Positions 1 through 33,088 of a stretch of 33,088 nucleotides of DNA are shown here, piece after piece. The stretch is taken from contig JAUIJI010000019.1 of assembly GCA_030431435.1 (NCBI GenBank), positions 1 through 33,088 on the forward strand, written 5' to 3'. Each line of letters opens with the position of its first letter. Position 1 is the stretch's first letter. A model generated the notes under the pieces. It saw only the letters and a program-made list of their open reading frames with translations, did no database searches and was not told the origin of the DNA. The DNA is from Alphaproteobacteria bacterium. GTDB taxonomy: Bacteria > Pseudomonadota > Alphaproteobacteria > Sphingomonadales > Sphingomonadaceae. A program made the translations under genes and the position numbers.

Positions 1-1071
1 CGAGATGGTCACGTTGTCGCCCGGCATCACCATTTCGGTGCCTTCGGGAAGGATCACTTCGCCGGTCACGTCAGTCGTACGGAAGTAGAACTGCGGACGG
101 TAGTTGGCGAAGAACGGCGTATGACGGCCACCTTCGTCCTTGGACAGGACGTAGACTTCGGCGCTGAATTCGGTGTGCGGCTTCACGGAACCCGGCTTAC
201 ACAGAACCTGGCCACGCTCCACTTCGTCACGGCCAACACCGCGGATCAGGGCGCCGATGTTGTCACCAGCTTCACCACGATCGAGCAGCTTGCGGAACAT
301 TTCCACGCCGGTCACGGTCGTCTTGGTGGTGTCCTTGATGCCGACGATTTCGACTTCGTCGCCAACGTTCACAACGCCGGTTTCGACACGGCCGGTCACA
401 ACCGTACCACGGCCGGAGATCGAGAACACGTCTTCGATCGGCATCAGGAAGTCCTGGTCCACCGGACGCTCGGGCTGCGGGATGTAGCTGTCGACAGCTT
501 CCATCAGCGCCTTGATCGAGTTTTCGCCGATTTCCGGATCGCGACCTTCGAGAGCGGCCAGAGCCGAACCCTTAACGATCGGAATCTCGTCACCGTCGAA
601 GCCGTATTCGCTCAGCAGTTCGCGAACTTCCAGTTCCACGAGCTCGAGGATTTCCTCGTCGTCGACCTGGTCGACCTTGTTCAGGTAAACGACCAGCTGC
701 GGAACGCCGACCTGGCGAGCCAGCAGGATGTGCTCGCGGGTCTGCGGCATCGGGCCGTCAGCAGCGTTCACCACCAGGATGGCGCCGTCCATCTGCGCAG
801 CACCGGTGATCATGTTCTTCACATAGTCAGCGTGGCCCGGGCAGTCGACGTGTGCATAGTGACGGGCGTCGGTTTCATATTCCACGTGTGCGGTGGAGAT
901 AGTGATGCCGCGCTCGCGCTCCTCGGGAGCCTTGTCGATGTTTGCGAAGTCCACGGCAGAGCCCTGGACCTTGGTGATTGCAGCAGTCAGCGTGGTCTTG
1001 CCGTGGTCGACGTGACCGATGGTGCCGATGTTGCAGTGCGGCTTGTTCCGCTCGAATTTTTCCTTCGCCAT
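1..1071 (-). CDS. tuf: Elongation factor Tu (C-terminus beyond window)
   Basis: EF-Tu is the GTPase that delivers aminoacyl-tRNA to the ribosomal A site. Reading leftward from the ATG at 1071, 357 codons are visible; the family is about 396 residues, so roughly the last 40 lie outside the window. The start [20 protein letters not shown] is typical. The P-loop GHVDHGKT is at about residues 19-26, followed by the switch II DCPGH motif and the NKVD guanine-specificity motif. It is the last visible gene of the str operon, 93 bp downstream of fusA in the same direction. No frameshift is seen. The identity is certain. Whether the genome has a second tuf copy cannot be judged here. Confidence 0.98.
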
Positions 1072-1164
1072 TTCTCAATAACCTTCTTTGTTCGAATCTG
1101 ATTTCTGAAAGATCAGGCGGGCACCCGCTGAATCAGGCGCCCGCCCCTAAACGCTGATCTCGCC

Positions 1165-3258
<2,094 letters not shown>

Positions 3259-3378
3259 ATTGCTTTCCTTAACGGTTCGGGACGGAAATCGGGTCGCGCC
3301 CCATTTAGTGACTTTTGTGACCACTTGAAGACCGGACCGGGGCCTATCCCCGAAATCCGGCCTTTCAAGCAGACGCCA

Positions 3379-3849
3379 TTACCAGCGGTAGTGCGAGAAG
3401 GCGCGGTTCGCGTCCGCCATGCGGTGCGTGTCTTCGCGCTTCTTCACGGCATTGCCGCGGTTGTTGGCCGCATCCATCAGCTCACCCGACAGGCGGGCAG
3501 CCATGGTGGTTTCCGCACGGCCGCGAGCCGCACCGATCAGCCAGCGGATAGCCAGCGCCTGCGCACGCTCGGGGCGAACCTCGACCGGCACCTGGTAGGT
3601 CGCACCACCGACACGGCGGCTGCGCACTTCGACCTGCGGCTTGATGTTGTCCAGCGCGGTGTGGAACACCTCGACCGGGTTGGCCTTGGCCTTGGCTTCC
3701 ACCGTATCCAGAGCGCCATAGACGATCTTTTCGGCAACCGCCTTCTTACCATCGAGCATGAGGTTGTTCATGAACTTCGACAGGACCTCATCACCAAACT
3801 TGGGATCAGGCAGGATTTCCCGCTTCTCGGGACGACGACGACGTGACAT
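3379..3849 (-). CDS. rpsG: 30S ribosomal protein S7
   Basis: S7 is a primary 16S rRNA-binding protein that nucleates assembly of the 30S head and lines the E-site exit. The reading from the ATG at 3849 gives 156 residues, the normal alphaproteobacterial length, beginning [20 protein letters not shown] and ending AFSHYRW. An 11-residue upstream in-frame extension has no counterpart in the family and was left out. It is the second gene of the str operon. A strong hairpin at 3912-3957 separates it from rpsL. In other bacteria S7 represses its own operon translationally; whether it does so here is not shown. Confidence 0.97.
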
Positions 3850-3911
3850 TTCTTCTAACTCCTTCGGAGTGCGCCCCGACATTCGTCGGGGCTTTGCGGC
3901 TCCGGCCCACT

Positions 3912-3957
3912 CCCCTCCCGGCCACCCGGAGATTACCTTGAAGGTAGCCGGGAGGGG
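3912..3957. repeat. Strong hairpin between rpsL and rpsG
   Basis: An 11-bp perfect inverted repeat (CCCCTCCCGGC at 3912-3922 and its complement at 3947-3957) continues inward for three more pairs after one mismatch. It lies in the 137-bp rpsL-rpsG spacer. There is no T-run on either side, so it is not a classical intrinsic terminator. It could tune readthrough or mRNA stability, or be an S7 feedback site; these are inferences. Confidence 0.6.
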
Positions 3958-3986
3958 GAGCGGTCCTGCGCCGCAGCGTTAAAACC

Positions 3987-4358
3987 TTACTTCGGACGCT
4001 TGGCGCCGTACTTCGAACGGGACTGCTTGCGGTCCTTCACGCCCTGCGTGTCGAGAACGCCGCGCAGCACGTGGTAGCGCACGCCGGGAAGGTCGCGCAC
4101 ACGGCCGCCGCGGATCAGCACAACGGAGTGCTCCTGCAGGTTGTGGCCTTCGCCCGGGATATAGGCGATGATCTCGCGCTGGTTGGTCAGGCGGATCTTG
4201 GCCACCTTGCGAAGGGCCGAGTTCGGCTTCTTCGGAGTGGTGGTATAGACGCGCGTGCAAACGCCGCGCTTCTGCGGGTTGGCCATCATGGCCGCGGACT
4301 TGCTCTTCTTGACGATCGGCTTACGCGGCTTGCGGACAAGCTGGTTGATAGTTGGCAT
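3987..4358 (-). CDS. rpsL: 30S ribosomal protein S12
   Basis: S12 lies at the decoding centre and governs translational accuracy and streptomycin response. It is 123 residues, full length. The conserved segment [19 protein letters not shown] keeps lysine at residue 43. In the second streptomycin loop, [10 protein letters not shown], residue 88 (codon 4095-4097, CGC) is arginine, where E. coli has lysine. Lysine to arginine at this site is a known streptomycin-resistance change in other bacteria. It is the first gene of the str operon, with the operon promoter presumably within 4359-4856. Confidence 0.98.
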
Positions 4359-4401
4359 TAAGTTCTCACTTCACCTGCGGGTCCGCGCCCTGCCCCACCA
4401 T

Positions 4402-4492
4402 CCGCTTATGCTGAGCTTGTCGAAGCATCGCCCTTCACTTCGGGCAAACCTCGAAAAACAAAACGACCCTTCGACAAGCTCAGGGTGAGCGG
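4402..4492. repeat. Palindromic element with TTCGACAAGCTCAG arms
   Basis: The arms CTGAGCTTGTCGAAG (4411-4425) and CTTCGACAAGCTCAG (4469-4483) are a perfect 15-bp inverted repeat. It extends imperfectly to about 26 bp on each side (4402-4427 and 4466-4492) and encloses about 40 bp with a small GCCC/GGGC hairpin. I recall this arm sequence as a common dispersed intergenic palindrome in sphingomonads and related alphaproteobacteria. It sits upstream of the str operon. Copy number needs a genome search. Confidence 0.75.
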
Positions 4493-4573
4493 AAAAGGGG
4501 ACAAGCCGCTTTCCCAAGTTTGTGGCGCTTCGGGCATCAGATGGAATGTATCGGGATCGCCCCGCTTGCTGCG

Positions 4574-4737
4574 TTCCCGCTAAGGCGGGAACCTCGTGCC
4601 GCAAGCTCTTGCCCGCGGGAGACCCCCGCCTTCGCGGGGGAGCACAAGAGGCGAGCCTGAAACGCTCCACCTGGTGCCTCGGGCACCGGTTACTTTGACG
4701 GCTGCACCACCTGCCTGATTTCCCGCGAAGGCGGGAA
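4574..4737. repeat. Three GCGGGAA-type hairpins in a row
   Basis: Three short hairpins with 7-bp stems and 4-base loops lie at 4574-4591 (TTCCCGC/GCGGGAA), 4623-4640 (CCCCCGC/GCGGGGG) and 4720-4737 (TTCCCGC/GCGGGAA). The first and third share the same stem. This is the REP-like intergenic palindrome type frequent in high-GC alphaproteobacteria. Apart from these, the palindrome at 4402-4492 and presumably the str promoter, I see nothing coding in 4359-4856. Confidence 0.65.
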
Positions 4738-4856
4738 CCTCAATCAGCCTGGCACGACACCGGCAATGTTCAGCTCTATATATCGAAAAAGGGCCAAGCC
4801 CCCATCCGAGACCGCGCGCCTTTAGCGGGGGGATGGCGGGGGGTCAAGGGGGGTGC

Positions 4857-5378
4857 TTATGAGCGTTGCTCCAGATATTGACCTACACTTACCACGCCCT
4901 TGTCTGTCAATTCGACGAAATTGACGCGCCGGTCATATCCAGATGTCGAGCGCTTCACATAGCCACTCTGCTCAAGCTGGCTGATGTACCTTAGTGCGGT
5001 GGTCGATGGACAATCTGAAGCAATACACAAACTGGTTGTCGAAACCTTGGCACCTCCGGCAAACTGCATGAATAACTCCAGCAGCATGTCCCAAGCAGGC
5101 TCACCGAGTAGCTCTGGCGAAATATACTCCCGCCTCTTGCGACGCCCGTCATAGATAAGCTTTGCCTTCATAGCGAGATTGATCGCATTTCGCTCGATGC
5201 GCGACAGTGAGTTGTGCCAGCGGAAAATCGAGCGCGCTTGCGGCCCCTGCCAATCCTGATCAAGTGAATCGGCCAGATGAAGCAGGGTGTTTGCAAGGTT
5301 CCTTATGTCTTCAGGCTTCCAGCTTTCTGCCAAACCGGCAAGAAGGGCCTGACCATCCTTTTGAAGCATGTTGTCCAT
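4857..5378 (-). CDS. Winged-helix (MarR-like) regulator, module copy 1
   Basis: A 173-residue predicted DNA-binding protein. The C-terminal half has a MarR-like winged helix: VSTTSLCIASDCPSTTALRY forms the helix-turn-helix, followed by the wing SGYDRRVNFVELTDKG. The N-terminal part is helical with a basic run (YDGRRKRR) before LLGEPAWDMLLELF, a phrase I recall from a sphingomonad family of winged-helix proteins of unknown function. The ATG at 5378 shares its A with the TGA of the upstream membrane-protein gene (TGATG), which indicates translational coupling. It is the last gene of copy 1; copy 2 has a RadC-like gene in this place. Target genes are unknown. Confidence 0.85.
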   Translation of the reverse strand: MDNMLQKDGQALLAGLAESWKPEDIRNLANTLLHLADSLDQDWQGPQARSIFRWHNSLSRIERNAINLAMKAKLIYDGRRKRREYISPELLGEPAWDMLLELFMQFAGGAKVSTTSLCIASDCPSTTALRYISQLEQSGYVKRSTSGYDRRVNFVELTDKGVVSVGQYLEQRS

Positions 5379-5848
5379 CAGGCATGCCTCTCTTGGGGGG
5401 AAAAAGGGATGCGCCAGTCTCGTGCCCGAATGCCCCTCGTACGGCGCAAAAAGTAAGCTAATGATCCAAAACCAAGGATAACGGTTTGCAATATAATCGG
5501 CCCCTGCGTCATGCCCCAAAATGCCCGGCTCATCCCAAACTGGATCACAAATGCCGAAAGATGGCCTGTCACTTCCACAAGCCAGAAGGCAGAAAAGAAC
5601 AGAGGCCAGACCCGATTGGATTGGATGGCCAACAATAGAGTTAGGAGAAAGAACACAGACGTTAGCAACAAGTAAGCCAAATTCGGGCCAAAATAGTCGA
5701 CCGGTTGGCCAAGCGCCGTCAACACAACCTTAATGAAATAGGCCAGCAGTAGGAGGGCCGCGCCAATGCGCTCAGGCCCCCCTCCCTGCCAGAGGCTCCA
5801 AAGGCAAATGCCGACAAGTGATAGTTGTAGGATTTCCATGATCGGCAT
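5378..5848 (-). CDS. Four-helix membrane protein, module copy 1
   Basis: A 156-residue integral membrane protein with about four hydrophobic helices and a basic cytoplasmic tail (RRTRGIRARDWR). I do not recognise a named family. It is clearly related to the 155-residue protein at 8966-9433: both have a GG.GPE(R/K) turn after helix 1, an AI(Q/R)(S/A)NR(V/I)(W/Y)PL segment before helix 3 and an Arg-rich tail ending ..WR. It starts 15 bp after the small helical gene and is coupled to the winged-helix gene by TGATG. The base composition is low for this genome: by hand count, 5581-5640 is about 52% G+C against 67% at 8641-8700. A sensor or anchor role is inferred only. Confidence 0.85.
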   Translation of the reverse strand: MPIMEILQLSLVGICLWSLWQGGGPERIGAALLLLAYFIKVVLTALGQPVDYFGPNLAYLLLTSVFFLLTLLLAIQSNRVWPLFFSAFWLVEVTGHLSAFVIQFGMSRAFWGMTQGPIILQTVILGFGSLAYFLRRTRGIRARDWRIPFSPQERHA

Positions 5849-5863
5849 AGCTGCGAAGCTCAG

Positions 5864-6181
5864 TCAGGCTGCCAACTGACCGGTGCGCATGGGACCGTTC
5901 TCGGGACAATCGTCCACCAAGCCTTTCTCACGCCCGATATCGAGCAGTCCGCCGTGCACCCGAGCGAGGTCATTTCCAGACGCCGTGATGGACTGCTGTG
6001 CCTTGATCAGGCGCATGATCTCAGCCTGTCCAATCCAGTTGCGTTGCTCGGCCTCCATTCGCGCGCGCAGCATTTCGGTAAGCAGCTGGGACTGGCGCAG
6101 GAGAGCTTCATCCAAGGCCGTTTCCGCATGCTTCAGTTCCTCGGTGATCCGCATGGTTGCGATCTGGGGGGTCATAGTCAT
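5864..6181 (-). CDS. Small helical protein, module copy 1
   Basis: A 105-residue soluble protein, almost entirely helical and probably coiled coil, rich in Glu, Gln and Arg (ELKHAETALDEALLRQSQLL). I recognise no family. Homology to 8599-8925 runs along its length: the same heptad-like spacing, the GQ pair in mid-protein, and a terminal (E/G)..P.R.GQ motif with one Cys. A GTG at 6241 overlaps the regulator's stop (TAGTG), but the ATG at 6181 has a GGAG Shine-Dalgarno and gives the same length as the paralogue, so I chose it. It lies between the anchored LuxR-type regulator and the membrane protein. Confidence 0.8.
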   Translation of the reverse strand: MTMTPQIATMRITEELKHAETALDEALLRQSQLLTEMLRARMEAEQRNWIGQAEIMRLIKAQQSITASGNDLARVHGGLLDIGREKGLVDDCPENGPMRTGQLAA

Positions 6182-6240
6182 TTGTTTGGTCTCCGTGTTT
6201 GTGAAAGCCCACTCTTGGGCACGGACCAAATCGGAGGACA

Positions 6241-6759
6241 CTACATCATCAGGCGTGACAGTTGCTCAAACATCGCCAAGCCACCAATCCCGACCACAAT
6301 GGTTGCCGCCGCAATTGCGAAGACGGCTCCCACGCGCATCAAGACGGCATTTTGTCCTTCGAAAATCGCCGGGACAAGGCGACCATTATCCGATGCAACT
6401 GGCGGTTCCACAGATGTGCTTGCCTGTGGTAAATCGACAATCAAATCAGAGCGATCACCCGGTCCACGGCTTTGATGCAACGGTAATGCCGAAGATTCGA
6501 TATACGATTTATCATATATCGTTTTTCCATATATGCCTCGAAGGCGCTTGTACGCAGAAATCAGGTCGCTACGCCGTTCAACGTCGAGCTTTTCTCTCGC
6601 AAGTCGGATACGCTGGTCGACCGTGTGTGGAGAGATTCCGAGCTCCCGCGCTATCTCTTTCGAGGTCTTGTGTTCCAACAGCAGATCCAGAACTTCTCTC
6701 TGGCGTTCTGTCAAAATCTCCAGTCTACTCATCGAAGTGCCTTGTGGCTCTTCCGGCAT
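6241..6759 (-). CDS. Membrane-anchored LuxR-type HTH regulator, copy 1
   Basis: A 172-residue protein with a LuxR/GerE helix-turn-helix at its N-terminus (LTERQREVLDLLLEHKTSKE at 17-36, then IARELGISPHTVDQRIRLAR), a linker of about 60 residues, and a single hydrophobic helix at about 141-165 ending almost at the C-terminus. This order, DNA-binding domain first and a tail anchor, implies a regulator held at the inner membrane. There is no receiver or autoinducer domain. The ATG at 6759 has an AGGGGG Shine-Dalgarno; an ATG at 6732 is the alternative. It is first in the copy-1 operon and homologous to 7995-8528. The AT-rich stretch just after the HTH contains a palindrome (6498-6521). Confidence 0.88.
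   Translation of the reverse strand: MPEEPQGTSMSRLEILTERQREVLDLLLEHKTSKEIARELGISPHTVDQRIRLAREKLDVERRSDLISAYKRLRGIYGKTIYDKSYIESSALPLHQSRGPGDRSDLIVDLPQASTSVEPPVASDNGRLVPAIFEGQNAVLMRVGAVFAIAAATIVVGIGGLAMFEQLSRLMM
6498..6521. promoter_or_regulatory. Palindrome inside the copy-1 regulator gene
   Basis: CGATATACG at 6498-6506 and CATATATCG at 6513-6521 are 9-base arms with one mismatch around a 6-base centre, in a very AT-rich patch (35% G+C over 6481-6540) that codes for the linker after the HTH. A binding site for the encoded regulator is possible but unproven. Confidence 0.25.
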
Positions 6760-7192
6760 CTTTGCCCCCTTACTGCGACCCGAACTTGGGTTTAGCCTGC
6801 GGTCCTTGTTATGTTGTTGACCCAGGTCATCGCGCTCTCATTTTCCCAAGAGTCCTACCAATTTGCCGCAGCCGATGTGCTTTTGACAAGGCACAGGCCC
6901 AGTTCGAGACAAATTTTTCACAACTAGCAAAGGAAATTTACATCAGTTTTTCAGGAGTATCTTTGATATCGTTCACTATTTCGCCAACCGGTGCAGGATT
7001 TTTCCTGCGCCCGATCCGGGGAAAATTTGGTCACGCAATTGCGACGGTGAGGTGCCGTTCACGTAATCCTACGTAGAACATCTGCAGACCGCCGATAATT
7101 GCGATAAAACCTCTTTCCTACAGCCCCTCCCCCATGCTCACCCGCTGGGCATGACCAACACCAGAGCCATCGCCCGGCAGGGCACTTCGTAT
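6760..7192. other. Intergenic region between module copy 1 and the HTH gene
   Basis: This 433-bp stretch separates two divergently transcribed genes and should hold both promoters. Visible items are a TTGACA at about 6893, a GCAGGA/TCCTGC hairpin near 6993-7008, and an ACGTA-N4-TACGT inverted repeat near 7062-7075. I could not pair any -35 with a convincing -10. No gene is seen. Confidence 0.4.
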
Positions 7193-7810
7193 ATGACCAC
7201 GCGATCCGGGGAGTTGCCCTCGCCCGATGAGCCGCTGCTCGCCTTCACACCCGTCCCGCACTCGCGGCCCAGGCGCAATTCGATCACGGCGGAGCGGCAG
7301 CGGGCCTTTATCGCGCATCTTGCGGCCACGGGGATTGTCACGCAGGCGGCGCTGCATATCGGCGCTTCCAAGGAGGCGCTGTACAAACTGCGCCAGTGGC
7401 CCGGGGCGGAAGAGTTCAATGCGGCGTGGGATGCTGCGGTGGATCGCGGGGTGGCGCGGCTGGAGGATTGCGCGCTGGCTCGCGCTATCGAGGGGGAGGA
7501 GCGGCTGGTGGTGTCAGCCGGAAAGCTGATCGGCACCGAGCGGCGGCACAATGAATCCCTCGTGATGTTCCTGCTGCGCCATCGCCGCGCGCATCGCTAT
7601 GGCTCCGACATAAGGCCCGGACACCCGCTTTACGAGCGCATCCGCATCGAAGTGCTCGCCGATATCGCCGCGCGCGAGCCGAGCGATGAGGAGATACTCG
7701 AGGAACTGAACGCCAAGATCGACGCTTTCCGCCGCAATCTGGAGGCGCAGGGCGAACCGGGCGAATCACTATCAGGCGACAAGAATGTGCAAATCGGATC
7801 AGCTGGCTGA
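7193..7810 (+). CDS. Terminase-small-subunit-like HTH protein
   Basis: A 205-residue protein with a helix-turn-helix region (ITAERQRAFIAHLAATGIVT, then QAALHIGASKEALYKLRQWP) resembling phage terminase small subunits. The rest is charged and helical, with no catalytic motif. An in-frame ATG at 7151 has no Shine-Dalgarno; the ATG at 7193 has AGGG about ten bases upstream and was preferred. It stands alone between the two divergent module copies, with 433 bp upstream and 184 bp downstream. No other phage gene is nearby, so a working terminase is unlikely; a domesticated DNA-binding protein fits better. I recall similar solitary genes in sphingomonads. Function is unknown. Confidence 0.75.
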   Translation: MTTRSGELPSPDEPLLAFTPVPHSRPRRNSITAERQRAFIAHLAATGIVTQAALHIGASKEALYKLRQWPGAEEFNAAWDAAVDRGVARLEDCALARAIEGEERLVVSAGKLIGTERRHNESLVMFLLRHRRAHRYGSDIRPGHPLYERIRIEVLADIAAREPSDEEILEELNAKIDAFRRNLEAQGEPGESLSGDKNVQIGSAG

Positions 7811-7994
7811 CACCGTTCGACCGGCCGGTTGCCCTATCAGGCCGGATTATCCTGTCTTTTCAGGACCGGGTCCGGCAAGCTTTCCAACGGCATGGCTAAC
7901 TGTTAAGAAAGGTTAACCGCGACCCGATACGCAGGGTCAATCGTTTTACGTTGGACTCTGCGGGATTGTTAACTCGCCGGAACCCGAAAACGCC

Positions 7995-8528
7995 ATGCAA
8001 GACCACACTATCAGCCTCGAGGATGTCTTCGACACACTCACCGCAAAGCAGCGCGAGACGATTGAGCTGCTCGGCGAAGGCTGGACCAGCAAGGAGATGG
8101 CCCATGCGCTGGGAATCTCCGAATCCGCGGTGATCCAGCGGATCGAGACGCTGCGCGCCAAGACCGGCGGCATGTTGCGCAAGGACCTTGCCCGCGCCTG
8201 GCGTGACCATACCGCCCGGGAGGAGCCGCCTCTGGGAGACTGTAAGGACCTTACAGGTAAGATTTTTCAGGTGTCGCCTGACGCTGGCTGGCCGCAAGAA
8301 GCGCCCCAGGATCACTTCGACAACGAGCTCGAACTGGCCGACGCAATGCCCTTCGAGGCACCTGCGCCATGGGCCCGGAGCGAAGAACCCGAGGTGGTCC
8401 CGGAGATGCTCGACGGGCGTGATGCCGTGTTCAGGCGCTCCTTCCTCGCCATTGGCATGGCCGTGGGCATGCTGGTCGCAATGCTGGTGCTGCTGTCAGT
8501 GGCAAGCGAGGTGGGAGAACTGCTCTGA
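7995..8528 (+). CDS. Membrane-anchored LuxR-type HTH regulator, copy 2
   Basis: A 177-residue paralogue of the regulator at 6241-6759. The N-terminal LuxR-type HTH (LTAKQRETIELLGEGWTSKE at 15-34, then MAHALGISESAVIQRIETLR) aligns with copy 1. A Pro/Glu-rich linker follows, and one hydrophobic helix (about 149-170) lies within a few residues of the C-terminus. The residues before the helix match too: PEMLDGRDAVFRR against PAIFEGQNAVLMR. There is no sensor domain, so any signal probably comes through the membrane partner. It is the first gene of copy 2, with GC content like the rest of the chromosome. A perfect 17-base palindrome lies in its linker (8240-8256). Confidence 0.88.
   Translation: MQDHTISLEDVFDTLTAKQRETIELLGEGWTSKEMAHALGISESAVIQRIETLRAKTGGMLRKDLARAWRDHTAREEPPLGDCKDLTGKIFQVSPDAGWPQEAPQDHFDNELELADAMPFEAPAPWARSEEPEVVPEMLDGRDAVFRRSFLAIGMAVGMLVAMLVLLSVASEVGELL
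8240..8256. promoter_or_regulatory. Perfect palindrome inside the copy-2 regulator gene
   Basis: CTGTAAGG-A-CCTTACAG is a perfect inverted repeat with 8-base arms and a 1-base centre. It lies in the coding sequence just after the HTH region, where copy 1 also has a palindrome of different sequence. It could be an intragenic operator or chance. Confidence 0.3.
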
Positions 8529-8598
8529 CGTGTTGTCGCCCGACCTCCCGGTTTGGGTTTGCGCTGGCATTGAGCCTGCCGGCGCCGGAGAACATAGC

Positions 8599-8925
8599 AT
8601 GTTGACTATCGAAGCAGCTGGCGCCCGTGTGGCGTCTGACCTGGAAGATGCCGAAAGGCTCACCAACGAGAGCCTCCGCGCCCTCGCCCGCCTGCAACTG
8701 AGCATGTTGAACGTGCGGCTCGATACCGAACTGCCGCAGTACCAGGGCCAGCTGGCCGTGGTGCGCCTGCAGGAAGCACAGAAGCAGATGGTCGATGCGA
8801 TGAGCAACCTCACCAAGGTGCACAAGTCCATGCGCGAGGATTACCTCAAGATCACCGGCCTGCCGGATGCCCCGGGCCGCTGCCCGCGCGGACAGATCGC
8901 CCTGGCGGAGAAAACCGCTGCCTGA
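8599..8925 (+). CDS. Small helical protein, module copy 2
   Basis: A 108-residue helical protein without a recognised domain, homologous to the 105-residue protein at 5864-6181. Shared traits are an N-terminal short strand-like start, a long amphipathic helix (EDAERLTNESLRALARLQLS), the mid-protein GQ, a second helix ending KITGLPDAP, and the terminal C-P-R-GQ signature. The ATG at 8599 has a GGAG Shine-Dalgarno nine bases upstream. A longer in-frame reading from 8188 overlaps the regulator gene and is not credible. It is 70 bp after the regulator and 40 bp before the membrane-protein gene. A dimerising adaptor between those two is a guess. Confidence 0.8.
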   Translation: MLTIEAAGARVASDLEDAERLTNESLRALARLQLSMLNVRLDTELPQYQGQLAVVRLQEAQKQMVDAMSNLTKVHKSMREDYLKITGLPDAPGRCPRGQIALAEKTAA

Positions 8926-8965
8926 CGCTTCGGGAAAGTGGCGCGTCTGATCGCCGTATGATGAG

Positions 8966-9433
8966 ATGGGCGCGCTGCTTCTCGAATACCGAGCCTTTGT
9001 CCAGTACCTGCTGATATTCGCGCTGACGGCCTATGCCTTCCGGGGTGGCGATGGCCCCGAGAAATGGGCCGGCGCGACACTGTCGGCCATGGTCTTGCTG
9101 GACATCCTTTACCGAACGCTGGTCCCGGCGGGCAATGTCTACAACCGGATCGACTACGGCCTTCTCGCCATCGATCTTGCGGTGTTTGCCAGCCTCGGCC
9201 TTCTCGCCATCAGGGCGAACCGGATTTACCCGCTATGGATGTTTGCAGCACAGATCATATCCACCATGACGCATTTCAACCGGGAGTTGAGCGCGGACAT
9301 GGAGCCGATCGCCTACTTCGTGCTGGCGAGAGCGCCGTCCTATATCCAGATCATCGCCCTCTTGTGTGGACTGGTGGCGCACCGGCGCAGGATCAGGCGC
9401 TTCGGCACGTACCGGTCCTGGCGCAATTCCTGA
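8966..9433 (+). CDS. Four-helix membrane protein, module copy 2
   Basis: A 155-residue membrane protein with about four hydrophobic helices and an Arg-rich C-terminal tail (HRRRIRRFGTYRSWRNS). It is homologous to 5378-5848, sharing FRGGDGPEKW after helix 1, AIRANRIYPL before helix 3, and the tail. No family name comes to mind, and there is no obvious catalytic or transport motif. The ATG at 8966 has no strong Shine-Dalgarno; an ATG at 8958 is out of frame. The downstream RadC-like gene begins inside or right at its end. Its constant company with an anchored regulator suggests a signalling partner in the membrane, which is inference. Confidence 0.85.
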   Translation: MGALLLEYRAFVQYLLIFALTAYAFRGGDGPEKWAGATLSAMVLLDILYRTLVPAGNVYNRIDYGLLAIDLAVFASLGLLAIRANRIYPLWMFAAQIISTMTHFNRELSADMEPIAYFVLARAPSYIQIIALLCGLVAHRRRIRRFGTYRSWRNS

Positions 9434-10002
9434 AGCCGATCCTGGGCCGCAAGGCAGAGCGAGAAGCGGCGCGGCTGATTACGAAGTTCGGGTGCATTGC
9501 CAATATCCTCGACACCACGCCCGCCGCCCTGCGCGAAGCGCTGGCCGACAGGCCGGAACTGGCCAATTCCCTGCTGGCAGCACGCGAACTCGCGCTCGCC
9601 GGATGGGCGGAGAGCATCAGGGGCAAACCCGTCGACACCAGCGATCCGCATCTGAAGAACTACCTCGTCGGGAAACTGCAGAGCCCGCGCGAGGAGCGCT
9701 TCCACGCCATCTTCATCGACCGGGACCAGCGCATCATCCATGATGAACGGATCTGCACCGGCGGTACCGACGGGCTCAAGTTTCGCACCCGCCATGTGAT
9801 CCACAGGTCGCTGGAACTCAACGCCTACGGGCTGATCGTCGCTCACAACCATCCATCGGGCAAGGCCGCGCCAAGCCGCAAGGACTGGCAGGCAACAGAC
9901 CACCTGCGCTCGATCGCCGCTGCCGTCGACGTCTCGCTGCTTGATCACTTCGTGGTCGCCAGCGGCGCTGTCTACAGCATGCGCCTGCAAAGTCTCATCT
10001 GA
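9364..10002 (+). CDS. RadC-like JAMM (JAB) domain protein
   Basis: A RadC-family protein. The C-terminal JAMM metalloprotease-like domain is intact: Glu in PREERFHAIFID, then HNHPSGKAAPSRKD, which fits H-x-H-x7-S-x2-D. The N-terminal part (AARLITKFGCIANILDTTPA) resembles the helix-hairpin-helix region of RadC but is short. RadC biochemistry is unsettled; the domain is common on mobile elements. No ATG suits the start: the nearest standard codon is GTG at 9364, inside the preceding gene, and a CTG at 9430 overlaps that gene's TGA. The start is therefore uncertain; from 9430 the protein is 190 residues. It takes the fourth place in copy 2, where copy 1 has a winged-helix gene. Confidence 0.82.
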   Translation: MWTGGAPAQDQALRHVPVLAQFLKPILGRKAEREAARLITKFGCIANILDTTPAALREALADRPELANSLLAARELALAGWAESIRGKPVDTSDPHLKNYLVGKLQSPREERFHAIFIDRDQRIIHDERICTGGTDGLKFRTRHVIHRSLELNAYGLIVAHNHPSGKAAPSRKDWQATDHLRSIAAAVDVSLLDHFVVASGAVYSMRLQSLI

Positions 10003-10025
10003 CCCCCTTCATGAAAGACACCGAC

Positions 10026-10190
10026 ATGGCCAACCCAAAGACCAGAGAACTTCCCCAGCAATACGCATCACCGGCACTTGCCGAATATGGCACGCTGGAG
10101 CAGGTGCTCGCATCGAACGTATCGCTGGAAGTAAAGGCGGCCTGTATCGAACTGGCAATCAGGGCGCGTGATGCCAAGAAGAAGGGATGA
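10026..10190 (+). CDS. 54-residue peptide with a lasso-leader-like motif
   Basis: A short ORF, MANPKTRELPQQYASPALAE followed by YGTLEQVLASNVSLEVKAAC and a Lys-rich end. The segment YASPALAEYG fits Y-x-x-P-x-L-x-x-x-G, the leader motif by which lasso-peptide precursors are recognised. The threonine usually found six residues on is replaced by leucine. The C-terminal half looks helical, unlike a lasso core, and no cyclase, protease or RRE gene is visible. An in-frame ATG at 10011 would add five residues. It lies 23 bp after the RadC-like gene, before a hairpin at 10221-10252, so it is probably last in the copy-2 operon. Confidence 0.6.
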   Translation: MANPKTRELPQQYASPALAEYGTLEQVLASNVSLEVKAACIELAIRARDAKKKG

Positions 10191-10220
10191 CGGCAAAGCC
10201 TGAACCCCTTGTACCCGGGG

Positions 10221-10252
10221 CCCTGCGCACATCCATCAGGGTGTGCGCAGGG
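10221..10252 (+). terminator. Hairpin after module copy 2
   Basis: CCCTGCGCACA (10221-10231) and TGTGCGCAGGG (10242-10252) form a perfect 11-bp stem with a 10-base loop. It follows the last small gene by 30 bp and ends the copy-2 transcript plausibly. It lacks a T-run, so termination may be incomplete or Rho-assisted. The remaining bases up to 10364 are AT-rich at 10265-10280 and probably contain the next promoter. Confidence 0.55.
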
Positions 10253-10364
10253 TTAGGGCCGCTAACACAAAATATTACAGACCGAATCAACCTGCCCTCT
10301 GGCATCAGGCCGCAAACTCCCTTAACCTGCCGGACATAATCACATTGGGAAGGGAGCCCGATCT

Positions 10365-11627
10365 ATGGCCCGCAACGGTCTTTTTACGAAAATTGCCTTC
10401 GCCGCAGGGGTTGCCTCCATGGCGCTTTCCTCCGGCATTGCCGCTGCGCAGGAGCGGCCGGACGATCTCTATGAACTGCCGCCGGTGCCAACCGATTACC
10501 AGCCTGACCGGCTGCCGTGGGGCGATCCCGATTTCACCGGCACCTGGCCGATCGAGCCGATCAACAACGGCCGCATCCTGTTCCAGCGCCCGGCCCACTA
10601 TGGCAACCGGTTCTGGGTGAATGACGAGGAATTCGAGCGCCGTCTCGCCGCCGCCCGCCAGCAGGATGGCAACTTCACGCAGGCCAATGACAGCGGCATC
10701 GGCGCAAGCGGTACCACGGGCCTGGAAAACTGGTTTCTCACCCACAATTTCGGCAAGCGCACTTCGATGCTGGTTTCGCCTGTCGATGGCCAGCTGCCTG
10801 ACCTGACGCCCGAAGCGATGGAACTGTTCAAGGCCGGTCGTTCGGGCTGGGTCCCGGGTCAGGCCTATGACTGGGTGGACGATTTCGACAGCTGGGACCG
10901 CTGCGTATCGCGCGGTTTCCCCGCCTCCATGTACCCGTTCCGCTACAACAACGGTATCCGCGTGTTCCAGTCTCCCGGATACATGACCATCGTGCTGGAA
11001 ATGCTCGGCACCCGCGTGGTCAAGATCTATGACAGCAAGGAAGAAGCGCAATCCGCCAAGTGGGACGAAAGCGTCGAAGCCTGGATGGGCAATTCGCGCG
11101 GCTGGTGGGAAGGCAATACGCTGGTGATCGAGACGACCAATATCGTCTCCGGTGACTCCGCGACGGAAGATGTCTACGCCCGCTCGGCCTCGCCGCTCAA
11201 CATGGCGACGCAGTTTACCGGCACGCTGGAGGTTCCCGCCTTCAACACCGTGCCGATGAGCACCGAGGCGATGACGGTGGAACGCCTGACCATGACCAGC
11301 GACGATGCCATCGTGCACGAGCTGACCTATTCCGACCCCGAGGTTTACACTGAACCGTGGACCACGCGCATCGAATGGACGCGCGATGATGACTACACCT
11401 TCTTCGAATATGCCTGCCACGAGGGCAATTACATGCCGCGGGACTACATCAGCGCATCACGCGCCCAGCAGGCGCGCATCGCCGCTGGCGAGGAAGAGGC
11501 GGTGACCGCCGAGAATGATGACCGTTCGCGCTTCGCCCAGCCGTTTGACCACGATCCCGGCACCGGCCCGCGCCCCGGCTTCGGCCCGCCCCCGCCCGCC
11601 GATGACGAGGAAGAAGCTGACGGCTAA
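10365..11627 (+). CDS. Conserved exported protein of unknown function
   Basis: A 420-residue exported protein. A signal peptide covers about residues 1-29 (hydrophobic core IAFAAGVASMALSSGIAAAQ). The mature part has DPDFTGTW at 54-61, WMGNSRGWWEGNTLVIETTN at 240-259 and YACHEGNY at 349-356. I recall these phrases from a large family of hypothetical secreted proteins in sphingomonads and Acidobacteria with no assigned role. Two cysteines in conserved-looking positions (180 and 351) could form a disulfide. The tail is rich in Pro, Asp and Glu and probably disordered. It is a single gene ending at a bidirectional terminator. Confidence 0.85.
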   Translation: MARNGLFTKIAFAAGVASMALSSGIAAAQERPDDLYELPPVPTDYQPDRLPWGDPDFTGTWPIEPINNGRILFQRPAHYGNRFWVNDEEFERRLAAARQQDGNFTQANDSGIGASGTTGLENWFLTHNFGKRTSMLVSPVDGQLPDLTPEAMELFKAGRSGWVPGQAYDWVDDFDSWDRCVSRGFPASMYPFRYNNGIRVFQSPGYMTIVLEMLGTRVVKIYDSKEEAQSAKWDESVEAWMGNSRGWWEGNTLVIETTNIVSGDSATEDVYARSASPLNMATQFTGTLEVPAFNTVPMSTEAMTVERLTMTSDDAIVHELTYSDPEVYTEPWTTRIEWTRDDDYTFFEYACHEGNYMPRDYISASRAQQARIAAGEEEAVTAENDDRSRFAQPFDHDPGTGPRPGFGPPPPADDEEEADG

Positions 11628-11652
11628 GCGCCGCCTCGCAAGCTGACATACA

Positions 11653-11686
11653 AAGGGCCGCCTCCCCACCGGGACGCGGCCCTTTT
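11653..11686. terminator. Intrinsic terminator between convergent genes
   Basis: AAGGGCCGC (11653-11661) pairs with GCGGCCCTT (11676-11684), followed by T residues on the plus strand and preceded by an A-run, so it can serve both strands. It lies between the exported-protein gene and the convergent PPC-like gene. Confidence 0.85.
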
Positions 11687-11709
11687 CATTGGTCCCCAAG
11701 CTGCGATTA

Positions 11710-12891
11710 TCAGCGCGCGCCGTCGATAATCTCCAGCTCGAAGGCACCGCCATCACCGATCGAGCTGGCGGTAATCCGCAAACGCTCAAGCCAGTCACCG
11801 TCCCCAGCAATCGGCGAGAGGTCAACGGTAAGACGTGAGTTCAGGCCTTCTCCGCCATCATCGTCGGACATGACGCTGGCATAACCGAGCGGTGTTTCGA
11901 AACCGACTTCGATGAAGCTGTCGATCGTGCTGGGGAAATAGGGATCATCCACTTCAGGCAAGCCCATGCTGATCGTCACCTCGCCGCGCCCGCCCCTGAT
12001 GGCGGCAATCGCCGCTGGCGTGAGCTGATAGGTAATTTCCGATGGATCCATCGAGCCATTCTCGTATCCGCTGCCCAGGTGGCCGGACACGCGCTCTCCC
12101 AGATCAAGCACCTGCTTGGGGGACTGGATCGTCGGTGCCTTGGGTTCAGCCACGCGGATCGTGTAAGCGCCTGATGAACCCGAATAGGCCTGCGCTGCGA
12201 TGGTGTAGCTACCGCTTTCTGGAAGCACGAGGCGGAGACGCGAATTCAGGCCCTCTCCGCCATCGTCATCGCTTGCAAGCTCTTCTCCGCGCGTGCCTTC
12301 GCCCTTGTAAAGCACCAGCAACGGATCGAGCTCGCCGCCATCTGCTGTGAGCGCGACCTGCAGCAACTCGCCCTCTTCGCCTTCGATACGGAACAGATCC
12401 ACACCATCCGGCCCCAGCTCGCCGCTGGCGACTTCGCCATAGGCAATGGACCGCATGGGTTCAGGCTCGTCCGATCCCGGGCGCAATTGCAATTCGAAGG
12501 CACCGGAGCTCTCCTCGCCGGAGAAAAAGGCGAATGACGAGACAGTGATTTCGATCTCGCGCGCCTCGCTTGCGAAGACCTGTGCGCGCGAGGCGAGGCC
12601 CTCGCCGCCGTCATCGTCCTCTGCCAGCACTTCGCCCGTGGCCCGGTCCGTCACGGTGACGGTGGGATCAAGCTCGCTCATTGCGTCCGGGATGACGTCG
12701 ATCACCAGCGAGGAAGACGGGGCCATGCGATAGTGGAACACAACCGGCTCATCGCGCACTTCGCCCTCGAAAATCAGCACATCGCTGCTTTCAGCATTGA
12801 GATCGCGCGCGCCTTGCGCCGATGCCGCAACCGGCGCGAGCAGGGCCGCAGCCCCCAAAAGGAGAGCGGTTTTGCTGAAACGCAGTGTCAT
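11710..12891 (-). CDS. Exported PPC-like repeat protein
   Basis: A 393-residue exported protein. The signal peptide is about residues 1-26 (KTALLLGAAALLAPVAASAQ). The acidic motif DDDGGEGL occurs three times, at 92-99, 208-215 and 343-350, each after a predicted strand and followed by SRL or SRA. Two repeats end in a GAY/GAF strand (SGSSGAYTIRV), which fits bacterial pre-peptidase C-terminal (PPC) beta-sandwich domains. The Asp clusters could bind calcium, which is inference. No enzymatic domain is present. The ATG at 12891 gives a clean signal peptide; a 13-residue upstream extension does not. It stands alone, convergent with 10365-11627. Confidence 0.85.
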   Translation of the reverse strand: MTLRFSKTALLLGAAALLAPVAASAQGARDLNAESSDVLIFEGEVRDEPVVFHYRMAPSSSLVIDVIPDAMSELDPTVTVTDRATGEVLAEDDDGGEGLASRAQVFASEAREIEITVSSFAFFSGEESSGAFELQLRPGSDEPEPMRSIAYGEVASGELGPDGVDLFRIEGEEGELLQVALTADGGELDPLLVLYKGEGTRGEELASDDDGGEGLNSRLRLVLPESGSYTIAAQAYSGSSGAYTIRVAEPKAPTIQSPKQVLDLGERVSGHLGSGYENGSMDPSEITYQLTPAAIAAIRGGRGEVTISMGLPEVDDPYFPSTIDSFIEVGFETPLGYASVMSDDDGGEGLNSRLTVDLSPIAGDGDWLERLRITASSIGDGGAFELEIIDGAR

Positions 12892-12960
12892 GGAAAAGCC
12901 CCTTCGAATGATTGCACACAGGCACCACAAAAGGCCTAGCAGGTCAAAGATTAATCGGCG

Positions 12961-13485
12961 TTAGAGCGGCCATTCATCTTCGAGCAGGCCCCACAGCCAT
13001 GTGTCGCACCAGCCGATATGCGTCCTCATCGCGTGGCGCAGATGCGCTTCGCGGGTGAAGCCCAGAGATTGCAGAAGGCGGTTGCTGGGCACGTTGCGCG
13101 GATCGACATCGGCGAAGATGCGGTGCACGCCTTCTGCGCGGAAAAGATGGGTGATGAGCGCGGAAACGCATTCCTTCGCCACGCCGCGCCGTTCGTTGCC
13201 CGGTACGATGATATAGCCGATCTCGCACACTTCCTTGCCGTGCGCAGAGGCGACAACGCGGCAGACCGGATCACCGCCCGCACGCGGCACAGCTATCCAT
13301 GTCCGCCCGTCCCATTCGCGGTCGAACAGATAGCTGCGGAATTCGGCCGCATCGGTAAAGGGCGCACGGCTCCAGTAGCGCATGAGATCATCATTGCTCA
13401 TCGCAGAATAGAGCGCGTTCTCGTCCCCGGCCTGCAACGGGCGCAACAGGAAACGATCGGTGGAGAGAACTGGCGTATCCGTCAA
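12961..13485 (-). CDS. GNAT-family N-acetyltransferase (RimJ/RimL type)
   Basis: A 174-residue acetyltransferase of the Acetyltransf_3 group, which includes RimJ/RimL and many enzymes of unknown substrate. The family start LSTDRFLLRPLQAGDENALY is clear. The acetyl-CoA loop lies around IIVPGNERRGVAKEC, and NRLLQSLGF is the typical late motif. No ATG suits the start: the first codon is taken as TTG at 13485, one base after the stop of the upstream LysR gene (TGAATTG), which implies translational coupling. An earlier TTG at 13497 is the alternative. The substrate cannot be told from sequence. Confidence 0.88.
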   Translation of the reverse strand: MTDTPVLSTDRFLLRPLQAGDENALYSAMSNDDLMRYWSRAPFTDAAEFRSYLFDREWDGRTWIAVPRAGGDPVCRVVASAHGKEVCEIGYIIVPGNERRGVAKECVSALITHLFRAEGVHRIFADVDPRNVPSNRLLQSLGFTREAHLRHAMRTHIGWCDTWLWGLLEDEWPL

Positions 13486-13486
13486 T

Positions 13487-14278
13487 TCACTCGCCAACGA
13501 GATGCTCGACGAGTGCCTTGACCTTCTTCTGCCGCCACTGCGGGCGCGGGGCGACCAGCCAGTAGGCGCGGCGGCAATCCTCTTCCTCGGCCAGCTTGAC
13601 GAGGCGACCGTCTTCCAGCGCCTCTGCCACCAGCGGCCAGGGCATGGTGGCACGACCGAGGCCCGCCAGCGCGGAGGACAGCGCCTGCCCCGCATTGCCG
13701 ACCTGCAAGAGCACCTCCTCGCCCTCGGGCGCGGGGAACGCGGGCCAGCTGATCCAGCCGTCAGCCGATTGCGGAGCCGCCACGGTCACGCGGCAACCGG
13801 GGGCGAGCTGCGCGCCTTCCAGTTCGCCCGGCCCTTCGACAAGGCGCACCGCCACATCGAGATTGGCCTCGGTGAAATCGGCGTCCTCGTCCGCGATCAG
13901 CTGGTAGCGGACTTCGGGGTTGGCAGCGCGGAATGCAGCCAAGCGCGGGGCGAGCCATTGGGCGTAGAATTCGCGCGGCACGGCGATGGTGTAGATCGAG
14001 CTCGACTGGCCCGACTGCATCGCCTGCACGCTTTCCTCGAAACGCAGGAAGCCTTCGCGCAAGGGATCAAGGCCCGAAATCGCCTCATCCGTCAGTTCCA
14101 GCCCCTTTGACGTGCGGCGGAACAAGACCACGCCGAGCACATCTTCCAGCGCGCGGATCTGCTGGCCCACGGCGGCAGGCGTTACCGCCAGCTCGTCCGC
14201 AGCGCGGGTGAAGGACAGGTGCCGCGCGGCGGCATCGAATACGCGCAAGGCGTTCAGGGGCAGGTGCGTGCGCTTCAT
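13487..14278 (-). CDS. LysR-family regulator (GcvA-like)
   Basis: A 263-residue LysR-type transcription factor. The winged HTH is at about residues 8-66 (LNALRVFDAAARHLSFTRAA, then DELAVTPAAVGQQIRALED), followed by a periplasmic-binding-protein-like effector domain from about residue 90. The LPLNALRVFDAAARH opening is typical of the GcvA/AmpR branch. The ATG at 14278 was chosen; an upstream extension of 30 residues is not conserved in type. It is divergent from the M14 peptidase gene over a 142-bp gap and coupled to the GNAT gene downstream. LysR proteins often control the divergent gene, so the peptidase is a candidate target. Confidence 0.92.
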   Translation of the reverse strand: MKRTHLPLNALRVFDAAARHLSFTRAADELAVTPAAVGQQIRALEDVLGVVLFRRTSKGLELTDEAISGLDPLREGFLRFEESVQAMQSGQSSSIYTIAVPREFYAQWLAPRLAAFRAANPEVRYQLIADEDADFTEANLDVAVRLVEGPGELEGAQLAPGCRVTVAAPQSADGWISWPAFPAPEGEEVLLQVGNAGQALSSALAGLGRATMPWPLVAEALEDGRLVKLAEEEDCRRAYWLVAPRPQWRQKKVKALVEHLVGE

Positions 14279-14420
14279 GGCTGGGCCGCGATGTAATGCG
14301 GCAACGCTGCCGGGGCAAGCGCGTCGCAAGAGCCGGGCCTTGAACAGACGGGGCTTGACCCATTGCAAATGAAACTACAGGACCCGTGCTTTCCCCGCGT
14401 ATCGCACCGGAGCGCCTTGC
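14279..14420. promoter_or_regulatory. Divergent LysR / M14 promoter region
   Basis: The 142-bp gap contains TTGACC at 14355-14360 followed by CATTGCAAATG (14361-14371), a short dyad with CATT/AATG arms that could be a LysR box. No convincing -10 is seen: TACAGG at 14376-14381 gives only a 15-bp spacer. Confidence 0.3.
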
Positions 14421-17030
14421 ATGATCCGCCTCTTCTTCGCTGTACTTCTTGCCACATTGGGCCTCGCCCTGCCTGCAAAGGCGCAGAGCATGCTGGATGG
14501 CACATTCGATGACAGCATTCCCACGCTGCAGCAGGTCGTCGGCCACGAGCCGGGCCAGCGGATCAGTTCACCCGAACAGGCGCTGACCTATTTCGAAGCG
14601 CTGGCCGAAGCTGCGCCGGACCGCTTCCGGCTGGTTGAATATGCCACCAGCTGGGAAGGCCGCCCGCTGGTCTATGCGGTAATTTCCAGCGCCGAAAACA
14701 TGGCGCGGATCGACGATGTGCAGGCCGATCTGCAACAGCTGGGCAATGGCACGTCTCCTGCGCAACTGGCCAATGTGCTGCCGGTGACGTGGCTCGCCTA
14801 TGGCGTGCACGGTGACGAGATTTCCTCCACCGACGCCGCGCTGGCGCTGGCCTACCACTTGCTGGCGAGCGAAGGCGATGCGCTGGTCGATGGCATCATG
14901 GATCGATCAGTGGTGGTAATCGACCCCAGCCAGAACCCCGATGGCCGCGCGCGCTTCGTGCATTCCTGGCGCCAGGTGTTGGGCATGGTGCCCTTCGCAG
15001 ACCGCAATGTTGCGGGGCCGGACCAGCCTTGGCCGGGCGGTCGGTTCAACCACTACCTGTTCGATCTCAACCGCGACTGGTTCGCCCTTACCCAGCCCGA
15101 AACGCGCGGCAAGGTGGCTGCGGTGCAGGCGTGGCAGCCCGTGGTGCTGGTCGATGCGCATGAGATGGGCGGGGACGAGACCTATTTTTTCCCGCCTTCG
15201 GCTGACCCGTTCAACCCGCATATCACCACCGGCCAGCGGCAGAAGCAGGTGCTGCTGGGCCGCAATATCGCCAGCTGGATGGACCGTGCGGGCGAGCCCT
15301 ATTTCACCCGCGAGGTGTTCGACGCGTTCTATCCCGGCTATGGCGACACCTGGCCCACGCTCAACGGCAGCATCGCCATGACGTTTGAACAGGCAAGCGC
15401 GCGCGGACTGGCGTGGGAGCGCAAGGATGGCACCTTGCTGACCTATGCCGACGGGGTGCGCAACCACTTCATCACCACCCTCGCCACCGCGCAGACCGTG
15501 GCGGACAATGCGGACCTGTTCCTGCAGGATTACGCAGAATACCGTCGCAGCGCGGCAGCAGGTGAAGCCGGGCGCGGCACCTATGTGATCGACCTTGCGC
15601 AGCGCACATGGAACGCCGAACAGCTCGCCCGCCGCCTTGCCTTCCAGGGTATCGCGGTGAGCCGCGTGAATGGCCCCGCCAATGCCTGCGGGCGCTCTTA
15701 CCCGATGGGCTATCTCGCCATTTCGCGCAGCCAGCCTGCCGCGCGCCTTATCCGCAGCCTGCTGGATGAAAATGTGGATCTGCCTGCAGACTTCATCGCT
15801 GCACAGGAAGCGCGCCGGTCGGCTGACCTTCCGCATGAACTTTACGACACCACCGCATGGTCCGTGGGGCTGATGTCTGGCCTCGACGTGGAGCTGTGCG
15901 CTTCTGCCGCAACCGGCCGCGCGATCTCCGCCGAAGCGCCCATGCCAGACCGCGCTGACGAACCGGGCGCATTCGGCCTCGCCGTGCGCTGGACCGACAG
16001 CGGGCAGGTGCGCCTTGTCGCCGATGCCTTGCGGCAGGGCTTTGTCGGCCGTTCGACCGATACCGCCTTCACCGCAGGCGGGCGCGAGTTCCCGCGCGGA
16101 ACGGTGGTTTTTTCGCGCGGTGACAACCCCGAAGGCCTCGATGCCCTCGCCGCCCATGCAAGAACACTCGGCGCGGAAACGGTGGCGCTGGAGACAGGCT
16201 GGGTCGATACGGGGCCGAACCTGGGCAGTGACAAGTTCGCCCGCCTGATGATGCCGCGTGTCGCCATGCTGTGGGACGATGGCATCTCGCCGCTCTCCGC
16301 AGGTTCTCTGCGCTTCACGCTCGAACAGCGGCTCGGCATTCCCGTCGCGCCGATCCGCACCGGCACGGTCGCAGCGGCAGACCTTGTCCGCTACCAGGTG
16401 CTGCTGGTGCCGGAGACCTATGGCGCGCTCGATTCCGCCGTGCGCGAAGCCATCTCCGGCTATGCGCAAGGCGGCGGCGTGGTGGTGGTGATGGGCGAGG
16501 CGCTGGCCGGTTTCTCGGAAGGTGACGACGCGCTCTTCGCCCTCGTTACCGAAACCGCGCTGGGCACCGAACCCGAAGGCGAGGAAGAGACGGCAACGCA
16601 AGTCGCGGGCGAAGCAATTGCTGACGAGGCCACCTACCGCGAGACCATCGCCAGCGGTGCCGGCCAGCCCGATACGCTGCCCGGCGCGCTGCTCAACACC
16701 GCGATTGACAGCACCGTGTTCCTCTCCGCCGGATATGACGATGCCGCGCCGGTGGTCTTCGCCAGCGGCAGCACGATCCACGCCCCTCTGGCCCGCAGCG
16801 AAGGCTCCAACGTGGTACGCTTCGCCGATGCCGACAGCATCCTTGCCAGCGGATATCTGTGGGACGAGAACCGCCGCCAGATGGCCTTCAAGCCATTCAT
16901 GGTGTCGCAAACCGCCGGATCAGGCATGGCCATCGGCTTCACCCACGATCCCAGCGTGCGCGGTTACCTCGACGGGCTGGACCTGCTGCTGGCGAACGCC
17001 GTGCTGGTGGCGCCTGCGAGGGTTCGATAA
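14421..17030 (+). CDS. Exported M14 zinc carboxypeptidase
   Basis: An 869-residue exported metallopeptidase. The signal peptide is residues 1-22 (LFFAVLLATLGLALPAKAQS). The M14 catalytic domain shows HGDE (zinc ligands His130 and Glu133), DPSQNPDGRAR at 168-178, DLNRDW at 215-220, third zinc ligand His247 in VDAHEMGG, and catalytic Glu323 in SIAMTFEQA, so the active site appears complete. The second half includes a glutamine-amidotransferase-like fold around VRYQVLLVPETYGALDSAVR and GGGVVVVMGE. Large two-domain M14 proteins of this size are common in sphingomonads. It probably trims peptides in the periplasm or outside. Its 3' end abuts the dispersed repeat. Confidence 0.93.
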   Translation: MIRLFFAVLLATLGLALPAKAQSMLDGTFDDSIPTLQQVVGHEPGQRISSPEQALTYFEALAEAAPDRFRLVEYATSWEGRPLVYAVISSAENMARIDDVQADLQQLGNGTSPAQLANVLPVTWLAYGVHGDEISSTDAALALAYHLLASEGDALVDGIMDRSVVVIDPSQNPDGRARFVHSWRQVLGMVPFADRNVAGPDQPWPGGRFNHYLFDLNRDWFALTQPETRGKVAAVQAWQPVVLVDAHEMGGDETYFFPPSADPFNPHITTGQRQKQVLLGRNIASWMDRAGEPYFTREVFDAFYPGYGDTWPTLNGSIAMTFEQASARGLAWERKDGTLLTYADGVRNHFITTLATAQTVADNADLFLQDYAEYRRSAAAGEAGRGTYVIDLAQRTWNAEQLARRLAFQGIAVSRVNGPANACGRSYPMGYLAISRSQPAARLIRSLLDENVDLPADFIAAQEARRSADLPHELYDTTAWSVGLMSGLDVELCASAATGRAISAEAPMPDRADEPGAFGLAVRWTDSGQVRLVADALRQGFVGRSTDTAFTAGGREFPRGTVVFSRGDNPEGLDALAAHARTLGAETVALETGWVDTGPNLGSDKFARLMMPRVAMLWDDGISPLSAGSLRFTLEQRLGIPVAPIRTGTVAAADLVRYQVLLVPETYGALDSAVREAISGYAQGGGVVVVMGEALAGFSEGDDALFALVTETALGTEPEGEEETATQVAGEAIADEATYRETIASGAGQPDTLPGALLNTAIDSTVFLSAGYDDAAPVVFASGSTIHAPLARSEGSNVVRFADADSILASGYLWDENRRQMAFKPFMVSQTAGSGMAIGFTHDPSVRGYLDGLDLLLANAVLVAPARVR

Positions 17031-17031
17031 T

Positions 17032-17326
17032 TTGTTTGCTTTCCGCACGCCCATCCGGGCGCGCGGTCCTCGGGGCTGATCCCTCCCCCCGGATCAAGTC
17101 CGGGGTTCGGGGCCCCTGCGGGCGGCCGGTCGGCCTTGCGGTTGCTGCGCAACCGTTGTCAGCGATGACAGATTGGCTTGGAATGGATGTGGCGCGGAAC
17201 GCGACACCAGCGCGTGGAAGCGAAGCCGAAGGCGCAGCTGTCCAAAGGACACCTGCACGCGCGCCGCCCGGTAGGGCGAAAGCCAAGCAGGCCGGATGGC
17301 TCGCGCCCAGCGCTTGAGGGGCTCAA
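17032..17326 (+). repeat. Dispersed intergenic repeat, copy A
   Basis: A non-coding block filling the gap between the convergent M14 and apaG genes. Its reverse complement recurs at 27788-28030. Shared blocks in order are TTGTTTG, CCGCACGCCCATCCGGGCGC, CTTGCGGT, GGCGCGGAACGCGAC followed by CCAGCGCG, AAGCCAAGCAGGCCGGATGG and GCGCTTGAGGG. Between the blocks the copies differ by substitutions and indels; copy A is about 50 bp longer. There is no reading frame in common. Confidence 0.85.
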
Positions 17327-17335
17327 AAAAGAAAA

Positions 17336-17746
17336 CTAATCAGAAGGCGCAGCGAGCGGGAAGTAGGGGATCGCCACCTCGAACAGCTGACCGTCCTGCA
17401 TGGAGAAGGTGTAATGCCCCTCCATCGCGCCCCTCGACGTCGAGAGTTCGCAGCCTGACACATAGTCATGCGTCTGCCCGGGCTTGAGCACCGGACATTC
17501 ACCGACAACGCCCTCGCCATCGACGATATTCACCATCCCGCGGGAATCGGTGATGCGCCAGTGCCGGGTGCGCAGCTGGACGATATCGTCACGACCGTTC
17601 TCAAGGCGGATGTGATAGACCCAGAACCAGCGACCGGCCTCCACGCGGGACTGTTCCGGCATGAAGTTGACCGATACGCGAACCGTCACGCCAGCCGTAA
17701 TGGCGACATGCTGGAACAGCGCGTTCATGGCATCCTGGATCATCAT
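17336..17746 (-). CDS. apaG: ApaG-domain protein
   Basis: ApaG is a small beta-sandwich (fibronectin-III-like) protein; mutants in enterobacteria affect Co2+/Mg2+ efflux and diadenosine tetraphosphate levels, but the molecular role is unresolved. The conserved core is present: GVTVRVSVNFMPEQSR, RHWRITDSRG, GEGVVGECPVLKPG, YVSGCELSTSRGAMEGHYTF. The start is uncertain. The ATG at 17746 gives 136 residues; a GTG at 17776 gives 146. Neither has a good Shine-Dalgarno, and the usual length is about 125-135. It follows metZ by about 50 bp on the same strand, an arrangement I recall in sphingomonads, so the two are probably co-transcribed. Confidence 0.92.
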   Translation of the reverse strand: MMIQDAMNALFQHVAITAGVTVRVSVNFMPEQSRVEAGRWFWVYHIRLENGRDDIVQLRTRHWRITDSRGMVNIVDGEGVVGECPVLKPGQTHDYVSGCELSTSRGAMEGHYTFSMQDGQLFEVAIPYFPLAAPSD

Positions 17747-17794
17747 CGATTCGGGAGCGTAACGGGTTTCCGCCACGCGACAAGGGGTATGCGG

Positions 17795-19003
17795 TCAAAT
17801 ACCGGCCTTGTCGAAAGCCTGCCCGAGGTCCTCGATCAGATCCGCCGGGTCTTCCAGCCCGATGTTGATGCGGATCATGCCTTCTTCCACGCCCATCTCG
17901 GCACGGCCTTCCGCGCCCATGTTGTTGTGCGTGGTGCTGGCCGGATGGCAGGCGAGCGACTTGGCATCGCCGATATTGTTCGAGATATCGACCAGTTCCA
18001 GCGCATCGAGCACGGCAAAAGCCTTGGCCCGCCCGCCGGGAACCACGAAGCTGAAGATCGGCCCGCAAGCGTCCATTTGCTTCATCGCAAGATTGTGCTG
18101 GTCGAAACTCGGCAGACCGGGATGGAGCACTTTCTCCACGCGCTCTGCCACGAACTTGCCCACTTCGAGCGCGTTCTCGCTCTGCTTGAAAGCGCGCAAG
18201 GAAAGCGTTTCGAGCCCCTTCATCACCACCCATGCGTTGAAGGGCGAGCATACCGGCCCGGTGTTGCGCTGGAAGGGCGAGAGATATTCCTCCACCCACT
18301 GCTCTGACCCGCAGATCGCGCCGCACAGCACGCGGCCCTGCCCGTCCATCAGCTTGGTGGCGGAATAGGCGACCACGTCCGCGCCATATTCCATCGGTCG
18401 CTGCAGCGCCGAGGTGGCGAAGGCGTTGTCGACAATCGTGGTGATGCCCTTCGACTTTGCAAGACCGCAGACGAATTCCAGATCGACCACGTCGAGCGAG
18501 GGGTTCGCAGGCGTTTCGAAGAAAAACGCCTTGGTGTTTTCCTGCACCGCAGCTTCCCACGCGGCATTGTCGCGCCCGTCCACGATGGTGTGGGTGATGC
18601 CGAAGCGATTGAGCACATTGGCAAGGATCCAGCGGCACGAACCAAAGGCTGCGCGCCCTGCCACCACGTGGTCACCGGCAGAAAGCATGCACAAGAGCGC
18701 ACTCGTCATCGCCGCCATGCCAGAAGCCTGCACCTTGCACGCTTCTGCACCTTCCATCGCCGCGATCCGCTCCTCCAGCATCGCCACGGTGGGGTTCTGG
18801 AAGCGCGAATACTGCATGCCCTTCGCCTCCCCGGCGAAGCGGTCTGCCACTTCCTGCGCGCTGTCATAGGTGTAGCCGCTGGTGAGGAACAACGCCTCGC
18901 TCGTCTCTCCAAACTGGCTGCGGTCAGTGCCCGCGCGCACGGCCTGCGTGGCGGGGCGCCATTTGCGGGTGATGGAACGGTCTTGTCCGGTGTTCTTCTT
19001 CAT
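17795..19003 (-). CDS. metZ: O-succinylhomoserine sulfhydrylase
   Basis: A PLP enzyme of the Cys/Met metabolism family. MetZ makes homocysteine from O-succinylhomoserine and sulfide in methionine synthesis. It is 402 residues. The PLP lysine is K217 in YSATKLMDGQGR, with VDNAFATSAL (Asp192) and the AMEGAEACKVQASGMAAMTS stretch typical of the family. The phrases DGQGRVLCG and QRNTGPVCSPFNAW favour MetZ over MetB or MetC; an O-acetylhomoserine substrate cannot be excluded. The start at 19003 (MKKNTGQDRS) was chosen over longer in-frame readings. It is divergent from the mannosyltransferase gene with 87 bp between them. Confidence 0.93.
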   Translation of the reverse strand: MKKNTGQDRSITRKWRPATQAVRAGTDRSQFGETSEALFLTSGYTYDSAQEVADRFAGEAKGMQYSRFQNPTVAMLEERIAAMEGAEACKVQASGMAAMTSALLCMLSAGDHVVAGRAAFGSCRWILANVLNRFGITHTIVDGRDNAAWEAAVQENTKAFFFETPANPSLDVVDLEFVCGLAKSKGITTIVDNAFATSALQRPMEYGADVVAYSATKLMDGQGRVLCGAICGSEQWVEEYLSPFQRNTGPVCSPFNAWVVMKGLETLSLRAFKQSENALEVGKFVAERVEKVLHPGLPSFDQHNLAMKQMDACGPIFSFVVPGGRAKAFAVLDALELVDISNNIGDAKSLACHPASTTHNNMGAEGRAEMGVEEGMIRINIGLEDPADLIEDLGQAFDKAGI

Positions 19004-19090
19004 GAAACGCCGCATAGGCGGGCGCGTGGCTGCGGGCAAGCGCGCTCGGCAGCTTGCCAGCATCCGAGAGCCTGCCTAAGCCGGAAGGGC

Positions 19091-20389
19091 ATGCACGAAG
19101 CCCCATACCAACCGACAGACCCGATCCGCTGGCACATCGCCATTGCCGCAATCTTCGCGGTGCTGTGCGCCATCCGGCTGGCGATCCCCTCTGCGCTGTT
19201 CTTTGACGAGGTGCATTACCTGCCTGCCGTGCGCACGCTGATCGAGCTTTCGACCGCGCAGAACATCGAACATCCGCCGCTGGGCAAGCAGTTGATCGCA
19301 GCAGGCGTGCTGGTGTTTGGCGACAATGCCATTGGCTGGCGCGTTCCGTCGATGGTGTTCGGCGTGCTTACGGTTTTTGCAGGAATGCGCGCGCTGTGGT
19401 TTGTCTCGCGCAGCCGGGGCACGAGCACGTTGGCAGGCTTGCTGCTGATTACCGGCTTTTCCGTGCTGGTGCAGGCGCGGATCGCCATGCTCGATATCTT
19501 CATGGCGGGCTTCATGATGCTGGCTCTGTGGATGTGCGCGGTGGCGGTGCGCAGGCCGGAACAGGCGCGCAAACCGCTGATTATGGCCGGTATCGCGCTG
19601 GGCGCGAGCATGGCAGCCAAGTGGAACGCCATTCCCCTTGCCATGCTGCCGGGGCTGGCTTTCCTGATAGCGCGGACATGGCAAGCCAGATGGCATTTCC
19701 TCACCACCAATCGTGGCTGGCCCATCGGCGGGATGACCTTGTGGGAAGCGGGTCTGTGGCTGGGCGTGCTGCCGCTCGCCACCTATGCGCTCAGCTACTG
19801 GCCGTTCCTGTTCTATGCGCAGGTGCCGCCCAATGTGACCGGGCTGGTGAGCCTGCACAGCTACATGCTCGACCTGCAGCAGCAGACGCTGAAGCCGCAT
19901 CCATACCAGAGCCGGTGGTGGGAATGGCTGCTGAACCTGCGCGGCATCTGGTATCTCTACGAGCAGGCAGACGGGGCGCAGCGCGGCGTGCTGCTGATCG
20001 GCAACCCGCTGTCGTCGCTTGCCGCCCTGCCCGCGCTTGTGTGGTGCGCCTGGCAAGGCTTGACCGAGAAACGCCGCGATTGTGCGGCGGTGGCGATCCT
20101 GTTCGCCGTCAGCCTAGGCATGTGGATCTTCGCCCCCAAGCCGGTGCAGTTCTATTACCATTACCTGCTGCCAAACTGCTTCGCGCTTGCCGCGCTGGCG
20201 CTGGCCTGCGGTGACATGTGGCGATCAGGCGAAGGATTGTTGTGGCACAGCAAAAGGCGGCTGCTCACCCTCGGCATAGTGGGGGGAACAGCCGCCTTGT
20301 TTGTATGGTTCTACCCTATCCTCACCGCCGCCCGGCTGGCCGGGGAAATGTCCTTCCTCGACTATGCCTGGATCAGCGGTTGGCAATAG
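19091..20389 (+). CDS. PMT-type protein mannosyltransferase (GT39)
   Basis: A 432-residue polytopic membrane glycosyltransferase of the dolichyl-phosphate-mannose-protein mannosyltransferase type. The first periplasmic loop has the acidic pair Asp39-Glu40 in FFDEVHYLPA and NIEHPPLGKQ at 58-67, the signature of the family. About ten hydrophobic segments follow. Such enzymes move mannose from a polyprenyl-phosphate carrier to Ser/Thr of exported proteins. The ATG at 19091 has a strong GGAAGGG Shine-Dalgarno. The convergent GT2-GtrA gene nearby could make the lipid-linked sugar donor. Acceptor proteins are unknown, and lipid or LPS acceptors remain possible. Confidence 0.88.
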   Translation: MHEAPYQPTDPIRWHIAIAAIFAVLCAIRLAIPSALFFDEVHYLPAVRTLIELSTAQNIEHPPLGKQLIAAGVLVFGDNAIGWRVPSMVFGVLTVFAGMRALWFVSRSRGTSTLAGLLLITGFSVLVQARIAMLDIFMAGFMMLALWMCAVAVRRPEQARKPLIMAGIALGASMAAKWNAIPLAMLPGLAFLIARTWQARWHFLTTNRGWPIGGMTLWEAGLWLGVLPLATYALSYWPFLFYAQVPPNVTGLVSLHSYMLDLQQQTLKPHPYQSRWWEWLLNLRGIWYLYEQADGAQRGVLLIGNPLSSLAALPALVWCAWQGLTEKRRDCAAVAILFAVSLGMWIFAPKPVQFYYHYLLPNCFALAALALACGDMWRSGEGLLWHSKRRLLTLGIVGGTAALFVWFYPILTAARLAGEMSFLDYAWISGWQ

Positions 20390-20401
20390 GCCAGGTCAGT
20401 A

Positions 20402-20584
20402 TCAGGCGATGGCCTTGCCGCCACCGCGCGGGCCGGCCAGCAACCAGACGATGAAGCCGATCACCGGCAGGATGATGATGCCCAGCGTCCACAGCGCCTT
20501 GGCACCAAGGCTGCTGCCGCTCGTCAGCACGTTATAGATCGCGTAAATGTCCAGGATGAGGACGAGAAGTCCAAGAATTTCCAT
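20402..20584 (-). CDS. Small PLDc_N-type membrane protein
   Basis: A 60-residue protein with two hydrophobic helices and the pattern of the phospholipase D nuclease N-terminal domain (PLDc_N): ILDIYAIYNVL, then KALWTLGIIILPVIGFIVWL and a short Gly/Lys tail. In cardiolipin synthases this domain precedes the catalytic part; here it stands alone, as often in alphaproteobacteria, with unknown role. An AGGAG Shine-Dalgarno precedes the ATG. It is 12 bp from the convergent mannosyltransferase stop and downstream of the GT2-GtrA gene. Confidence 0.8.
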   Translation of the reverse strand: MEILGLLVLILDIYAIYNVLTSGSSLGAKALWTLGIIILPVIGFIVWLLAGPRGGGKAIA

Positions 20585-20716
20585 GACTTGCTCCTGTTGC
20601 CATAGAACGCCGCCTGGCGCCCTTCTTGGACCTAGGAACGGGTGGAGATTGCGGGTGGTTCCGATGAATATTTCGGAACCAGATGGCCCGGAATGCGTAA
20701 TCGGTGCCCTTCGCGC

Positions 20717-21871
20717 CTAGCGGAAGCGACCCCAGACGAACTTGCTCGACAGGGCGTAGTTCCACACCGATGCCAGCACCACGCCCGCCAGCGCGGCGAT
20801 CCACCAGCGGAACCCATTGGCCTGCAGCATCGATGATGCGGCGACATTGGCAAAAGCGCCCACCGCGCAGGCCGCGCAGAACTTGACCCAGCCAAAGAAC
20901 ATGTCGCTCGCGCCCGAAAGCTTGTTGTCGCGATAGGTGAACAGGTTGTTGAGCCAGAAATTGAAGGTCATTGCAGACATGGTGGCAATCGCCGTGCCCA
21001 CCGGGAAGCTGGTGAGGCCGGTGCGGAACATCAGCGCCAGCACCGCCATGTGCACGAATACGCCCAAGCCCCCGACCGTGCCGAACAGCGCAAAGCGCGT
21101 GGGGATGATCCTGCCGAGGTAGCGTTCGTACAGACCGGCAAGGAAATCCAGCACCACGCCATGATCGAGCTTGCTTTCGCCTTCGAGGCGTTCTGCGAAT
21201 TTCAGGGGGAATTCCTTCACGGTGAGCTGCGGTTTTGCGGTGGCGAGGATATCCAGCATGATCTTGAAGCCGATGCCCGACAGGTCTGCCGCCTGCTTGC
21301 GGAGCTGTTCGCTGCGCAGCAGGAAATAGCCGCTCATCGCGTCGGACAGCTCGGTGCCGGTCAGCTTGCGGGCGAGCATATTGGCGATACGCGAACCCTT
21401 TTCGCGGCCCTTGCTGGAAAGGCCATCGGCATTGCCGCCTTCGGCAAAGCGGCTGGCATAGGCAAGGTCTGCTTCGCCCGACTTCACTGCCTGCAGCATG
21501 TCCAGAAGGAGCGCGGGATCGTGCTGGTGGTCTGCATCCATCACCGCGACATAGGGTGCGGAGGTGGCGCACATCCCCTCGATCGCGGCGCTGGCGAGGC
21601 CTCGCCTGCCGATACGCTGGATCACGCGGATACGGGCATCGGTGCGAGCGAAACGGCGCGCTTCCTCGGCCGTGCCATCATGCGAATTGTCATCAACGAA
21701 GACTGCCTCCCAGCCCGTGGGGCCAAGCGCGTCCTCCAGCCGCTTCACCATGGGGGCGATATTGCCCTTCTCGTTCAGCGTGGGCAGCACCACGGCCAGC
21801 TCCAGCTCTGCCGGAGCAGATGCAGGCGCGATGGCGTTTGCGGGGCTGAAATCGGCGGGCGTCATATCCAT
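20717..21871 (-). CDS. GT2 glycosyltransferase fused to GtrA
   Basis: A 384-residue fusion. Residues about 24-250 are a Dpm1-like family 2 glycosyltransferase: VVLPTLNEKGNIAPMVKRLE, VFVDDNSHDGT, and the metal-binding DAD at 112-114 in VAVMDADHQHDP. Residues about 257-382 are a GtrA domain with four membrane helices, starting RFALFGTVGGLGVFVHMAVL. GT2 enzymes of this group make polyprenyl-phosphate sugars at the cytoplasmic face, and GtrA is thought to help move them across the membrane. Next to a PMT-type transferase this suggests a two-gene route for exported-protein or envelope glycosylation. The sugar (mannose or glucose) is not decided by the sequence. Confidence 0.9.
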   Translation of the reverse strand: MDMTPADFSPANAIAPASAPAELELAVVLPTLNEKGNIAPMVKRLEDALGPTGWEAVFVDDNSHDGTAEEARRFARTDARIRVIQRIGRRGLASAAIEGMCATSAPYVAVMDADHQHDPALLLDMLQAVKSGEADLAYASRFAEGGNADGLSSKGREKGSRIANMLARKLTGTELSDAMSGYFLLRSEQLRKQAADLSGIGFKIMLDILATAKPQLTVKEFPLKFAERLEGESKLDHGVVLDFLAGLYERYLGRIIPTRFALFGTVGGLGVFVHMAVLALMFRTGLTSFPVGTAIATMSAMTFNFWLNNLFTYRDNKLSGASDMFFGWVKFCAACAVGAFANVAASSMLQANGFRWWIAALAGVVLASVWNYALSSKFVWGRFR

Positions 21872-21946
21872 TGCCTAGCGCAGTAGAGCGCAATGTTAAC
21901 CATAAGGTTTACGCGCAACCCTCCCACACCGGGGGAGGATTGAGCG

Positions 21947-23002
21947 TTACAGCCGAGCCAATACCGCGTCGCCCACTTCGCTGGTGCCTGCGCCGCCGCC
22001 AAGGTCTGCGCCCTTGATGCCGGCTTCCAGCGCCTTGGCCACCGCCGCTTCCACGCGTGCCGCTTCGGTTTCGAGGCCAAGCGAGTGGCGCAGCAGCATG
22101 GCGAGCGACAGGATCATCGCCATCGGGTTGGCCTTGCCCTGCCCGGCGATATCGGGCGCTGAGCCATGGATCGGTTCGTACAGGCCCTTGGTGCCATATT
22201 CGGTCTGATCCTCGCCCAGCGAAGCGCTGGCGAGCAGGCCGATCGAGCCGACGCACATGCTCGCCTGGTCGGACAATATGTCGCCGAAGAGGTTGCCGGT
22301 CACCACCACGTCAAACTGGCCGGGGTTGCGCACCAGCTGCATCGCGGCATTGTCGACATACATGTGGCTCAATTCGACATCGGGATAATCGGCTGCGGTT
22401 TCCACCACCACATCGCGCCACAGCTGGCTGGTTTCCAGCACATTGGCCTTGTCCACACTGCACAGCTTCTTGCCCCGGCCCTGCGCGGCGCGGAAGGCGA
22501 CATGGGCGATGCGGCGCACCTCGTCCTCGGCATAGGACATGAGGTCGAAGCCCTGCCGGCGACCATCATCCAGCTCACGAATGGCTTTTTCGCCGAAATA
22601 GACATCGCCATTCAGTTCGCGGACAATGAGAAGGTCGATTTCGCGGGCCACTTCGGGGCGCAAGGCTGACAGGTCCTCGAGGCCGGGGAACATGGTCGCC
22701 GGGCGCAGGTTCGCGAACAACGTCAGCGCCTGCCGCAGGCCGAGGATCGCCTGTTCGGGGCGCAAGTGCCGCTCAAGGTTGTCGCAATCGGGATCGCCCA
22801 CCGCACCGAACAGCACCGCGTCCGAAGCCTTGCACAGTTCGAGCGTTTCGGGCGGCAGCGGGTGGCCATGCTTCTTGTAGGCAGCGCCGCCCACATCCGC
22901 GTGTGCGACCTCGATTTCCAGCCCCAGCGCATCGAGCACCTTGAGCGCTTCTGCCATGATTTCCGGGCCGATGCCGTCACCGGCCAGACATGCGATTTTC
23001 AT
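21947..23002 (-). CDS. leuB: 3-isopropylmalate dehydrogenase
   Basis: LeuB oxidises and decarboxylates 3-isopropylmalate with NAD+ in leucine synthesis. It is 351 residues, normal length. The motifs are GDGIGPEI at 8-15, [12 protein letters not shown] (substrate loop), [28 protein letters not shown] and [12 protein letters not shown]. It lies 3 bp downstream of recO on the same strand, so the two are surely co-transcribed, an association without obvious functional logic. Together with ilvE at 28531 the window holds two branched-chain amino acid genes in separate places. Only a weak CCTCCC/GGGAGG hairpin (21920-21938) follows it. Confidence 0.96.
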
Positions 23003-23005
23003 TGT

Positions 23006-23614
23006 TCAATACGTCCCAATAATCTTCGCGAGCAATTCGCGTAACCTTGCGCGCGCCGCCATAACGTCTCCGCGCCGGTCGGCAAGCAGGTAGTGGTCAA
23101 GCGGACCTGCCAGAGCGTCCATCTGGCGCAGCAGGTCCGGCAGTTCGCCCTCGGGACGCGCACCCTCCCCGCCATAGCCGAGTTCGCGCAGCAGCAGCGT
23201 CTCATAGGCGATCAGCGCCCCAACCCAGCCGCGCGCGGAAGGCGCATGGCATATTGCATCGAGCAAAGCGCCGAGCGCCGAATGGAGCGAGGGATAGGGC
23301 TGGCGTTCAGGCAGCGCGGTGGCCGTCAGCGCGGCAACCCATCCGATGGCAGCGGCAGGCAGCGGCTCTGTCAGGAAAGGTCCACGGCTTTCGAGCAGTT
23401 CCGGCCTTCCGAAGGGCAGCTGGCTTTCCGAGCGCGCCGATATCTGCACATCGACGAGGTTGCCCGGGATCATCACCGGCCTGAGCTGCCGCCCCCGCCC
23501 GCCCGCGACATAGGCGGCTATCACGCCATATTCCTCGGTAAGGAAACGAGCCACCACAGCCGTTTCGCCGTGCTGGCGGACGGCAATCACGATGGCGGGG
23601 GCGCGGATCTGCAT
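23006..23614 (-). CDS. recO: DNA repair protein RecO
   Basis: RecO acts with RecR to load RecA on SSB-coated gaps (RecFOR pathway). The protein is 202 residues, somewhat shorter than E. coli RecO (about 240). The N-terminal OB fold is clear (IVIAVRQHGETAVVARFLTE, then EYGVIAAYVAGGRGRQLRPV), followed by the helical C-terminal domain (ALIAYETLLLRELGYG). The C-terminal end is compact and no zinc-binding cysteine set is seen. It is upstream of leuB with a 3-bp gap. Confidence 0.93.
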   Translation of the reverse strand: MQIRAPAIVIAVRQHGETAVVARFLTEEYGVIAAYVAGGRGRQLRPVMIPGNLVDVQISARSESQLPFGRPELLESRGPFLTEPLPAAAIGWVAALTATALPERQPYPSLHSALGALLDAICHAPSARGWVGALIAYETLLLRELGYGGEGARPEGELPDLLRQMDALAGPLDHYLLADRRGDVMAARARLRELLAKIIGTY

Positions 23615-23726
23615 GGCTTGTCACGCTCTGGCGCGTGGCGGCACAAGGCGCAAGTGTGGCGCGATTGTCTCTCCCCCCGTTCTAAGGTAGCCTGCCGCGC
23701 AAGAAGAGCCACTTGGGAGAGTGAGA

Positions 23727-24137
23727 ATGAAATCGATCGTGATCGGCGCAGCGGCCATCATGGCAACGATCAGCGTGTTGCCCGCGCAAGCGCAGGAAGC
23801 AGCAGGCCTGTCTGAAAGGCAGGTCGAGCTCTATGCCGAAATGCTGGCGATGGGCCTTGCCTGCAAGGAAATGTCAGGCATCCGCATTCGCGAAGAAGCG
23901 ATGCATGAATGGCTGACGGAAGAGCTGGCGAGTGGCCCGGAAAGCGATGTCGATCGGGTGCTGGAACTGCGCGACAGCAAGCTTACCGACATGCAGGCAA
24001 GGACAGCTGAAGTGAACGCCATTCCCCACGGGAACCGGCGCGACGATGCGATCAATGAGCACTATGCAAGTTCGCTGCAACGCTGCCTGCGCATGAGCAA
24101 TCACTCGCTGGCCGGGGATTTCTTCACGCGGCTGTAA
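23727..24137 (+). CDS. Small exported protein of unknown function
   Basis: A 136-residue protein with a signal peptide of about 23 residues (IVIGAAAIMATISVLPAQAQ). The mature part is helical and charged, with two cysteines (in GLACKEMSG and LQRCLRMS) that could pair in the periplasm. I recognise no family. The ATG at 23727 has GGGAGAG just upstream; a GTG at 23721 would add two residues. It is a single gene, divergent from recO and convergent with the UbiK-like gene. Confidence 0.75.
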   Translation: MKSIVIGAAAIMATISVLPAQAQEAAGLSERQVELYAEMLAMGLACKEMSGIRIREEAMHEWLTEELASGPESDVDRVLELRDSKLTDMQARTAEVNAIPHGNRRDDAINEHYASSLQRCLRMSNHSLAGDFFTRL

Positions 24138-24159
24138 AGCCTCGCCCCCAAGCGCAGGC

Positions 24160-24408
24160 TTACTTGCCCAGCTTCGCCTCAAGCTCTGCAAGGCGGGCTT
24201 CGAGCGCGTCCACCTTCTCGCGGGCATTGGCGGCCATGGTCTTTACCGCATCGAATTCCTCGCGGCTGACAAAGTCGAGGCCGCCCATGGCTTCCTTCAT
24301 CCGCTCTCGCGCATTGTCCCGCGCTTCACGGGTCATGCCGGCCAGCGTGCCGGCGGCGGAATTGGCGACTTTCACGAAGTCGGCGATGATCGGGTTTTCG
24401 CTCTGCAT
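24160..24408 (-). CDS. ubiK: UbiK-family accessory factor (BMFP, YqiC-like)
   Basis: An 82-residue protein of the membrane-fusogenic BMFP family. E. coli UbiK helps aerobic ubiquinone synthesis, together with the soluble Ubi complex. The diagnostic segment LDFVSREEFDAVKTMAANAR is followed by a C-terminal coiled coil (KVDALEARLAELEAKL), as in YqiC. The N-terminal half is an amphipathic helix region. It lies 29 bp downstream of the TspO-like gene on the same strand. The family call is secure from the motif; the role in ubiquinone synthesis is transferred from E. coli. Confidence 0.88.
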   Translation of the reverse strand: MQSENPIIADFVKVANSAAGTLAGMTREARDNARERMKEAMGGLDFVSREEFDAVKTMAANAREKVDALEARLAELEAKLGK

Positions 24409-24437
24409 GGCTGGTATCTGGTCCTTCCTGCGCGAAT

Positions 24438-24992
24438 TTACAACTCAATCCGCTGCACGGCATTGTTGGCGTTGATTTCGCTCGCATCGGGATTGAGTTC
24501 AAGGAACTGCCAGTTGAGCACGGTCGCGAACAGGATCCACGCCAGATAAGGCAGCAGCAGCCACGCAGCAGCGCGGCGCACCTTCCAGAACAGCCAGACC
24601 GTGGCGACTACCGCCACATCCAGTGCAATGATGATCGCCAGCGCCAGCGATATGTCATGCTGGGCAAAGAACACCGGCGACCACGCCAGGTTGAGGATGA
24701 ACTGCAGCACGAAGGCGACCACGGCAAAGGGCCGCCAGCGCGCGCCCCAGGCGGCGCAGACCATCGCCAGCGCCACGCCCATCATCACGTAGAGGATCGT
24801 CCATACGATGCCGAAGGCAGCAGGCGGCGGATAGATGCCCGGCTTTTCCAGCGCAGCGAACCACGGATTGTCCGCTCCGCTGCCCGCCATCTGGCCGGAT
24901 ACAAAGCCGAGCAACACCACGACTGGCACGATAAACAGGGACCAGCGCAGCAGGCTGGCGCGCAATTGCGCGGGGCTGGCGAGGCGGTTCAT
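24438..24992 (-). CDS. tspO: TspO/MBR family protein
   Basis: A 184-residue membrane protein with five hydrophobic helices, the TspO fold. Family marks are WFAALEKPGIYPPPAAFGIV followed by WTILYVMMGVALA, and the Trp/Asn-rich helix LQFILNLAWSPVFFAQHDIS. In Rhodobacter TspO binds porphyrins and modulates tetrapyrrole-linked gene expression; the general function is debated. The N-terminus is about 20 residues longer than the shortest homologues. It is upstream of the UbiK-like gene. No photosynthesis gene is visible in the window. Confidence 0.92.
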   Translation of the reverse strand: MNRLASPAQLRASLLRWSLFIVPVVVLLGFVSGQMAGSGADNPWFAALEKPGIYPPPAAFGIVWTILYVMMGVALAMVCAAWGARWRPFAVVAFVLQFILNLAWSPVFFAQHDISLALAIIIALDVAVVATVWLFWKVRRAAAWLLLPYLAWILFATVLNWQFLELNPDASEINANNAVQRIEL

Positions 24993-25155
24993 CTATGCTC
25001 CTGCATCACTGGCGGCGCGGACTGGCAGTCCACAGGCCGCGAGAGAATCACTTTACAAACCGGATACTGACGAGGCGTTCCAGAACACGCAAGACGGGCG
25101 CAAGGCCTATCCCGTTCAATCCGCGCCCCTTTGCGCCGAAATGCGAGCCTTCGGC

Positions 25156-25184
25156 TTGACATGCACTATAAATGGTGCAATTTT
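25156..25184 (+). promoter_or_regulatory. Promoter and operator-like dyad of the TA pair
   Basis: A perfect -35 TTGACA (25156-25161) is followed after 17 bp by AATTTT (25179-25184), a weak -10. The spacer contains TGCAC-N8-GTGCA (25162-25166 and 25175-25179), a perfect 5-base dyad. It lies upstream of the HTH antitoxin-like operon, as expected for an autoregulatory operator. Confidence 0.5.
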
Positions 25185-25211
25185 CGAATTCCTACCGAAG
25201 GAGAACGGGCA

Positions 25212-25289
25212 ATGCAGACCAAACGGATACGAAGGAGTGCAGCAAGATGCACGACGGCCATCAGGGCGGGGGCAGCCGCGCCAGTTTAA
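25212..25289 (+). CDS. Possible 25-residue leader ORF
   Basis: An ATG at 25212 with a strong AAGGAG Shine-Dalgarno opens a 25-codon frame, MQTKRIRRSAARCTTAIRAG and five more residues, ending TAA at 25287-25289. It overlaps the start of the next gene (25247) in another frame. Translation of it could tune the downstream toxin-like gene. It may equally be chance. Confidence 0.25.
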   Translation: MQTKRIRRSAARCTTAIRAGAAAPV

Positions 25290-25531
25290 CGTATTTCTAT
25301 GATTTCGTTGAGTTAATTAAGAGAGACTACCCTCCAACGTCGCTATTCGCGATTGCAGAGGAGATCGCATTTGCACGGGAAGTCGGTCCCGCACTTGCCG
25401 GATTGAAACGAACAAACGGCATTTTCGAGATGACTGTCCCGATCGGATATGGCCACTTCGCCATTATCGAGCTGGAATTCGACGCTAAAGCGCGGCTCCA
25501 GCCGGTCATGGGAGGCATATCCAAGGATTGA
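25247..25531 (+). CDS. Toxin-candidate partner of an HTH antitoxin
   Basis: A 94-residue protein of no family I can name. It opens with a Gly-rich stretch, then a helix (TYFYDFVELIKRDY), and ends in predicted beta strands (GIFEMTVPIGYGHFAIIELE). No RelE/HigB catalytic set is evident. The ATG at 25247 follows AAGGAG with 9-base spacing. The gene directly precedes a COG5606-type HTH gene (8-bp gap), and toxin-first order is the HigBA arrangement. G+C looks lower than in flanking genes, and the pair sits alone between tspO and tlyA, which fits acquisition by transfer. The toxin role is inferred from context only. Confidence 0.65.
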   Translation: MHDGHQGGGSRASLTYFYDFVELIKRDYPPTSLFAIAEEIAFAREVGPALAGLKRTNGIFEMTVPIGYGHFAIIELEFDAKARLQPVMGGISKD

Positions 25532-25539
25532 CAGGATAG

Positions 25540-25851
25540 ATGACGAGAAAGACAACCAACCAGCAAGGTGCAAGCGGAAAGCACTTTGACGACTTTGACG
25601 ATTTCCTGCGAGATGAGGGGATCGAAGAGGATGTCAAAGCGCGAGTAGAGAAGCGCGTAATCGCCTTGCAGTTGGAAGATCGTCGCAAGGAAATTGGCCT
25701 CTCTAAAGCCGAACTCGCCCGTCGGGTTGGCACCAGCCGAACGCAGATTGACCGTATCCTCGATCCACACAGCCAGAATGTGACCATCGAAACCCTTCGT
25801 CGCGTCGCAGCGGAGATGGGTAAACGATTGCGCTTGAGTCTCGCAGATTAA
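25540..25851 (+). CDS. XRE-type HTH antitoxin-like protein
   Basis: A 103-residue DNA-binding protein. The acidic N-terminus FDDFDDFLRDEGIEEDVKAR leads to an XRE helix-turn-helix (IGLSKAELARRVGTSRTQID, then RILDPHSQNVTIETLRRVAA). This layout matches the antitoxin-like HTH family COG5606 seen second in toxin-antitoxin operons. Such proteins bind their toxin and repress their own promoter; the dyad at 25162-25179 is a candidate site. Its TAA overlaps the tlyA stop on the opposite strand (25848-25851), so the inserted pair runs tightly up to tlyA. Confidence 0.85.
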   Translation: MTRKTTNQQGASGKHFDDFDDFLRDEGIEEDVKARVEKRVIALQLEDRRKEIGLSKAELARRVGTSRTQIDRILDPHSQNVTIETLRRVAAEMGKRLRLSLAD

Positions 25852-26597
25852 CTGCGCTCCGCAGACACCAGAAATTCCACATTCCCCTCTGTGCCCTTGA
25901 TCGGGCTGGTGGTGATGCCCTGAATGGTCCAGCCGTCACCTTCCAGCCATGCGCGCACCTCGTCGCACACCCGCTGGTGCAGCGCCTCGTCGCGGATGAT
26001 GCCGCCCTTGCCCACCTCGTGCCGTTCGACTTCGAATTGCGGCTTGATCAACGCCACCAGCCGACATTGCGGCGCAGCGAGTTTCAGCGGGATTTCCAAG
26101 ACCTTGCGCAGCGATATGAAGGACGCGTCGCAAACAACCCAGTTGCAAGGCCGGTCTATCTGCGCAGCAGTGAGTTCGCGGGCATTGGTCTGTTCCAGCA
26201 CGGTGATGCGCGGATCGTTCCGCAGCTTCCAGTCGAGCTGGTTGGTGCCGACATCCACCGCGAAGACATGCTCTGCCCCGTGATGCAGCAGCACCTGCGT
26301 AAAGCCGCCGGTTGAGGAGCCGATATCCATCGCCACCGCGCCTGTGGGATCGAGGCCGAAGTGCCTTATCGCCCCGTCCAGCTTCACCCCGCCGCGCCCG
26401 ACCCAGGGATGATCGCGTCCTTTGAGTTCGATTGCGGCATGCACGGGCACCTTCTGGCCCGCTTTTTCGACCCGCTGCCCCTTCACGAAGACCAGGCCCG
26501 CCATCACCAGCGCCTGCGCCCGCGCGCGGCTTTCCGCCTCGCCGCGCTCGACGAGCAGCTGGTCAATCCTCTGCCGCGCTGGCTTGGTTTCACTCAT
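25848..26597 (-). CDS. tlyA: TlyA-family rRNA 2'-O-methyltransferase
   Basis: A 249-residue protein with an N-terminal S4 RNA-binding domain (about 8-60) and an FtsJ-like Rossmann methyltransferase. The SAM motif is DIGSSTGGFTQVLL at 91-104. The catalytic tetrad is readable as Lys72 (GRGGVKLDG), Asp157 (VVCDASFISL), Lys185 (ALIKPQFEVE) and Glu241 (GNVEFLVS). Mycobacterial TlyA methylates cytidines in 16S and 23S rRNA and so gives capreomycin sensitivity; the proteobacterial substrate is less clear. It is convergent with the HTH gene, with the two stop codons overlapping. Confidence 0.93.
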   Translation of the reverse strand: MSETKPARQRIDQLLVERGEAESRARAQALVMAGLVFVKGQRVEKAGQKVPVHAAIELKGRDHPWVGRGGVKLDGAIRHFGLDPTGAVAMDIGSSTGGFTQVLLHHGAEHVFAVDVGTNQLDWKLRNDPRITVLEQTNARELTAAQIDRPCNWVVCDASFISLRKVLEIPLKLAAPQCRLVALIKPQFEVERHEVGKGGIIRDEALHQRVCDEVRAWLEGDGWTIQGITTSPIKGTEGNVEFLVSAERS

Positions 26598-26705
26598 GCA
26601 GCGCGAATAGGAAACCGGGAGCCTTCAGGCCAGAGCCAAGTTGTCATAAACATGCTGCAAATGGCCCGTTCCGAATCGAATTTCTGTCACAAGGACTGGA
26701 CAACA

Positions 26706-27236
26706 ATGCAATTGCGCACATTTCTCTCGCTTTCCTGCGCCGCCGCCATGCTTGCAGCCTGCAACAGTTCGGACGAGCCCGCAGCCGAAGAAGTCGCGGC
26801 AGCCCCCACCCCGCAGCTGACTTCCACCCCCACACCCACCGTGGCCGATGACGGTTCGCCGCTTACGCCGGGACAGTGGAACGTCAACGAAAGCGCCAGC
26901 GGCGCCAGCGCCAGCTTCGGCGTGGCAGGCGAAGACGCCAAGCTGGTGATCAGCTGCGATCGTGAGAGCAATACGCTGGCCATGGTGCTGGCGGGCGAGG
27001 CAGACGGCTTGCAAAGCTATGTGCTGGAAGCAGGCGGCACCGCAGCGCGGCTGGACATGATGCCTGATGGCGACCTCAACCTGCCCTCGCTCTCCGCCGA
27101 GATCGCGCCCGATGCGCCGGTCTTCGGCGGTTTCGTGCAGCCGGGCGGCGTGATCGAGATCACCAGCCCGCAGGGCGCGACGATGCGCGTGCCGACATCG
27201 ACCGCAATCCGCCGCGTGTTCGAGGCTTGCGCATGA
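26706..27236 (+). CDS. Lipoprotein, first of a tandem paralogue pair
   Basis: A 176-residue predicted lipoprotein. The signal peptide ends in a lipobox, LAAC, with Cys19 (LSLSCAAAMLAACNSSDEPA). A Pro/Thr/Ala-rich linker (about 25-55) precedes one globular domain: PLTPGQWNVNESASGASASF, then LVISCDRESNTLAMVLAGEA. I know no name for the domain. The following gene encodes the same domain and overlaps by four bases (ATGA), so the two are coupled. Likely in the outer or inner membrane facing the periplasm. Function is unknown. Confidence 0.82.
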   Translation: MQLRTFLSLSCAAAMLAACNSSDEPAAEEVAAAPTPQLTSTPTPTVADDGSPLTPGQWNVNESASGASASFGVAGEDAKLVISCDRESNTLAMVLAGEADGLQSYVLEAGGTAARLDMMPDGDLNLPSLSAEIAPDAPVFGGFVQPGGVIEITSPQGATMRVPTSTAIRRVFEACA

Positions 27237-27781
27237 TGGCGCGGGTGGCGGCGATCGCCCTTGCCGGTGCGCTGGGTCTTTCCGGCCTGGCGCTTGCTGC
27301 CACCTTGCATCAGCAAGACGGCGACGGGCTGACGGTCGTCACCTCAACCGAATCTCCGTCGCCAGCTGACCTTACCGCCATCGCGGATGACAGCTGGATG
27401 GATATTCCCATCACCGCTGGCAACTGGTTCTACGAAGCCGAATCCTCAGAAACGCTGGCGATATTCGGGGCGAGCGCGTTCGAGCCGCTGGTGATGCTGC
27501 GCTGCGATCTGGAGTCACGCCAGGTCGGGCTTGCGGTTGCGAGCGATACAGCCGAACCCACCCGGCTTGTGATCCGCACCGAAACCCAGGATCTGGCTGT
27601 ACTGGCGCAGCCCCTCGAACGCAGGCAGCCTCTGCTGGTCACCGAATTCGCGGCCTTCAACGATATCCTCGATGCCATCGCCTTTTCGCGCGGACGGTTT
27701 GCTGTGGAGATAGAGGGAGAGGAAACCCTCGCGATTCCTGCCTGGCCGGAGATCACGCGGGTAATAGAGGATTGTAGGTGA
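27233..27781 (+). CDS. Exported paralogue of the preceding lipoprotein
   Basis: A 182-residue exported protein with a signal peptide (VAAIALAGALGLSGLALAAT, cleavage near residue 23) but no lipobox. The domain matches the preceding lipoprotein: DIPITAGNWFYEAESSETLA aligns with PLTPGQWNVNESASGASASF, and MLRCDLESRQVGLAVASD with VISCDRESNTLAMVLAGE. Both end in I.RV.E.C, so the conserved cysteines may form a disulfide. The ATG at 27233 overlaps the upstream TGA. A tandem duplication, one copy anchored and one soluble, is the simplest reading. Confidence 0.8.
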   Translation: MMARVAAIALAGALGLSGLALAATLHQQDGDGLTVVTSTESPSPADLTAIADDSWMDIPITAGNWFYEAESSETLAIFGASAFEPLVMLRCDLESRQVGLAVASDTAEPTRLVIRTETQDLAVLAQPLERRQPLLVTEFAAFNDILDAIAFSRGRFAVEIEGEETLAIPAWPEITRVIEDCR

Positions 27782-27787
27782 TTTTGG

Positions 27788-28030
27788 TTTAGTCCCTCAA
27801 GCGCCGGGCGCAGGCCATCCGGCCTGCTTGGCTTCCGGCCTACCGGCCGACGCGCGGTCGCGCGCTGGCGTCGCGTTCCGCGCCGCAATCAAGGCAAGCC
27901 AGACTTGATGAGCTGGCAACGGGCGCGACTGCGACCGCAAGGGCGACTGCCCGCCCGGACCGGCCCCGTAGCGAAGCGAAGGGAACAGCCGGGAGGATGC
28001 GCGCCCGGATGGGCGTGCGGACCAAACAAA
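27788..28030 (-). repeat. Dispersed intergenic repeat, copy B (inverted)
   Basis: The reverse complement of this block aligns with 17032-17326. Both run from TTGTTTG through CCGCACGCCCATCCGGGCGC and GGCGCGGAACGCGAC to AAGCCAAGCAGGCCGGATGG and GCGCTTGAGGG. It fills the space after the exported-protein gene at 27781 and ends at the hairpin 28033-28054. Short frames inside it are not shared with copy A, so it is judged non-coding. Confidence 0.85.
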
Positions 28031-28054
28031 AATGGGCTCCCGTAGAGGAGCCCA
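28021..28054 (-). terminator. Intrinsic terminator on the minus strand
   Basis: TGGGCTCC (28033-28040) pairs with GGAGCCCA (28047-28054) around a 6-base loop. On the minus strand it is followed by TTTTTGTTT, a proper T-tract. It would end leftward transcription entering from about 28060-28200, yet no minus-strand gene is recognised there. Confidence 0.7.
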
Positions 28055-28217
28055 ACCCGAAGCTCTCATTCTGACTGTGAAAAACATAATTTCAAGTCTT
28101 GTGTTGCGGCGCACACCGATTCACAAATGCACCCAAGGCCAGCGGTACTCGCGGTCTTCGCCAGCCGGAAAAAGCGGCACTGGTGTTGGCTTCAAAAGCG
28201 CGAAAGGAGGTGATCCG

Positions 28218-28277
28218 ATGTCTCATGGTTCAGCAAGGGGGTCGGTAAGTTTCCGCACGGAGCACTATCGGGTTTAA
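28218..28277 (+). CDS. 19-residue micro-ORF with an extreme Shine-Dalgarno
   Basis: ATG at 28218 opens MSHGSARGSVSFRTEHYRV, stop TAA at 28275-28277. Just upstream, AAAGGAGGTGATCC (28203-28216) is complementary to 14 consecutive bases of the standard 16S rRNA 3' end; AGGAGG to ATG is 7 bases. The stop codon lies in the loop of a 9-bp hairpin (28265-28288). A second hairpin and a terminator follow. It may be a leader peptide, a regulatory peptide, or part of a small RNA that engages ribosomes. It lacks runs of Ile, Leu or Val codons, so it is not a classical attenuator for the downstream ilvE. Confidence 0.5.
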   Translation: MSHGSARGSVSFRTEHYRV

Positions 28278-28328
28278 ACACCCGGTAGAGGCAGACCGTG
28301 GGCGGCACTTCCGGCCGCTGACCATGCG

Positions 28329-28361
28329 AAAGGCGATCCTGTTACGGGCAGGGTCGCCTTT
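28329..28361 (+). terminator. Intrinsic terminator before ilvE
   Basis: AAAGGCGA-T-CCTG (28329-28341) pairs with CAGG-G-TCGCCTTT (28349-28361), a 13-bp stem with one T-G pair and a 7-base loop, ending in TTT and TCTCATTT. It ends the small transcript upstream of the ilvE promoter. Confidence 0.8.
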
Positions 28362-28469
28362 CTCATTTCTGGCTTTGCCTTTCCGGCGTCACTGCTCGCC
28401 CCTTCCCCTCCTGCGGCAAGCTCGCTAGCAGGTGGTTTCGAGAATTACTGCTTTTCCGATAGTTTCAAA

Positions 28470-28497
28470 TTTACATTTGACATTGAAATTATATATC
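28470..28497 (+). promoter_or_regulatory. Probable ilvE promoter
   Basis: An AT-rich island in GC-rich surroundings holds TTTACA (28470-28475) and TATATC (28492-28497), 16 bp apart. An overlapping TTGACA (28477-28482) has no -10 at suitable distance. Transcription would begin about 25 bases before the ilvE ATG. Confidence 0.45.
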
Positions 28498-28530
28498 GCG
28501 CCAGCAACCGAGTTCTGAAGGATTATCATA

Positions 28531-29634
28531 ATGGCGAGTCTCGCCGATTCCCCTGCCCTTGAAATCACCCGCAAGCCCCACCCCTCGCCCGTCGCGGCAG
28601 ATGTGCGCGAGGCAGTGATTGCCGACCCCGGTTTCGGCAAGGTTTTTACCGATCACATGGTCGTGGTGGACTGGAGTGAAGACAAGGGCTGGCACAACGC
28701 CGTGCTTGGGCCCCGTGAGCCGATCGCCCTCGATCCGGCTGCGGCGGTGCTGCATTACGCGCAGGAAATCTTCGAAGGGATGAAGGCCTATCGCATGGCC
28801 GACGGGTCGATGAGCCTGTTCCGCGCAGACCAGAACGCTGCGCGCTTCAACGCTTCTGCCCGCCGGCTTGCCATGCCCGAAATTCCCGAGGCGCTGTTCA
28901 CTGACGCTGTGCGCCAGCTGGTAGAGATGGATGCGGACTGGTTCCCGCCGGTCGCGGGCGGCTCGCTCTATATCCGCCCCTTCATGTTCGCCACCGAACC
29001 TTTCCTCGGCGTGCGTCCGGCCAAGCAGTACAAGTTCGTGGTGATCCTTTCGCCAGCGGGCAATTACTTCAAATCGGGCGCACCGGCGGTGTCTGTCTGG
29101 GTATCCGAATATACCCGCGCGGCGCGTGGGGGCACGGGTGCTGCCAAATGCGGTGGCAATTATGCGGCCAGCCTCGTTCCCACCGGCGTTGCCTTCGACA
29201 ACGGGCACGACCAGGTCGTCTTCCTCGATGCGGAGGAGCACAAGTGGATAGAGGAACTGGGCGGCATGAACCTGTTCTTCGTGTTCGACGACGGCACGCT
29301 GCTCACCCCGCCGCTTTCGGGCACGATCCTGCCCGGCATCACGCGCGACAGCCTGCTCACCCTCGCCCGCGCCGAAGGCCTCGAAGTGCGCGAGGAGAAA
29401 TACAGTATCGACCAGTGGGAGGCTGACGCAAAGTCCGGCCGCCTTGTCGAATGCTTCGCCTGCGGCACGGCTGCGGTCGTCACGCCGGTCGGCCACGTCG
29501 CCGGCAAGGATGTGGGTTTCACCATCGGCACCGGCGGCCCCGGCCAGCTCACCAGCAGCCTGCGCGACAAGCTCGTCGCTATCCAGCGCGGCACGGCCGA
29601 AGATACCCACGGCTGGGTCACGAAGCTCGCCTGA
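28531..29634 (+). CDS. ilvE: Branched-chain amino acid aminotransferase
   Basis: IlvE, a fold-type IV PLP transaminase, makes Leu, Ile and Val from their 2-oxo acids with glutamate, and also starts their breakdown. It is 367 residues, the longer eukaryote-like class. The PLP lysine is K206 in GTGAAKCGGNYAASL; other marks are YAQEIFEGMKAYRM, LYIRPFMFATEPFLGV, PPLSGTILPGITRDS and ECFACGTAAVVTPVG. The ATG at 28531 follows AAGGA. It overlaps the next gene by one base (TGATG). Its regulation may involve the terminator at 28329-28361, though a promoter seems to lie between. Confidence 0.95.
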   Translation: MASLADSPALEITRKPHPSPVAADVREAVIADPGFGKVFTDHMVVVDWSEDKGWHNAVLGPREPIALDPAAAVLHYAQEIFEGMKAYRMADGSMSLFRADQNAARFNASARRLAMPEIPEALFTDAVRQLVEMDADWFPPVAGGSLYIRPFMFATEPFLGVRPAKQYKFVVILSPAGNYFKSGAPAVSVWVSEYTRAARGGTGAAKCGGNYAASLVPTGVAFDNGHDQVVFLDAEEHKWIEELGGMNLFFVFDDGTLLTPPLSGTILPGITRDSLLTLARAEGLEVREEKYSIDQWEADAKSGRLVECFACGTAAVVTPVGHVAGKDVGFTIGTGGPGQLTSSLRDKLVAIQRGTAEDTHGWVTKLA

Positions 29635-29936
29635 TGCTCAAGCTGTTTAGATCCATTGCCCTTGTCGAGGGCGTCACCACCATTGCCCTGTTCCTAGTGG
29701 CAATGCCGCTCAAATACTGGATGGACAATCCTGCGCTGGTGCCGCCTGTGGGCATGGCGCACGGCGTCGCATGGCTCGCCTATCTCGCCGCGATGGTGGT
29801 GTGCCTGCCGGGCAAGGGGTTCACGCTGTGGGAAGTGGTGCGCACCTTCATCGCTGCGCTGTTTCCCTTCGGCACCTTCCTGAATGATGGGCTGATCAAG
29901 CGCAAGCAGGCCGCGCGGGAGATGGCAACGGCCTGA
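29634..29936 (+). CDS. DUF3817-type membrane protein
   Basis: A 100-residue membrane protein with three hydrophobic segments. The opening FRSIALVEGVTTIALFLVAM, then PLKYWMDNP and VGMAHGVAWLAYLAAM, fits DUF3817, a family of small integral membrane proteins of unknown function. It ends in a basic tail (GLIKRKQAARE). The ATG shares its A with the ilvE stop, so translation is coupled to ilvE. It is convergent with the DUF1772 gene (11-bp gap). Confidence 0.88.
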   Translation: MLKLFRSIALVEGVTTIALFLVAMPLKYWMDNPALVPPVGMAHGVAWLAYLAAMVVCLPGKGFTLWEVVRTFIAALFPFGTFLNDGLIKRKQAAREMATA

Positions 29937-29947
29937 CTTGGCGCGCA

Positions 29948-30448
29948 TCACCCCGCCTGACCTGCCATCAGCATGGCTGCATAGAGATAACAACCAGCGG
30001 TCGCGATGCAGGCAAACATCCGCAAGCTGTTGAAGCGCGTCCAGCGCGAAACGTAGTGCTGCCAGTATTCATGCGATGAACGCTCCTCCGGCGGCAATGC
30101 GGCCAGGTGGTTGTTCATCGGCACATTGCCCAGCATGGTCACGCCAAAGGCCCCCGGCACGTAGATTGCCGCTGCCAGCACCAGTGCCACTGCCACCGAT
30201 CCGTCCAGGCTTGCCACTGCATAAAGCGCAAGGGCCAGGGTAGCAGGCACCAGAACCATGAAGCTCGCCAGGAACCAGCTGCGCATCACGGTGATGTTGA
30301 TCCGCTGCATGGAAGCCAGCCCGCCATCGGAAGGCGTCGTGGCAAGTGCGCGCATCACGAAATCCGAGAATGACTGGAACACCCCGGCGAGCAGCGCCGA
30401 GATGAGGGCGAGCGAGAGGCAGGCGAGTATGAGGAATTGTGCGGACAT
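29948..30448 (-). CDS. DUF1772 (anthrone-oxygenase-like) membrane protein
   Basis: A 166-residue protein with four hydrophobic helices, of the DUF1772 family; some fungal and bacterial relatives act as anthrone oxygenases. The segment MQRINITVMRSWFLASFMVL and the late W..H..RWTRFNSLR motif (YWQHYVSRWTRFNSLRMFAC) are typical. The ATG at 30448 has a strong AAGGAGG Shine-Dalgarno. It follows the oxidoreductase gene by 46 bp on the same strand and is probably in the TetR-controlled operon. The substrate is unknown. Confidence 0.85.
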   Translation of the reverse strand: MSAQFLILACLSLALISALLAGVFQSFSDFVMRALATTPSDGGLASMQRINITVMRSWFLASFMVLVPATLALALYAVASLDGSVAVALVLAAAIYVPGAFGVTMLGNVPMNNHLAALPPEERSSHEYWQHYVSRWTRFNSLRMFACIATAGCYLYAAMLMAGQAG

Positions 30449-30494
30449 GATCGTCCTCCTTCTTGCTTGATCGACTGTTCGGTTTTCGGGAAGG

Positions 30495-31073
30495 TCAGGC
30501 TGCAGCCTTTCGGCCCATCTGTTCGGCACGGCCCAGCCAGTTGGCGATGCGGTCCTCATCCGCCAGCTTGACCGATCCGAACTGCACGACCTTGCCGATG
30601 GCAAAGCCGCAAAAGCCAAGCACGCCGTTCTTCAGCACGCGGCGACCCGGCTTGAAGTAGAGCAGCGTGTCCAGCCACGGCGGCGTGTCGGAAGTGATGA
30701 TGCCATCAGCGCTTCGACCGGCGAGCAGCTTGTCCCACTTCACACCGCGTGCGCGATATTTGTAGCCAAAGCCCGAGGTCAGGGCGCGATCGAGCACCGC
30801 CTTGGCGCGGGCCGGCATGGCCGCCCACCAGTAGGGGTGCACCACCAGCAGGTGATCACACCATTCGACGTTGCGCTGCCATTCCTGGAGGTCTGCTTCC
30901 AGCGGAGCATCCTCACGCGCGTCCGCTGCGAACTGCATGGCGGAAAGGTCCATGCGGCGCACCTGCGCCCCGGCAGAGCGGGCGCCTGCGATGTAGCGTT
31001 CAGCCAGTGCTGCACACAGCGACGTGTCACGCGGATGGGCGACCCAGACGAAAACCTTCTTCTGCTGTTCCAT
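30495..31073 (-). CDS. Flavodoxin-fold NAD(P)H oxidoreductase
   Basis: A 192-residue protein of the NAD(P)H quinone oxidoreductase / flavodoxin-like fold family (KefF, MdaB, NQO types). The N-terminal strand and phosphate loop read KVFVWVAHPRDTSLCAALAE, and VEWCDHLLVVHPYWWAAMPA is the characteristic second motif before a Trp/Met-rich active-site wall. Members reduce quinones or other electrophiles with FMN or FAD. It is divergent from a TetR gene over three operator-like palindromes, so induction by a quinone-like or electrophilic compound is plausible. Confidence 0.9.
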   Translation of the reverse strand: MEQQKKVFVWVAHPRDTSLCAALAERYIAGARSAGAQVRRMDLSAMQFAADAREDAPLEADLQEWQRNVEWCDHLLVVHPYWWAAMPARAKAVLDRALTSGFGYKYRARGVKWDKLLAGRSADGIITSDTPPWLDTLLYFKPGRRVLKNGVLGFCGFAIGKVVQFGSVKLADEDRIANWLGRAEQMGRKAAA

Positions 31074-31099
31074 TTCAAATCTCCAAGATCCGAATCACC

Positions 31100-31156
31100 T
31101 TGACACCGCGTCAAGTTGACATGGCGTCAATTGCCCCTATGTTGACACCATGTCAA
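31100..31156. promoter_or_regulatory. Three TTGACN5GTCAA-type operators in a divergent promoter
   Basis: Three 15-bp near-perfect palindromes lie at 31100-31114 (TTGACACCGCGTCAA), 31116-31130 (TTGACATGGCGTCAA) and 31142-31156 (TTGACACCATGTCAA). The arms TTGAC and GTCAA are identical in all three. The third overlaps the TetR start codon at 31150. TTGACA at 31116-31121 and TATGTT at 31138-31143, 16 bp apart, could form the TetR promoter, so transcription would start at about the ATG. They are the likely sites of the TetR protein. Confidence 0.85.
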
Positions 31157-31737
31157 GCGCCATGAACCCCACCCGCCGCAAGATCCTCACCGCTGCATGG
31201 GCTTTGCTCGAAGCTGAAGAGCCGGGAAAAGTCCGGCTTGGCGATATTGCCAAACAGGCCGGCATCAGCCGCCAGGCGCTTTACCTGCACTTCGCCAACC
31301 GGGCGGAACTGCTGGTGGAAACCGCCCGCTTCATCGATCTGGAAAAGGACGTGGACCAGCGGCTGGAGGCAAGCCGCAAGGCAGCCTCAGGCCGGGAACG
31401 CCTGCGCGCATATTGCGCTGCGTGGGCGGGATACCTGCCGGAAATACAGGGCGTGGGGCGCGCCTTCATGGCCATGCAGCACAGCGACGAGGACGCGCGT
31501 ATCGCATGGGCAGACAGGATGTCTGCCCTGCGCGAGGGGTGCGTAGCCGCTGTGGATGCACTGGCCAGCGATGGCCATTTGCGCAAGGACCTGCCCCCGC
31601 AACAGGCCAGCGACATGCTGTGGACCTTGATGTCCCTGCCAAACTGGTTGCAGCTCACCCAGCAATGCGGCTGGCCACAAGCACGCTATGAGGATTGGTT
31701 GCTGGACAGTGCGGAGCGGCTGCTCCTGCAAGACTGA
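31150..31737 (+). CDS. TetR/AcrR-family regulator
   Basis: A 195-residue TetR-type repressor. The N-terminal HTH is at about residues 8-60 (ILTAAWALLEAEEPGKVRLG, then DIAKQAGISRQALYLHFANR), followed by a helical ligand-binding domain with no family-specific mark that I can name. The ATG at 31150 lies inside the third operator, and the likely transcription start is about there, so the message may be leaderless; an ATG at 31162 (MNPTRRK) is the alternative. It presumably represses itself and the divergent oxidoreductase-DUF1772 operon. The inducer is unknown. Confidence 0.92.
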   Translation: MSSAMNPTRRKILTAAWALLEAEEPGKVRLGDIAKQAGISRQALYLHFANRAELLVETARFIDLEKDVDQRLEASRKAASGRERLRAYCAAWAGYLPEIQGVGRAFMAMQHSDEDARIAWADRMSALREGCVAAVDALASDGHLRKDLPPQQASDMLWTLMSLPNWLQLTQQCGWPQARYEDWLLDSAERLLLQD

Positions 31738-32250
31738 TCAGGCCTCGTGGTCGTTCCAGCGCCAGGTGACTTCGCCGCTCGCGGGGCCATTTTCCAGCAT
31801 GCGGTCTGCCAGTTCGAGTGCCTCCTCGAAAGCATCATCCGTGGTTTCGTTATCCATGGCGGCACCGGTCACTTCTGTGCGGGCGCGCTGTGACAGCAAG
31901 AAAATGTTGCGCGTTGCCACGCCTTCCTCCGCAACTTCCACCGCCACGCGCTGGCCATTCGCGCTGACCAGCTGCTGGCCCGCAGCGACATTGGCGAAGC
32001 TGTAGGACCCGGCGGCATCGGTCTCCGTCACCTGCCCGTCGACACTCAGCACCACACCTGCAACCGGCGTTCCGCGCTGGTCATAAACGGTGCCTGCAAC
32101 CTCGCCCGCGGTGGCGGAAAACGATAGGCCCAGCGAAAGGACGGCAGTGATGATGGCGGCTGTGCGCAAGTGCGGGACCTGTGGTTCAGCGGCGCGAATC
32201 GATTTTCGCGCCTGAACTGCCCCAAAAGCGTAACTTTGTGACGGCTGCAT
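31738..32250 (-). CDS. Exported carboxypeptidase-regulatory-like domain protein
   Basis: An exported protein with one carboxypeptidase-regulatory-like (transthyretin-like) beta-sandwich: GEVAGTVYDQRGTPVAGVVL, then TDAAGSYSFANVAAGQQLVS. The C-terminus is acidic and helical (TTDDAFEEALELADRMLENG) and ends in a Trp-containing tail. The start is uncertain. ATG at 32250 gives 170 residues with a long n-region. A TTG at 32169 would give a standard signal peptide (RTAAIITAVLSLGLSFSATA) and leave a 13-bp hairpin in the leader. A GTG at 32265 is also open. It is convergent with tetR with no gap. Confidence 0.78.
   Translation of the reverse strand: MQPSQSYAFGAVQARKSIRAAEPQVPHLRTAAIITAVLSLGLSFSATAGEVAGTVYDQRGTPVAGVVLSVDGQVTETDAAGSYSFANVAAGQQLVSANGQRVAVEVAEEGVATRNIFLLSQRARTEVTGAAMDNETTDDAFEEALELADRMLENGPASGEVTWRWNDHEA
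32187..32216. repeat. Hairpin at the start of the carboxypeptidase-like gene
   Basis: GGCGCGAA (32191-32198) and TTCGCGCC (32205-32212) form a perfect 8-bp stem around TCGATT. Outside a 2-base bulge, about five more pairs continue (GTTCAG/CTGAAC). It lies 22-45 bp upstream of the TTG at 32169, where it could act in the mRNA leader if that start is right. Confidence 0.5.
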
Positions 32251-32348
32251 TACAGACGGGGTCACAAGACTGTCACAGACCGCTGCATCGGCGCCGCCAG
32301 AACCAGCAGGATTGGCGGCAAGCGGCCAAACCGCTATTGGTGGTGGCG

Positions 32349-32804
32349 ATGGATAACCGGCAAGCCATGCAACGCCATGCGGGCGATCGGATCGCCCTCA
32401 TCGAAAGCAGTTTCGCAAGACTGGCGGGGCGCGCCCTGGTTGTTGGCGGAACAGAGCTGTGGAGCGCGCCCAACGCCGTGGTTGCGCACGGGACCGAGGC
32501 TCCTCCGCTCTTCTTCTATGCCAATGCCATCGCGCTCAACCTCTTCCGCATGGACGCAAGCCGCTTCATCGGCCTGCCCAGCTACAGGAGCGCGGAAGAA
32601 GGCAGCGAAAGGGAAGAGCGCGAGCGCATGTTCGAACAGCTGGAGGCCAATGACATCCTCACCGGATACAGTGGCGTCCGTATCGCTGCGGACGGCAGCC
32701 GGTTCCGCATAGAGGAGGCGATCATCTGGAATCTCGTCGACGAACACGGCCAGCGGCACGGACAGGCGGCGACATTCGACAAATGGGTGCCTGTCCACGG
32801 CTGA
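32349..32804 (+). CDS. MEKHLA domain protein
   Basis: A 151-residue protein that is essentially one MEKHLA domain, a PAS-like fold. The markers in order are RIALIESSFARLAGRALV, LWSAPNAVVAHGTEAPPLFF, NLFRMDASRFIGLPSYRSAE, YSGVRIAADGSRFRIEEAII and WNLVDEHGQRHGQAA. Single-domain bacterial MEKHLA proteins are widespread but their role is unknown; in plants the domain ends HD-ZIP III factors. The ATG at 32349 was chosen; the longer upstream frame covers the divergent promoter. It is convergent with the methyltransferase gene. Confidence 0.88.
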   Translation: MDNRQAMQRHAGDRIALIESSFARLAGRALVVGGTELWSAPNAVVAHGTEAPPLFFYANAIALNLFRMDASRFIGLPSYRSAEEGSEREERERMFEQLEANDILTGYSGVRIAADGSRFRIEEAIIWNLVDEHGQRHGQAATFDKWVPVHG

Positions 32805-32807
32805 TGA

Positions 32808-33088
32808 CTAGGCCGCCACCGCCTCGATCACGCCCTGCCCGCCCGTCTCGCCCACCACGCGGCGAACCGAAAACCCGCTCTGTTCCAGCATGGCGGCATA
32901 GGCGGCGGCACTGCGTTCGCGCCCGGTGGTCCACAGCAGCATGAGGATATCGACATCCACCGCCTCGCAGGGTTCGGGAGCTTCCGGCATCAGCCGTTCG
33001 ATCACCACCAGCGGAGTGCCCGGTTCCATCGCGCGGCGGATCGCGGAAAGGATCTGCAGGCATTCCGCATCGCTCCAGTCGTGTAGGA
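32808..33088 (-). CDS. SAM-dependent O-methyltransferase, C-terminal part
   Basis: The last 92 codons of a methyltransferase whose start is beyond the right edge. The visible segment LHDWSDAECLQILSAIRRAM, then EPGTPLVVIERLMPE, is the C-terminal Rossmann part of the O-methyltransferase domain 2 family (caffeate, hydroxyneurosporene and acetylserotonin methyltransferase type), where the His of HDW is the catalytic base. The end FSVRRVVGETGGQGVIEAVA is typical. The TAG is at 32808-32810. The substrate cannot be told. Confidence 0.88.
   Translation of the reverse strand, partial: LHDWSDAECLQILSAIRRAMEPGTPLVVIERLMPEAPEPCEAVDVDILMLLWTTGRERSAAAYAAMLEQSGFSVRRVVGETGGQGVIEAVAA

Follow-up and report, generated by a model that had tools for sequence, protein, structure and literature searches.

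Genes for a DNA-binding protein that appears to be held at the membrane beside a dedicated membrane partner, found across many sphingomonads

Analysis of a 33,088-nucleotide stretch of a Sphingomonadaceae genome (hereafter the window) revealed two copies of a gene set that occurs across many sphingomonads, and in which a DNA-binding protein appears to be held at the membrane beside a dedicated membrane partner. Its core consists of genes for a helix-turn-helix protein (HTH), a small helical protein (HEL) and a membrane protein (TM), followed in many lineages by a RadC-type gene, a winged-helix gene (WH) or both. We consider it roughly an even bet (probability about 0.5) that the set is dedicated to transcriptional control by a membrane-tethered regulator, with RadC-WH as its downstream unit in many lineages. 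The gene set is apparently undescribed: no description was found among the matches listed from the open-licence PMC literature, and it may be described elsewhere. The genes of the two copies are as follows.

4857..5378, minus strand: copy 1 winged-helix protein WH (Pfam HTH_27, 3.3e-05)
5378..5848, minus strand: copy 1 TM, a 156-aa membrane protein with five hydrophobic segments (BLASTP to copy 2, 4e-7)
5864..6181, minus strand: copy 1 HEL, a 105-aa helical protein for which no family passes the cut-off (BLASTP to copy 2, 5e-10)
6241..6759, minus strand: copy 1 HTH protein; HTH of LuxR/sigma-70 region 4 type at the N-terminus, then a linker and a predicted C-terminal transmembrane helix or tail anchor (Pfam, hydropathy)
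7995..8528, plus strand: copy 2 HTH protein, predicted C-terminal transmembrane helix (BLASTP to copy 1, 2e-13)
8599..8925, plus strand: copy 2 HEL, two long predicted helices and a short turn (BLASTP to copy 1; AlphaFold2)
8966..9433, plus strand: copy 2 TM, five predicted helices (BLASTP to copy 1; AlphaFold2; conservation)
9364..10002, plus strand: copy 2 RadC/JAMM protein, start uncertain (Pfam RadC, 3.8e-31)
10011..10190, plus strand: small ORF after RadC, 59 aa, module membership uncertain (relative in KTW20L)

The first-pass annotation of this DNA had proposed two homologous HTH/HEL/TM gene sets on opposite strands, and their pairing is not due to chance, because BLASTP of copy against copy returned E-values of 2e-13 (HTH), 5e-10 (HEL) and 4e-7 (TM). 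All of the genes it called are intact open frames, placed exactly or nearly so, the motifs it quoted for the membrane and small proteins are present, and the operon-like gene order is supported. A possible ATG start of copy 1 WH, at 5378, has one base in common with the TM stop codon, while a GTG at 9364 keeps the copy 2 RadC frame open and, as a start, would overlap the TM gene; the part of this protein used in searches runs from 9436 onward. Copy 1 and copy 2 are old paralogues. Copy 1 is without RadC and copy 2 without WH, whether through loss or because the gene was never there.

The proposal of a conserved three-gene core was borne out in the 149 genomes of the family, where TM lies within 1 kb downstream of HEL in 102 of 108 HEL matches; neither rare co-occurrence nor dissimilarity of the two sets, which had been named beforehand as grounds for giving up the proposal, was found. 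HEL and TM are both present in 82 of these genomes and TM (profile A1) in 83, 25 of which carry at least two TM genes, while in the order as a whole TM occurs in 149 of 296 genomes. In the 82 modules analysed, which are loci selected for holding TM, an HTH gene is present in 81 and precedes TM in 81, and the complete HTH-HEL-TM order is kept in 77. The same core was found in a locus from another family of the class (L158). Some loci depart from this order: one TM gene stands without a neighbouring HTH or HEL gene (L119), one genome has an HTH-TM-WH arrangement and no HEL was found in it (G069), and two lack HEL in the module, yet a HEL gene persists elsewhere in the genome (G045 and G125). Furthermore, the tree distances of HTH, HEL, TM and RadC correlate with one another (r = 0.57-0.76), with 0 of 999 permutations as high.

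The HTH protein had been described as tail-anchored, and hydropathy agrees, as a C-terminal hydrophobic helix is predicted in every one of the 81 module HTH proteins, in each case no more than 40 residues from the C-terminus. Of 83 HTH matches near TM, 81 possess this helix; the other two (in L089 and L114) are soluble LuxR-type proteins encoded downstream of RadC, one a GerE protein and one a response regulator, and were set aside as neighbours of the module. Copy 1 HTH matches Pfam GerE (1.9e-12; 47 bits, over cut-off) and Sigma70_r4_2 (1.8e-12), while copy 2 is a weak HTH match, at 25.9 bits against a cut-off of 25.7 for Sigma70_r4_2 and 20.5 bits for GerE, under its cut-off of 23.5. Sigma70_r4_2 and GerE rank highest in Pfam, Trans_reg_C is not among the Pfam families listed for these proteins (best 25 of 28 for copy 1; 15 of 15 for copy 2), and neither a histidine kinase nor a receiver domain of a two-component system is listed by Pfam in the eight module proteins of the window. 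The module protein has an HTH domain, as do LuxR/GerE and sigma-70 region 4 proteins, and differs from these in its predicted C-terminal membrane anchor and in having no matched receiver or autoinducer domain.

In Pfam, NCBIfam, PADLOC and PHROGs, no family matches HEL or TM over cut-off, in line with the suggestion that they are undescribed families. TM had been called a four-helix protein; AlphaFold2 predicts five helices (4-sequence alignment, mean pLDDT 74, pTM 0.67), and no solved fold resembling this model was found in the PDB at E <= 0.001 using Foldseek (best 0.9), nor did a PDB sequence search with TM return a match. The same search with HEL returned three weak matches (E 0.018-0.04). 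The copy 2 HEL model (AlphaFold2 pLDDT 72, pTM 0.33) places helices at residues 4-43 and 49-86, which we read as a predicted hairpin. With region borders drawn by hand from the predicted model, conservation in TM is highest in loops 1 and 3 (mean entropy 1.81 and 1.57) and lowest in loops 2 and 4 (3.17 and 3.04); D70 is conserved in 78 of 82 sequences and H103 in 77 of 82. A role for TM in sensing and for HEL in relay, as first suggested, would fit this pattern of conservation.

ToxR/CadC regulators carry an N-terminal OmpR-type winged helix and a C-terminal periplasmic sensor domain, and LysP is a membrane partner among regulators of this type. As described in PMC5430869 and PMC7496328, one helix holds their DNA-binding domain in the membrane, and a membrane partner such as ToxS may accompany them. 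The module HTH resembles them in its predicted transmembrane helix (hydropathy, 81 proteins) and its proposed membrane partner, but it is of the LuxR/sigma-70 region 4 type rather than OmpR-type, and the position of its helix, within 40 residues of the C-terminus in all 81 proteins, leaves it without a periplasmic domain. Its partner differs also, having five predicted helices, and the module adds HEL and RadC-WH.

In the mechanism that we favour, HTH would be a transcription factor held on the inner membrane face by its C-terminal helix, with no sensor domain of its own, and the five-helix TM would be its membrane partner, whose conserved loops and basic tail are probably cytoplasmic and may dock or gate HTH. 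A cytoplasmic HEL could bridge HTH and TM or control dimerisation, so that the way HTH binds DNA would respond to changes in the membrane or in a TM ligand. RadC (JAMM-type) and WH (MarR-like) may form one downstream DNA-associated unit, sometimes a single polypeptide, that would act with the core in many, not all, lineages. Two families without a family match, HEL and TM, nearly always travel with a tail-anchored HTH protein; if our reading is true, these modules make up a large and unexplored class of regulators held at the membrane, in a group of bacteria common in the environment, and RadC gains concrete partners in the core and in WH, to which it is sometimes fused.

A search for an operator common to 80 upstream regions gave no clear motif against 20 shuffles: the best dyad occurs in 4 of 80 regions (shuffle maximum 3), and the best 7-mer, 8-mer and 9-mer in 16, 9 and 6 regions (shuffles 14, 8 and 5), counts barely above the shuffles and of a kind that related loci can cause. 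Scans for promoter-like sites found 0 against 1.8 expected, and for terminators 5 against 5.3. Autoregulation is therefore unsupported, given the lack of a clear upstream motif and of promoter-like sites.

The question as to how RadC and WH relate to the core can be addressed by gene content. The annotation had stated that only the fourth gene differs between the copies, which is correct for the window and incorrect as a general rule: RadC is present in 45 of the 82 modules, WH in 40, both in 18 and neither in 15. Its idea of an exchangeable output does not hold, as RadC and WH follow one another within a single HTH-HEL-TM-RadC-WH arrangement, occurring together in those 18 modules and in some cases fused, with RadC-WH in a single frame in L095, in L099 and on plasmids. 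It could be argued that RadC-WH and HTH-HEL-TM are unrelated neighbours, together by chance or through common insertion sites, as the 15 modules lacking both genes would allow, along with the presence of another RadC elsewhere in many of the genomes. WH tree distances also correlate weakly with those of HTH and HEL (values as high in 73 and 90 of 999 permutations), which may mean that WH is only loosely partnered with the core. RadC, in contrast, follows TM in 45 of 82 modules, and its distances correlate with those of HTH, HEL and TM (r 0.57-0.68, 0 of 999), a result that whole-locus inheritance explains in part; furthermore, module RadCs separate from other RadC copies with none misplaced, at a weak support of 0.10. 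On balance, we think it very unlikely that the two are unrelated neighbours.

Copy 2 RadC matches Pfam RadC (PF04002) at 108 bits against a curated cut-off of 22.1, and falls under that of the NCBIfam RadC equivalog NF000642 (120.4 against 180 bits). In an alignment of 43 module RadC sequences, drawn from 48 profile matches, the JAMM residues E87, H137, H139 and D150 are invariant and S147 is conserved in at least 90%; 2QLC is the sole solved RadC relative found by sequence. The module proteins share the domain and JAMM residues of the RadC family, but differ from it in being fast-diverging, tied to a membrane regulator module and sometimes fused to a winged helix. Indeed, median identity is 35% among the 43 module RadCs against 62% among 19 other RadCs, in genome sets that are not matched. 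The label 'DNA repair protein RadC', carried by two plasmid modules, may mislead, because module radC coexists with another radC in several genomes (e.g. G015, G060 and G089). Passages of PMC5512222 describe a DNA repair role of RadC as disputed. WH has a MarR/HTH_27-like C-terminal winged helix (copy 1, 24.5 bits against a cut-off of 22.2), and differs from that family in an N-terminal part of approximately 100 residues without a match over cut-off and in adjoining, or being fused to, RadC. A tentative and quite unlikely elaboration is that RadC, the function of whose family has long been disputed, is the enzymatic arm of the module, its JAMM centre processing a module protein (for example, clipping the tail-anchored HTH or HEL) or nucleic acid at a WH site, such that a signal sensed by TM would become an enzymatic switch; if true, RadC would gain a partner set and a testable substrate.

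The surroundings of the modules bear on two further explanations. Copy 1 occupies the interval between rpsL and orf7151, in which genus relatives hold other accessory genes, one defence gene among them. The occupants there include a reverse transcriptase of the DRT type (Drt6 model, 1.3e-147), a HipA_2/DUF3037 pair that matches the candidate PDC-M66 (2.2e-14 and 6.6e-14), and an HTH with a match to PDC-M69A (6e-8), next to which lies a GmrSD_N match under cut-off; in KTW20L, a GajA/OLD-like fragment (1.3e-9) lies near an orphan WH. Such occupants might suggest anti-phage or anti-plasmid defence, in which a membrane-held HTH would recognise incoming DNA, RadC-WH would process it and the five-helix protein would be a membrane effector. 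The module proteins do diverge fast (HTH1 60% and TM1 51% identical between the window and L123, against 95% for fusA and rpsL), and a passage of the review PMC5512222 puts forward nucleic acid processing as the role of RadC domains in conjugative elements. Against this, HEL, TM and RadC have no match in PADLOC 2.0.0 at E <= 1, HTH and WH matching the HTH parts of regulators there (WH weakly SoFic, 0.0025), and the tested occupant genes of the interval in G103 (L188) match no family. Nor are module neighbours enriched in defence genes, with family matches at E <= 1e-15 for 4 of 144 near ORFs and 7 of 127 far ORFs; these are mechanical picks, some of them not genes, and the search covered 144 of the 157 near ORFs and 127 of the 139 far ones, end-of-list loci being left out. 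No phage record with a match to copy 2 TM was found, and we regard a defence role as rather unlikely.

Relatives of copy 2 TM were found in 19 sphingomonad plasmid records. Blastomonas sp. RAC04 and Sphingopyxis indica carry the module between trbB and mobF, on Novosphingobium PP1Y plasmid Spl it is near virB2/virB3 genes, and MBES04 plasmids show a similar gene order under other names, as would be expected of a regulator that first evolved for the control of transfer genes and became domesticated on chromosomes afterwards. This origin seems unlikely as well, however, since annotated T4SS genes lie within 4 kb in only 3 of the 16 plasmid records examined (a further 3 being without annotation), copy 1 TM finds only one plasmid record, and many modules reside on contigs of Mb size and adjoin housekeeping genes (tblastn for fusA/rpsL; rpoB-like and uvrA-like by eye).

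Finally, the small ORF at 10011-10190 is matched by a relative in the corresponding position of Altererythrobacter sp. KTW20L (L153/L138; 46% over 50 residues), with no further match below E = 1 among the loci searched. It carries Y..P.L...G, a lasso leader motif; a lasso-peptide link was considered and dropped. The KTW20L relative lacks the motif, no lasso genes were seen beside the ORF on reading the ORF list of the window, rather than by profile search, and the other six matches to the motif in the searched loci, judged by eye, resemble chance matches (shuffled ORFs gave 4). Lasso genes follow the module on one plasmid, of Sphingopyxis macrogoltabida.

The two copies of the gene module lie on opposite strands of the window and comprise the following features, in which HTH denotes the tail-anchored helix-turn-helix protein, HEL the helical protein, TM the membrane protein, WH the winged-helix protein and RadC the RadC/JAMM protein:

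4358-7151, copy 1 site, between rpsL and the conserved gene 7151-7810
4857-5378, minus strand, WH1, copy 1
5378-5848, minus strand, TM1, copy 1
5864-6181, minus strand, HEL1, copy 1
6241-6759, minus strand, HTH1, copy 1
between 7810 and 10365, copy 2 site
7995-8528, plus strand, HTH2, copy 2
8599-8925, plus strand, HEL2, copy 2
8966-9433, plus strand, TM2, copy 2
end at 10002, plus strand, RadC2, copy 2
3' of RadC2, plus strand, 59-residue open reading frame

Copy-to-copy comparison confirmed the homology of the two gene sets claimed in the first-pass annotation, the HTH, HEL and TM pairs each being homologous. No third TM gene was found in the window's genome (2.9 Mb, 163 contigs). The neighbourhood of the window is shared by KTW20L (Altererythrobacter sp., locus L153), and the second named relative among the matches is Alteraurantiacibacter buctensis (L152). 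The window probably comes from Alteraurantiacibacter or a near relative.

The HTH-HEL-TM core is a real unit. Across 149 genomes of the family, the TM profile (A1) matches 83 and the HEL profile (A3) 84, with 82 genomes common to both. Of 108 HEL matches, 102 are followed on their own strand by a TM gene no more than 1 kb downstream (median gap between the matched stretches, 125 bases). Three of the six unpaired HEL matches are weak 42-residue matches; the other three lie in genomes G045 and G125, whose TM modules are without HEL, and HEL therefore appears to have been relocated and retained there. HEL is missing upstream of 12 of 116 TM matches, which include tandem TM copies and one fragment. 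A search of a class-wide sample, in which up to 10 candidates were scored per genome, found a TM match in 7 of 385 genomes, four from the window's family and three from one other family. In the latter, HTH-HEL-TM is seen at one locus and HEL-HEL-TM(-TM), HEL-TM or HTH-TM at the remainder; neither RadC nor WH was found at its five loci. TM-family genes also occur in tandem, two to four per module (L110, 6008-8251; L087, 5516-6481; L154, 5801-6719).

Copy 1 has no RadC and copy 2 no WH, a difference that the first-pass annotation read as a conserved core with an exchangeable output. The interpretation given in that annotation is upheld in part: RadC and WH are not alternatives, and the exchangeable output gives way to a five-gene module in which these two genes are differentially present. 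In 82 modules, counting the window copies together with those of 80 regions hand-picked across genera around TM matches, HTH is present in 81, HEL in 77, RadC in 45 and WH in 40, with 18 possessing both RadC and WH and 15 neither. Modules with both genes after TM are arranged TM-RadC-WH, and the two are joined in a single frame in L095 (confirmed by Pfam) and L099 (module profiles and by-eye reading). A single frame matching both was also seen in 6 of 16 plasmid records opened (L161, L162, L163, L165, L166 and L167), of which L165 and L166 score identically and may be one sequence; Pfam confirms the frame in L161. In KTW20L, WH1 is retained at the same place (58% identity), while HTH1, HEL1 and TM1 were not found at this position, near a contig end; a WH1 without its core fits either a WH that serves copy 2 or a recent loss. 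On Novosphingobium PP1Y and MBES04 plasmids (L160, L168, L174), HTH-TM is followed by a UPF0149/YecA-like gene in place of RadC or WH, and in L108 and L118 the module is directly followed by genes that, read by eye, encode a PhoR-like histidine kinase and phosphate uptake.

The tree distances of HTH, HEL, TM and RadC correlate with one another (r 0.57-0.76; 0 of 999 permutations as high). Those of WH correlate less strongly, with TM at r 0.33 (0/999) and RadC at 0.45 (2/999), and with HTH at 0.11 (73/999) and HEL at 0.12 (90/999). Shared ancestry of whole loci partly explains the correlation of the gene trees. In the tree built jointly from 81 modules, the two window copies are separated: the modules around copy 1 mostly have WH only, whereas those around copy 2 have RadC. 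The presence of RadC requires 12 changes against a shuffle mean of 26.7, and that of WH 16 against 27.4. Some RadC occurs in 143 of the 149 family genomes, and the sole match in the window's genome besides RadC2 is a 35-codon piece. With unmatched genome sets, the median identity is 35% in module RadCs (43 of 45) versus 62% in other copies (19 of 20 fetched), and the two groups separate fully on a tree, though at a weak support of 0.10.

Of 83 HTH matches near TM, 81 have a hydrophobic C-terminal helix no more than 40 residues from the end, the two exceptions being soluble LuxR-type proteins downstream of RadC (L089, L114). The predicted TM structure has five helices; by the positive-inside rule, and given a cytoplasmic basic tail, its N-terminus would face outwards, with loops 1 and 3 on the cytoplasmic side. 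Among 82 sequences these two loops are the best conserved parts and the outer loops the least, with D70 retained in 78 and H103 in 77. In our reading, TM contacts its partners in the cytoplasm through the conserved surface, and the helices are the likely sensing part. HEL is modelled, at low overall confidence, as two long helices with a short connecting turn.

The module would belong among membrane-held transcription regulators, as a variant apparently not described before. Members of the ToxR/CadC family are defined by an N-terminal OmpR-type winged helix and a C-terminal periplasmic sensor domain; the module HTH has neither and is not placed there. The best supported reading, to which we give a probability of about one half, is a transcription factor tethered to the membrane, which has a membrane partner of its own and a helical protein, and alongside which a RadC-WH unit acts in many lineages. 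A possible coupling of RadC chemistry to the regulator is the point of greatest interest. The JAMM residues, following the motif as set out in PMC300881, are preserved across 43 aligned RadC sequences (of 48 profile matches; five short, second or distant ones were left out). One review presents RadC as a clade of JAB domains, suggests nucleic acid or nucleotide processing, and describes its DNA repair role as disputed (PMC5512222); a Sphingomonas genome paper simply has radC among DNA repair genes (PMC9611098).

Both genomic sites are variable, as judged from differing occupants, an empty site and altered flanks in relatives. Copy 1 is found at the same site in G014 (L123) and in a genome of another genus (L080). 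Among further genomes of the window's genus that were searched with the flank gene 7151-7810, copy 1 is absent from this site and other genes are present in G346 (HipA_2 and DUF3037), G103 (occupants without a family match), G275 (HTH and a GmrSD_N match below cut-off) and G331 (a DRT-type reverse transcriptase), and in G283 a distant relative alone represents the flank gene. Across the genus, the content of the interval from rpsL to this gene varies (window; L187, L188, L189, L190, L153). The gene itself, which is conserved and lies between the two copies, encodes 219 residues and has no Pfam match; each of the seven genus genomes searched contains 2 to 5 matches to it. At the copy 2 site, the flank-gene matches in G346 stand approximately 190 bases apart, i.e. 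the site is empty, G014 has a different long open reading frame, and A. buctensis possesses a relative of copy 2 without the window's flanking genes. For modules in general, defence matches were no commoner in adjoining reading frames than in those farther off.

No phage record matched the TM2 query; 19 plasmid records did, all of sphingomonad genera, while TM1 matched one. In plasmids of Blastomonas sp. RAC04 (L161) and Sphingopyxis indica (L162), the module is located between trbB and mobF, within the conjugation gene region. In a Sphingopyxis macrogoltabida plasmid (L169), it is followed by lasso peptide biosynthesis genes.
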